From Siphonodentalium dalli (taxonomy: Eukaryota; Mollusca; Scaphopoda; Gadilida; Siphonodentaliidae), in assembly GCA_032622095.1 (NCBI GenBank), contig CP136063.1, positions 218,071,982 through 218,135,981 on the forward strand: a stretch of 64,000 nucleotides of DNA, in the 5' to 3' direction. Positions 1 through 64,000 of this stretch are shown in pieces. The stretch's first letter is position 1; each line of letters starts with the position of its first letter. The translations under genes were made by a program, and so were the position numbers. The notes under the pieces were generated by a model. The model ran no database searches. It saw only the letters and a list, made by a program, of their open reading frames with translations, and was not told where the DNA came from.

Positions 1-96
1 ACACTAGTGACAGAATGGGGAACAATTACTTATTTTTAACCCGAACTCCCACTCATAGGACAAGGCCCATGCTAGGTTTATACAGTATATATAGTA

Positions 97-899
97 CTAG
101 AAGGTGACCCGACTTCGTCCGGGCTATTAAAAAACCAAATTTCAAGTCGATTGCTCCACCCGTTTCCTAGATCTGGTCTGCGCATGCGCGAAGCTGGTGT
201 CGCACGTGCTCGGCGACCCGATAAAATTCGTATCCGGGGCAAGATACATTCACATACCAAATTTAAAGTCAATATCTCAACCCGTTTCCTAGATCTGGTC
301 TGCGCATGCGCGAAGCTGGTGTCGCACGTGCTCGGCGACCCGATAAAATTCGTATCCGGGGCAAGATATATTCACATACCAAATTTCAAGTCGATAGCTA
401 CACCCGTTTCCGAGATATATAGCCCAATGTCATTTGCGGATACCTCGGCCGGTGATGAGTTAACGCGACACAGTCAAATGCATCGGCAGGGTGAGAGTTA
501 ACGTAATCTAACTTTATGACCTCTGACGACGTCATAGAAATTACGCATTGATTTTATCCCGATAAAAGCATCGGACCACTTGTACCTAATAATTGAGGCA
601 GATAACTAAAACGGATACATACATATTATATATCGTTGGAAAGAGGACACGCCACAGATTCTAACCGTGCAAATTATATGACTGGCAATTTATTATTCGC
701 GCTATATCGAATCGATTTGTGAGCACCGAACTGAAATATATTAGCGCAAAAACGGCGTAAAAACAGATTTGACCTCCGCACGTGAAAAGTTGACCTCGCA
801 CGGACAAATAAATATGCCTATGTTCGTCTCCGGCCGAAAACACATCCAAATACCAAATTTCATCGAAATTGGCTTAGTCGTTTTGGAGTCCATCGATTT

Positions 900-941
<42 letters not shown>

Positions 942-976
942 AACACATACACAGATCTTTCAAAATATATAATAGA
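97..976 (-). mobile_element. non-autonomous Helitron, chimeric HelA/HelC
   Basis: On the minus strand the element starts TCTATTATATATTTTG at 976 and ends CTAG at 97-100. The 3' hairpin (GCCCGGAC, GAA, GTCGGG on the minus strand) lies a few bases inside. It sits between host A and T with no target duplication, the canonical Helitron pattern, and the empty site is at 18108/18109. After the start comes a long TG/CA run (about 903-936), then HelA-like head sequence to about 740, then a middle module (about 500-660) shared with 52140-52400, then two to three copies of the HelC 122-bp unit with GCGCATGCGC cores. No helicase or Rep coding is present. Confidence 0.88.
903..936. repeat. (CA)n microsatellite
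   Basis: Uninterrupted CA repeat inside the Helitron at 97-976, about 40-70 bases from its 5' end. The HelA, HelB and HelC elements of the window carry a TG- or TCTG-rich run at the same relative place, so the run belongs to the element rather than the host. Confidence 0.9.
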
Positions 977-1562
977 TGTTCAAAGAGTAATCAACACATA
1001 ATGCAACATTTAGCTGACACACGCTGTGCTTACAAAATATCTCGTTACACCAGTGCTATTGAATAAACCTAAAATTTCAATTGCGTACACAAGAGATGAT
1101 TGGTTCACAATAATATGTGTAATCGCTCATCTGTTTGAGTTCGGGCTGTTTTCATATAATTTTGTCTTCTGATTTAAAATAATTTAGGAAAGAACAGGGA
1201 TCGTTCACCATCAGCCCACTTGGTATATCTAATTGTTACATCAGTGACATCAAAATTGCGGACATGGTTTCAAACATAATTTACTGAAGAAAGTAAGTGT
1301 TGTTAGTTAGAACGTCTCACATACAAGCTGTAAACATTATAATATTTGTTTCAGAATGCAACACATGTCTTTATTGAAATACAATGGCATGACATGAGCA
1401 GCTGATCTGGTTTCATCTAAATATCTTGTCAGGGACACCAGTGACATTCAGGAGAGATATGTTTTTGTTTTGTTTAAAGAATCTATAAAGCCTTTGACCG
1501 AACACGATGATATTGTGAACACATGCATATGCTATGTGTTTATTAGTTATGAATTAACATTA

Positions 1563-2216
1563 ATAATGGCACTAGTCGATATGCATATATATCATGTACG
1601 ACCGCCTAGAGTGATAATGGTACCAGTCGGTATGCATATACATTTGCTGTACGGCGACAAAATAAGCCTTCTTATATCTTTTTACTTTAAACATATTTTA
1701 TTCGTATATAAATATACAAAAGGGATCGGGGCACAAGTTATTTCAACTTAGGTAGTCCCTCTCCCGTACAAAATTTACAATACATTGTTATAAGATGACA
1801 AAAGGCGATAACAGAAACGTTTGTACATGGTGAGAAAACAATTTGAATTTGCATTATGTCGAATAACATCTTTCAGCGTATGTTTATGGATTACCAATTA
1901 GAACGAGCATAAATATGTGCATATCTATATCTATTGTGATATTTAAGGAAGATGTAAATATAGATTGCAAGGCTATGTATGTATCAAACATTTGACTGTA
2001 ATGTTAAGCTAAATGTGTATAGTAGTGAATTTGGCGATTCGCCAGATGACGCCCTTGACAGTTACGCTGGAAGAAATTATCGATGTGAATACAAATGGTA
2101 CATGGATGTGGCAATCCGAATGAGGGAGGGGTGTCTAGCAATGTTTGTAATTGGTGTATATTGAGCGATTTGTGGTTGACATTGGATTGTGGCTATATGT
2201 CAACGCAGCCAGACGT
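1563..2216. other. unassigned intergenic stretch
   Basis: AT-rich sequence with no supportable gene. About 1564-1612 and 1613-1660 are two diverged tandem copies of a motif containing AATGG, CAGTCGG/TAGTCGA and TATGCATAT. Open frames here are short, with no domain-like content. Confidence 0.5.
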
Positions 2217-2820
2217 TCATGAATCGAAGCGTTTTGTCGCAGCAATATACTGTTGCACTATTTGGAAAAACCTTATATTTTCCGGAATTGAGATGTACGA
2301 TATCCCGAAAAGAAACTGATCGATGTCGGTTATAATGAAGCATTCGCGGTTTAACTTATCGTCAAGTTCCAACCGTTCATTTTGATACAAAGGGCACATA
2401 AAAAAGAAATGGTATGCATCTTCCAAAGGGTTCCCACAACTGCAAACAGGACTTTCGGCTATGTAGTTTTGATACATATCAGCACGAAGATCACTGCACC
2501 CGTTTCGAATTCGGGAATGTATCATATTATATCGTCTGAGACCTGAATAGAAATGAGGGCTCACGGGGTTTGGGGGTTGGTATACGAGTCGTAAATTGAA
2601 TTTGAAGTCAGAGAAAGGGACAACGTCGCTCATTTCAGTTGGGATTTTGTTCCAATCAGCTATCGCCGAGGGCAAAAAGGACTTTTTGTAGTGCTCAGTG
2701 TGGCATCGGTAAGAATAGAATTTTCCCGGGCGTCTGAAATTATAACTTGAGACCTGGCTAGCTCTGGGTGGGAGGATGGTAGATAGGTAATTTGGCGATT
2801 CTTATATCGTTGCATATACG
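2217..2820 (-). pseudogene. LINE (non-LTR retrotransposon) ORF2 C-terminal remnant
   Basis: Minus-strand reading from about 2820 to the stop near 2217 resembles the C-terminal tail of jockey/CR1-type LINE polymerases. It contains SFLPSAIADWNKIP, then SGLRRYNMIHSRIRNGCSDL, then the zinc-finger-like CSCGNPLEDAYHFFFMCPLY (C-x-C ... H ... C) typical of that tail. Upstream homology (YKNRQITYLPSSHPELA) lies in another frame from SYNFRRPGK...YKKSF, so at least one frameshift near 2750 breaks it. The endonuclease and catalytic RT core are absent. It is a dead 5'-truncated copy; family assignment rests on pattern recognition only. Confidence 0.65.
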
Positions 2821-3315
2821 ACTGTGTTTTTAAGTGTAAGTAAACGCCCAGATAAAAGATTACAACGACAAGTAAATAATCGACAAGCAAGATATATCTC
2901 GACAGTTTGCATTATAGAGAGAGCCCCACAAGGCGGCCGTAATGTCAATATCAAGTTAAATAAAATTCACCGCTCAACTAACAAATAAGAACGTATATAT
3001 ATACGAATGAATACTGTGGTCGGGCGTGAAGCGTCCGAGGTGATCGGAAAGATCGAAGGATTTGATCATTCACCCCCCCCCCCCCCAAATTCTACGAATG
3101 ATATCGTATCGGCATATCACTTAAAATCAGGTATTCATAAAACCCATATCTTGACGTGTCCAAATTTTACTCATTTATACGATATTTACCAGAATTCCAG
3201 ACGAGATGTGTACTTAATATGCAGGATATATAAATCACTAAGAACTGTTGGGTTCCATGTGACTTAAATATAAACGCTCTTTATATTGAGTCCATTAGTC
3301 TGTATGTTATTATAA
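2821..3315. other. unassigned stretch with poly-C tract
   Basis: No gene is supportable. A poly-C run lies near 3070-3086. The remainder is ordinary AT-rich DNA. Confidence 0.4.
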
Positions 3316-3410
3316 TCTATTATATATTTTGGGAAATATGTGAGGGTGTGTGTGTGTGTCTGTCTGTCTGTGTGTTCGCGATGGACTCGAAAATCGAAAT
3401 CACGTATACA
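3316..3410 (+). mobile_element. HelA-type Helitron, 5' fragment
   Basis: Starts TCTATTATATATTTTGGG directly after an A. It continues into a TG/TCTG run and the family phrase GCGATGGACTCGAAAA, then the similarity stops. It is a 3'-truncated HelA head with no hairpin or CTAG end. Confidence 0.75.
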
Positions 3411-4681
3411 TGCCTACAGGCTTTATGATAGAATTCAGAAAAGAATCAGGTTCTGGCTTTTCATCAGCATTCTGTTTAACATAATGACCGAACTGCTGAG
3501 TAAACAGCCACGACTTTGCTGACAGCAAGGTTGTGTGGAATTGTTTGGTCACCTTGTGATCAAATAAATCTTTGCTGACTTTCCGATTACAGTCCACATT
3601 ATTATATTTTACTGTTGCGCTGCTGCAGGGATAAATGCAGTTCACCCCACACCTGTCAAATTCTTCCACATGCATACAATATTTATATGAAGTTATTGTA
3701 TACTGTAACGTATATGTTGCATATAATTATGTACATGGATCATGCAGTAGACGGGAATATAAATGTACCGACTGATACTTATATATTAAGATTAAATCGA
3801 CCAACAAGCTGCAGTTCACGATCAAACACATAATGGAAAGCAAAGTGTGTCGCATTGAACGCGTCAATCATTATTATGGCCTATTTTCGAGCATTATGAG
3901 TGATTGATCTTCAGAAAGAACAAAACAAAATCAAATATGGCTGATACTGTGGCGCCAGTACTGCGGTTCCGATAATGTTCTCAGTGCAGATCCGTATCGA
4001 ATGTCCTGGTGCCGACGGTACTTTGCGAACCCTGACACCGATACTTAATATGTCTAAATCTGACAATTCACAGTATGACAATTGTTACCCCCATTGGATT
4101 TATTGTTTCGAACACTAAATTATTAATTGAGAACATCACATGTTCGAATATATATTCTATTCATGCATATATAGAGTGCTACGGACTATGCACTATTGTC
4201 GTATTCGTTTGAAAGTTATTATGCGAATGCCAGAAGTGTCCCAGTGCATGCATGTTTTAGAGTACGTACCACGTGTCAGAAATCAGCTTGGGATATATGT
4301 TTCTCTTTAGTTAAAACATATTTCAAATGGACATGGTTTTCGCCGTTTTTTTGTTGTTGTTGTTAGTAACCGGAACACATTCCGTGTCCGTTAACCCATT
4401 TCCAAGAATATACACGCCCTATATGCCATGTTTATCCTATATGTGTGCTGTTAATGTGCACACCATGGGAGGGTTTCGGTCACTGTTCACATAACTGTGG
4501 TGACATGGACTCAATTGTGTAAAGATGCTCAAGTCGTATGTGCACAATATTTTAGCACCCGATATGTTAGTTACATGCATCTGAGCCGAGTAACACATAG
4601 TAGCTAAGCTGTTACGATCTGAATCAATCAATATATTAACATAATTATGGAAATCCATGGTGGACTAAATGCTTTATATAT
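3411..4681. other. unassigned intergenic stretch
   Basis: AT-rich, with short random open frames only. I see no domain, RNA gene or repeat with a partner in the window. Confidence 0.4.
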
Positions 4682-4840
4682 GCAATCAACGTCGTTTTCG
4701 ATGCATCTGTCGGCGTATAGAAGTGTCGGATGCCGAATTACATACTGTATAATTTCGCGAAGCGAAATTATACAAAGTATGTAGTTCGGCATCCGACACT
4801 TCTATACGCCGACAGATGCATCGAAAACGACGTTGATTGC
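4682..4840. repeat. near-perfect 159-bp palindrome (foldback MITE)
   Basis: GCAATCAACGTCG at the left end is matched by CGACGTTGATTGC at the right end. The arms, about 75 bp each, pair almost perfectly through CGGCGTATAGAAGTGTCGG to a short centre around TTCGCGAAGCGAA. The flanks are AT-rich and no certain target duplication is visible. The shape is that of a foldback MITE. Confidence 0.85.
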
Positions 4841-5755
4841 TTATAATTACGACAATCCGCATAAATTAGTTGGTGATTAAACAAGTTCTTTTTAAAGAAA
4901 CTATATTAAAAACACTAAGATAGTAAAAATACCCAAGTGATATTTGTGTCTGGACTCAGCTGCTCTTTTAACCGAAATGGGAAATTGGGTCGAGAATAAA
5001 TTGGGCGACCGACCGGAAGTTAGAGATGAACACACACAATTCGATCGCTGTTTCCGACATTCCAACTACACAAAAGCAAGAGACCACACCCGTAAACTAT
5101 TAAACTGTACTTGCTGGTGTAAATTTCACTTATTTAAAACGATTCTAGAACATCATGTATTGTCATAAAGGCAGTCCGATTCGATAGCGATTCCGAAGCG
5201 GTGTTCCCAAACTTCGCCACCGAATTTGTGGTCTCCGGCGACTCGAAAAGTAAACAGTCGCTACAAAGGTGCATTCTATGCTCTCATGACCACTGCCATG
5301 TCATATTATTATTGGCACGAAGCTGGATAAATGCTATTACTAATGGTGGAATAGTTATGTAATACATTGTTTTATCCCCAAATAAATTAATGTACTATTT
5401 TGCTGTTTAATCGGCGATAATTTTTCGCTGATATTTGGCGTCTTGCGTTACCACTAGAAACGGAAGTGATTTCTTGCGATTTGATTGGTGGACAAAATAA
5501 AAATCCGGATAAATTCGCCCCATGGATATTCGACTTGGTTTGCGAACTTTTAAAGGTATCACTACCCCCAGTGATGCGGGAAACGACACTTCCCTCCACT
5601 GATAGATATTGTCGCTACCAAGCGTATATAAGGGCCTTGGCCAATCAAATGCACGCATTTTAGTCAAAGCGAAAGTAGTTGTAATTATAATTATTTATGG
5701 GTCTCGATTAATTATAAAAAAACGTGTAGTTGACTCTGAATCTTCAAATTATCTA
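4841..5755. other. unassigned stretch left of the Helitron array
   Basis: No recognisable gene. Around 5620-5650 TATATAAGGG is followed by a CCAATCA motif; in this order it does not make a convincing promoter. The last host base before the Helitron array is A at 5755. Confidence 0.4.
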
Positions 5756-6265
5756 TCTCATATATATTTTGAAGACCTCTGTCTGTATGTATGTTTGTTT
5801 GTCTGTCTGTCTGTCATTTATACAAATCTACGATTCTCGACAGATCGGGACGAAACTTGGTACGTGTGTGTAGTTTGACCAGGCGGTGAACGTTGTCGTA
5901 TTGGCGAGCCCGTGCGGCGCCCGATTCGCGCATGCGCAGACGAGATCTCGGAAACGGGTGGAGCTATCGACTTGAAATTTGCTATGTGAATGTATCTTGC
6001 CCCGGATACGAATTTTATCGGGTCGCCGAGCCCGTGCGACACCAGCTTCGCGCATGCGCAGACGAGATCTCGGAAACGGGTGGAGCTATCGACTTGAAAT
6101 TTGCTATGTGAATGTATCTTGCCCCGGATACGAATTTTATCGGGTCGCCGAGCCCGTGCGACGCCAGTTTCGCGCATGCGCAGACCAGATCTCGGAAACG
6201 GGTAGAGCTATCTACTTGAAATTTGTTTTTTGAATAGCCCGGACAACGTCGGGCTCATCGTCTAG
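5756..6265 (+). mobile_element. Helitron array unit 1 (HelC-1)
   Basis: Starts TCTCATATATATTTTG after host A and ends with the hairpin GCCCGGAC-AAC-GTCGGGC followed 7 nt later by CTAG (6262-6265). A TCTG-rich run follows the start. The body holds three copies of the 122-bp HelC unit, each with GCGCATGCGCAGAC and GGAAACGGGTGGAGCTATC. No protein is encoded. The element is non-autonomous and would need a Rep/helicase from elsewhere. Confidence 0.85.
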
Positions 6266-6814
6266 TCTCATATATATTTTGAAGACCTCTGTCTGTCTGT
6301 CTGTTTGTCTGTCTGTTTGTCTGTCATTAATACAAATCTACGATTCTCGACCGATCGGTACTAAACTTGGTACGTGCGTGTAGTTTGACCAGGCGGTCGT
6401 CGTTGTCGTATTGGCGAGCCCGTGTGGCGCCCGCTTCGCGCATGCGCAGACGAGATCTCGGAAACGGGTGGACCTATCGACTTGAAATTTGCTATGTGAA
6501 TGTATCTTGCCCCGGATACGAATTTTATCGGGTCGCCGAGCCCGTGCGACGCCAGCTTCGCGCATGCGCAGACGAGATCTCGGAACGGGTGGAGCTATCG
6601 ACTTGAAATTTGGCATGTGAATGTATCTTGCCCCGGATACGAATTTTATCGGGTCGCCGAGCCCGTGCGACGCCAGCTTCGCGCATGCGAAGACGAGATC
6701 TCGGAAACGGGTGGAGCTATCGACTTGCGCAGACCATATCTCGGAAACGGGTGGAGCTATCGACTTGAAATTTGGTTTTTGAATAGCCCGGACAACGTCG
6801 GGCTCATCGGCTAG
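6266..6814 (+). mobile_element. Helitron array unit 2 (HelC-2)
   Basis: Begins TCTCATATATATTTTG immediately after the CTAG of unit 1 and ends CTAG at 6811-6814. It has the same head, TCTG run and hairpin as unit 1. It carries three full 122-bp units plus a collapsed partial unit near 6700-6770, showing copy-number change inside the element. Confidence 0.85.
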
Positions 6815-7446
6815 TCTCATATATATTTTGAAGACCGCTGTCTGTCTGTCTGTTTGTCTGTTTGTCTGTCTGTCATTAATACAAATCTACGATTCTCGAC
6901 CGATCGGGACGAAACTTGGTACGTGTATGTAGTTTGACCAGGCGGTGGACGTTGTCGTATTGGCGAGCCCGTGCGGCGCCCGCTTCGCGCATGCGCAGAC
7001 GAGATCTCGGAAACGGGTGGAGCTATCGACTTGAAATTTGCTATGTGAATGTATCTTGCCCCGGATACGAATTTTATCGGGTCGCCGAGCCCGTGCGACG
7101 CCAGCTTCGCGCATGCGCAGACGAAATCTCGGAAACGGGTGGAGCTATCGACTTGAAATTTGGTATGTGAATGTATCTTGCCCCGGATACGAATTTTATC
7201 GGGTCGTCGAGCCCGTGCGACACCAGCTTCGCGCATGCGCAGACCAGATCTCGGAAACGGGTGGAGCTATCGACTTGAAATTTGGTATGTGAATGTATCT
7301 TGCCCCGGATACGAATTTTAGCGGGTCGCCGAGCCCGTGCGACGCCAGCTTCGCGCATGCGCAGACCAGATCTCGGAAACGGGTGGAGCTATCGACTTGA
7401 AATTTGGTTTTTGAATAGCCCGGACAACGTCGGGCTCATCGGCTAG
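6815..7446 (+). mobile_element. Helitron array unit 3 (HelC-3)
   Basis: Begins directly after the CTAG of unit 2 and ends CTAG at 7443-7446. It contains four 122-bp units, measured from the repeating CGAGCCCGTGCG phrase at 6964, 7086, 7208 and 7330. Otherwise it is nearly identical to units 1 and 2, which suggests recent activity. Confidence 0.85.
6964..7446 (+). repeat. 122-bp minisatellite inside HelC-3
   Basis: Four tandem units of exactly 122 bp, each with one palindromic GCGCATGCGC core. The unit length is not a multiple of three, so the long open frames in this region change frame every unit and are not genes. Confidence 0.9.
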
Positions 7447-8660
7447 TCTATACTATATATTTTGAGACTTCGTATATATGTGTGTATGTGTGTGTGTGTG
7501 TACTTCATAGAATCCAAAACGCGTGTACAGATTGAGCTCAAACTTCCTATGTAAGTGTCAAATCCCACCGACACGACCGTGGTCGCAGTTTAGAAAAGCT
7601 CAGAGCACCCGTTCTCCAATCTCAAATCACCGCAAAGGCACGGCGTGGGTTAACCAAGTGATTATTTAATGAGCGTTTGTTTTTGACGCATCTCTATAAA
7701 GAGCGTCTGTTTGCCATTCAACGCTATTTGCATCTGCAGAGAGATATACGGAACATACATTAAATTTAAAAAACATTTGTTTCTGACCAACCCTGCGAGC
7801 ACGGATGGCGCGCTTTGTTTTTACAGTATATAGTTATATACCGAAATCATCCCAGATAATCACGAATATAGCATCAGATTTCTCCCCAGATATACCGTTA
7901 TAAAAAGCTACTGGAATCTGCCAATCTACGGGAAATTCCAGGGAATGCCGATTGAGCTCAAACTTGCTACCCACGGGAAGTGTCATATATATGAGTGTGT
8001 CCTTTATAGACTCGAACCGATTGAGCTCAAACTTGCTAAATAAGAAAATAGCCCCCAAGCCGTAAATATCAACAACAACGATATTGCTACCTACGGGGAG
8101 CAACGTTATTAGCATCTGCAGAATTATGCAGAGAGAAAATGCTTTCCTATTTTTAGAACGCAACACATGTTTACGTCGCGTTGGTGATTGAGGTTCACAA
8201 CGGGGTTAATTGACTGTCCGCTCTTTGCGACGATGAGGTTCACGGCGGGGACTATTGACCAACACTCACAATTTCGTCTTTTGCATCAGATACCAACACC
8301 TCGACCGATCGGGACGAAACTTGGTACGTGAGTGTAGTTTGACCAGGTGGTCGTCGCTGTCGTATTGGCGAGCCCGTGCGACGCCCGTGCAGCGCATGCG
8401 CAGACGAGATCTCGGAAACGGGTGGAGCTATCGACTTGAATTTTGCTATGTGAATGTATCTTGCGCCGGGTACAAATTTTATCGGGTCGCCGAGTCCGTG
8501 CGACGCCAGCTTCGCGCATGCGCAGACCAGATCTCGGAAACGGGTGGAGCTACCGGGTACAAATTTTTCTTATTGAAACGCGTGGAGCTAAAAATTAAAA
8601 AAAAATATTAAAAAAATGTCATGTTTCGGACAAGCCGCCGGTGGCGGGCTAACCTGCTAG
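7447..8660 (+). mobile_element. Helitron array unit 4 (HelB-1, HelC segment inside)
   Basis: Starts TCTATACTATATATTTTG after the CTAG of unit 3. It ends with the HelB hairpin CCGCC-GGT-GGCGG, then GCTAACCTG and CTAG (8657-8660). The first 650 bases are nearly identical to HelB-3 (11894-12541), with repeated TTGAGCTCAAACTT phrases. From about 8283 to 8550 it carries HelC sequence with two GCGCATGCGCAGAC cores, so it is a chimera or nested copy. Confidence 0.8.
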
Positions 8661-9865
8661 TACTATATATTTTGAGACTTCCGTATGTGTGTGTGTACTT
8701 TATAGAATCGAAAACGACTGCACCCATCGAGCTCAAATTTCGTATACAAGTGTAAAAACACACGAACACCGTAGTTGTCGCGTTTTGGAGAAGCTCTGAT
8801 CACCCTTTATCCACCCCCAAATCACCGCAAAGGCACGGCGTGGGTTAATCAAGTGATTATTTAATGAGCGTTTGTTTTTGACGCATCGCTATAAAGAGCG
8901 TCTGTTTACCATTCAACGTTATTAGCATCTGCAGAGAGATATACGGGAACATTGAGTGGTTTCCTATGCGGGGAGATTTATTGGATGCCATAGTACTCTT
9001 ACAACATCATTGTTATAGTATGTATGACACTTAGGTCAGGACTTAGGGGGGTAGTTATAGGCATAATGCTTCTCAGAAATCCAGGTTACAAACCAACACT
9101 CACAATTTCGTATTTACGCAAACGTATACGGGGCTTTCCTATTTTTAGAACGCAACACATGACACCAAACAAAATTCCGTCGCGTTGGTGATGGCGTTCA
9201 CGGCGGGATTAATTGACTGTCCGCTCTTTGCGAGGATGGGGTTCTCGACGGGATTAACTTTGCGGGGACTATTGACCATCTCGTAAGGGTGGACAACCTC
9301 TGTCAGGGGCTGCTCAATGGCCACGTGCAGGTTAAATAAAATCATACCTCTTCTGGGTCTGGGCGTAAAAACACACGGGGATCGTCGACGTCGCATTGTG
9401 TGAAACATTCTTATGTCTGTCGTTCCTAGGAACGGGGGAATTTTTCATCGGGTCAGTCTTAACCTTCAAACGGGTACCCACAAATTATATATTGTGACCC
9501 CGACATGACCTTGACCTTGAAAATGATCAATTCAAGGTCAAATCGGGTAAAATATTGAAAAACCCAATATCGTTCCTAGGAAGGGGGGATTTCATCGGGT
9601 AAATTTTTCCGCCAGAAACAAAAAATTAAAAAATTCAGAAAAAAAATATATTAAATTAAAAAAATTCAGAAAAAAAATATATTACATTTAAAAAACATTA
9701 AATTAATATTAAAAAATAAACATGTCATAAAATGTCATGTTTCGGAAAAAATTCAGAAAAAAAATATATTACATTTAAAAAACATTAAATTAATATTAAA
9801 AAATAAACATGTCATAAAATGTCATGTTTCGGACAAACGCCGCCGGTGGCGGGCTAACCTGCTAG
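8661..9865 (+). mobile_element. Helitron array unit 5 (HelB-2)
   Basis: Follows CTAG directly but begins TACTATATATTTTG, so four bases of the usual HelB start are missing while the leading T remains. It ends with the HelB hairpin and CTAG at 9862-9865. About 9496-9556 is a HelA-type TGACCTTGA/TCAAGGTCA block. Positions 9661-9746 and 9747-9832 are an exact 86-bp tandem duplication of AT-rich sequence. About 8990-9100 also resembles 19150-19290. Confidence 0.8.
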
Positions 9866-10494
9866 TCTATTATATATTTTGGGAAATCTGTGTGTGTGTG
9901 TGTGTCTGTCTGTTCGCGATGGACTCTGAAAACGGCCGAGCCGATTTCGATGAAACTTGGTACGTGAGGTTACTTTCGACCGGGGAGTGGCATCGGCCTA
10001 TTAATTTGTCCGTGTGACGTGACCTTAACCATGAAATCGGATCATTTCAAGGTCGAACGCCCGAGTATCACGGGATTTCGATAAAAATTAGTGTCTAGGG
10101 ATACTTTCGTATGGGGAGTGTCGTAAGCTTATTCGTTTGCCCGTGCGACGTGACCCTGACCTTGAAATCTGGTAAATTCAAGGTCAAATCGCCAATTTTT
10201 ATGGGATTTCGACGAAATTTGATACACAGGGTTACTTTTGTCCACTGGGTGTTTTGGACGGGTCAAATCGTGACCCCGACCTGACCATGACCTTCAAAAT
10301 GATTAATTCAAGGTCAAATCGGGTAAAACCGGATGGATTTCGACGGGTACTTTTGTCCGGGCAGTATTTTGGACGGGTCAAATCGTGACCCCACATGACC
10401 TTGACCGTCAAAATGGACAATTCAAGGTCAAATCGCGCAATTTGCCTAAAAGCAGAGGGGAAACAGCCCGGACGAAGTCGGGTCCACCTGCTAG
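9866..10494 (+). mobile_element. Helitron array unit 6 (HelA-1)
   Basis: Starts TCTATTATATATTTTGGG directly after CTAG and ends with the hairpin CCCGGAC-GAA-GTCGGG, then CTAG at 10491-10494. It carries a TG-rich run, the GATGAAACTTGGTACG phrase, and several TGACCTTGA / TCAAGGTCA motifs in both orientations. No coding sequence. Confidence 0.85.
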
Positions 10495-11104
10495 TCTATT
10501 ATATATTTTGGGAAATCTGTGTGTCTGTGTCTGTGTGTTCGCGATGGACTCGAAAACGGCAGAGCCGATTTAGATGAAACTTGGTATATGGGGGTACTTC
10601 CGGCCGCGGAGAGGCATGGGCCTGTTAATTTGCCCGTGCGACGTGACCTTGACCTTGAAATCGGGTCATTTCAAGGTCAAACGCCCGAGTATCACGGGAT
10701 TTCGATGAAAATTAGTGTCTGTGAGTACTTTCGTATGGGGAGTGTCGTAAGCATATTCGTTTGCCCGTTCGACGTGACCTTGACCTTGAAATCGGGTCAA
10801 TTCACGGTCAAATCGCGAATTTTGATACGTGGGGTTACCTTTGTCCACTTAGTGTTTTGGACGGGTCGAGTCGTGACCCCGACCTGACCTTGACCTTCAA
10901 AATGATCAATTCGAGGTCAAATCGGGTAAAACCGGATGGATTTGGACGGGTACTTTTGTCGGGTACTTTTGTCCGGGCAGTGTTTTGGACGGGTCAAATC
11001 GTGACACCACCTGACCTTCAAAATGGACAATTCAAGGTCAAATCGCGCAATTCGCCGAAAAGCAGAGGGGAAACAGCCCGGACGAAGTCGGGTCCACCTG
11101 CTAG
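10495..11104 (+). mobile_element. Helitron array unit 7 (HelA-2)
   Basis: Same start and end as HelA-1, with CTAG at 11101-11104. It contains about seven exact TGACCTTGA or TCAAGGTCA motifs, including overlapping pairs in TGACCTTGACCTTGA. Confidence 0.85.
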
Positions 11105-11893
11105 TCTATTATATATTTTGGGAAATCTGTGTGTGTGTCTGTCTGTCTGTTCGCGATAGACTCGAAAACGGCCGAGCCGATTTCGATGAAACTTGGTACG
11201 TGGGGGTACTTTCGACCGGGGAGTGGCATCGGCCTATTAATTTGCCCGTGCGACGTGACATTGACCTTGACATCGGGTCATTTCAAGGTCGAACGCCCGA
11301 GTATCACGGGATTTCGATAACAAATAGGTCTAGGGATACTTTCGTATGGGGAGTGTCGTAAGCTTATTCGTTTGCCCGTGCGACGTGAGCCTGACCTTGA
11401 AATAGGGTAAATTCAAGGTCAAATCACGAATTTTGATGGGATTTCGACGAAATTTGATACCTAGGGTTACTTTTGTCCACTGAGTGTTTTGGGCGGGTCG
11501 AGTCGTGACCCCGACCTGACCTTGACCTTCAAAATGATCAATTCGACGTCAAATCGGGTAAAACCGGATGGATTTCGACGGGTACTTTTGTCGGGTACTT
11601 TTGTCCGGGCAGTGTTTTCGACGGGTCAAATAGTAACCCCACCTGACCTTGACCTTCAAAATGGACAATTCAAGGTCAAATCGCGCAATTCGCCGAAAAG
11701 CAGAGGGGAAACAGCCCGGACGAAGTCGGGTCCACCTTTTGTCGGGTACTTTTGTCCGTGCAGTGTTTTGGACGAGTCAAATCGTGACCCCACCTGACCT
11801 TGACCTTCAAAGTGGACAATTCAAGGTCACATCGCGCAATTCGCCGAAAATCAGAGGGGAAACAGCCCGGACGAAGTCGGGTCCACCTGCTAG
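11105..11893 (+). mobile_element. Helitron array unit 8 (HelA-3, duplicated 3' end)
   Basis: Same head as the other HelA copies. A first terminal hairpin at about 11714-11731 is followed by TCCACC but not CTAG. A second copy of the last ~150 bases then ends correctly at CTAG 11890-11893. This looks like an internal 3'-end duplication or bypass of the first end. Confidence 0.83.
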
Positions 11894-11924
11894 TCTATAC
11901 TATATATTTTGAGACTTCGTATAT

Positions 11925-11967
<43 letters not shown>

Positions 11968-13575
11968 ATAGAATCCAAAACGCGTGTACAGATTGAGCTC
12001 AAACTTCCTATGTAAGTGTCAAATCCCACCGACACGACCGTGGTCGCAGTTTAGAAAAGCTCAGAACACCCGTTCTCCAATCTCAAATCACCGCAAAGGC
12101 ACGGCGTGGGTTAATCAAGTGATTATTTAATGAGCGTTTGTTTTTGACGCATCTCTATAAAGAGCGTCTGTTTGCCATTCAACGTTATTTGCATCTGCAG
12201 AGAGATATACGGAACATACATTAAATTTAAAAAACATTTGTTTCTGACCAACCCTGCGAGCACGGATGGCGCGCTTTGTTTTTACAGTATATAGTTATAT
12301 ACCGAAATCATCCCAGATAATCACGAATATAGCATCAGATTTCTCCCCAGATATACCGTTATAAAGCAACTGGAATCTGCCAATCTACGGGAAATTCCAG
12401 GGAATGCCGATTGAGCTCAAACTTGCTACCCACGGGAAGTGTCATATATATGAGTGTGTCCTTTATAGACTCGAACCGATTGAGCTCAAACTTGCTAAAT
12501 AAGAAAATAGCCCCCAAGCCGTAAATATCAACAACAACGATATTACTAAATACACGTTTTCGGCAATGTGAGAGTTTTCGGGGAGCCGTGATGCCAACAA
12601 CGACCCGAAGACAGATTTCCCGACGGGAAGCGTTTGTTTTAAATTCAATGCAATGTTATCGTAGAGAGATTTCACGAAACAAAGAATGCGTTGGTTGTCG
12701 TTCCTAGGAAGGGGGGATTTCTACGGGTAAATTTTTCCGCCAGAAACAAAAAAATTAATTAAAACAATTTACAATTTAATTAAAACAATTTAAAATTAAA
12801 AAAAATTAACAATAAAAAAACAATTCAGAAACAAAATATATTAAATTTAAAAAACATTAAATTCATATTCAAAAATAAAAAACAAAAATAAATAAAAACA
12901 AAATAATTACGCGTGTAGGAACGGGCATCCCCACGGCAATGTCGGCTTATAAGACATCTTTACTACACATGACAGCCGATGGACAATTGGTCTCTATATA
13001 TGTACCAAAATTACGCCGCGTTGGTGACTGGGAAATTCCAGGGAATGCCGATTGAGCTCAAACTTGCTACCTACGGGAAGTGTCATATATATGAGTGTGT
13101 CCTTTATAGACTCGAACCGATTGAGCTCAAACTTGCTAAATATTGACTGGGAAATTACAGGGAATGCCGATTGAGCTCAAAATTGCTACCTACGGGAAGT
13201 GTCATATATATGTGTGTGTCCTTTATAGACTCGAACCGATTGAGCTCAAACTTGCTAAATACGGCAAGTGTCATGGACGGGTTCATTGAAAAACAAAAAA
13301 AATCGGGTCAAATTGAAAAACAAAATTAAAAAGGCACAATTAACTCCTTGAAAAACCCCAAAAAATCGGGTAAAATTTAAAAAAGCACAATTAACTCATT
13401 GAAAAACAAAATAATTAACTCATTGAAAAACAAAAAATTTAATTAAAATTGTCATGTTTCTGACTATTGCCGAAATTTGCTGCAAATGCAGCACAAGTGT
13501 CTCGGAACCTGTTGCAATTGCTTTTTCGAACAAAGCCATGGGACGAATGCCGCCAGTGGCGGGCTAACCTGCTAG
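11894..13575 (+). mobile_element. Helitron array unit 9 (HelB-3)
   Basis: Starts TCTATACTATATATTTTG after CTAG and ends with the HelB hairpin and CTAG at 13572-13575. A (GT)n run lies at about 11930-11961. Two A/T-rich low-complexity blocks (about 12745-12910 and 13280-13440) and three repeats of a ~120-bp phrase with TTGAGCTCAAACTTGCTA follow. The 5' part is nearly identical to HelB-1. Confidence 0.82.
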
Positions 13576-14194
13576 TCTATTATATATTTTGGGAAATCTG
13601 TCTGTGTGCGTGTGTTCGCGATGGACTCGAAAACGGCCGATTTCGATGAAACTTGGTATTTGGGGGTACTTTCGGCCGGGGAGTGGCATGGGCCTATTAA
13701 TTTGCCCGTGAGACGTGACCTTGAAATCGGGTCATTTCAATGTCAAACGCCCGAGTATCACGGGATTTCGATGAAAATTAGTGTCTGGGGAAACTTTCGT
13801 ATGGGGAGTGTTGTAAGCCTATTCGTTTGCCCGTGCGACGTGATCTTGACCTTGAAATCGGGTCAATTCAAGGTCAAATCGCGAATTTTGATGGGATTTC
13901 GACGAAATTTGATACCTAGGGTTACTTTTGTCCACTGGGTGTTTTGGACGGGTCGAGTCATGACCCTGACCTGACCTTCACCTTCAAAATGATCAATTCG
14001 AGGTCAAATCTGGTAAAACCGGATGGATTTCGACGGGTACTTTTGTTGGGTACTTTTGTCCGGACAGTGTTTTGGACGGGTCAAATCGTGACCCCACCTG
14101 ACCTTGACCTTCAAAATGGACAATTCAAGGTCAAATCGCGCAATTTGCCGAAAAGCAGAGGGGAAACAGCCCGGACGAAGTCGGGTCCACCTGC
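13576..14194 (+). mobile_element. Helitron array unit 10 (HelA-4, eroded 3' tip)
   Basis: HelA head directly after CTAG. The terminal hairpin is intact, but the last bases read CCACCTGC and then unrelated GCATCTAAC, so the final TAG of CTAG is lost. It is the 3'-most and only damaged end of the array, consistent with it being the oldest unit. Confidence 0.82.
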
Positions 14195-15082
14195 GCATCT
14201 AACTTAAAACCCACCCATCGAACTATCATTGGAGCCAACCATCCAATTGGTCTGGCATGTACAGCTCTATCTTGATTACCCAAGTATACACCCACAGTTC
14301 AGCACGGACAGTTATTGTCCATGCGCGGCGAAAAGTAACACGTTTCAATTATTTTTTTAATTCGAATGCGGACTCGCCTGTTGAGGGACGTCACCCCCCC
14401 CCCCCCCCCGAAGTTTGCCGTTGCTGTGTGAGCTATATATTTCTATCCATTTTTATTTGATTATTTTTATTTCTTGAATTTACGATACCCCATCCAATTC
14501 GACATCAAATAAAACATTCCATAAGAAATTTATCTGGCAATAACACATGACAAATAATGGCAATCGACGATGGTCGTTATACATATGCATCACTAATACA
14601 GCACCACACGAAACATCCAAAATAATGTGATCAGAATGACCATAAATAATTATTCTTCAATTTCCGTCGTTGGTTGTAATAAAGTAAAACGCTGTTTATA
14701 AAATGTGATTTTTCTAATATGCTGGCGTTGAACAACACGAAACCTGGTAAACTTGCCTCATTATTCACAAGTCGAAAGCACACAAGAAGCTTGCATAAAT
14801 GGGCGTACTGGTTCTTTCTCATTGTTTTTTGGTGTATAGAATACGTAAGTGAGCATAGGAGTGTTATTGTGTCTAATAGTATGGGGTTTCTTGAATTTCA
14901 AATTGTTACCTGAAATACACTACCTTGAATTCTAAGTGTTATCCCTTGACTTATATTTTATACACAGGGACGTGGCTCAGCGGTATGACAATTTAATTTC
15001 ACTTACCATCCCCTTCAGGTTAGATGTTTCAAACTGAATGGTATCCTGATATTTCCAGTTATTTGAAAATTCTAACATGACA
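14195..15082. other. unassigned stretch with poly-C tract
   Basis: No gene supported. A poly-C run of about 18 lies at 14392-14409. Near 14966, GTGGCTCAGCGGTA resembles a tRNA A box, but no matching B box or folded tRNA follows. Confidence 0.4.
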
Positions 15083-15090
15083 TGCGCCAT

Positions 15091-16668
15091 TAGGGTCCTG
15101 CGAATATTCGATATTCGATTCGAAAGTCAAATTCGATTCGAATTCGATTCGAAATTTCCAACTCGAAATTTCGAATATACACTGACAAAAAAAGTAGGAT
15201 GTTTACGAACAGGTAAACACGTCGATCTTAGCTGTTACTGTGCCATATTATTCCCAAAACTTATGAATATATGCAGCTTATAATTCTTATTGTACATCGC
15301 GAAAGTTCGCATGATATTAAGTATAAGTATAACCAGTAATTGGACACTATAGGACGACTAAATGCATCTGAATTCTAGCCTTGAACATGGTAGCCAAAAG
15401 CTTGGAGACAGCATATGGACCGATGACGCACGTAAATTATAATAGCGATGAAACTGAGCAACGTTGTCATTTTACTATTTCAGTTTCATTTCCAAACAGG
15501 GGCGGCAAGAAAACGGCCTATTTGCCCTTGCCGCTCCTGTACAATATAATCATGTTTATTTCTGAATATTTCACTGTCAGCATTATGTTTGTAAATATTG
15601 TGCAAAAACAATAAAAAACGCTAACGTTATCCACAGACTATACGTCTTAGATTCAGCGTTATGTAATATCGCTGAGAATGCAAACCAAGCTCCGTGCAGA
15701 GTTCAGTCCCCTACGCAGGACTTACCGATGCCAGCACCTACACGTAAATTGCCGTAATGTGAAGAAACGTCGCATTTATTTATTTGAGATTTTTGTAGGT
15801 TACACTTCATTCTGCATTATTCTGAGAAACTGAACTGTCCATATTTATTTGAAAATGGTCTAGATCAAGCCAGAATGAATTATAACTGGCAAAACACTTC
15901 AATCAAAAATGTTAGATTTAATAAGAAAATACACGTGACGGCAGCGTTCAGACATCGCGTGGCGAGCGGACTGAACTCTGTTTTCCGGCTTGAATGCAAA
16001 CAACACGTGTTCCCGGCGTCGAAAAGTGCACGTGTTTTCGTTTGAAGTTGACTTTCAGTGTCGGAGCGATCCTTGAAACTTGACAATTTGTCGACCGTTT
16101 TTCATGTTTATTTTTAAACATGATACAAACTGCATGCAGTACTGGAACTTACACATGTGATGAATGCAACATGGTATATAAATCGCAAGCGTCTGGGACA
16201 ACGACCCATCTAAGCACCCAGCACTACATAAACAGGCTACCCTGCGACTGTTGTTGCATCTTCAAGTTTATAACAACGGGTGTTTCCCAGTGCCGATTTG
16301 CAACTGTGCATGTACATGCAAACTCTAAAAATTTAGCATGATTTTAATTCCGATAATCCGTTTCGTGTTTATATATTTAATCGTCGTGATGACGCATGGA
16401 CGTTTTAATGTTTTTTTTCTCGCGACAATTATCAATTGAAGTTAATAGTATCAGGAACGATCGGTTGATCGCCACATAACTTAAGATGGAACTTCATGAA
16501 AGTTCCTAGAACGTTTCACAAATCGTCTGATAATTGACATTAAATGCCTAATTGTGAATGCAACCCACAGGTATGATTCGATTCGATATTCGATTCGATA
16601 TTCGATTCGATTTTGTCGACTCGATTCGATATTCGATTCGATCAAAATCTCCAATTCGCAGGACCCTA
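15091..16668 (+). mobile_element. hAT transposon, non-autonomous, TSD TGCGCCAT
   Basis: The terminal inverted repeat TAGGGTCCTGCGAAT opens the element, and its reverse complement closes it at 16668. A perfect 8-bp target duplication TGCGCCAT flanks it (15083-15090 and 16669-16676). Subterminal regions are rich in ATTCGATTCGA. The length of 1578 bp is short for an autonomous hAT. The interior has a BED-finger remnant near 16150 but no dimerisation domain or transposase catalytic core that I can see. Confidence 0.93.
16120..16341 (+). pseudogene. BED zinc-finger remnant of hAT transposase
   Basis: The frame reads YTCDECNMVYKSQASG, then TTHLSTQH: a C-x2-C pair, about 18 residues, then H-x4-H. 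This spacing is typical of the BED finger at the N terminus of hAT transposases. Nothing recognisable as transposase follows, and the frame ends at 16341. It lies inside the hAT element with the 8-bp target duplication, which supports the reading. I judge it the surviving 5' exon of a deleted transposase gene. Confidence 0.5.
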
Positions 16669-16676
16669 TGCGCCAT

Positions 16677-18012
16677 CCCCCGTGGTTGGCAAATTCTCAT
16701 CAGTCCCCATCGTGTATGCATGATTCCCAACTTTTCCCCCACCGCGATGACCTTACATATACCTTTAAGTACCCCAACCCCCCCCCCCAAGTTAACAAAT
16801 GGTCAGTGCACAAATGTATAACCTGTTTATTTTTCTTTGAAACAGCATAAAATCGCGCAAACAGTGCCTATATATATCGTTCAATATATAGTTGTTTAGT
16901 CATCAGCGACGTGGCTATAGAGAGCTCCGTGGGTTTTCCAGCTGCATCCCGCCCCTTTTAAGTTGTTTTAACCAGGCCGAATTCGCAATGTCGTGTAATT
17001 TCATTTGCTTCCCACCTCGTGGCTTGGAATTTCCTAACTGTACCTATTGTGGGGAGGAATCATGAAACAATTTGAAATATGTGTCTGAGCACTGCAAAAT
17101 CCTATCATCTATTAAAGTCTAACTCAATGAAAATTCAGGCCTCGATTTTGTTTGGGTTTTTTTGGTAATATTTTTTAAAATCCGAACCTGACTGAAATCT
17201 GCATGTAGTCCTAGAATATATATATATATATATATAGGTCTAGTCTACAGACAAATCCAGGCCGCCATTTGTTTTTGTTTGTCTGTTTGTTTTATTTGTA
17301 ATTTGTAGTTGATTAGCAGGTTTTGACTGGCCAATAATCAGTGAGGTGGAAGAACATTTAAATGAATTTAATTTGACTGGCCTCAAGATTTCCAAGTGTT
17401 GGAAATTTCCAAGTCAGATTGGAAAATTCCCATCGAAATTGTTGACCGAATGTAGGAAAGTTGTTTGAAACCCAACAAATTCCCCGCTAATTAATAATTA
17501 CCCCCCCCCCCCCCCACCCACCCCTATATCAAAACAGAGTCCCTGTTACGATAGTCGTTTTATGTATATTTTTGTTATATTTTCTCAACTCGTGACGGGA
17601 GTAGCATCAAATAATCTCTTGCGTATTCTTAAAGAACGTCCACGAGTATTCTTAAAGAATTAATGCCCACGGGTATTCTTAAAAGAATGGCCGTGGGTGT
17701 TAAAATAACACTCATGTGATCAAAAAGCTTGAGTATTCTGCCAGATAAGAGTCATGTCAGGATAAAGGGATAACACGCCGGTGGGTTTTAAGATGCGAGA
17801 AATTGTTGCGTTATGTAAGCATTCTACACCGGTCCGTTATGTCAGATAAGTTCAACGGTTCAACCCATGATTGTCAGCTTCATTGATATAGCTACCTTTA
17901 TTGTGATTTTTATGATCTGGGCATATCATGGCACCCGAAGCCGATCGTTGACATAGTGTTGATAGAAAATGTCACTGGTATAACGCTCAGATTGTTACAC
18001 CAGTGATGTGTT
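16677..18012. other. unassigned stretch with low-complexity tracts
   Basis: Contains a poly-C run near 16780, a short (TA)n near 17217-17234 and a C-rich run at about 17502-17520. About 17300-17470 is related to the tandem units at 63287-63930 (shared phrases TTTTGACTGGCC and GTTGGAAATTTCCAA). TATTCTTAAAGAA recurs at short intervals around 17620-17690. Confidence 0.5.
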
Positions 18013-18694
18013 ACACTACTGACAGAATGGGGAACAATTACTTATTTTTAACCCGAACTCACACTCATAGGACAAGGCCCATGCTAGGTTTATACAGTAT
18101 ATATAGTATGTTCAAAGAGTAATCAACACATAATGCAACATTTAGCTGACACACGCTGTGCTTACAAAATATCTCGTTACACCAGATATATTGAATAAAC
18201 CTAAAATTTCAATTGCGTACGCAAGAGACGAGTGGTTCACAATAATATGTGTAACCGCTCATCTGTTTGAGTTCGGGCTGTTTTCATATAATTTGTTCTT
18301 CTGATTTAATATAATTTAGGAAAGAACAGGGATCGTTCACCATCAGCCCACTTGGTATATCTAATTGTTACATTAGTGATATAAAAATTGCGGACATGGT
18401 TTCAAACATAATTTACTGAAGAAAGTAAGTGTTGTTATTTAGAACGTCTCACATATAAGCTGTAAACATTAGAATATTTGTTTCAGAATGCAACACATGC
18501 CTTTATTGAAATACAATGGCATGACAGGAGCAGCTGATCTGGTTTCATCTAAATATCTTGTCAGGGACATGTTACACCAGTGACATTCAGGAGAGATATG
18601 GGTTTTTTTTAAAGAATCTATAAAGCGTTTGACCGAACACGATATTGTGAACACATGCATATGCTATGTGTGTATTAGTTATGAATTAACATTA
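18013..18694 (+). repeat. segmental duplication, copy 2 (Helitron empty site)
   Basis: Matches 1-96 joined to 977-1562. The junction at 18108/18109 reads ATATATAGTA|TGTTCAAAG with no trace of the Helitron, giving an exact pre-insertion site. Confidence 0.92.
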
Positions 18695-19029
18695 GTTCCT
18701 ATCTCTCTATGAGGTATTATAATTATAAGCCATGGACCAACGGATCTTAAGATAAATCGAGGTGTTTCTCTGATTAATCTTAGGATAACGAGGATTAATA
18801 TTGTCACTTTACAACAGGCAATATTGCCACAATAAAGATGTATGTATGAATTTCGAATGAAGTTCCCATTCAGTTTAAAAAGTCAGTATATAGTGGAATT
18901 GTCCATTTTCATTTGGGGTGATATTTATGCAGCTACTAAAGCAGGCGGAACACCTATAATGCCCAATGTATACTCTTACTTGTAACTTTTAATACTTATA
19001 AAGTGTGCGTTTTTAGCAGAATATCCGGG

Positions 19030-19077
<48 letters not shown>

Positions 19078-19396
19078 CATTCACTTTTTCTATACAGTAG
19101 GCCATTCAGTCACTTTTTTCCAAGTGGTCACAATTTTGTCCTCTTACAACATTTCTGCAATATAATTGCCTCAAAGTGTTCAGCATCATTGTTAAGGTGT
19201 GTATGCCATTGCCACTTAGGGCAGTGCTTAGGGGGGGGGGGTAGTTAGTGTGGATGTAGCCATGATGCTTCTCGGAAATCCAGATTACGAACCAACTCTC
19301 AGGAATTCGCCTTTTACATCCGATCACATTGCCATGTACCAATGCTACTGGTTCCAGATGAAAATGGACTGCATGGGGTTTATGTTTCTTTCAGTG
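18695..19396. other. unassigned stretch with extreme poly-G tract
   Basis: Holds a 46-base G run (19031-19076), separately listed, and a segment at about 19150-19290 that resembles 8990-9100 (shared phrase AGTATGTATG/GGTGTGTATG, then ATGATGCTTCTC). No gene supported. Confidence 0.5.
19031..19076 (+). repeat. 46-base G homopolymer
   Basis: Uninterrupted G run after CCGGGC. It is the longest of more than a dozen G or C homopolymers of nine or more in the window. It could form a G-quadruplex, and its length may be imprecise in the assembly. Confidence 0.9.
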
Positions 19397-19620
19397 GCCT
19401 CAGGTGGCCTGTATATTTTCTGTTGGGAAGGTTCAGGAGATGGGTCCACAGGGTTAACGCGACCTGATGACCCAGTTAAAATTGTATCGGAACTCGGGCA
19501 TGGGACTGTATATGACTGAGATAACAATCTTGGGATGGTGGGACCCAGATAAAAGATTGGGCGAGCATACATAAAACTTGAATCTGTAGATATGGAGAAG
19601 GCTGCTAATAGTCTAGGCAA
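19397..19620 (+). repeat. dispersed repeat, inverted partner at 62700-62945
   Basis: The reverse complement of 62700-62945 aligns along this stretch with shared blocks such as GTGGCCTGTATATTTTCTG, ATTGTATCGGAACTCGGGCA and GTAGATATGGAGAAGGCTGC. Several indels separate the two. I do not recognise the family; no termini are evident. Confidence 0.8.
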
Positions 19621-19704
19621 ACATGGACATAGGTGTCGCCTCGAGAGGGAATTTATGAGATCTTCATTTGTGGTTAGCATGAACTCTTAACTTTCGGAAT
19701 CCGT

Positions 19705-19968
19705 ATGTTGGCTTTGTCAGATAGGCGGACTGTTTTCGCACCGCGTGGTTTTATTGAGGCACCTGTTGATAAAATCGGTCATTTGTTAAATAAAGCCGAC
19801 ATATTTGACAGTATACTCACACCTTTTGAGAAGAGATATTCATCCAATTTTGATATCTTTGAATGGGGCGATAACCAGAGTAAGTTAGCACATCTAACAA
19901 TTGAATCTCGGAATGACAGTCATGACGTCATGCGACGTCAAATAATTTTTAGGGTGAGAAGAATATGA
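19705..19968 (+). other. open frame of unknown status
   Basis: An 87-codon frame reading ...IFDSILTPFEKRYSSNFD... with unremarkable composition. TTTGTCAG near 19720 could serve as a splice acceptor and GTAAGTT near 19880 as a donor, which would make 19721-19879 a candidate exon. No neighbouring exon and no recognised domain support this. Treat as weak. Confidence 0.15.
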
Positions 19969-20189
19969 CGATTCACGCAAAGCGTTGTCTCTTTCGTTTC
20001 TTATAAAATCAGAAGTAAGATGGTTATGCCAAATTATTGTATACCATGGGAAACTACTGCCAATTAGCTACGTTCTAATAAATATATCATTATCGCTGTT
20101 GGTCGCATTATTGTTTTATCAAAGGCAGAATAATCAACCCTCCCCCTAAAGCTGAGAGGCGTCAGGCTGTGGTGTAAGGCACACAGAAC

Positions 20190-20275
20190 GCACGATTATG
20201 TGCCAAATTGCGAAATTAACACAACGGCCGTTGATGGACTGCTACGGTATTGTCTAATATATATATTTCGATCGA
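20190..20275 (+). repeat. dispersed repeat pair with 21593-21680, member 1
   Basis: Shares CACGATTA, TGCCAAAT, ACACAACG, CCGTTGAT and GTAATATATATAT-type blocks in order with 21593-21680, in the same orientation. The two copies bracket the LINE remnant at 20640-21190, so they may be parts of one older element. Confidence 0.65.
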
Positions 20276-20639
20276 AAACCATAATCAGAAATGGTAACGC
20301 CCTCAAGATCATATTATTAGCCATAAATATAAATTATAATATAAAATATATTGGTTACATAAATGCACCGCGTCAGAATTCCGTTAAAACAACTAATCCT
20401 TAAAATTATAAAAAAAAACTACGGCTTTTGACTGCACGTGTCTCATTCACCACACCAGAAAGCTTCTAAATTCGAATCAAAAGTCGGAGGCATTGTGTTC
20501 CCGCCAAGAGTGCATGGCCCAGCCATTGTTCATACCTAAACATCGAAAGCAATTAACGCGGTCATAATAGTTACATACTGCAACTATAAGACACCCAGCG
20601 AATACACACCCCACGAAAACCCGAAATGTATTGTCCTGC

Positions 20640-21190
20640 GAGAAATCCCATCGCTATAGCTCAATTTGACACGGCCAGATTAGCCTTCCTGCAATATCAT
20701 AAACCAATAAAGCTTCTCAAATCATCGGGATAGTCAACAGAACTTTCACGAACTTGGACATCGACACTTTCTAATCGCTCTACATAAGCATGGTCAGAAC
20801 TATCATCGAATACTGTAACTCTGCATGGAGTCCAAATCACAAATATCAAAGCATTGTGTTAGAGAAATACAAAGAAAGGCAACGAAACTAGTTCGTCAAA
20901 TCAAAACTCTATGCTACCGAGACCGAATAACAAGACTCAATCTGATGTCTTTAAAATATCGAATATTTAGAGGAGATCTAATCGAGGTATAAAACTGTTG
21001 AATGGTCATTACAATATCAATGCCTGTGACATGTTAGAAAGATATTCATCAGGAAGAACAAGAGGACATAATATAAAGCTACAGATTCCCATTGTTAATA
21101 AGGCCATAGGAAAATATTTCTTCACGTATGCATTGACATATATACGCACCCGTTCCCTAATTAAAATCAACATATTTCGACAATTTTAGG
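20640..21190 (+). pseudogene. CR1/L2-like LINE reverse transcriptase remnant
   Basis: Read across frames, this gives the familiar region after the LINE RT catalytic core: VRTIIEYCNSAWSPNHKYQ, then LEKxQRKATKLVRQIKTLCY, LNLMSLKYRIFRGDLIEV and LLNGHYNINACDML. Frame changes occur near 20860 and at 20990, where a TAA interrupts what should read VYKLLNG. The YxDD region and endonuclease are missing. It is a dead fragment; the clade assignment is approximate. Confidence 0.75.
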
Positions 21191-22427
21191 GGACTTCCGC
21201 GAATTCGGGGACCTCCGCAAATAGTCCGTAAATAGCGACATACTGTGAATTGTCACAACCCGAAAACCCCATTATCTATTTATAAAATGCCCAGCGGACC
21301 ACAGCTTTCTAAAATCTGTAGAACAGTATACACCGGGGGCGTTAACAATATTACATACTGTACATCCTGACTCAATTTTTAAACAAATTTTAGATTTTTT
21401 TCCCCAGAAAGATAATCTAAAATGCATTTTGTCTTCTTCCGGGAGGCAAAAATGAAAATAATGTATTAAGGGTGGAGATAATTAGTGTATACGGTAATTT
21501 CGTTCCGTCTTGGTTTAAAAACTGGCATAATAACCCAAGATGGCTGCCAATATGGTGGCCGGTATATAGGTGGGAATTGTGAAACTTGTAAGAACCCACG
21601 ATTACTTGCCAAATGGCTTAACTAACACAACGACCGTTGATACACTGCTACAGTTTTGTGTAATATATATATCCCGATCCATCGATTAGAACATTTAAGT
21701 GAAACCGGTACACAAAGCACCTCCTGGGTCCAATTTTTTATTAAATATTTAATTAGTTTAGTCCAAAACTAATCGAAAACCTATTTTTGTCATTTTCTCG
21801 AAATGCATAAAGACAATAATCTAGCGTGGTGGATATAATTTATTTAGCGTTGGACCAAACAAAGAAACAATTGGTTAAAATTGGAGCCAGATGATTTTAA
21901 ATAGTTGGTTCTTGATCTAAATAATCAAATTAGAAATGTTATGTTCTAACATGTGTCTCCATGGCATAACCATGTGGAGGACCAATCGTCACAAAGACCG
22001 TATAAAGATTGCTATAATTACTCCAATTGATAAGGGAACCAAATTAGCTATTTGATTATTTACCAGTTATATCAGTTGGTTCAAAGTCCGATCTATATCG
22101 GAACAAATAATTTGGTTTTTCGCAGATAACCTAATGATACATATAATAAGTATTTCCCCGGACCCCCTCCCGGTTCAACTGTCTGGTTCATCGTGATTTA
22201 TTCTCTTTGCAGATCTCACGGGTGGATTATAGGGGCTGGTGACGGAAATAAAGCGGCGCGATAACAAGGACAGCCCAGAAGAAACGAGTTCCATAATGTA
22301 ATCAATTTGTTTTGGAAGCACATACAATTGCAGCAAGGCATACCCTGCATGCGGGTGTGTAGACTCAATAGGACAGCAAACACACGATATATTATGACAT
22401 TGAGAAGTATGTCAGCGGCATGTGTCA
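21191..22427. other. upstream flank of the Toll-like receptor gene
   Basis: AT-rich. 21593-21680 is the second member of the repeat pair noted at 20190. Near 21540, AAGATGGCTGCC and AATATGGTGGCC resemble the motif seen repeatedly at 54-61 kb. No coding exon is recognisable upstream of the receptor. Confidence 0.5.
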
Positions 22428-22503
22428 AACGCTGAGGACATGAGTGGCGCAGAATATTCATAGTAAACGCTGAGGACATGAGTGACGGAGAATACTCAGA
22501 GCA
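22428..22503 (+). repeat. 38-bp direct repeat upstream of the receptor gene
   Basis: Two adjacent 38-bp copies, each starting AACGCTGAGGACATGAGTG, differing at a few positions. They lie about 110-180 bases before the chosen start codon, so they fall in the likely promoter or 5' leader. Confidence 0.85.
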
Positions 22504-22532
22504 AATGCCATAGAAGACCACAGGAAAGACCT

Positions 22533-22543
22533 GTTATATATAA
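22533..22543 (+). promoter_or_regulatory. possible TATA box
   Basis: TTATATATAAT lies about 70 bases before the ATG at 22610. The spacing would allow a short 5' UTR. AT-rich surroundings make a chance match quite possible. Confidence 0.3.
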
Positions 22544-22609
22544 TTCAACACGGCCTTATACATGTTATGTGCTACATGTATGTGTAGTGAGTGTAGAAAT
22601 AAGAATAAC

Positions 22610-25120
22610 ATGGCAAGAGTTTCGAATTATAATTGCGTGCTAATACTCCTAGTGCTGACGGCGTGTTCAGTTCGCTGTGGAGGACAGTCACCATGCAATA
22701 TCTCTGAAAGCGGACGTGACGTTATTGCAGATTGTTCATTAAGGAATCTACAAGATGTTCCACAGGAACTACCTAGAACCACAACAATCTTAAAATTGTT
22801 TGGCAATAAGTTGGATGTCTTAAAATGGGGTGTTTTTTCAAACTTGACGGAACTGCGGGTATTAGATCTCAGTAATAATTCAATATCCATCATGCATTCA
22901 GGTTGTTTCGGTGGACTAGAACTCCTGCATTCGTTGAACCTCTCTTCCAACAGTTTGGTGATGAACGCAGAGACGTACGGTACAGACCTGTTTAAGCCTT
23001 TAATCAATTTACGATCGATTTCCCTCATCAATAACACACGGGAGGGTTATGACTATCCCGACGAAGCTCTATCCACGTTGAGTTCACTCAAGAGTCTATT
23101 TATTGATGGTATTCCAGAGAAAGAGTTCGGCTCAGGAATGGCGAAACTTGTGAATTTGACCACGCTATACATCTCTGGTGTTGGAAAAGCTGGTATATGT
23201 TCCATCAACAGATTGTCGTCGGGTTTCTTTCACAACATCAAACATCTAACCCATGTTACCCTAACCGGCTGCAATATAACTGCGATAGAGAATGAAACTT
23301 TCAGCAAAGTGCCACATATTTTATCATTGGATTTATCTTGGAATAATAATCTGACATTCTCTGGTTTTAGCCACGTGACATACGGATTGCGCAATTCAAA
23401 GATCCGGACACTTAAAATGGCGGGAGTTTATCCAAAGCATTCTCTCGGCACAATCTTGACACTTGAACACACCAGATACATGCGCAACATGTCGCTTATT
23501 GAACTTGACATAAGTTTCAATAGTTTGGAGTTGTTTGAAATGGGAGTGATTGTCGAAAACATTCCAAGGTCCATCGAAAGATTGGTTCTGGACGGTAACC
23601 GACTAATGATGGGAGGTTATTTAAATGAGTTGCCATGCCTTGAAAAACTACACGAACTAAATATCTCTGATCAAACATATTTCGATATCTTTACAAACGG
23701 TTATCCACATGACAGAAGATCGTATAATGTTCAGTTAAATTCTTCAAGTTCAAGTCCCTATAACTGTATTGCCTATACTAATTCCAACATTTTCCCTCCG
23801 TCGTTGAAGCGACTTCATTTAGAGAAGAATGGTATGCGGGGAGAAATCGGTCGCATTAATTTCACAGGAAATGTTGTTGAATATGTTAACATAAAAGGTA
23901 ATAGCTTATACAAATGGAGAGGACCGATCACTGGTGTTTCTCATCTTAAAACACTCGACTTGTCAAAAAACTATTGCGTGCATGTGAACATCACATTCTT
24001 CGAAAATATGATTCGGCTGAAGTATCTGACACTAGACTCAAACACATTGTATCAGATTAGTTACGATGTGAATGGAACGATTTTCAGTAAGTTAGCGGAC
24101 CTAGTAAAATTATCAATCAAACATAACAAAATATATGTTTTACATAGAAAATTATTACAGAATTTGGGTAAGCTACGAACGTTCGATTTCTATGACAACA
24201 CACTGTCAACATTTGATGCTGATTTGTCTGGAAATCCCTACCTATCTGTGCTGGACCTCAGATTCAATCGTATTTCGTGGATCTCAGAGAGAACAAGAAA
24301 CGATATGGATAAGCTCGGGTCCAATTTGACTTTGTATTTGGCTGATAATAGTCTAAAGTGCGTTTGCGCCGAAAGTAACATGAATCTGTTACAATGGCTC
24401 CATTCAACCAACGTTCAACTAAAAGAACTCGACAAATATCGATGTTATGACCACAATAATCGGCGAATGTTAATGACTGAGACCTATGCCAAACTGAAGA
24501 AAGAATGTTCGACAATTTCAACCACAACCATTATTTTATCGACAACTGGCGGATCTTTATTCATTTTGCTGATGGTGGCAGTTCTGGTGGCGTTTAAGTA
24601 TCGGTGGAGACTGAAGTATATATATTATCTACGCCGAGCAAGACATTCGAACGGATACGCATCGTTGAACGAATGCTACAATGACGAGACTTATGATGCA
24701 TTCATTTCCTACGCGGACGAAGATCGCATGTTCGTAAAAAACGACATTGTCGATAAACTCGAGACCGAGGCTGGGCTCAAACTGTGTATACACCACCGGG
24801 ATTTCATGCCTGGTCTTCCGATTGAGGATAACATTGCGAGTGCATTACGAAAAAGCAAGTGGATGGTTGTTCTTCTCACAAAATACTATGTAGCAAGCAA
24901 ATGGTGTATTTTCGAATTCAACATGGCGCGCGAGGAGTGCATGTACAACAACAGAGGGCGCATGCTAATCATGGTTGAGTACAAACCCATGCAGCGGGAG
25001 GAGTTACCTCCCGTGATTCAGGAAGAGAGGGCGTTTAACACGTATTCAGCATATCCACAGGGAAATGCAGACGACACGAGGTTCTGGAGACATCTCGTAC
25101 AATCGTTGAAGTCGAAATAA
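22610..25120 (+). CDS. Toll-like receptor, single-exon, one C-terminal cysteine cluster
   Basis: Cell-surface or endosomal innate immune receptor; the TIR domain would recruit MyD88-type adaptors. The 836 residues run: signal peptide about 1-25 (NYNCVLILLVLTACSVRCGG); N-terminal cap with CNISESGRDVIADC about 29-43; leucine-rich repeats about 50-575 with N-glycosylation sites; one C-terminal cap beginning KCVCAES (Cys584, Cys586) and closing at Cys633; membrane segment about 641-663; TIR domain 694-836. TIR box 1 is YDAFISYA (from 695), box 2 is RDFMPG (730-735, with the BB-loop proline at 734) and box 3 is FW (825-826); all are intact. The length is usual for the family. I prefer the ATG at 22610 (context AACATGG, then a clean signal peptide) over the in-frame ATG at 22562, which adds 16 Cys-rich residues. 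No intron is needed. Ligand unknown. Confidence 0.94.
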   Translation: MARVSNYNCVLILLVLTACSVRCGGQSPCNISESGRDVIADCSLRNLQDVPQELPRTTTILKLFGNKLDVLKWGVFSNLTELRVLDLSNNSISIMHSGCFGGLELLHSLNLSSNSLVMNAETYGTDLFKPLINLRSISLINNTREGYDYPDEALSTLSSLKSLFIDGIPEKEFGSGMAKLVNLTTLYISGVGKAGICSINRLSSGFFHNIKHLTHVTLTGCNITAIENETFSKVPHILSLDLSWNNNLTFSGFSHVTYGLRNSKIRTLKMAGVYPKHSLGTILTLEHTRYMRNMSLIELDISFNSLELFEMGVIVENIPRSIERLVLDGNRLMMGGYLNELPCLEKLHELNISDQTYFDIFTNGYPHDRRSYNVQLNSSSSSPYNCIAYTNSNIFPPSLKRLHLEKNGMRGEIGRINFTGNVVEYVNIKGNSLYKWRGPITGVSHLKTLDLSKNYCVHVNITFFENMIRLKYLTLDSNTLYQISYDVNGTIFSKLADLVKLSIKHNKIYVLHRKLLQNLGKLRTFDFYDNTLSTFDADLSGNPYLSVLDLRFNRISWISERTRNDMDKLGSNLTLYLADNSLKCVCAESNMNLLQWLHSTNVQLKELDKYRCYDHNNRRMLMTETYAKLKKECSTISTTTIILSTTGGSLFILLMVAVLVAFKYRWRLKYIYYLRRARHSNGYASLNECYNDETYDAFISYADEDRMFVKNDIVDKLETEAGLKLCIHHRDFMPGLPIEDNIASALRKSKWMVVLLTKYYVASKWCIFEFNMAREECMYNNRGRMLIMVEYKPMQREELPPVIQEERAFNTYSAYPQGNADDTRFWRHLVQSLKSK

Positions 25121-25160
25121 TGCATCCTACACACATCTAACCATCTTCTTTATCGTTTCA

Positions 25161-25560
25161 TTAACCCTTTACCCAACAAACCGGCCAAAACCGGCCAAAT
25201 AAAGCTTCAACAGCCTAAAATATCTTCGGTCTGTCTCAATAGAACCATACAAATATGGATATTATTGGAACCGGCTCCTTGACCACATTGTGATAGTTAC
25301 AGTTATGCCCTGTGCCAATGCATTCTCTTATATATGCGAGTCGACCATAGGTCGCCTCGCATATATAAGAGAATGCATTGGCCTAAAAAAAACTTTTTTT
25401 AACACTTTTTACCATTTTTTCTTACATTCTTTAACAATTTTATAATTTGTAATGTGTTAAGCCAATGCATTCTCTTATATATGCGAGGCGACCTATGGTC
25501 GACTCGCATATATAAGAGAATGCATTGGCACAGGGCCCTTCTGTTTGGGTAAACGGTTAA
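25161..25560. mobile_element. piggyBac-like MITE with two hairpins, TTAA-flanked
   Basis: Starts TTAACCCTTTACCCAACA and ends TGTTTGGGTAAACGGTTAA: imperfect inverted termini flanked by TTAA, the piggyBac target. Inside are two long hairpins built on CCAATGCATTCTCTTATATA (about 25314-25404 and 25462-25530), separated by an A/T-rich spacer. It begins 40 bases after the receptor stop codon. Related pieces lie at 28671-28850 and 36236-36430. Confidence 0.8.
25198..25203 (+). terminator. candidate poly(A) signal for the receptor gene
   Basis: AATAAA 78 bases after the stop codon, the first on this strand. It lies inside the left end of the MITE at 25161-25560, so the transposon may supply the mRNA 3' end. 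Confidence 0.5.
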
Positions 25561-27353
25561 ACCGCTCTCATAGAGCAACCACACTAATCAAACGTGTGTA
25601 GGAAGTTAATTAATGAACAAATGTCGCATGTACGAAATAAAGTTGAATTTGAATGCCTGAATGAAATTAACGAATATACATTGAAGAAAGCCATGCACCT
25701 AATACGAACACGATTATAGACAGCGAAAGAGCCTGAATTGGGTTGGCGATTATATAGCGATTGATATTCAATCGCAGTAACACGTGTCACACACGAGGGT
25801 TGGATTATATCTCGAAATGACTATCCAAAGTTAATCGGAAGGGTGATAACTCTATATAGAATGAATTTGTAACGGAGATTTGTATGAAATAATTTACAAC
25901 ACCACAAGTGATCAACTTTTGTCGTACATAAGTCAAATGCTCCTATCGGCGGGGTAGTTGGGCTTGGTGGAGGTTAGGGGAACCCCCGTTTAAAAAAAAA
26001 AAAAAACTCATCCTAAACTCAATCCTAACCGAGTTGCACGTGTTACTGCGATTGAATATCAATTTGATTCTTAGATATGGACTTTGTTTTTCTTGGACCA
26101 TTGCCTGTAAATTTAATTTTTGTAAATCTCAATAAAGTTCACATTTTGTATTTCTAACATAATCCACCATGAAGTATACGCTTAAAATGTTGCATCAATG
26201 GGCATTGTTTCTGTAATTTCCAATACACATGAACAGAATCCTTTATTTCGACTCTATCAAATTTTGGAAAAATTGGGTCCACAAAGCCTTTAAGGCTGAA
26301 TTTGTAATTGTTGCATGGTATATAGTGGTGCAAAAAGACATACATACAGAATCCTGTAAATGTGCAAAAAGACACACAGGATCAACAGGCCCCTGGGGAA
26401 AATTAATTAAATACCAATATAGACTATTACCAGTGTAAACCTTCCAATGATCGATTTATGCTAAAACCACACCAACTATTAAAATCCTACTAAATTCTAG
26501 AAATCGATAAGTGCAGCCAAAATATCATCAGGTGTGTCTTATTGGCATTAAAACTCCCTTTCATTTGACATATAACTCGGCGATATTGAACGAATCGAAG
26601 TCGAGATATTCTATCGCAAACTAGTGAAATCTACCGAAGAAATCGGGTCGTCAATCTCCCTGTCCGCTCAGAGGCCTTTGACCTAGTTATAATATCAATA
26701 TTTTGAGCAATTATTTGTCGCGAACGTGTACTTAAACGCGATGACATAACCTATACATGCTTATATATGTTCCGCAAGCCATTCCGAAGCCATCCATATA
26801 TACATTTTTTATTTCATCCGATGCGTTTGTGCCAAATTTTTCAACTTTATTCATCAAACCAATTCCAGAAACAAAACGTGTCTGCAACTGGCAGCAAATT
26901 TTGACCGGCTTGCTGACTGACAATAATAACAAATGATGGCTTGAAAAAATCATTATGCATAGATATCTGAATATCTTGAATTATTAATTTTCTCTGTACC
27001 AAAAAGTTTATCTGATTTAAAAACAGAAGTGAACTTGAAAGTATAGTTAAATAATTGGAATTTGCTTTAATACAATATTAAAATTCTGGGAATTCCACGT
27101 GGCCTTGACCCGTGCATTCTTGATTTACTTTCGCTTTCAATATTTACTTCCAGTCGCAGACACGTCTTGTTACACTACGGCAAGGTATGGAGATAAGGAT
27201 ATGTGTCCACTGTCTATTTACATATATACATTTGGTCAACGTGGCTCATCTAGAATATAAACTTGATATTTGAAATACATATATATAGACTCAAATATAA
27301 CATCTCTATAACGTTACACATTTATGATATCATTGCACCAAAAAATAATATAC
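25561..27353. other. unassigned stretch with a small foldback
   Basis: GATATTCAATCGCAGTAACACGTG near 25765-25788 has its inverse at about 26037-26060, giving a ~300-bp foldback with arms of roughly 30 bp. An A run lies at 25992. AATAAAG near 26131 could be a poly(A) signal of some retroelement. No gene supported. Confidence 0.5.
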
Positions 27354-27949
27354 CTTCCTAAGGGTATATTTACATTGCTGTAGATCTGTATACAGATCTG
27401 TGTGAAGTCACGTGTCGCAGATTACTGTGATCACAACATGATTACTGATAATGAACGCGCGCTCACCAGTACTCTGGCAATTGACAATTCACCATGAGTC
27501 GTGTCAGTTTAGACCAGACAAAACATGAATCAACTATCAGCAGTTTATTCTTACACCAGTTGATAATGGTTCGAAGAAAGAATGAAAGGCGCATGAGAAC
27601 AAATCACATATGAATACAAAATACACAAGTGTACATGTACACAAATAGAAATAGGGCTACTTCATCTACCAGTACACAGGTCCTCGCTTACACAGTGTGA
27701 AATACGTGGGTTGAAATGACAAAGAAAGATTAAGTGTGCACATTCGCCAAACCCGAGTAACAATTAATCAAATCAGATTTGCCTGTCGCAATGCCTCGGT
27801 GTTGACCGTGACTTATAACGGACACGATTTTTGCTCACACGAACGAATACCGTTTTCTTTCTGTGTGCATTTCTATATCAACCCGTTTACACTAGTGTGC
27901 GTGTAGAACTGTATACATATCTACAGCAATGTAAACACACCCTAAGTCA
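27354..27949. mobile_element. candidate TIR element
   Basis: The left end CTAAGGGTATATTTACATTG and the inverse of the right end CTTAGGGTGTGTTTACATTG match over about 45 bp, on through GCTGTAGAT. No clear target duplication is visible and no transposase is encoded, so superfamily is open. Confidence 0.5.
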
Positions 27950-28103
27950 ATTAAATTCCTTTATAATATGTCGTATTAATATACATAGCCGGCGATATAA
28001 CTGTTTGTCTTTTGTATTTAGCAATTCGCTCATGACTATAACATTTCTGTGAATTCTTTCGGCAGTATGCGGTTTCTAAGTACATTCAATTTTACACACT
28101 TAA

Positions 28104-28575
28104 AGGTACTCAATCCGATAAAACTCCTCTCAATTACTATTTCAATGGCTTCGGGGGTCAAAAATATTTGATTCGAGTCGAGGAAGTCACCCATCAAAGC
28201 TCAGAATTGTTAGATATCGATTTTAGAAATCTATTATTTTTCATTATCGGGAATTCTTTCTGGCCCAGAAGACAGTCAAAATTTCGTTATTATTACCACT
28301 TGATTATAGAGTTATCCATCCTTGTCTGTTTGAATAGAGTTTTGGCGTAAAATCTCGAGCAGGTTACCAAATTGACGGCAGTTATTAGTACTCATCTCGA
28401 GCAATTAACAAATTTCTAAAATCAATATCTAATAACTTTGTTTGATGGGTTCCTCGACTCGAATCAAATATTTTTTACCCCCAAAGCCAAATAAATAGTA
28501 ATATAGGACCCTCTGATTGGATTGTTGTTGTTGGAATCTGTTGAGATGGGGACCCTCTTTACGGATTGAGTACCT
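28104..28575 (+). mobile_element. TTAA foldback MITE (family D), copy 1
   Basis: Starts AGGTACTCAATCCG and ends CGGATTGAGTACCT, flanked by TTAA on both sides. The two halves are diverged inverse copies of each other (GGCTTCGGGGGT...GATTCGAGTCGAGGAA on the left, TTCCTCGACTCGAATC on the right), so the element folds back along most of its length. No coding sequence. Target and termini suit a piggyBac- or Kolobok-type transposase; this is inference. Confidence 0.88.
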
Positions 28576-28670
28576 TTAAAACAAGTATATATAGTGGAAT
28601 TCATCGCCAACGATTAATGGAGAGCATGGCTTGCAAATACGATCTTCGATATCAATGTCTTCCCATTACT

Positions 28671-28850
28671 TTAACCCTTTGAGTGCCAGGGGCCGATCTC
28701 ATCGGCCCTAAACCTACAAAATAAGTCTGTTAAAGAATATAAGAATAAATTATTAAAATTGTAAAAAAAAAAGAAGAAAAAAAAAGCAACAACAAATTGT
28801 TAGGCCAATGCATTCTCTTATATATGCGAGGCACAGGGTATATGGGTTGA
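28671..28850 (+). mobile_element. partial relative of the MITE at 25161
   Basis: Begins TTAACCCTTTGAGTGCC with a GGGCCGATCTCATCGGCCC hairpin. It ends with the same CCAATGCATTCTCTTATATA hairpin arm plus GGCACAGGG found in the copy next to the receptor gene. The right terminus is missing. Confidence 0.6.
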
Positions 28851-28980
28851 TACAAAAATCCACATCGGCTGGGAGTTGTGGTTGCACGTTCGGAATTTAG
28901 ATAATATAACTATGTCGTTTCCATTACTATACCATCTAGATAGTCTTCAAAGTGGATGAATGTGAAAAATGCACCACTAA

Positions 28981-29493
28981 AGATGCATTATCTAAATTAC
29001 TATTTATTTGGCTTCGGGGATAAAAAAAAAGATACATAATCCGAATTAACGCTCGCAAATTACTATTTCCTTGGCTTCGGGGGTAAAAATATTTTATTCG
29101 AGTCGAGGAACCCACTCATCAAAGCTCAGAGTTATCAGATATCGATTTTTGAAATCTTTTATTTCCAGATATGTACTTTTTACCACCTGGCAAATATTCG
29201 TCGAACCAACAGTTTTGGATCAAATTGCGAATGAAGATTGATAACTCTAAAATCAAATGGCTTTGTATGTCAGATATTTGATAATCATGCAGGCCAAATT
29301 TCGTTGAACAACATGTTGATAAATAACATTTTTTGGGGAAATTTTATACCATAGATGACAGTAGTTAGAACTATGTTGTTGTAATTAATCGATTCTTATA
29401 GCTAAAGCGTATTTTGAAGAGATGTTGTTGTTGTTGTTGTTGTTGTTGTTGGAACTTGGTGATATGGGGACCGTCTGCTCGGATTGAGTAACT
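28981..29493 (+). mobile_element. TTAA foldback MITE (family D), copy 2
   Basis: The left end is a variant starting AGATGCAT with a short internal duplication of GGCTTCGGGG. The right end reads CGGATTGAGTAACT followed by TTAA. A (GTT)n run of about nine units lies at 29422-29450, an expansion of the TTGTTGTTG seen in other copies. Confidence 0.75.
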
Positions 29494-29658
29494 TTAAACT
29501 ATAATGGTCAACATACGGTCGACAAATCGGCTGTGTCATTTCGCAGACCACGACGTATGAAGGAAGGAAAAAGTAATCAAACAGTCCTTCATTCATAACG
29601 AACAAGTCACCGATAAACAAATGAGAATGATTTCGTCAAAGTGAGTCACTTTAATTAA

Positions 29659-30110
29659 AAGTACTCAATCCGATTCGATGGTCCCCATCAGATTCCAACA
29701 ACAACAACAACATTTTTTGAAATGCTGCTTCAGTTATCAGAATCGGGTACTTGCCAAAAATAATGCTAACCACAGTCAACTATAGTATAAAATTTCCCAA
29801 AACCTGTTATTTGTCAACATTTTGTTCTACGAAATTTTGCCGGTTTGTCAAATATCTGACACAAAAAGCCACTTGATTTTGGATTTATCCATCTTCATCC
29901 GCAATTTGTTCCGAGACCGTCTTCTCGTCGACTTTACTGGGCCACTGAAAATTATTGGTGGTAAAAATAATAGATTTCAAAAATCGATATCTGATCACTC
30001 TGAGCTTTGATGGGTGGGTTCCTCGACTCGAATCAAACATTTTTTACTCCTGATTCCAAGGAAATAGTAATTTGCGAGCGTTAATTCGGATTATGCATCT
30101 TTAATTTATC
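29659..30110 (-). mobile_element. TTAA foldback MITE (family D), copy 3
   Basis: TTAA precedes AAGTACTCAATCCG, and TTAA follows GGATTATGCATCT at the right. The right end belongs to the variant subfamily shared with 44187-44630. The body is in reverse orientation relative to copy 1. Confidence 0.8.
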
Positions 30111-30171
30111 TGAAATAATGGCGTTGTGTTCTGGAAATTATGATCCAAAATGTATTGAAATACCTTAGTAC

Positions 30172-30472
30172 AAGCCTTGAAATAGTGTGTCTGTCATTTG
30201 CAGAAAGAGGTCCCCAGAGGGTGAATTTAGTGACGCTACCCAGCACAGCGTGCTAGCATCACGAGGGCCCAGCAGAATGAGGTCCCCAGAGGGTGAGTTT
30301 AATGACGCTACCCAGCACAGCGGGCTATAGCGTCACGAGGCCTCAGCAGAATGAGGTTCCCAGAGGATAAAATTGGTGAAGCTAGCCCGCCGTGCGGGAT
30401 AGCGTCACTAAATTCACCATAATTATGGTGACCTAATTCGGCAAATGACAGACACACTATATTAAGGCTTGG
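30172..30472. mobile_element. MITE with two internal ~87-bp repeats
   Basis: AAGCCTTGAAATAGTGTGTC and the inverse of GACACACTATATTAAGGCTT form termini of about 35 bp, continuing through TGTCATTTGC. Inside, AATGAGGTCCCCAGAGGGTG introduces repeated blocks with ACGCTACCCAGCACAGCG. A related block occurs at about 62405-62530. Confidence 0.65.
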
Positions 30473-30529
30473 TTGAGTAAGTTTGTTTGCTCAGTGTGAG
30501 GCGAAACACAGTGTTTCAAATCACTTTAA

Positions 30530-31765
30530 GGGCGCGTACACATGGCGGGCAAGAAAATATCAGGTATGCCCCATGTGACTTACTTGACCAATTAAATAAA
30601 TAATACCGGAAAATATCCGACGAAGACAGCGCGCTGATATTTTATCGCCAGTTGGTGATATGTGTTCACCTTGAATGGTGGCCATCGGTATCCGTTAACT
30701 AATCTATATGAGGGACACGCTGGTAACCGTTCACGCACTCGAGTTATGATCCATCAATATTATCGCCTGTTTCAACAATTGAGTTCGTAATTCCATTTTG
30801 GATTGTTTGACATAATCGCTGAGCTATTATATGGATATGTGTGGAGACATATATATTTTGAAGGTTTCAGCTGACAGAGGATGTCCGTGGATTTCCAACT
30901 GCACCCCCTCTTGAATGATGAATCGACCCAAAGACCCAAGATCACATAATTTAATTTGCACACCTCCCATCGTCTTTGAATTTCCCATCTGGTACCTCAC
31001 ATGTCTTGAATTTTGACTGGACACCGGGGGGGGGGGGCCTAGAAGAAATTCCAAACCAATATTTTGACCAAAGTAGGAAGAAATGCAAATGTTGGTCTAA
31101 AACCACTAATTTCACATACATTAATGGTTGAAAAATCAGACTCAATTTCAAACCATTTTTGGTGTGAAATTTCCAACTAATATTGTTTCCAACTGGTGAA
31201 AAATTTGGCCATAGTTGGCGGGGGTCTCATGTCCCCACATGCACCCATGTAAGTTCGGTAACGTAATGTACACCACAGCCCCATGCACCAAGAAACAATC
31301 TCCTGAAAACTTCATATGGGGTCTCAATGGGGGTGGGGTCATCCGATTTGCCACAAAACCATAATAACATTTGTCACCCCACATATGCATACACTATGAA
31401 ATTATAACATTTTCAAATTTCCAAATAACGTGACCACTTTCTCATTATGCAGAATGTCTTTATGCATGAGATCAGCAACGTTGCTACAGGTCGGTGGGAG
31501 CCTAATCCCACCCGACTTCGGTAATACGTGTCAACAGTTGGAAATTTCACAAAGCTATGAATTGCCAAAATGGACTATAGGTTATTTACCGGACGCAATT
31601 CACTTGAACCAGCATGACTAATACTGTTCTGATTGAGCTCAATCAACGCCGTCTAAACCGCCGCGTTCTCACGGGCGTAATCTTTGCAGCAAGAAAATAT
31701 CAGTGTGCAATTTGACCTGATATTTTCTTGCAGATATTTTCTTGCAGCTTCATGTGTACGCGCCC
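30530..31765. mobile_element. PIF/Harbinger-like element, TSD TAA
   Basis: GGGCGCGTACACATG at the left end is inverted as CATGTGTACGCGCCC at the right. TAA flanks both sides (30527-30529, 31766-31768). Inner subterminal AAGAAAATATCAGG also has inverse copies near 31719-31745. The body includes a G run near 31026 and sequence related to the units at 63287-63930. No transposase is visible. Confidence 0.78.
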
Positions 31766-31768
31766 TAA

Positions 31769-33611
31769 ATGCATGTTCATTAACAGCGTAACTTTGATAC
31801 TGATAATGCTTTATTCTCTCATCCAAGTAAATACATTACATATTACATAAAGGATATTGAGATATTTAACTAGAAGTATATATACAATAGACATATATAG
31901 CAATATATATAATAGATATGTGCATATGGTTCCGGGTCGATGGCATGTTGAAGCTCGATGAATATAATCGCAGTTTAATTCTGACACCACTATACTAGCG
32001 TATTGTCGTCCGAAGTAAATATATCGTACTGTCGTGTGAAACCTTGTTGGATGGAGTAAACTAATCGATCGCAACGCGGTAATTTATATATAAAAAAGTA
32101 TCATTGACACCAAGATTAGACAGACGACGCGATGAAGCACCATTTATATCGGAAGTAAATAATCAAGAAGTGTTTGCTTTCAGATAACCGCATAAATGTT
32201 GATTCGAGCTTTGCATTGTCTATTGTTTTCTGCCTCACAAACAATGCCGCCATAAATATACTTTTGAATATGTTTCCGGGATTCCGGATTGCAAACCTGT
32301 GGTTTCAGAATCAGAATCAGAATCAGAATACTTTATTTCATGACATAACATAGTATATAAAATATAAACATAGACAAACATAACAAACATTTCTTCAAAT
32401 ATTTGTTTTCAAATTTTAGTTTCAGTCGCTATGTCAGATCCAAACTGCAAGGCAGAGTTAAGATCCTTCGCCATGCTGGTCTGACCACTGCCACCACGTA
32501 CACAGAATGTGAGGAAATATCTCATTTAAAGTGATGTGAAACACTCCGGTAGGGTGATCAAATAGAAATGGAGAATAATCTTACACAAAGTGGTATTTTT
32601 TACAAATATTATATCCAAATTGACAACAAACACCATCATTCTTATATATTAATTAAATACAGTGACTCTCGGTGGCGAAATCGTTTTCGTTAGCTTATCG
32701 CATATAGTAGCGTCCCGAATCGAGAAGTAAATTACAAATGTGCGTAGTTCAGACGACGATTTCTATGGAGTGGTAAGATCGATTTGTTTGAAATTTTCGG
32801 CGATGTTACTAGAATGCTATATTCCTCCAGTTAGCATAGCGCCTGAATACTAAGTTATTAGTTTCACGCATGCCCGAATATAAGTACATAATATGTCTTT
32901 AAGATGCATGGTCAGTTAAAATTCATTCTGCATTATTCTGAGAAAGTGGACTATCCGTATCCATTGGAAACTTGCTAGATCCAATCATAACGGATTGTAA
33001 CCGACAAAAATATACCTTTATTGTCCTCCATGATATGAAGAGTACATTATACATTCAAAATATTAGTCAGGCAACATATAAACGCGTATAACCTATCAAT
33101 CTGCACAAGGCACACACGCAATTAAATTAACTTATGATGACGATCACTCGCGACTGACGACATTGTCAGTTTTATGGACGACGAAGACCACCATAGAGGG
33201 TTCAATGGGAAATCACCACAGATTAGTCCAGATTCACGAATTATTTTACTTCCCATAACATGTGTGTGAATCACAAATCCCTGCGCTAAACGGCCTTTGT
33301 TTGTGTATTTCATTTACTGAGCCACAGGGGGGGGGGGGGGGCTGGGAGGTGAGGGGGTGGATGGGTCATTTTTTATCTGGGATATGACACGTAGCGAGTC
33401 GTTAAAACGAGTAAAAATAAAAATTAATAAATATATAAATTTCAAACGAGCGCGCCATTATATCAAACGCATTGCTATTGATATATGTAACGTACGCGCC
33501 CGTTTTAAATTTAGATTTTTAACGACACGTGGGATAATAGTCAGAAAAATGTATTACTGAATGGATCAACCCTTTTTAAGCGTAAGACAAAATTGATGTA
33601 CGACAATAGGA
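31769..33611. other. unassigned stretch with LINE-type 3' tail
   Basis: About 32308-32331 reads (AATCAG)n then AATACTTTATTT: on the minus strand this is AATAAAGTATT followed by (CTGATT)n, a tail typical of CR1/L2-type elements. Sequence right of it may be that element's 3' UTR. About 32920-33000 resembles 15810-15890 (shared CATTCTGCATTATTCTGAGAAA). A G run lies at 33327-33342. Confidence 0.5.
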
Positions 33612-33619
33612 TTTTTTCT

Positions 33620-34728
33620 AGAGGTGCCACGAGTATTGATTTTGATAATCCATAATCGGTCGTCAATAATCGACTATAATCGATTAATCGTACCTAATAT
33701 TAATAACATCAGTAGAAGTATTCCGTAATGTGGCCTATTGCCATATATTGGTTGGGTGCTGGTTAACTGCTATCGATGCTTGTTTGGTACATCGGCTGAT
33801 GTAATTTGTATGTTAATAAAGTGCATAATAAACCACCGGTAATGACTAATGAGCACAATGTGTTCAATACGAGCACAGTTCTCGGCGATGTCATGGTTAT
33901 AATATTTGTGAGTTCATTGGAACCAAAATAGCGATTAATTTAATAGCCAAACATACAAGCAATATGAAAGTAGGAATGCACGACAGACCGACGGTGGTTC
34001 CCGGGGGAATCTAATGTTACGGAAACTATAAGTTTCAGCAAACTTCTAGAGCGTGGATAACAATCACAAAGGTGGGCCCCTGTCCGCAATTTCAGGACTC
34101 AGAACAAGTTAAGTATTTGATAATGGTCAATTTCATTCAGCAGTCACCACACAATAAGCGATAGCCTGTACTAGTAACATCTAAGTATACTTATACAAAC
34201 AGAGTATACTTGCTGCAAATGACACAGCGGAGAATATCGCTGATTAAAATGCCGTAGGTTCCCTGGTTTCGAGAGAATGTCAATCAACTCCCCTTTGGTC
34301 CAATGAGATTCAAGGGCGAGTGCCTTCAGTTCATTGACAGTCAGCCCAATTCAAAGACATAGTGTCGCCATTCTTGTACAAATATACAACCACATCGGCA
34401 TATATAAGTTCAGAGCTGCAGTGCCGCCAATTTGAAGAATATACAACGACCCGAAGAGTAACCATGTCGCATCACCAAATGAACTACCGACTGTTTGCAA
34501 CATCAGTTAGTAGTACTCATGTTGTCGGAATCTCTTTGATACATGATCAAAGGTTGTTAACCCCTCGGTTGTATATTAGACAGTGTAAAACAATCACGTT
34601 ATTCAACAATAACTCGCATTTTCCAACGTCCGAAATAAATAACGCAGATTAATCGACGATGGAAATGGTAATCGATTATCCACTGTATCAACGGTTCATC
34701 GATTATACGATTAATCATGGCACCCCTA
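33620..34728. mobile_element. hAT element, non-autonomous, TSD ATTTTTTC
   Basis: TAGAGGTGCCACGAG at the left pairs with the inverse of ATGGCACCCCTA at the right. An exact 8-bp target duplication ATTTTTTC flanks it (33612-33619, 34729-34736). Subterminal regions are rich in ATCGATTAATCG-type sequence. At 1109 bp, with no transposase-like frame, it is non-autonomous. Confidence 0.9.
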
Positions 34729-34736
34729 ATTTTTTC

Positions 34737-35302
34737 TCACAATTGTAACTTTCAATGTAAAAGTTTTATGTAGGAATATAACATCCCCGGTCTTGCTAAT
34801 CTGATATGACGATGGTGGGTCCTGCTAAACTGCTATGGTGCTGGTAGGACAAACTGATGCCGTTAAAAACAATATACGGTCTAAAGTTGTCATTTTGCGT
34901 GGTGTTTTGCTAATCTGAACGAATCGCGGAAAATGATTTATGTGTATAAAGCATTCAAAAACATATATGTTATAAAATATTTTAAAGGCCCACTTAATTT
35001 TCGAGTCATCGATTATTTTTTTATAGTGCCTTGATATACGGTTTTAAAAACAATCTGTTTCATAAAATATGATTAAAATACTATAATTCATCACAATTTG
35101 GAACGTCTGTGTCTCAGAAGGTACCCATAGAGTAATAGAAAATAGCTGCAATAATAAAATCATTTCCCCAGTTATGGCTCCCAGAATGCAACATAATTCA
35201 AACTATAGTTTATTATCAATGGAAGGGGAATAATTGTATATCTAAATGTATAGAGTTATTCCCATTCCATTGAAAATAATATACTTTGTGTAGAAACTTA
35301 AG
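34737..35302. other. unassigned intergenic stretch
   Basis: AT-rich. I see no gene, repeat partner or RNA. Confidence 0.4.
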
Positions 35303-35308
35303 CACAGG

Positions 35309-35739
35309 TATGGAATCCTATTAGGGCCACTTGCTAATGGCGCTTTCGGCGCACTTTTTGTCGCTTTCGGCGCGCGCCGAAACATACCCTAATGGCGCAC
35401 TTTTTGTCGCTTCCGGCGCGCGCCATTAGGGAGTGGACCTAATAGTATGCCTAATGGCGCTTTCGGCGCGCGCCGAAAGCGACAAAAAGTGCGCCATTAG
35501 TAACGCGCCGAAACATGCGCTAATATCGCACATTTTGTCGCTTTCGGCTCGCGCGCCGAAAACGCCGAAAGCGACAAAAAGTGCGCCGAAAGCGACAAAT
35601 AGTGCGCCGTAACGGCGCATATTTTGTCGCTTTCGGCGCGTTACTAATGGCGCACTTTTTGTCGCTTTCGGCGCTTTCGGCGCATCGCGCCGAAAGCGCC
35701 GAAAGCGCCATTAGCAAGTGGCCCTAATAGGATTCCATA
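35309..35739. mobile_element. GC-rich multi-hairpin TIR element, TSD CACAGG
   Basis: A perfect 44-bp inverted terminus starts TATGGAATCCTATTAGGGCC. CACAGG flanks it on both sides (35303-35308, 35740-35745). The interior is made of about eight copies, in both orientations, of a phrase like GGCGCACTTTTTGTCGCTTT followed by CGGCGC, often bounded by CTAATGG. The whole 431 bp can fold into several nested hairpins and is far more GC-rich than its surroundings. No protein; two Arg/Ala-rich frames are repeat artefacts. I do not recognise the family. Confidence 0.85.
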
Positions 35740-35745
35740 CACAGG

Positions 35746-36235
35746 CACACGCCAGTTTCTCAACAAAAAAAAAACATGTTCACAGTTTATTACATTGAAT
35801 AAGTTGAAAATACAATGTTTTGGAGCTTAATTCCTCTTTCAAATGGTATATAATATGGCATATATTTTATATAATGTGATCTGGGGGTTCGAAAATTAAG
35901 TGAGTCTTTACTAATAGTTTTGTTGGTTGTTGCACACCAACCATATTCAAGATGGCAATTATTGTCGCGTTGCAAGTACCAGCACAGCCAGTGGTGAACT
36001 AATTTACAGTATATCGGTTCTTGAATGTTCCATATACAGATACTGGCTTTTCTTTGATTATAATCCAGACTAGACAAACGCCGCGAAAACGACAACTTTA
36101 GAAAACATAATATAACGGTAATGTTTATTTCTTAACAGCATCAGTTTGGCCTACCAACACCTTAGCAATTCAGCAGGACCCACCAGGATCACAGCAGATT
36201 AACACGACCACTTGATCCGGGTGTCTAAAGGTCTC
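35746..36235. other. unassigned intergenic stretch
   Basis: No supportable gene or repeat partner. Confidence 0.4.
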
Positions 36236-36430
36236 TTAACCCTTCCATGAATGGAGCTTCCTGAAATGTTGCGAAAAGCCTGTGTTAAAGCTATCTCTGA
36301 TATATGCGAGTCTCGCAGAGGGAGCCCCACATATATACAAGAGAAGGCAATGGCACAATATTTACATTGACCGTGTAAGGCTGCAGTGCATTCTCTTATA
36401 TATAAGATAATGCACCGACACAGGATCATT
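36236..36430 (+). mobile_element. degraded relative of the MITE at 25161
   Basis: Begins TTAACCCTTCCATGAATGG and contains broken arms TATATGCGAG and GCATTCTCTTATATA. The right end is lost or unclear. Confidence 0.5.
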
Positions 36431-36619
36431 GATGCTGCACCAGCGCAGCTCCCGCCATCAGGGCCAGGAACATACGCCCACGTTTTATAGTCTCTAAACC
36501 AAAGCGGTTTTGATTTTTAAATGATTTAAACAGATATAAAGGTTTGTCCGACGGAATAAACTATAGTGGTTGGCCTGCAGAAATTCAGAATACATCTAAA
36601 CCAATCAGTGGTCGATAAA

Positions 36620-38015
36620 AACTCGTGTGCGTAGGTTCCTGGCCACAAAAGACCACAAGATGGGTTATCGTGCAGAATAGACCTGTATGTACCAAAGTTC
36701 GAATCCCAAAGTCGATAGCTTGAGCGGAAACGGCACTAACTTGCGACGTTTCCTTCAGGTTCGCAAAATCCAAAAAGGCACCGACCGCACCTCCCCTAAC
36801 TACCTGACCACGGAAAGGGACATCATAATTTAACGTGCTGTATAATATGATGTCCCTTTCCGACAAAAACTCGTATTTATAAAAGAACATTAGACAAAAA
36901 TTAAGTAATAAATAGATTATGAAAATCACTTCTCAGCCGTTCAATAGATAATAAATTTTGTAAAATTCACATAGCTTCCTTCGTTCGTATGTCCTACAAC
37001 TCCTGCACCAAATATCTAACTCAAAATCTTCACGAGTATCATATAACAGCCATTAAAACGTCTGAAAGGATGGCTTAGAGACTAAACAGTGGGCGTATGT
37101 TCCTGTCCACGAAAGTGTTAAATTAAGTAGTGTTGAAACTTAAACGCCCGGGGACGTTAGTTTAACACGATTTTTCTTGAAGTAGGCGGTACCGGAAATT
37201 AGGTATACAAAGGTCAGGGTTGGTACTGTGTTGCATCTGAGCGGTCCTAGTACAAGCCGACCGCACCTCCCCCCCCCCCCCCCCCAGGGGTCCGAGCGGA
37301 ATGGGTGATGCACTATCGTACAAAATATACCTGTAGGTACCAAAGTTCCAATCCCCAAGTCGATAGCTTGAGTATGACCACGGATAGGGACATCATATCA
37401 TGCAACGAATAGCCCTCTGCATTCATGGATGATCGGGCAAGTCGCTAACTATATATAGCGGAAGTGACTAAATTAACCCATATATACGCTGCTGCCGAAT
37501 TCGCTATGAATGTACGCAAAAACGCCGAATATAACACACGCCGACCGCACCGCCACCAGGGGACCGAGCGAGATGGGGCATACATTATCGTGCAGAACAG
37601 ACCTGTATATACCAAAGTTCCAATCCCCAAGTCGATAGCATGAGCGGAAACGACACTATTAACCCCTAACTTGCGGTCGTTTCCGTCAAGTACGCAAAAT
37701 AAAAAAGGCACCGACCGCACAGCTGCCTGACCACGGAAAGGGACATCATATCATGCTGCGAATACGTTTTCCTCTGCATCCATGGCCCATCGGGCTGGTC
37801 GCTAGCTGTAGCGGACGTGAATACATTAACCCTTACGAGGCTATCAAATTCGCTATATGGATGTACGAAAAACGTCGAAATCAACACCCGCCGACAGCAC
37901 CGCCACTGGGGGACCGAGCGGGATGTGGCATGAATTATCGTGCAGAATATAGACAAGTATATATATGTACCAAAGTTCCAATTCTCAAGTCGGTATAGCT
38001 CGAGCGGAATTACTA
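36620..38015 (-). repeat. cluster of ~350-bp tandem units, inverted partner at 40264
   Basis: On the minus strand units repeat with landmarks GATGTCCCTTTCCGTGGTCA, GACGGAAAC, TATCGACTTGGGGATTGGAA and CACTTCCGCTA. The first landmark falls near 36815, 37375 and 37730; the last interval is about 356 bp. Units are diverged. A C run at 37271-37285 interrupts one. Same family as 40264-41645 in the opposite orientation. Confidence 0.75.
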
Positions 38016-38571
38016 TAAACACTATCAGTAGGCAAAATGCATGGCATTGGTTATAATAATTAATATATCATTATCACATTATCAACGCATCCTATATTCA
38101 CCAATATCGTCGTTTATTTATATTTCTGTATGCCGGATGACACTTTTCAACAAAGTGAGAACTCTATAATGGGAATGTTTTCACGTAAAATATGCGAGGA
38201 TGGGGTGTCCATGTAGGGGGAGGCAAGTTTCCGGAGGCAAATTTGTCTCTCCCTACACCCTGGGGTTGTGTTTTGTCGTCCTGGAGTATATTCACTCGTG
38301 CATGCATGCGTACCGGGAAAATACCTTGCTCGAGTTCTGCATGTAGTCCGAATTTTAACCCATCTTATGTTGACAACGACGACTTAGCTTAATAAATATA
38401 TAAGTCGGACTTACATACTGGAATAGGAGTGTATTCTCGTCCCGCTATAGATCAACTCCGACATTCGACAAGTCACATGTGGTGAGCCATAAGCGATCAA
38501 TGAAAACATAGGGAAGAGGCATGTACATGTAAGTTCCACGGACTATAATTAAAATGCACATATAACTGTGT
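38016..38571. other. unassigned intergenic stretch
   Basis: No gene or paired repeat recognised. Confidence 0.4.
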
Positions 38572-38579
38572 ATAGTGTC

Positions 38580-40175
38580 TGGGGGGGGGGTCGTGAGAAA
38601 AATTTACACATACAGGGCCCAAAAAAAAAATTTGACAACCCTTTTGCTACCCACCCACCCTTTTTGTTCAAAAAAAATATTTTTTTCGCCTGATTTTTTT
38701 GGACCCACCCCCTAAAATAACAAAAAAAATCATTTTAAATCTATTCAAGACCAAATCAAACAGAATCAAAGGTAAGTTTTAAATTGGTCCGTTTCTGGCA
38801 GATTCCAAGTGTTCAAACAATTGAAAAACTATCAACGGTTATGATACATTTTGAAATAAAAAGTGTTTTATTCTACAGTATGCACAGATATTGTGAGGTA
38901 ATATTTATAGTGCCAATAAGCCAACATTGTGTTAAATTTTTACATAAATAGTCCAGTTACTAATTAATGACTTCTTCCCAAAAAAGTGCCACCAACCATC
39001 ATATCAGAACACCTTATAGCCATACCTGCAATGACAGTTATATAGTATATAAGTATCACTCTTTGGAGCCAAATAAACAGGCTGGCATGTTTATTTTTTA
39101 ATTTGAGGTATTTTGTTAGCCAGCACTCTGCAGCACTAGTATTATTTGGTCATTAGACATGCCAGAGTGAAAATGCCAGCACTATATATCAGGCACTATT
39201 CAATATTAATTTGAGGTGAAATACAAACCAGCACTCCTATTCAGTCATCACTTTTATTTGGCACCAGAGAGTGCTTTATCTTATACCTACATAATTATGT
39301 TCTTAAGTGTTGGTTAAGGTCATAATCTATGTTAGAACACATTTATTAGTGAAAACAACTTAAAACAATGTCCATAATGTGGGTTGAAAAAAATGTGCAC
39401 AAACAATTTTTTTCAGGCCTCTGAGATGCACCCACCCAGCCCGGTATAGGTATGTTTTTGGAAGATCTCCCCTGTATTACTTATATCTTATACATACCCT
39501 GTTCCTAAGTGTCTGTAAAGGCCACAACCTTCATTAGAACACAATTATTAATGAATATATTTGAAAACAACTTAAAGGTACTCAATCCGATAAAACTCCT
39601 CTCAATTACTATTTCAATGGCTTCGGGGGTCAAAAATATTTGATTCGAGTCGAGGAAGCCACCCATCAAAGCTCAGATTTTTATATATCGATTTTAGAAA
39701 TCTATTATTTTTCATTACCGGGAATACTTTCTGGCCCAGAACACAGTCAAATTTGCGTTATTATTACCACTTGATTTTAGAGTTATCCACCCTTGTCTGT
39801 TTGAATAGTGTTTTGGTGTACACACCTCGAGCAGGTTACGGCAGTTGAAGGCAATTATTAGTACTCATCTCGAGAAAATAACAAATATCAAAAATCAATA
39901 TCTAATAACTCTGAGCTTTGTTTGATGGGTTCCTCGACTCGAATCAAATATTTTTTACCCCAAAAGCCAAAGAAATAGTAATATAGGACCCTCTGATCGG
40001 ATTGTTGTTGTTGGAATCTGTTGAGATGGGGACCCTCTGATCGGATTGAGTACCTTTTAAACAAGGGCAAAAATGTGAATAGAAAAAAAATTGCACTAAT
40101 TTTTTCGGGCCTCTTCGGACCCACCCACCCACCCCGGCCCTGTATGATAAAACTTTTGTGCGACCCCCCCCCCCG
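38580..40175. mobile_element. hAT-like element with G-run termini, TSD ATAGTGTC
   Basis: An exact 8-bp duplication ATAGTGTC lies at 38572-38579 and 40176-40183. The termini are a G run then TCG...CATACAGGGCC on the left and its inverse, ending in a C run, on the right. Family D copy 4 (39576-40056) is nested near the right end. Without it the element would be about 1.1 kb. No transposase is visible. A left-end relative lies at about 49370-49520. Confidence 0.78.
39576..40056 (+). mobile_element. TTAA foldback MITE (family D), copy 4, nested
   Basis: TTAA, then AGGTACTCAATCCG ... CGGATTGAGTACC, then TTTTAA. It is inserted within the hAT-like element 38580-40175, so it is younger than that element. 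Confidence 0.85.
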
Positions 40176-40353
40176 ATAGTGTCGAAGATTTTCCACGGAG
40201 ACTTTTCCTTATCATGCATGCAAAAATATATTATAAAACAACATGCGTCAAGTTACTATTATAGTCTCATGGGTAGTGACAGCAGCGTATGGGTTAATAT
40301 ATTCACTTCCGCTACAGCTAGCGACATGCCCAATCGACCATGGATACATAGAG

Positions 40354-40518
40354 AATACCTACGAGTTTTGGTTGAATACCCGAATTATCTCATGAGTGGG
40401 TGCAAGGAAGTACAGAATTTCCACGAGCGGCTGCAAGCCGCGAGTGGAAATTCTGTACTTCCTTGCACCCACTCATGAGATAATCCGGGTATTCAACCAA
40501 AACCCGTAGGTTTTCTTG
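40354..40518. repeat. ~165-bp palindrome
   Basis: CCTACGAGTTTTGGTTGAAT at the left and its near-inverse at the right. The arms continue through TCATGAGTGGGTGCAAGG and GTACAGAATTTCCAC to a centre at GCGGCTGCAAGCCGC. Confidence 0.85.
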
Positions 40519-40906
40519 TTATTATATGCGCTATAAACCGCACCAAAACTGCTAATTTTGTCCTACAGTTCACTTCAAATTGTTAGAAAGCTTCGACATT
40601 TGCATTTTGTTTACATTCCATCAATTGATTTGCTCACCACCGAATGACAAATATCGAGCATAGCCGCCATAAGAAATAGTCCCCATTGTTTTATTCTGAA
40701 ATGATGCGAGAAAATTAATGTATATGTAATTTAGTGATAAGAATATATTAAAACAAATGAGTTAACATTATAACAATTAAATAACAGTTTATGAACCGTG
40801 AAAATCAATAATTAAAACAATAGTCCGGCTGTTATTGATACGCTTTGAAACTTAATGTGATTCGCCGCTATAAACCGGAAGTAATCTCCGAAAAAGTAAT
40901 ACTATT

Positions 40907-40971
40907 GTGTTATCCATCGAGTCGGTCAGTGTTATCCATCGAGTCGGTCAGTGTTATCCATCGAGTCGGTC
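40907..40971 (+). repeat. three 22-bp tandem units
   Basis: GTGTTATCCATCGAGTCGGT is repeated three times. The following GGCGATGGATATAAC is a partial inverse of the unit. Confidence 0.85.
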
Positions 40972-41831
40972 CAGGCGATGGATATAACGCTCTACGCCAC
41001 GGCAATTTCCCACTATTTAATGGGGAAGCATATAATAAAGAAGGGTATTCGCTGTATGAATTGATGTCCCTTTCCGTGGTCAGGCAGTTAGGGTCGGTGC
41101 CTTTTTTTGGATTTTGCGTACCTGACGGAAACGGTCGCAAGTTAGGGGTTATCAGTGCCGTTTCCGCTCAAGCTATCGACTTGGGGATTGGAACTTGGTC
41201 TATATATTCTGAACGATAATGCACGCCCTACCTCGGTCGGTCCCCTGCATTGTGCATGGCGGTGCATGGCGGCGGGTGGTTCGGCGCTTTTTCGTAAATT
41301 CATAGCGAATTCGACAGCAGCGTATGTGTTAACGTATTTACTTCCGCTACAGCAGCTAGCGACTTGCGCGATCGCCCATGAATGCAGAGGGTATTTGCTG
41401 CATGATATGATGTCCCTTTCCGTGGTCATGCATCTAGGACAGGTACCGTCGATGCCTTTGTTATTTCGCGTACCTGACGCAACCGGTCACAAGTTAGGGG
41501 ATAATAATGCCGTTTCCGCTCAGGCTATCGACTTGAGGATTGGAACTTTTGTACATACAGGTCTATTCTGCACGATAGTGCATGCCCCTTCTCAAGCGGA
41601 CCCCTGGTGGAGGTGCGGTCGGGTGTGGTCGGCGCGGTCGGCTTTTAGTAGGAACCTATCTGAGATTTGCTTTCGTTATATTTCATACATCTGAATATCT
41701 AGCTATGCTGATTTTCTTACCGCATAAAAAGTGGGCCAGGAAAGTTCAAAATTCCTGAAATGTTCCAAATGTTATCAAGAAATCCTAAAATGAAGAATAA
41801 TCCTGAAAAAATACACTCCTCGTTGTGTTAA

Positions 41832-42310
41832 AGGTACTCAATCCGATAAAACTCCTCTCAATTACTATTTCAATGGCTTCGGGGGTCAAAAATATTTGAT
41901 TCGAGTCGAGGAAGTCACCCATCAAAGCTCAGATTTGTTAGATATCGATTTTAGAAATCTATTATTTTTCATTATCGGGAATTCTTTCTGGCCCAGAAGA
42001 CAGTCAAATTTTCGTTATTATTACCACTTGATTATAGAGTTATCCATCCTTGTCTGTTTGAATAGAGTTTTGGCGTAAAATCTCGAGCAGGTTACCAAAT
42101 TGACGGCAGTTATTAGTACTCATCTCGAGAACATAAGAATTTTCAAAAATCAATATCTAATAACTCTGAGCTTTGTTTGATGGGTTCCTCGACTCGAATC
42201 AAATATTTTTTACCCCCAAAGCCAAAGAAATAGTAATATAGGACCCTCTGATCGGATTGTTGTTGTTGGAATCTGTTGAGATGGGGACCCTCTTTACGGA
42301 TTGAGTACCT
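41832..42310 (+). mobile_element. TTAA foldback MITE (family D), copy 5
   Basis: Intact: TTAA|AGGTACTCAATCCG ... GAGTACCT|TTAA, 479 bp, very close to copies 1 and 4. Confidence 0.9.
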
Positions 42311-42314
42311 TTAA

Positions 42315-42895
42315 ATGGTGAATAATATTAGCTCGATTCTTGTAACAATCGTTCTATATAGTTGCATGCACCTATACATTTAATCAGACCGATTTTACTA
42401 TACAGCATAATGCACATACCTTTATTCAGTCCGGTGTTAAGATTGAATACACACAGACGGGTGCTTCTTCCAGGGCGTGTCTTTTTGAGGAATATGTCGT
42501 GTGATTCTGAGTCGGGGCTGTTTTATGTGAAAAATGGCAGTGGTATAATTGGGATGCTGATAGTGATCTATAATGCCCTTTGGATTGCAAATGCAATTTC
42601 CGTTAATGACTAGTCGTAATTAGTCATATAAATGGGAACGAACTTTGGCATGATAATAAGCCACGAACAAACGGTACTATTTCTATATGTTTCCACTGAT
42701 CTGTGGGGACAGAGAGTATATAGGGCGATTGCATGTAATGGGTTTCTGGAACGTATACTGCTAACAAGATATAGTATCGGCTCTGTCGTTAATGTCACCA
42801 ATCTGGTCAATTGGTCATGCTGTAATCATGTTGGTTAGAACTGCTAATTTGATATGATTGTGTGGTATATAGTGCACCGACCCTTATACAATATA
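42315..42895. other. unassigned intergenic stretch
   Basis: Short open frames only, no repeat partner recognised. Confidence 0.4.
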
Positions 42896-43615
42896 CACGG
42901 CGATAAAGATGAGAATTTAAAAAAATCTCTCCTACAAGATTTTGTAACGCTTGTTCGGTCTGTCCCAGGCGTTACTATATACTGGGTCGCAGATGAAGAT
43001 GAAAAATACAAATCTCTCCTATAAGATTTTGTAACGCTTGTCCCCGATCTGTCCCAGGCGTTTCTATACTGAGTCGCAGATAAAGATGAAAAATAGAAAT
43101 CTCTCCTATAAGATTTTGTATCGCTTGTTCAGGTCTGTCCCACACTGCAGGAGTTACTGTAATGGGTCGCAGATGAAGATGGGGAAAAAACCGGAGTTAC
43201 TATACTGTGACACAGATGAAGATGAGAAATAAAAAAAACTCTTCTATAAGTTTCTCTAACGCTTGTCCCGGTCTGTCCCATGGGTTTCTATACTGAGGCG
43301 CAGATGAGGATGAAACAAATACAACAAAAAACCTCTTATATAAGCTTCTGTAACGCTTGTCCCGGTCTGTCCCAGGAGTTTACTGGGACGCAGATGAAGA
43401 TAAAAAAATTAACACTTCTGTAAGATTCTGTATATAACGCTTGTATCGGTCTGTCCCAGACCGGAGTTTCTAAACGAAGATGAAAAATAATAAACCCTTC
43501 TATAAGCTTCTGGCTTGTCCCGGTCTGTTCCAGGAGTTTCTATACTGTGAAGCAGCTATATGAAGATGAAAAATAAAAATATCTTCTAAGCTTCTGTAAC
43601 AGTTGTCCCAAACAG
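42896..43615 (+). repeat. ~95-105-bp diverged minisatellite
   Basis: About seven units, each with GATGAAGATGAAAAAT, a CTCTCCTATAAG-type phrase, GTAACGCTTGT and GGTCTGTCCCAGG. The units differ by indels, so the array is old. Confidence 0.85.
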
Positions 43616-43635
43616 GCAATTATTATAGGATTACA

Positions 43636-43800
43636 TATAAGGATTAACTGTCATGTGGACTGTTTTTATGGAGATGTAACGGTGAGGTAAGTGGACATAA
43701 CTTGTGTAAAACCCGAAGGGTTTTACATACAAGTTATGTCCACTTACCTCACCGTTACATCTCCATAAAAATAGTCCACATGACAGTTAATCCTTATATT
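43636..43800. repeat. ~165-bp palindrome
   Basis: ATATAAGGATTAACTGTCA and its inverse bound arms of about 80 bp that meet at AACCCGAAGGGTTT. Same architecture as the palindromes at 4682 and 40354, but different sequence. Confidence 0.87.
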
Positions 43801-44182
43801 TATATACATTTAGCGAAAAAGCCGCTTTTGTAAATATATTTAAATCGAAAAGTGTATCGTGACAAGATCAGCCCAAAATACCCAATAGCACCCTTGGCAA
43901 AAGTTAATAGGAACAATTTCTCTTCATGTTGAAACCCGATGATGTATTAAGTCAATCCTGCGCGAGTCAAAATGCGCCCAAAGCATTACGCGTTCGTCTT
44001 TCCAAACCTAATGACGTATCGATGGTGTTATTAGCTTGGTGTTATGAGGCGTTACGCATTCACCGAGAAATAACTGCAACTAGCCACGTGGGCGCCGACC
44101 AATCAGAATGCTGGATTTAGTGATGACAACACTTAGTGTGTAAATATATACAAATACATACTTAATCGGAGGGGTGATTTTG
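43801..44182. other. unassigned intergenic stretch
   Basis: No gene or repeat partner recognised. Confidence 0.4.
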
Positions 44183-44186
44183 TTTA

Positions 44187-44630
44187 AACGTACTCAATCC
44201 GATTCGATGGTCGCCATATCTTCAGATTCCAACAACATTTTTTGAAATGCCGCTTCAGTTATCAGAATCGAGTAATTGCTCAAAAACAATGCTAACCACA
44301 GGCAGCTATCGTATAAAATTTCCCAAAAGCTGTTATTTATCAATATATTTTCAACGAAATATTGTCGGTTTGTTAATATCTGACACAAAAAAGTCACTTG
44401 ATTTTAGAGTTATCCATCTTCATCCGGAATTTGGTTCGAGACCGTCTTCTCGTCGACTATTACTGGGCCACCAAATTTTTTATCGGTGGTGAAAAATAAT
44501 GGATTTAAAAAACCGACACCTGATCACTCTGAGCTTTGATGGGTGGGTTCCTCGATTCGAATACAATATATTTTACCCCCCGAAGCCAAAGAAATAGTAA
44601 TTTGCGAGCGTTAATTCGGATTATACATCT
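44187..44630 (-). mobile_element. TTAA foldback MITE (family D), copy 6
   Basis: TTAA before ACGTACTCAATCCG and after GGATTATACATCT. Same variant right end as 29659-30110. Confidence 0.78.
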
Positions 44631-44634
44631 TTAA

Positions 44635-47116
44635 TATGTAATCCTAACCACATGGGACACACGCGCAGGATCACTATATTAAATACAAATATATTCACAA
44701 CCCAAAGGGTTGTTTTACAGTAACATAAGCGACGCAAGTATAGTTGTGACGTCAGTAATTTCTATACCCTATCAACATGAAAAAATAGTTTTTACATCCG
44801 GGCGATTCAGACCTATGGGGCCTATGGTGGCCGCCATGTTGGAATAGAATTGTCAAATTAATAAAACGAATTTATTTTTCTTCTTCGATCAGCCTCCCTA
44901 TAGCAACACTATTAAATTTGAAAAACAAAATCAACCTTATTCAAAATTAAATGCTTAATGTGGATTTAGCTGACGCGGGCGCATAGCATTCGGCAAACCT
45001 CGCCAGATTCCGTACCGTTACAGTTAGAATATTACGTCCCCTGGCAGGCCATAGCAACGTTGGAAATGATGACGTAATTTCGTTACAAAATGGTGGCGCT
45101 CTCTTGTTTGCGAAATTTGAAATGGAATTGCTTGTTATTGCTATCGCTCGTATTTTAAATGTACAACGGTATCACAGCACGTAAGCGTTGAGAACAAACG
45201 AGAAAGCACAAGCGAAGATAGCACTACGAGCCAATTACTGGAATGACTTTAGAGTCAAAGCAGTCAAACGAAGAAGAAGAATAACAACAACATGTCAACA
45301 ACAACATCTTGTTAAGTTGTTTTGAAGTTGAAGTGAACTGTGTTCAAAGTGAAAATCAGTCAGTCGGAAAGAAACTCAATGACGAATCTGTGACTGAAAA
45401 AAATATGAAAATGAAGGTCACTGGAGTGGAATGTGGACTGGTCTGTGCAGACTGCTCACCACGGCGATTTGACTTGTTCTGTTATTGTTCAATTTTAAGT
45501 CTGTTTTCACCTGGACTGGTTTAGTGGTTAGACTTAGAGTTTCAACTGCAAGCGGCAAATCGTTCAATCTACTAACTACTTCTCTAAATAGTAAATTTAA
45601 TTGTTAATGTCATGTCAAACCTCAACTTGGGTCAAGGAAATCCGAAAATGGACATTTTAGAGCTGTCTGATTTACTATAGGCCTACACAGTATAGTTCAG
45701 TCATGAACCGTTGAACGTAGCGCGTAGCTGGAACTTGTGGACGCAGTAATCGGTGAAAGCGTTCATGTGGCTTACTAATCTAATAATATTAGGATTGTAT
45801 TAGTCAATTTAGTGATTACAGATTACTAAATTTAGTTATCAACGACTTCAGCCTCACCCACTCACTGTGAATGTGACTCAGGTCAAAATACAATTCTAGC
45901 CATCTACAGTCGACAGACTCGACACACAGATGTAACAAACATGTGAAGCCCAGTGAATTGGTGACTAACAAAGTGAGTCATTTATCTTCTTGTTGAGTGA
46001 AGGAAAAGAAGAACATCTCCCAATCCCACTTGGTCTCGGCACACTGCATAGTACATGCGGTGACTGGTGAGAGGATATGCTTCCGGGCCAACTTTCCATC
46101 TGTGTGTATGAATTATGTTTCCTGTGATGGACACATCAAGTTAAATTTAATAATTATATTGCACGGTGATTAGTTTTAGCATTCTCACATATTAAATAAT
46201 TCATGATTTTAACACTTAAGCATAAAGCGGGAGCTTGATCAGCATGGCTAGCATATATATATATTAACTAGTGGCTATTTGTGGAAAAATTATTAAATAT
46301 AGCCCTGCGTACTTGCTATTGTCGACTTGACACATTGGGATTGGAATAATATGTATGCTAAACATAAATAATTCCAGGCCAACTTAGTTGAACTGTCACG
46401 ACCTTCTAGTTATACATGTACATGACTAATGTAGTAATGAGGTATTCATATAAATGTTTAATCTAGTAGCATTTTCTCAGACCATGCCATGAACATCTAT
46501 GTATCTATGCCTGTCAAGAATAATGCCATTCCTCCCGGGCAATTATTAAAATGTTCATATACTATCAGATGCCTATTAACCAATAGTGTCAGCATGTGTC
46601 GCATGATTAGTAATTTTAGATAAAATTCTCAACGATCATTAAGTTTTTTGGCAAGGAGACATATATAGAATTAAATTGAAATAGAATTAAATATAATTAA
46701 ATTTCCATCAATATTGTTAATTTCAGTCTAGGTCTCCGCTATCACTATTGTTGACCATCACAATGATTAGACATCTGAGAGTACGATAAAAGCTCACAAA
46801 AGTCACGAACAAGCATGCAATCTCGAGCTGGGACCACCCTTAATAGGTGTTTCTTATCATCTACTTCACAGAAGGGGTCACCCCTAAGTAGTAACCATAT
46901 AGGAAATGCACCAAATATATCACTATTGCACAATGACATCAGTTTGTTTGATCTAAAATATTTATCCACTCCAGCCCCAAAACAATAGTCATTTGGCAAA
47001 TTATCTCATTCATTTTTGAAGTGCCTATCATCTACTGAAGTTGGATCCTACCACAGGACATAAATTATGTCTCATTGAGTCATTGTGCCCCATCCACGTA
47101 ACCCGTTTTCATAAAA
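44635..47116. other. long unassigned stretch
   Basis: No exon can be supported. Near 44815 GGTGGCCGCCATGTTGG and near 45065 TGATGACGTAA (CRE-like) stand out. About 44994-45018 (CATTCGGCAAACCTCGCCAG) recurs at 62128-62150. A tRNA-like block is listed separately. The remainder is ordinary AT-rich DNA. Confidence 0.4.
45512..45580 (+). repeat. possible tRNA-derived SINE head
   Basis: TGGTTTAGTGGTTAGA fits a pol III A box, and ATCGTTCAATCTAC some 35 bases on resembles a B box. The spacing is tRNA-like, but a full cloverleaf does not form by eye, so a SINE or tRNA pseudogene is more likely than a tRNA gene. Confidence 0.3.
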
Positions 47117-47410
47117 ATGTATTCAGTAAATTTATCCAATAAAGATATTTTTCCCTTAAAGGTCCTCAATCCGAATCAATAGTCCCCATATCATCAGATT
47201 CCAACAACAAGAAGATTTTTTGAAATGCCGCTTCAGTTGACAGAATCGATTAATTGCTCAAAAATGTATTCAGTAAATTTATCCAATAAAGATATTTTTC
47301 CCTTAAAGGTCCTCAATCCGAATCAATAGTCCCCATATCATCAGATTCCAACAACAAGAAGATTTTTTGAAATGCCGCTTCAGTTGACAGAATCGATTAA
47401 TTGCTCAAAA
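47117..47410 (+). repeat. exact 147-bp tandem duplication
   Basis: 47117-47263 and 47264-47410 read identically by eye. The unit includes host flank plus the TTAA and first ~105 bases of family D copy 7, so it arose after that insertion. Confidence 0.9.
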
Positions 47411-47749
47411 ACAACTGAAGTCAATTATACGTTAGCATAAAATTGACAAAAACTTGTAATTTATCAACTTTTTGCTCAACGAATATTGCTGATTTGTCAA
47501 ACATCTGACACACACACAAAACAACAGTTGATTTTAGAATTATCCATCTTCATCTGCAATTTGGTCAGAAAAAGTATTCTCGTCTGCTGTTTGCTGGGCC
47601 ACTAAAAAATTTAAATGATAGATTTTAAAAATCGGTATCTGATCACTATGAGCTTTGATGTTGTGGGTTCCTCGACTTGAATCAAATATTTTTCACCTCC
47701 GAAGTCAAGGAAATAATAATCTGCGAGGGTTAATTTGGATTGAGTACCT
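47160..47749 (-). mobile_element. TTAA foldback MITE (family D), copy 7
   Basis: TTAA|AGGTCCTCAATCCG at the left and GATTGAGTACCT|TTAA at the right, lengthened by the 147-bp duplication. Confidence 0.82.
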
Positions 47750-47753
47750 TTAA

Positions 47754-48349
47754 ACTTAAAAAAATTAAATTAAAATAATTTTGCCTTGAAAATTGGTCGC
47801 TTGGCCAGATTCAACCTTCACCTGCTGATTGCATTTTGAAGAAATATAGTAAAATGTGCTATATGGCTAATATCGCTTGACTGGCGCCATGGATATTGGT
47901 CTGGAAATTATTCCTCTATATCTGGTGCTGCAACATATTCTCGTGCAAATAGGTTTATTTGTACCTGAATATTCACATATGTTCATATTTTTTTTATTCA
48001 TTTAAATTTGTTTAAATCAAAATTTAGAAAAACTAACGCCATTATACACTCTGCCAGGGCACCCTGAGTCATCACACCAAATTTCGTTGAAATCTGGGCA
48101 CCAAAATTAACAAAGACATGTTGGTCTCAACTTTACTCCAGTCTTATATATGTATATATAAACAGTCCCATGAAACATGTATACATTTATTGATGGACGT
48201 GTCATGGGCTCTTCATACAGGATCGCGTTCATTACTTCGAAGGTTCCATATTCGCTATTCCAAAGGTTCTTATTCAGACATCGAAGGTTCGCTATTCTGA
48301 AGGTTTGCTATTCTGGGCGTATTTAACCAGAAAAGATGGACAACTCTAA
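47754..48349. other. unassigned stretch
   Basis: About 48010-48075 (CTAACGCCATTATACACTCT-type sequence) resembles 49320-49370. Near 48230-48310 short phrases such as CGAAGGTTCGCTATTC repeat, with inverse matches near 48670-48750. They may be the torn ends of one element holding family D copy 8. Confidence 0.4.
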
Positions 48350-48592
48350 TACCAAGTAGTTATTATTACCACGATTTTACAGTTATCCATCTTTATCTGG
48401 AAGACCGCCCATTTGACCTCGTCCTTCTGGCACGACCAGGCCCAGAAACAATAAAAATAGCAAACTGCAAAGATCGGTATCTAATTACTCTGAGCTTTGA
48501 TGGGTGGGTTCCTCGACACTAATCAAATATTTTTTCCCCCACCGAAACCAAGGAAGGAGTAATTTAGCAGCGTCTTATCGGATTGAGTACCT
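48350..48592 (-). mobile_element. TTAA foldback MITE (family D), copy 8, half element
   Basis: Only the right half is present: GTTATCCATCTT, GGGTTCCTCGAC, GGATTGAGTACCT and TTAA. The left terminus is missing. Confidence 0.75.
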
Positions 48593-48596
48593 TTAA

Positions 48597-49365
48597 GTTA
48601 TTTCCTTCATAAAAAGAGTCTTATGATAAAGAAACCTCCCATAAAAGTTATAAAAACCTTCAGTGAATATCGAGGAATATAGAGAACCTTGGGAATGGCG
48701 AAACTTCGGTATAAATTATAATGAACCTTGGGATTAGCGAACCTTTGGACACAGAGTGACATGTCGCCGTCCTACGGTCCATACGTACTGGCGTGATCGT
48801 ATATATCCCAAGTTGGCCAGAAATACAGGCACTCCTATGAAACATACATTTTTCATTTTATAGATGGACGTACGTGTTTTTGGGTTGTCCATACGTACTG
48901 ACGTAATCATATTAAAGATACATGGTGGACTTATGTCAATGAATAAAACTGATAAGTATATAGTAACCAAACACTATCCCCATTGGAAGAATGTAGCAAT
49001 GAACTAATATTGTCGGAAATTCCAACCACATCGACTGTAACGCTTCTGGGAAAACAACCGGTGAACTACGCACAGGTGTAAATATGTACTACTTTATATA
49101 GGGAAGAATAGAGAATTGTTTATTCACCTCCATGATAGGAGAGCATATGTAGATATGTATATTAGTTTTCTGACTATATCGTATAATTTTTGAAAATAAC
49201 TTACATTGGAATGATTATTTTTTTCCTTTCTGAACACATCAGTGGAGTGTTTACATCACTTTAACTTCTGGTTCAATTTAACATAATTTTTTTTAAATTA
49301 AATGTTCTAAAAAAAAAAAATGAAAAACTAACCCCGTTGTACAATCCGCCAGGGCACGCCGAGTT
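48597..49365. other. unassigned stretch
   Basis: GTCCATACGTACTG occurs twice (about 48778 and 48889) in similar contexts with a spacing of about 110 bases. No gene supported. Confidence 0.4.
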
Positions 49366-49369
49366 ACCC

Positions 49370-49520
49370 AGGGGGGGGGGGGGGGTCGAAAAGAGTGACA
49401 TGACAGTGGGCTGAAAAATCTTTTTTCCGGCTCTTGGGTACCCACCACCCCCCCCTATTTGAAGGAAAAAATATTTTTTTCCAATTTCATGCGGGGTACC
49501 CACCCCCTTATTACCTCCAA
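49370..49520 (+). mobile_element. left-end relative of the 38580 hAT-like element
   Basis: A G run, then TCG, a CATGACAGTGGGC block, TACCCACC and AAAAAATATTTTTTT follow the order seen at 38580-38720. No matching right end or target duplication was found. Confidence 0.5.
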
Positions 49521-50279
49521 ATATGTAGTCTCACACCATTTAAGCTTGGTGGTCAGTATTAGTTACCCTATTTCCGTTTCTGGTACTTCTATGTCATTCC
49601 AACTTTTGTAATAACACGAAACAGGAAGTGATCTTAAAAAAAACCTGGAAAAACCCAAAAATAACACACAGAATACATGTGCTGATCAGTAAATTATTGA
49701 TTGTTTCGTCCCCAAATATTGTATGAGGTAGCTCATTATACATGTAAACAAGTATAAAAGCATTAGTGTACCTTCTTTTTATCACAGCAAGTGTAACTTT
49801 AGATGTGTCCCATAGTATCACATGAATTTATGTCACTTATGATTTTTGAAAAAATATTAGGGCAACACCACCTGGCAATTAACTCTCCAACAATACAGGT
49901 ATTCAGCTGAAATCCACCATGTATAACAAAACTAATTTTCATTTCCATGAGCTGAGTTCTTGGGCTAGGTACTGTGCTAAGGCCAGACCCAGGTCAAACA
50001 TTCAGACACATACATGAGGGTGACGACCCCCCTCCCCCTGGCATCCGGCATCCGGCTTAATATGGACCCCGGCATCCGGAATACGCCATAACAGAGAGGC
50101 GGCATCCGGAATACTATTTGATTAAATTTATTGAAAACAGACTCGGGAACGAAGTGAACGTTGGCATGAGGTATTGGAATTAGTCTCCGTATTGACTAGT
50201 AATGGTTTGATTTAGCAGCTTTACGGAAAGATTAAACTTTTTACTAAATGTATGATCTCATATCATACATATATATATA
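49521..50279. other. unassigned stretch with GCATCCGG repeats
   Basis: About 50005-50110 carries repeated GGCATCCGG, including GGCATCCGGAATACGCCATA. The same phrases occur at 62235-62365. The flank GAGGGTGACGACCCCCC is inverted between the two places. Confidence 0.5.
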
Positions 50280-50560
50280 TACGCCCTGTCTAAATTACTC
50301 GCGGCCATATTGGATCCACCAGGTCCGGTTCCGTGGTTTTAGTGCTACAGTTCAAAGTTTTGGAGTAGCATTTCCATATTTGACATAAATGGAAGTCATG
50401 AATATTCAAAAGCTCCATATATGGAAATGCTACTCCAGAACTTTGATCTGTAGCAATAAAACAACCGGGACTGCATGGAAGAATATCTGATACCATGGAA
50501 CCGGACCTGCATGCATGGTGGATCTAATATGGCCGCGAGTTAATGACATGATAGGGCGTA
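50280..50560. mobile_element. foldback MITE
   Basis: TACGCCCTGTC at the left mirrors AGGGCGTA at the right. The arms pair through CTCGCGGCCATATT, GGTCCGGTTCC and GAGTAGCATTTCCATAT. The right arm has about 30 extra bases. Ends in TA may reflect a TA target, but this is uncertain. Confidence 0.75.
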
Positions 50561-50770
50561 TTGGGTGGGGGTGAAAGGCATAGACCATGTTCCAAATGAC
50601 AGGAGTGGTATAATATACTGAATGAGGAGAAGTTGCAGTGGCATACGTGCGGAAACCACCTATATAGCCAATCTTAGGTGACCGTTCATGGTCGTACACG
50701 GTAGTATTGAACACCAGGGACACGCAAATAGAAAACTAACATCTTTTTAATATTTAATATTTCAAATTAA

Positions 50771-51198
50771 AGGTACTCAATCAGAGGGTCTCCATATCAT
50801 CACATTCCAACAAAAACGACAACATGTTTTGAAATGCCGCTTCAGTTATCATAATCTAATAATTGCCCAAATATAACGAAAAGCACAATCAACTATAGTA
50901 TAAAATTCCACAAAACCCTGCAAAACCTGTTATTTATCAACATTTTGTTCAACGAAATTTTGCCGGTTTGTCAAATATCTAACACAAAAAGCCACTTGAT
51001 TTTACCCGCAATTTGGTCAATGAAATTCTTCTCGTTGACTGTCTATTGGGCCACCTAAAATAATAGATTTCAAACATCGATATTTGATCACTCTGAGCGG
51101 TGATGGATGGGTTCCTCGACTCGAATCAAATATGTTTACCCCCCCCCCCGAAGCCAAGGAAATAGTAATTTGCGAGCGTTTATTCGGATTGAGTACCT
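50771..51198 (-). mobile_element. TTAA foldback MITE (family D), copy 9
   Basis: TTAA|AGGTACTCAATC ... GGATTGAGTACCT|TTAA. A C run of nine sits where other copies have CCCCCGAAGCC. Confidence 0.85.
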
Positions 51199-51516
51199 TT
51201 AACACACGTATATCATTATACATGTGCAGTATAGTAAGCACATTCTCAGCTAAGTGGGCCCAATGGACATGATGTTTCACCGAAAATTCGAAGTTAACCA
51301 TAAGAGCCAATTCGGTTAGTTTCTTGAAGTAGAGTATCCATATAATTGAAATCTGTATTGGCGGACGTTTTAACAAAATATCCCTTGACATACAACAGAT
51401 GGAAATATGGGCCTCCAATTTCCCATCCGACAGAATACGTTACATACGTTACCACTGCCGACTAGGCTAACGTCATTATGTATAACACATCGAGATTGCA
51501 TTCGGATTTGCAAAGC

Positions 51517-52121
51517 ATTAATTTGTCCGTGCGACGTGACCTTGACCTTGAAATCGGGTAATTTCAAGGTCAAACGCCCGAATATCTCGGGATTTAGATG
51601 AAACTTGGTATGTGGGGGTACTTTCGGCCGAGGGGTGACATGAGCCTATTAATTTGCCTGTGCGACGTGACCTTGACCTTGAAATAGGGTCATTTCAAGG
51701 TCTAACGCCCGTATATCACGGGATTTCGATGAAACTTGGTATGTGGGGATATTTTCGGCCGGGGAGAGACATAGGCTCATTAATTTGCCTGTGCGACGTG
51801 ACCTTGACCTTGAAATCGGGTCAATTCAAGGTCAAATCGCCAATTTTGATTGGATTTCGACGAAATTTGATACATGGGGTTACTTTTGTCCACTGAGTGT
51901 TTTGGACGGGTCAAATCGTGACCCCGACCTCACATTGACCTTCTAAATGATCAATTCAAGGTCAAATCGGGTAAAACCGGATGGATTTCGACGGGCACGT
52001 TTGTCAGGTACTTTTGTCCGTGCAGTATTTTGGACTGATCAAATCGTGACCCCATTTTATCTTGACCTTTAAAATGGACAATTCAAGGTCAAAGCCCGGA
52101 CGAAGTCGGGTCACCTTCTAG
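51517..52121 (+). mobile_element. HelA Helitron, 5'-truncated
   Basis: Starts mid-element at ATTAATTTGTCCGTGCGACG and keeps three TGACCTTGACCTTGA blocks. It ends with the hairpin CCCGGAC-GAA-GTCGGG, TCACCTT and CTAG (52118-52121). The CTAG is followed directly by another HelA head. Confidence 0.82.
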
Positions 52122-52865
52122 TCTATTATATATTTTGGAAGATCTGTGTGTGTGTCTGTGTGTGTGTGTAAATAAAATGCCAGTCATAATAATGACACTG
52201 TGAGAATCCTTCGTGTTTCCTCTTTCCAACGATATATAATGCGTGTGTATCCGTTTTAGTTATCTGCCTCAATTATCAAGAAGAAGTGGTACTATCTTCC
52301 ATCAGGATAAAAACAATGCGTAACTTCTATGACGTCGTTATAGGTCATAACGTTAGATCACGTTAACGCTTAACCGGCCGATGCATTTGACTGTTTGAGA
52401 CGTCTTGGCGATATCTCGGGCACCGATGGTAATTTATCTTTACGTTGAAACTTGATAATTAATGAGCGTGTGTATATGAGGCGTATTACTTGAGTGGAAA
52501 TCAAATCGGGTTAAACTGGCGGATTTTTACGGACGAAATTTGATGCATAGGGTATCTCGGTATCCGCTGGGCCGATTTCCCGGTATCCGCTGGGCCGAAT
52601 TCCACCATTTTTGGGGTGTTGGTGTTTAACCCCACCTGACCTTGACCTTCAAAATGGTCAATTCAAGGTCAAAGCCCGGACGAAGTCGGGTCACCTTCTA
52701 CAAGGTCAGATCGGGTAAAACCGGATGTATTTCGACGGGTACTTTTGTCGGGTACTTTTGTTCGGGCAGTGTTTTGGACGGTTCAAATCGTGACCTTACT
52801 TGACCTTGGCCTTCAAAATAGACAATTCAAGGTCAAAGCCCGGACGAAGTCGGGTCACCTTCTAG
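52122..52865 (+). mobile_element. HelA Helitron carrying the 97-976 middle module
   Basis: Starts TCTATTATATATTTTGG after CTAG and ends hairpin-CTAG at 52862-52865. About 52140-52400 (CTTTCCAACGATATATAAT, GTTTTAGTTATCTGCCTCAA) is shared with the minus-strand Helitron at 97-976. A premature terminal hairpin plus CTTCTA at about 52675-52700 is followed by a second 3' end, as in HelA-3. Confidence 0.83.
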
Positions 52866-54219
52866 TTGGATATAGTGATTTGCTTTTCAGAAATTGTGTA
52901 TTGTTGATCAGTGATTCCTGGATCACTATTAATATTATAAAAATCAGCTTCGTACTCATAAGTGCAAATATAGTCATTATGGGGGGGGGGGGGCGTGGGG
53001 TCTCTGGAAGAATACGGAACCTAGAAAATCTGATTTATTTGAACATTCCTGGGGTGTAACACATTTGAGGCATCAAATCTTTCGTACGCGATTGTGTAAA
53101 TAAAACCCAGCAGGCTCTCGGTTAATAGCCAGTTATGTTGGAAGGGCCACGTTAGAAGGTTTATCAATCTAAACCTCCCCATTATATGAAAATGTCATAG
53201 TGTATATTTGTATCTTTCTTCTGCTCATATTACCTGAAAATCCCTCAGAATTAATATAATACACCCTTACACCAGATTTTTATAATTGAATGTCATTATT
53301 CCATTTAGTATAAAGAAAGGGCTAAATAATTCATCTCACATGGAGATACTTCGAATTGCGCAATGTCCATGATATACCTGGATATACAGGGTATTATGCT
53401 TATCCGTGCATGCTTGACGAGTGTTTCTATCATATGGAAATTAAGGGAGGGGAAAATGACGCTTCGTTGGTGCAGGTAATATATGCGTATATACAACAAA
53501 GAACAAATCGAGTACATGAGACATTGCGATTTAATGACCGTTTCATGCATAACATCGAGATGTCGAGCTACCATGCAAGTGTTTTATGGGCTGAAACGTT
53601 GGAATCTCGATTATGAACCCCACGTAGCTATTAATTGTATGATGTTGCAATACTCGCTATATCTATATTTGCGAATGTTGGAAGAACCCGTTGTAAACTC
53701 GATGAAAACTCGAACCTAACATGGGGTGCAAATAGAAATTACTGGACGGGGTGCATTTAGAAACTATAGGTGAACACCCCTAACATGGACCTCCAGCCAC
53801 GTCCCTGCTAACTCGTGAGTTACACTGATTTAACACATCATAGCCTATACTAGTAATGACATCAGAACATATATGAAACACAAACAAACATACATGCTTT
53901 CACTCTTGCGCATGCACCCACACCCTAAAGATGATCCATGTGCCGGTCTGTCCGAATTATAATTGGGATATTTTCAAGCAGAAACGGTCAAAATGTGAAG
54001 CATATCATTCGCATCTTTGACATCCCAGCTCTGGTTTGGCGACATTTCATCGCATGATCGATCTGCGGCTTTGATACCCGAAGTTATGATGGGTACCCAC
54101 ACTTGGACTTAGCTAGTATTTTTGCGAACCGCTCTGCAGGTTGGACAATTTTATGGTTAATTAAACATATATTTTTCTATTGATACACACATTATCCGCC
54201 ATCTACGACTGATAATTAT
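52866..54219. other. unassigned stretch
   Basis: A G run lies at 52981-52993. Open frames near 53356-53719 overlap each other and show no recognised domain. No gene supported. Confidence 0.4.
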
Positions 54220-54224
54220 GGTTC

Positions 54225-55560
54225 AAACGAATAGTCCAGGAGATATTGGTCGACCGCTGCACCCCCCCCCCCCCAGGACTTAACTTCACCCCACTAATTT
54301 TCTTCCTTAAGGTCTCCTCTAATTTTGTTCACTTGTTAACAAGAAAAAAAAGTGGCCGCAGAGACTCCAGACAAGATGGCGTCCATCATGGCGGCCATTT
54401 TTTTTAAATGCACCAGGTCTCTTTGATCGCCATTATAGTAAAGCTGATAGCACATGCGGTCTGGTTTTCCGCTCGATTCGTTATGCTAATATACAACCCT
54501 TACAAATTAGCCAAAAATCCGACACCAGAATCCAATATGGCGGCCAAGATGGCCGCCGAAATGTGAAAATATGCTATTTTTCTGACATGTTACCACCTTT
54601 CGTTTGTCTCTTTGGGAAAATGTTAGAATTTTCACATATTAATTTCAACTTTTTGTCATAATATCGGTATGTATGGACGAAACTGTACATAAGCCATCTA
54701 CTAGTTCAACTTAAAGGTATCAAAACGCATAACATAGTTCGTATCCTTCTGGAAAGATGAAACACCACAATTAATATCGCGATGTGGCATTTCGAAATCC
54801 AGTCTCCACTTAGCGCCGATAATGGTCGTAAGCGTAGGTGCGCCGAATAGTTATATCAGAACAATTACCTGATAATATATTCTGATATGCCACGTCACGT
54901 CCATAATTATCTGGACCAGCTTCCATTTCTTTGTCTGATAGATCTAGGTCGCTCACACCGACAAAGTATTCACCACTTCCTGGGAGTAGGGTCCCACTAA
55001 TCATAACGTTTCAAACAATTAATTTTCCGGTGTCTAGCTTACAGAAGGTCATCTCTATGTATGTGTCTCATACCCCATGGGATAACGACATGTACACCTG
55101 GCGAACCAGTTAGCTAGTCACTTCTCAATAGATGGTTCGTCAACTCACAAACTCAGCGAACGCATTGGCATATGTGGACAACTTCGACAGTGTTTCGATG
55201 GTTGCTAGTTGTCTCATTCCCTTGGACAGATGTATATCTGCTAAGGGGAAGACCCTAGTGTACAGACTACACACACTTCTTGACCATTATCCGAAGCAAA
55301 CTGTGTGACGCCCCGCAGTTGTCTCGTCGAATATCTCCCAGCAGAGAAGAACAATGCTCGCGGTGCTAGTTTGTGCACATGCGCCATGATAGTGGGAATG
55401 AAATGGGCCACTGTATACACCACCCCTACACCTGGTGCATGTTTAAGATATCGAATGTCATGCGTGTCGGTTTTATTTGGTGTGGTAAGATTGTATTTCC
55501 ACATCCGTTTCGAAGCCTTTCTGATTCAACTACGTACACTTTTGTCTGGATAATAATATG
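54225..55560. repeat. giant inverted repeat, left arm
   Basis: Pairs with 56110-57003 plus 60035-61390. It begins near AGTCCAGGAGATATTGG, with a C run, GTTAACAAG and AAGATGGCG-type phrases, then the boundary that in the other arm holds two Harbinger elements, then coding-like sequence on the minus strand. Against the right arm it lacks about 770 bases of repeats. Confidence 0.85.
54810..55530 (-). pseudogene. decayed unknown coding region, left-arm copy
   Basis: Minus-strand frames read MWKYNLTTPNKTDTHDIRYL, then FIPTIMAHVHKLAPRALFFS, ADIHLSKGMRQLATIETLSK, and end ANAFAEFVS-stop. Downstream, LDTGKLIV is followed by TGA, then ISGTLLPGSGEYFVG, VSDLDLSDKEMEAGPD and RRTYAYDHYRR-stop. The plus-strand copy at 56140-56995 conserves several of these stretches (FISTIMTHTHKLAP, ALDEYVN-stop, LDTGICIV-TGA, ISGTLL). 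Conservation in frame suggests once-coding sequence, probably from a large transposon. I do not recognise the protein. Confidence 0.45.
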
Positions 55561-56109
55561 CTAGCCTCCCTCAAAACAGTCAGATGGACTAAAGGATAAT
55601 GTCTTTATAGCATGAATGTGTGCATGTTTTGTTATCCTCTCTCGGGGTTAGTGTCAGTATGTGGGCGGTATTATTCAAGAAAATGTCAGGAACTGTGGTG
55701 CATTTATTTCACTATGTATTTAAAGAACAATTTACAGTCTCGATGGCAATGGCTGTGGCCGTTGGGGAACGCGACCTTTATGATCATATAGCTTTATATA
55801 TATAACTTTAGAATATAGTAGTTAATGTCTCATGCAGGAAAATGGTCGCATTGGTGATGTTACCAAGAAATCACTTGGTGTACCAACGTTTGTTGAACTG
55901 AATGCAAGAGCTCATCAACGTATCATTCCTCTGGATGTTCTTCGCGTTGAACATTTCACCCTTTTGTTGATGGAATTTGTACTTTCTTGAACCATACTAC
56001 CCAGCATGAGTATGACATATCAACCAACTATCAAAGGTATCGCCTTTAAGACTACACCCCAGTCTTGGTGGGGCTTGTACAGCAGTAGTCAATTGCATCC
56101 TCCTGGTCC
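55561..56109. other. spacer between inverted-repeat arms
   Basis: Unpaired centre of the inverted repeat, about 550 bp. No gene recognised. Confidence 0.5.
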
Positions 56110-56139
56110 AGTTGTTTAAGAACGGCTTCCAAACGGATG

Positions 56140-56995
56140 GGAACATACAATCTTAGCATACAAGGAAAGCAAAGCCACACATGAGATCCTGTCTGAATCT
56201 AAAACATAACAAAATAAGGGGCGGTGGAGTCATGGTCCAATTTCATTTCCACTATCATGACACATACCCACAAACTAGCACCGTGTGTATTGTTATCATC
56301 TGATTGGATCTGTTCGGTGAGACGATTGCTGGACGCCAACAAGCTTGTTCTTATGATCATGTTCAAGGAATTTGGGTATATTATGCATTATGGTCTTCTA
56401 CGCCTTAGCAGAAATGCATCCGTCAAACGTCGGGCTTTCAACATTCGAAGCCATATACAGAAGTTGTCCGGGTACGTCAGTGCATTAGATGAGTATGTGA
56501 ATTGATGAACCGTATATTGAGAAGTGGCTCTTTGGGAAGATCACCAGGTGTACACGTTGTTATCCCCATTAGGTCACCAAAGCTGACAATACGCAGATAG
56601 ATAGGTCCTTCTGAACGCTAGTATACGCATCGACCGAATACCTTTATAGTGTATCGCAAAAGATGACGCATATACCCCATATGTAGCATCTGAATTATAC
56701 CATAAGCTATACCACGAATGAAGCTCGCTAAGAATTTGAAGCTTTCGAAACCAACACGTGAGCTGGACACCGGCATATGTATTGTTTGAAACATTCCGAT
56801 TAGTGGCACACTCCTACAAAGAAGAGTAGTGAACTGTTGTTGTGAGTGAGATAGATTAATCTGACGAAGAGACGGAAACGAGTCTAGATAATGCTGAATG
56901 TGGCAATTCAGAATAAGCTCAGGTACTGTTGTTTTGATTCTTGGAAGTCATAATATGACTATTCGGCGCACCTATATACGGTTACGGCCAGTATG
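56140..56995 (+). pseudogene. decayed unknown coding region, right-arm copy
   Basis: Plus-strand relative of 54810-55530 with more stops and frameshifts. Recognisable blocks are FISTIMTHTHKLAPCVLLSS, then a C-terminal QKLSGYVSALDEYVN-stop, LDTGICIV-TGA-NIPISGTLL, and TIRRTY before a stop near 56995. The protein family is not recognised. Confidence 0.4.
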
Positions 56996-57003
56996 AGCCC
57001 TTA

Positions 57004-58616
57004 GGCCCGTTCCAAACGACGGATTTTTGTCGACTCGAATCTAATTGTATTAAATCCGTCGGTGATGCGTCTGCGGCCAATATTGTTTCAGACGGACGCA
57101 TCTTTGTCGTGTCGAATCTAATACATCGGTCGATTTATTTAAAGGTGTACTCCATGTTACCTTCACAAAATGGTCACGCGTAGATATAGAGGCCTATATA
57201 TACCGGTATGTTATACATATATATACTAAAATACAGTATATAAATTATGTATAAATATATGCGTGCTTGCAGCGCGAATATATGTGCATATGTATATGAG
57301 GATGTTTATAGTACATATAGTTATATAATATAATATAATATAATATAAAAGGCGCTACAAATAAATGTTAGATCGTGCATCCAATTGCCATATATGTGTA
57401 TACCATGCATGCATGTAAATACAGGTATACAAGAATTATTATAAATCAGAGACTACCACCCCTACCCTTATAATAAGGAATACCGGAATATATGAATTAT
57501 TATAAATAAGAAGTTACCACCCCTATACCCCTCATAATAAGTAATACCGGTATATATGAATTATTATAAATAAGATCAGTGGTACCACCCCTACCCCTTA
57601 TAATGAGGAATACCGGAATATATTAATTATATATTATAAATCATAGGCTACCACCTATATATCCTTTATAATAAGGAATACCGGTATCTATGAATTATTA
57701 TAAATCATAGGCTACCATCCCTACCCCTCATACTAAGTAATACCGGTTTTTATGAATTATTATTAATCTGAGGCTACCACCCCTACCCTTATAATAAGGA
57801 ATACCGGTATATATAAATTATTATAAATCATAGGCTACCACTCTGCCCCTTATAACAAGTAATACCTGAATATATGAATTATTATAAATAAGAGGTTACC
57901 ACCCCTTTACCCCTCATAATAAGTAATATCGGTATATATGAATTATTATAAATCAGAAGTACCACCTCTGCCCCTTATAATAAGTAATACCGGTAAATAT
58001 ATTAATTATTATACATCAGAGACTACCACCCCTATTCCTTACAATAAGGATTATCGGTTTATATGAATTATTATAAATCAGTTGCTACAACCCCTACCCC
58101 TTATACCGGTATATATGGATTATTCTAAAACATTGATACTATATCCATTATAAGATGTGAGTCAGTGACATGCATGTTCGTTGAGGAATCAAACTACCAA
58201 AATAATTACAATTTGCACAATGTTACCTAAGCTATGCTTACAGATATATCTTTCTTTATGACAAAGAGAGCATGCGACAAATGACGTCATGTGGGTATTT
58301 CCTCAGATAAGGGGAGCCCCCTCATTGTTATACCATTATCATATCATTATCATATCATTTGCATTCGTTCTTCGGCAACTTTCGGCTCTTCTCGTCACAT
58401 GTATTAGATTCGAGTCGTCAAAAATCCGTCGTTTGAAACCAAGACGGATTTCAGACGCATCACCGACGAAGATTCGTCTGAATTGGACGGAGATTCGTCT
58501 GTGATGCGTCTGACACGGATCTAATTGTTTCAAACGTCGCATTTTTGACGCATTTAATACAATTGTGGGTCTGGTATTGATTCGAGTCGACAAATATCCG
58601 TCGTTTGGAACGGGCC
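57004..58616. mobile_element. PIF/Harbinger-like element 1 with AT-rich minisatellite
   Basis: GGCCCGTTCCAAACGACGGA and its inverse form termini of about 45 bp. TTA flanks both sides (57001-57003, 58617-58619). The centre (about 57420-58120) holds some eleven units of about 60-65 bp with ATACCGGTATATATGAATTA and CTACCACCCCTACC. Subterminal GACGCATC-type phrases are also inverted. No transposase. Confidence 0.88.
57420..58120 (+). repeat. ~63-bp minisatellite (about 11 units)
   Basis: Units carry ACCGGTATATATGAATTATT, then ATAAATCA and CTACCACCCCTACCCCTTAT. The same array with about eight units recurs at 59030-59540 in the sister element. Confidence 0.88.
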
Positions 58617-58619
58617 TTA

Positions 58620-60034
58620 GGCCCGTTCCAAACGACGGATTTTTGTCGACTCGAATCTAATTGTATTAAATTCGTCGGTGATGCGTCTGCGGTCGATTTT
58701 GTTACAGACGGACGCATCTTTGTCGCGTCGAATCTAATACATCGGTCGATTTATTTAAAGGTGGATTCCCGGTTACCGTCAAAAATTGGTCACGCGTAGA
58801 TATAGAGGCCTATATATACCGGTATATGTTATACATATATATACTAAAATACGGTATAAATTATGTATATATATATATGCGCGACTGCAGCGCGAATATA
58901 TGTGCTCATGTATATGAGGTTGTATATAGTACATGTAGGTATATAATATACTATAATAGGCGCTACAAATAAATGTTATAACTTGCAACCAATTGCCATC
59001 TATATATGTGTATACCATGCATGTAAATACCGGTATACAAGAATTATTATAAATCAGAGACTACCACCCCCTACCACTTATAATAAGGATTACCGGAATA
59101 TATTAATTATTATAAATCATAGGCTACCACCCTATATCCTTTATAATAAGGAATACCGGTATAAATATATGAATTATTATAATTCATAGGCTACTATCCA
59201 CACCCCTCATAATAAGTAATACCGGTTTATATAAATTATTATAAATCATAGGCTACCACTCTGCCCCTTATAATAAGTAATACCGGAATATATGAATTAT
59301 TATAAATAAGAGGTTACCACCCATATACCGCTCATAACAAGAAATGCCGGTATATATTAATTATTATTAATCAGTGGTACCACCCCTACCCCTTATAATA
59401 AGTAATACCGGTATATATTAATTATTATACACCAGAGACTACCACCCCTATCGCTTACAATAAGGAATATCGGTCTATATGAATTATTATAAATCAGTTG
59501 CTACAACCCATATCCCTTATACCGGTATATATGAATTATTATAAATCATTGATAATATATCCGTTATAAGATGTGAGTCAGTGACATGCCATGTTCGTTG
59601 AGAAATCAAACTGCCATAATAATTAAAATTTTCACAATGTTACCTAAGCAATTCTTATAGATATATCTTTCTTGATAACAAAGAGAGCGTGCGACAAATG
59701 ACGTCATGTGGGTATTTCCGCAGATAAGGGGAACTCCCTCATTATTATACCATTATCATATCATTATCATACCATTTGCATTCGTTATTCGGAAACTTTC
59801 GGCTCTTCTCGTCACATGTATTAGATTCGAGTCGACAAAAATCCGTCGTTTGAAACCAAGACGGATTTCAGACGCATCACCGACGAAGATTCGTCTGAAT
59901 TGGACGGAGATCCGTCTGTGATGCGTCTGACACGGATCTAATTGTTTCAAACGTCGCATTTTAGACGCATTTAATACAATTGTGGGTCTGGTATTAGATT
60001 CGAGTCGACAAAAATCCGTCGTTTGGAACGGGCC
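58620..60034. mobile_element. PIF/Harbinger-like element 2 with AT-rich minisatellite
   Basis: Same termini and same body order as element 1, shorter because its minisatellite (about 59030-59540) has fewer units. It shares the single TTA at 58617-58619 with element 1; TTA follows at 60035-60037. Confidence 0.88.
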
Positions 60035-60189
60035 TTAGTGGAGAATGGATTTTGAAATGCCACATTGCGATTGTGGGTTTTCATCCTTCCAAAAGGCTAC
60101 GACTTACATTGGAACTAATATATGGCTTATATTATGTACCGTTTCGTTTTTACAAATCAATATTATGACAAAAAGTTGAAATTAGTATG

Positions 60190-60960
60190 TGATAATATCG
60201 GCTTCTTTTCAATTTCTGCCCACCAGTTGGCCGCCATATTGACTGTGAGTATCACTTGCCAAACCCTAATGAATAATTCATACATATCAACATGTAATGG
60301 TGGGTAGAAATCGCGAAACAATAACGCCAATCTTAAGAAAGTAAAGGAATGTAGGCGTGTTTTCAAATTTCGGTCGCCATTTTGGCCGCCATCTTCGATT
60401 TGGAAAACCATTTCTTGCATGAGATGTAAGGTAATTACTTCACCTCAGTATTTCCAACTCAACTGTACGCATGGATGGAGTTGTCTCGACAAAACTGCCC
60501 AATGATGTGAATATGAGGGAATTTCGGTGATTTTTCAAAATCTGTCTGCCATTGTGGGCGCCATTTTGGATTTGGGTGACTTTTATTTGGATATGGTACA
60601 ATGAAAGTTCTTCGCCTAAGTGTTCCCAACTTACAATAGTAAGCAGGTGTGGAGTTGTCATGACAATAATGCTCATTTTTTATTTCTGTTGGCCATTTTG
60701 GCCGCCATCTTGGATTTGGGTAAATATTCCTCAACTCAGGTATAAGAGGAATCCTAGCTCGAGTATATCCTGCAAATATATATGCATGGGTGTTGTTATA
60801 ATAGCAATAACATTCATTGATTCGAAACATAACATCGCGTTATTAACGGAGATTAGGCTTTGACCTATGATACCGGCATTTGGGAAAACGTGATATCGGA
60901 CAAAAATATCCCGCAATGAATGCATATTATGGTCCCCATGTATTCGCCAATGACTCCTCT
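60190..60960 (+). repeat. diverged tandem units with GGCCGCCAT motifs
   Basis: GCCGCCATATTG, GCCGCCATCTTCG, GCGCCATTTTGG and GCCGCCATCTTGG recur near 60230, 60380, 60560 and 60700 within units of roughly 150-170 bp. The left arm of the inverted repeat lacks this block. Confidence 0.7.
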
Positions 60961-61551
60961 ATATGATAAATGTATAACATGACGCAAAATTTCTAACATT
61001 TTCCCACAGAGACAAACGAAAGGTGGTAACATGTCAGAAAAATAGCATATTTTCACATTTCGGTGGCCATCTTGGCCGCCATATTGGATTCTGGGGTCGG
61101 ATTTTTGGCTAATTGGTAAGGGTTGCATATTAGCATAACGATACGAGCGGAAAACAAGACCGCATGTGCTATCATCTTTACTATAATGGCGATCAACGAG
61201 ACCTGGTGCATTTAACAAAAATGGCCGCCATGATGGACGCCATCTTGTCTGGAATCTCTGCGGCCACTTTTTGTTCTTGTTAACAAGTGAAAAAAATTAG
61301 AGGAGACATTAAGGAAGAATATTAGTGGGGTGAAGTTAAGTCCTGGGGGGGGGGGGTGCAGAGGTCGACCAATATCTCCTGGACTAGAACCACCTAACGT
61401 CAGAATGTGTCTACTATTTATGATAAAAGCGGAAATGAGTCGGAATTTCTATTAAAGTTATCGGGTGAGAGCAAGCTGTGGTCGCTATCTCATTGAGGGA
61501 ATATTCCGCTTTGCGAAGTTATGTTTTAATAGTGGATATCACCCCATTTAG

Positions 61552-62031
61552 AGGTACTCAATCCGAACAGAGGGTCCCCATCTCAACATATTCCAACAAC
61601 AACAATCCGATCAAAGGGTTCTATATTACTATTTCTTTGGCTTTGGGGGTAAAAAATATTTGATTCGAGTCGAGGAACCCATCAAACAAAGCTCAGAGTT
61701 ATTAGATATTGATTTTTGAAATTTGTTATTTACTCGAGATGAGTACTAATAAGTGCCTTCAACTGCCGTAATCTGCTCGGGATGTGTACACCAAAATCTA
61801 TTCAAACAGACAAGGATGGATAACTCTAAAATCAAGTGGTAATAATAACGCAATTTTTACTGAGTTCTGGGCCAGAAAGTATTCCCGATAATGAAAAATA
61901 ATAGATTTCTAAAATCGATATCTAACAAATCTGAGCTTTGATGGGTGACTTCCTCGACTCGAATCAAATATTTTTGACCCCCGAAGCCATTGAAATAGTA
62001 ATTGAGAGGAGTTTTATCGGATTGAGTACCT
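61552..62031 (-). mobile_element. TTAA foldback MITE (family D), copy 10
   Basis: TTAG|AGGTACTCAATCCG at the left (one base off TTAA) and GGATTGAGTACCT|TTAA at the right. Reverse orientation relative to copy 1. Confidence 0.86.
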
Positions 62032-62035
62032 TTAA

Positions 62036-62699
62036 AGACAAGGGGGTCGATACAATTTTCCTCCATTTACCATCACTCTGAAGTCTGAAGTTAGCGGACG
62101 TAATTTCGTTGTGTTTTTGCTGTTTAACCATTCGGCAAACCTCGTCAGATTCCGTCATCCTTGGCCCGCAGAGGTCCCAGGTCGAGGAGTTCAGAATGGC
62201 TGTTTAACGTCAAGAAAAATAATCAATGGAAGCATCCGGCATCCGATATATGTGCCCGACGTCATCCGGCGTACGGTGGTCTGGCATCCGGAATACGCCA
62301 TAACAGACCCCGCATCCGGCGTACGAAAAGGGGGGTCGTCACCCTCATACATGTACGTGTAAATAGAAACTTGAAAATAAGACGGTCATATGCAGTCTGT
62401 AGAATAAGCTCCAAGGAGGGTGAGTTTAGTGATGCTACCCAGCATTACCAAATTCACCATATGGACCCTCATTCTGTAGCTAGTTATCCATGGTTGGTCG
62501 AGACCAAAATAGAATGAGGTCGTCAGAGGTTGAATTTGTTGATTCTATGTCGGGTAATATCGCCAAATTCGCCATCTGCAGACCTCGATCATATTTTGCT
62601 GATGACCAGCACATTATTTTTAGACTTGCAGATATATTAAGTTATATTATATTTTCTCTCCCTTCTTATCACTCGTCTGTTCTGATTCTGTTTATTCCA
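62036..62699. other. unassigned stretch with small repeats
   Basis: 62128-62150 matches 44994-45018. 62235-62365 carries the GCATCCGG repeats related to 50005-50110. About 62405-62530 has GGGTGAGTTTAGTGATGCTA blocks related to 30200-30400. No gene supported. Confidence 0.5.
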
Positions 62700-62945
62700 C
62701 TTAGCAGCCTTCTCCATATCTACACATTCAAGTTCTATGTATGCTCGCCCAATCTGTTATCTGGGTCCCACAATCTCAAGATTGTATTCTCAGTGATATG
62801 AATTGTTGCAGTCTACAGTCCCATGCCCGAGTTCCGATACAATTTTGACTGGGTCATCAGGTTGCGTTAACCCTTTGGACCCATCTACTGAACCTCCCCA
62901 ACATTTCCCAACAGAAAATATACAGGCCACCTGCAGCCTGTACAG
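62700..62945 (-). repeat. dispersed repeat, inverted partner of 19397-19620
   Basis: The reverse complement reproduces 19397-19620 in order, with some extra bases (for example GTTGGGGA near the CTGTTGGGAA block). Confidence 0.8.
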
Positions 62946-63286
62946 CCAATCAAACCCAACTCACGGAGCCCCTGACAAAAAGAATAATGCACTGATGAAA
63001 GTCGTCTACTTGGGTCACTGTGGGAATTACAACTGCACCCCCCCCCTTAAATCAGACCACACAAGTTTTTGGGGAATTCCTTTCGCATCCCCCTTGCACC
63101 TTTGTGCTTCAACTTCTCCCTTACATGCCTGGCTGAACGGCTCTTGTTTTTACTATTGTCAGATGGAGGAACAGAACCATGGCACAATATACCCGGTATA
63201 AAAAGTTTTATAGATCTGAAACTGAAAATTGCATAAATCCTAACATTAGTGATCTAATTGCATACAAGTTGACATGGCCACGGTCG
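62946..63286. other. unassigned stretch
   Basis: A C run near 63039. The open frame continuing from 62803 starts inside a repeat and has no recognised domain. Confidence 0.4.
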
Positions 63287-63930
63287 AGAGACCAGGCCAT
63301 ACCGGGCCGACTATGGGTCGGTCCGGTGTGAGATTTTTTTTTTAATCTGAACAAGCAAAATCGCAAAATCCTAGAATCAAGACTTGCCTCAAGCTTTCCT
63401 AGTGTTGGAAACTTCAAACCTGATATCCCCCTTAGATTGGAAAATTCCCACTAATGATCATTTCAGTCCACACTTTTGACAGAATGTGGTAAAATATGGT
63501 TTTCTTAAAGTAATTAGCATTTTTTTTTATTGGCCATGGTGGAGGGATTAGGACACACCGGGCCGACCATGGTTCGGCCCGGTGTGAGAAAATTTTGAAA
63601 ACTGAACAAAAACGTCGCCAAATAATAGCATCTAGACTGGCCTCAAGCTTTCCTGTGTTGGAAATTTCAAACCTGACACCCCCCACTTAGGTTGGAAAAT
63701 TTCAAACTGAGACCATTTCAGTCCACATTGTTTAAATGTAAGAAAATATAGTTCTCTTAATTTAACTAGCAGTTTTTGACTGGCCAAATGGGAGAGACCT
63801 AGACACAAGCTTTCCAACTGTTGGAAATTTCCAACCTGACAACCCCCATAAGGTTGGAAAATTTCCAACTGATGGCCATTTCAGTCCAAAAGTAGGTATA
63901 TATATGCAAATGTTGGTCTGAAACAACAAT
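63287..63930. repeat. three diverged tandem units of ~250 bp
   Basis: Each unit has CTCAAGCTTTCC or AAGCTTTCCAAC, GTTGGAAATTTC, AACCTGAC, GGTTGGAAAATTT and CATTTCAGTCCA. Units 1 and 2 also have a strong hairpin, ACACCGGGCCGA with TCGGCCCGGTGT. Related single units lie at about 17300-17470 and inside 30850-31220. Confidence 0.8.
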
Positions 63931-64000
63931 TACCCCCTAACACGGTGTAGGAACTGCTCCGTGAGAAAAGATCCTCTTGTGATTTTCGGTCCAGTTCACT

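Follow-up and report, generated by a model that had tools for sequence, protein, structure and literature searches.

A segment of 880 bp at positions 97-976 of the window, a 64,000-nucleotide stretch of the genome of the scaphopod Siphonodentalium dalli, is missing from a paralogous copy of its flanks at 18013-18694. The locus raises the questions of whether the segment was gained by one copy or lost by the other, what kind of element it is, and what its target looked like before.

Empty site and boundaries of the insert

The flanks of the segment were paired with the paralogue by BLAST. The left flank (1-96, forward strand) matches 18013-18108 at 97.9% identity, and 966-1562, which includes the right flank (977-1562, forward strand), matches 18098-18694 at 93.7%. 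At the empty site, 18108|18109, the two flanks join without a mismatch. The BLAST pairings overlap by 11 bp (86-96 and 966-976), which is an imperfect resemblance between the AT-rich target and the element's own end. When 14 placements of the gap were compared, 97-976 and 96-975 gave no mismatches in the 40 bp around the join and the remaining 12 gave 1 to 6. The two best placements are indistinguishable, there being an A both at 96 and at 976. This one-base ambiguity can also be written as a 1-bp shared T, and 97-976 shows no target duplication longer than that against the paralogue. The minus-strand sequence of the insert with its bordering bases is A|TCTATTATATATTTTGAAAG...GGGTCACCTTCTAG|T.

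The first-pass annotation of this DNA had described the 880 bases as absent from 18013-18694 at the junction, and both the BLAST pairing and the gap placements bear this out. Its edges, 97 and 976, are correct to one base, so that what it called direct proof of both boundaries stands when softened by one base of placement; the pairwise alignment that it had suggested as a check leaves the gap edges unshifted beyond this ambiguity and reveals no longer target duplication. The insert does begin with TC and end with CTAG on the minus strand (TCTATT...TTCTAG, with other copies having the same ends) and does lie between A and T, the empty site being A|T. The claim that no target duplication was left is right for anything beyond the single T, which is formally ambiguous; it holds for three insertions compared with empty paralogues.

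The pairing of 1-1562 with 18013-18694 is real, yet the duplicated block is longer than had been proposed. It starts 1,328 bases to the left of the window edge and ends at 1562, and its twin occupies 16668-18694 on the forward strand; the 2,001 aligned bases contain 51 substitutions (2.55%) and 10 gap events. The duplication, earlier termed segmental, is a local pair in the same orientation about 18 kb apart, but its flank is a member of a low-copy repeat family with 21 matches. Of the fifteen loci of this family that were extracted, two overlap with the filled copy and a third is the empty one. Six of the other 12 were aligned across the site, and the rest cover it in part or in pieces. The six diverged copies are 75-81% identical; five are on another contig and one is about 72 Mb away on the same contig.

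Direction and age of the insertion

An absent segment by itself cannot separate insertion from loss. Region 97-976 almost certainly arose when an 880-bp non-autonomous Helitron recently inserted itself into one of the two copies of the duplicated 2-kb block. It is very improbable that both copies were once filled and that 18013-18694 lost the element precisely, for instance through a deletion with its ends in the similar 11-mers (86-96, 966-976). Such a loss would draw on the likeness of the two 11-mers, seen in the BLAST overlap, and on a 9-bp stretch that the two window copies have and the diverged ones lack, so that the site had changed before the duplication. However, none of the six diverged copies whose alignment spans the site has the insert, and at the empty site the letters are those of the left flank, with no hybrid with the element's end. 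The sequence of the element also speaks against the loss. In a comparison of 19 full-length copies, from which L016 was left out with its altered right end, the window copy has 3 differences from the family majority and no private substitutions. An insert of the same age as the duplication should have 11.2 substitutions, and the Poisson chance of 3 or fewer is about 0.004, even when all 3 are counted as the insert's own. The copies compared for dating had been selected as similar to the window copy. Ten of the 19 are without private substitutions, in some cases because the comparison includes near-identical neighbours from their arrays; the dating is therefore good but not independent evidence. 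The choice of insertion over loss is settled by the six diverged copies without the insert together with the lack of private substitutions, and the earlier statement that the insertion postdates the duplication holds on the same grounds. The empty state is ancestral.

The 9-bp stretch (18100-18108, also 88-96, forward strand; one of about six equivalent placements) creates the TATATA target discussed below and is present in none of the six diverged copies aligned. Since these copies are without it, the likely order of events is that the target arose, the block was duplicated and the Helitron landed. On the minus strand the stretch duplicates TACT around ATATA.

Two insertions besides 97-976 have empty paralogues. 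The joined flanks of L038 align with C3:212578607-212578846 (L073) along all 240 bases, 237 of them identical and 3 mismatched, without a gap. The joined flanks of L046 match 39 repeat copies at 92-95% among the best 40 of 4,047 candidates; against L074 and L075 the identity is 94-95% and the junction has no gap, with one gap elsewhere in each. Six pairs of joined flanks were queried (L008, L015, L018, L020, L038 and L046), and 39 of the best 40 of the 4,047 rows belong to the L046 flank repeat and one to L038, the other four pairs not being fairly covered. The repeat struck by the L046 insertion recurs at G000:C4:53400489-53418348 with a period near 1,602 bp.

Structure of the element and size of the family

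Judged by the empty paralogue and by full-length copies elsewhere, the element is a non-autonomous canonical Helitron of 880 bp on the minus strand, with its 5' end at 976 and its 3' end at 97. The left terminal sequence, TCTATTATATATTTTGAAAG (957-976, minus strand), contains the 5' TC end, and copies from all nine contigs start in the same way. It is followed by a (GT)n run, a core and 2.3 copies of a 122-bp repeat, the insert as a whole reading A|TCTATTATATATTTTGAAAG...CGAAGTCGGGTCACCTTCTAG|T on the minus strand. TRF places the (AC)n/(GT)n microsatellite near the 5' end at 903-953 and the tandem repeat at 134-416. Copies about 758 bp long probably have one 122-bp unit fewer. The longest open reading frame of the insert has 116 codons, and the insert is therefore treated as non-coding.

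The right terminal sequence of 29 bp (97-125, minus strand) ends in CTAG and, in a comparison of loci, is common to the window element and an autonomous element; it is matched at 100% in L067 and L068 and at 96.6% in L059. A sub-terminal palindrome, CCCG(GACGAAGT)CGGG (108-123, minus strand), ends 11 nt from the 3' end. Its predicted hairpin, with arms at 108-111 and 120-123, is weak by itself, with 4 bp and a z of -0.20 (0.54 in the other folding), and the 3' end folded alone gives no significant hairpin. The spacing of the palindrome recurs in three other candidate right ends, though that scan required a hairpin.

The family is large. At least 83 genome matches to the insert were listed, the best 40 of 1,786 candidates being scored, and many of them cover 1-880 at 97-100% identity. 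The 21-base right end occurs 16,376 times in the genome with at most one mismatch; the same 21 bases read backwards, as a control, occur 0 times. The exact 23-base left end is found 3,056 times, in 1,631 cases after A and in 1,425 after another base. Rfam at gathering scores has no match within the 64-kb window.

Autonomous partner and proposed mechanism

A search for PF14214 gave 151 matches, with 150 of 457 candidates scored, and a number of these lie in frames of more than 1,500 aa. Six PF14214 regions were read, and L059 alone ends in the right end of the window element. This autonomous element, C1:114633093-114642242, is 9,150 bp long and has the left end of the window element; the sequence common to the two comprises about 184 bp at the left terminus and 29 bp at the right. 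The best reading of the window element is that of an internally deleted relative. The partner encodes an uninterrupted RepHel frame of 1697 aa with five Pfam families altogether, among them PF14214 (Helitron_like_N), PF05970 (PIF1) and Pif1_2B; none of the five is an apurinic-type endonuclease family. Immediately upstream of the partner, and directly abutting, are a non-autonomous copy of 857 bp and the end of a further autonomous one. The frame contains motifs that we take to be HUH (at 780), YVCKY (at 920) and Walker A (at 1274).

By analogy with Helitron biochemistry, the HUH/Y2 transposase of the partner would nick a donor copy at its TC end. The helicase, together with replication, would then peel off one strand as far as the hairpin and the CTAG end, and the freed strand, probably by way of a circle, would be joined into a melted AT-rich target.

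Target site

Flanks were collected from 40 loci (L001-L020 and L036-L055, with L055 having no visible ends), which gave 38 distinct upstream and 33 distinct downstream sequences. The left end is preceded by A in 36 of the 38, and the right end is followed by T in 32 of the 33. At least 6 of the 38 upstream sequences consist of Helitron sequence, both exceptions (L016 and L053) among them. The sole downstream exception is L043, where the junction at 2784-2788 reads CTAG|GTTA|TCTATT with a 4-base filler; the same four extra bases are also found before the first copy of the array. In the whole genome there are 12,656 exact right ends; the next base is T in 12,575 of them and a different one in 81.

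The preference extends beyond the join. Of the 33 distinct 3' flanks, 30 contain TATATA between +2 and +14, compared with 7 of 38 on the 5' side and against a background of 270 among the 12,900 A|T sites on both strands of the window (2.1%). Genome-wide, 5,437 of 6,099 exact right ends with T on the forward strand have TATATA after one to seven more bases; the forward strand was used alone, as the reverse-strand count scores overlapping matches several times, and the listing indicates that the forward count takes each start once. When all 2,424 forward head-to-tail junctions are subtracted from both numbers, TATATA is present in 3,013 of 3,675 (82%), which is a lower bound of the share, and the remaining 3,675 flanks include some left ends of other Helitrons.

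The empty sites place the motif before the insertion. The motif 3' of the element, TATATATA (86-93, forward strand, within the left flank), is also found in the empty site, and a TATATA block is already present both at 18108 and at the second empty site, L073; the block therefore belongs to the target and not to the element. The L046 pair fails to show the full motif before insertion, because its two empty copies read CAAATATA, the filled site reading CATATATA. The target motif is A|T plus TATATA on the 3' side, and it preceded the insertion. Helraiser reportedly prefers AT-rich DNA, most strongly on the 3' side (PMC4778049), and an active wheat Helitron family prefers AT dinucleotides (PMC13286980); compared with both, the preference of this family is sharper. 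With few terms searched, no description of a TATATA-type Helitron target was found in the open-licence literature, which is no proof of absence, and a text search did not find the word 'tata' in the available text of PMC4778049, PMC13286980 or PMC5148889.

It is exceedingly unlikely that the element is a Helentron/HINE or a satellite-like repeat in place of a canonical Helitron. The 122-bp internal tandem repeats and the microsatellite do recall the layout of the oyster HINE (PMC7492417), and many copies stand in head-to-tail arrays. However, the target is A|T, with A upstream in those 36 of 38 distinct flanks, and not T|T; the ends are TC...CTAG; the five Pfam families of the partner frame include those of Rep and PIF1 helicase and no endonuclease family; and single copies have precise empty sites. 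These readings, like that of precise loss, are rejected on the evidence of empty sites, ends, target and partner. The identification as a Helitron in the first-pass annotation is supported by the ends, the A|T target and a RepHel partner with the same termini.

Head-to-tail arrays

Head-to-tail CTAG|TC junctions number 5,249 at two mismatches or fewer. They fit a rolling-circle or circular intermediate and would not by themselves prove one. Where the base before an exact left end is not A, it is G in all listed cases but one. In the first 71.43 Mb of C1, with coordinates transcribed by hand, 19 of the 23 left ends without a preceding A abut a Helitron CTAG; 14 of the 23 follow the exact right end of the window family, 5 that of another family, and 4 are unassigned. 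Genome-wide there are 5,300 occurrences, with at most one mismatch, of the other family's right end joined to the initial 16 bases of the left end; this is no count of mixed junctions, because other families may share those 16 bases.

In the arrays read, the units differ in subfamily and size, and the mixed arrays are not explained by a single concatemer from one template. Candidate origins are edge insertion, co-mobilised dimers that followed read-through, and unequal exchange. For tandem Helitrons in Fusarium, both insertion into the 5' end of a resident copy and rolling-circle replication have been proposed (PMC5148889), and tandem Helitron arrays are mentioned for plants and bats (PMC5876387). 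A tentative and rather doubtful suggestion is that the left end, A|TCTATTATATAT, is itself a favoured target (A|T and then TATATA). New copies, those of other families included, would then insert exactly at the left edge of residents far more frequently than at ordinary TATATA sites, and Helitron satellites would owe their growth to repeated insertion at edges as well as to rolling-circle concatemers. Rough extrapolation from 270 per 64 kb gives about nine million TATATA target sites in the genome. The left end as an ordinary site would therefore be hit far too rarely, and special attraction or concatemers are thus needed.

An age gradient along the arrays was considered and rejected. The 19 arrays compared had been selected for containing a close match to the window copy; their 5'-most unit is nearest to the majority in 13 cases, equal in 2 and farther in 4. 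Most of the diverged units differ by shared blocks of changes (subfamilies, mosaics), and array divergence is for that reason unreadable as age. Adjacent units are no more alike than random pairs, with a mean divergence of 2.4% against 2.2% for all pairs (median 0.5%). The tandem array at L054 (G000:C4:159463242-159466857) has a unit of about 1,075 bp, made up of the Helitron and about 212 bp of other sequence, and is probably an insertion that was later amplified with its target.

Other features of the window

The window contains further Helitron sequence. At 52093-52866 there is a head-to-tail junction, in which a right end at 52121 is directly followed by TCTATTATATATTTTGGAAG, and a further right end is at 52865. 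Related repeats occupy 5752-8552 and 9857-14194, the latter with several long similar units. The 122-bp repeat is shared by 5905-7416, and candidate right ends, ...CATCGTCTAG or ...CATCGGCTAG, are at 6265, 6814 and 7446. The only open reading frame of the window of at least 180 aa lies at 22562-25120 on the forward strand; it is an uninterrupted frame of 852 aa with leucine-rich repeats and a TIR domain (Pfam), the architecture of a Toll-like receptor.

Relation to known Helitrons

The element resembles the canonical Helitrons (Helitron1), especially Helibat/Helraiser of bats, in its TC and CTAG ends, A|T target, lack of target duplication and RepHel protein (PMC4778049, PMC5876387). The AT-rich preference of Helibat/Helraiser is, as here, strongest on the 3' side (PMC4778049), but the family of the window has a 3'-side TATATA block a few bases from the join and not general AT-richness. 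Head-to-tail junctions, found here, are also mentioned for plant and bat genomes (PMC5876387). Cg_HINE of Crassostrea gigas (PMC7492417) is likewise short and non-autonomous, with internal tandem repeats and a microsatellite, and its empty sites were sought with joined flanks. Unlike the window element, it prefers TT; HINEs are also described as having sub-terminal inverted repeats. The units in the arrays read here mostly retain both ends. In work on Hel1 Helitrons of insects (PMC6544945), autonomous partners and empty sites, both paralogous and orthologous, served in the same way as here; the hosts are different, and the text consulted gives no comparable target motif. FoHeli of Fusarium, for which both explanations of tandem Helitrons were also raised, has Helitron2-like ends and a few such cases (PMC5148889), compared with the thousands of junctions in this genome.

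Helitrons with paralogous empty sites are already known from published work (PMC6544945, PMC7492417). The insertion itself is ordinary and of a known kind; the interest lies in the choosiness of the target and in the arrays, the family being large. The empty site reveals what alignments of filled copies cannot, namely that the TATATA block belongs to the target and was present first. About 16,000 right ends, an autonomous element with an uninterrupted frame and very young insertions make this genome well suited, as a natural system, to finding what a Helitron transposase reads in its target. It is equally suited to the question of whether tandem arrays arise by way of rolling-circle concatemers or by insertion at the edges of resident copies.
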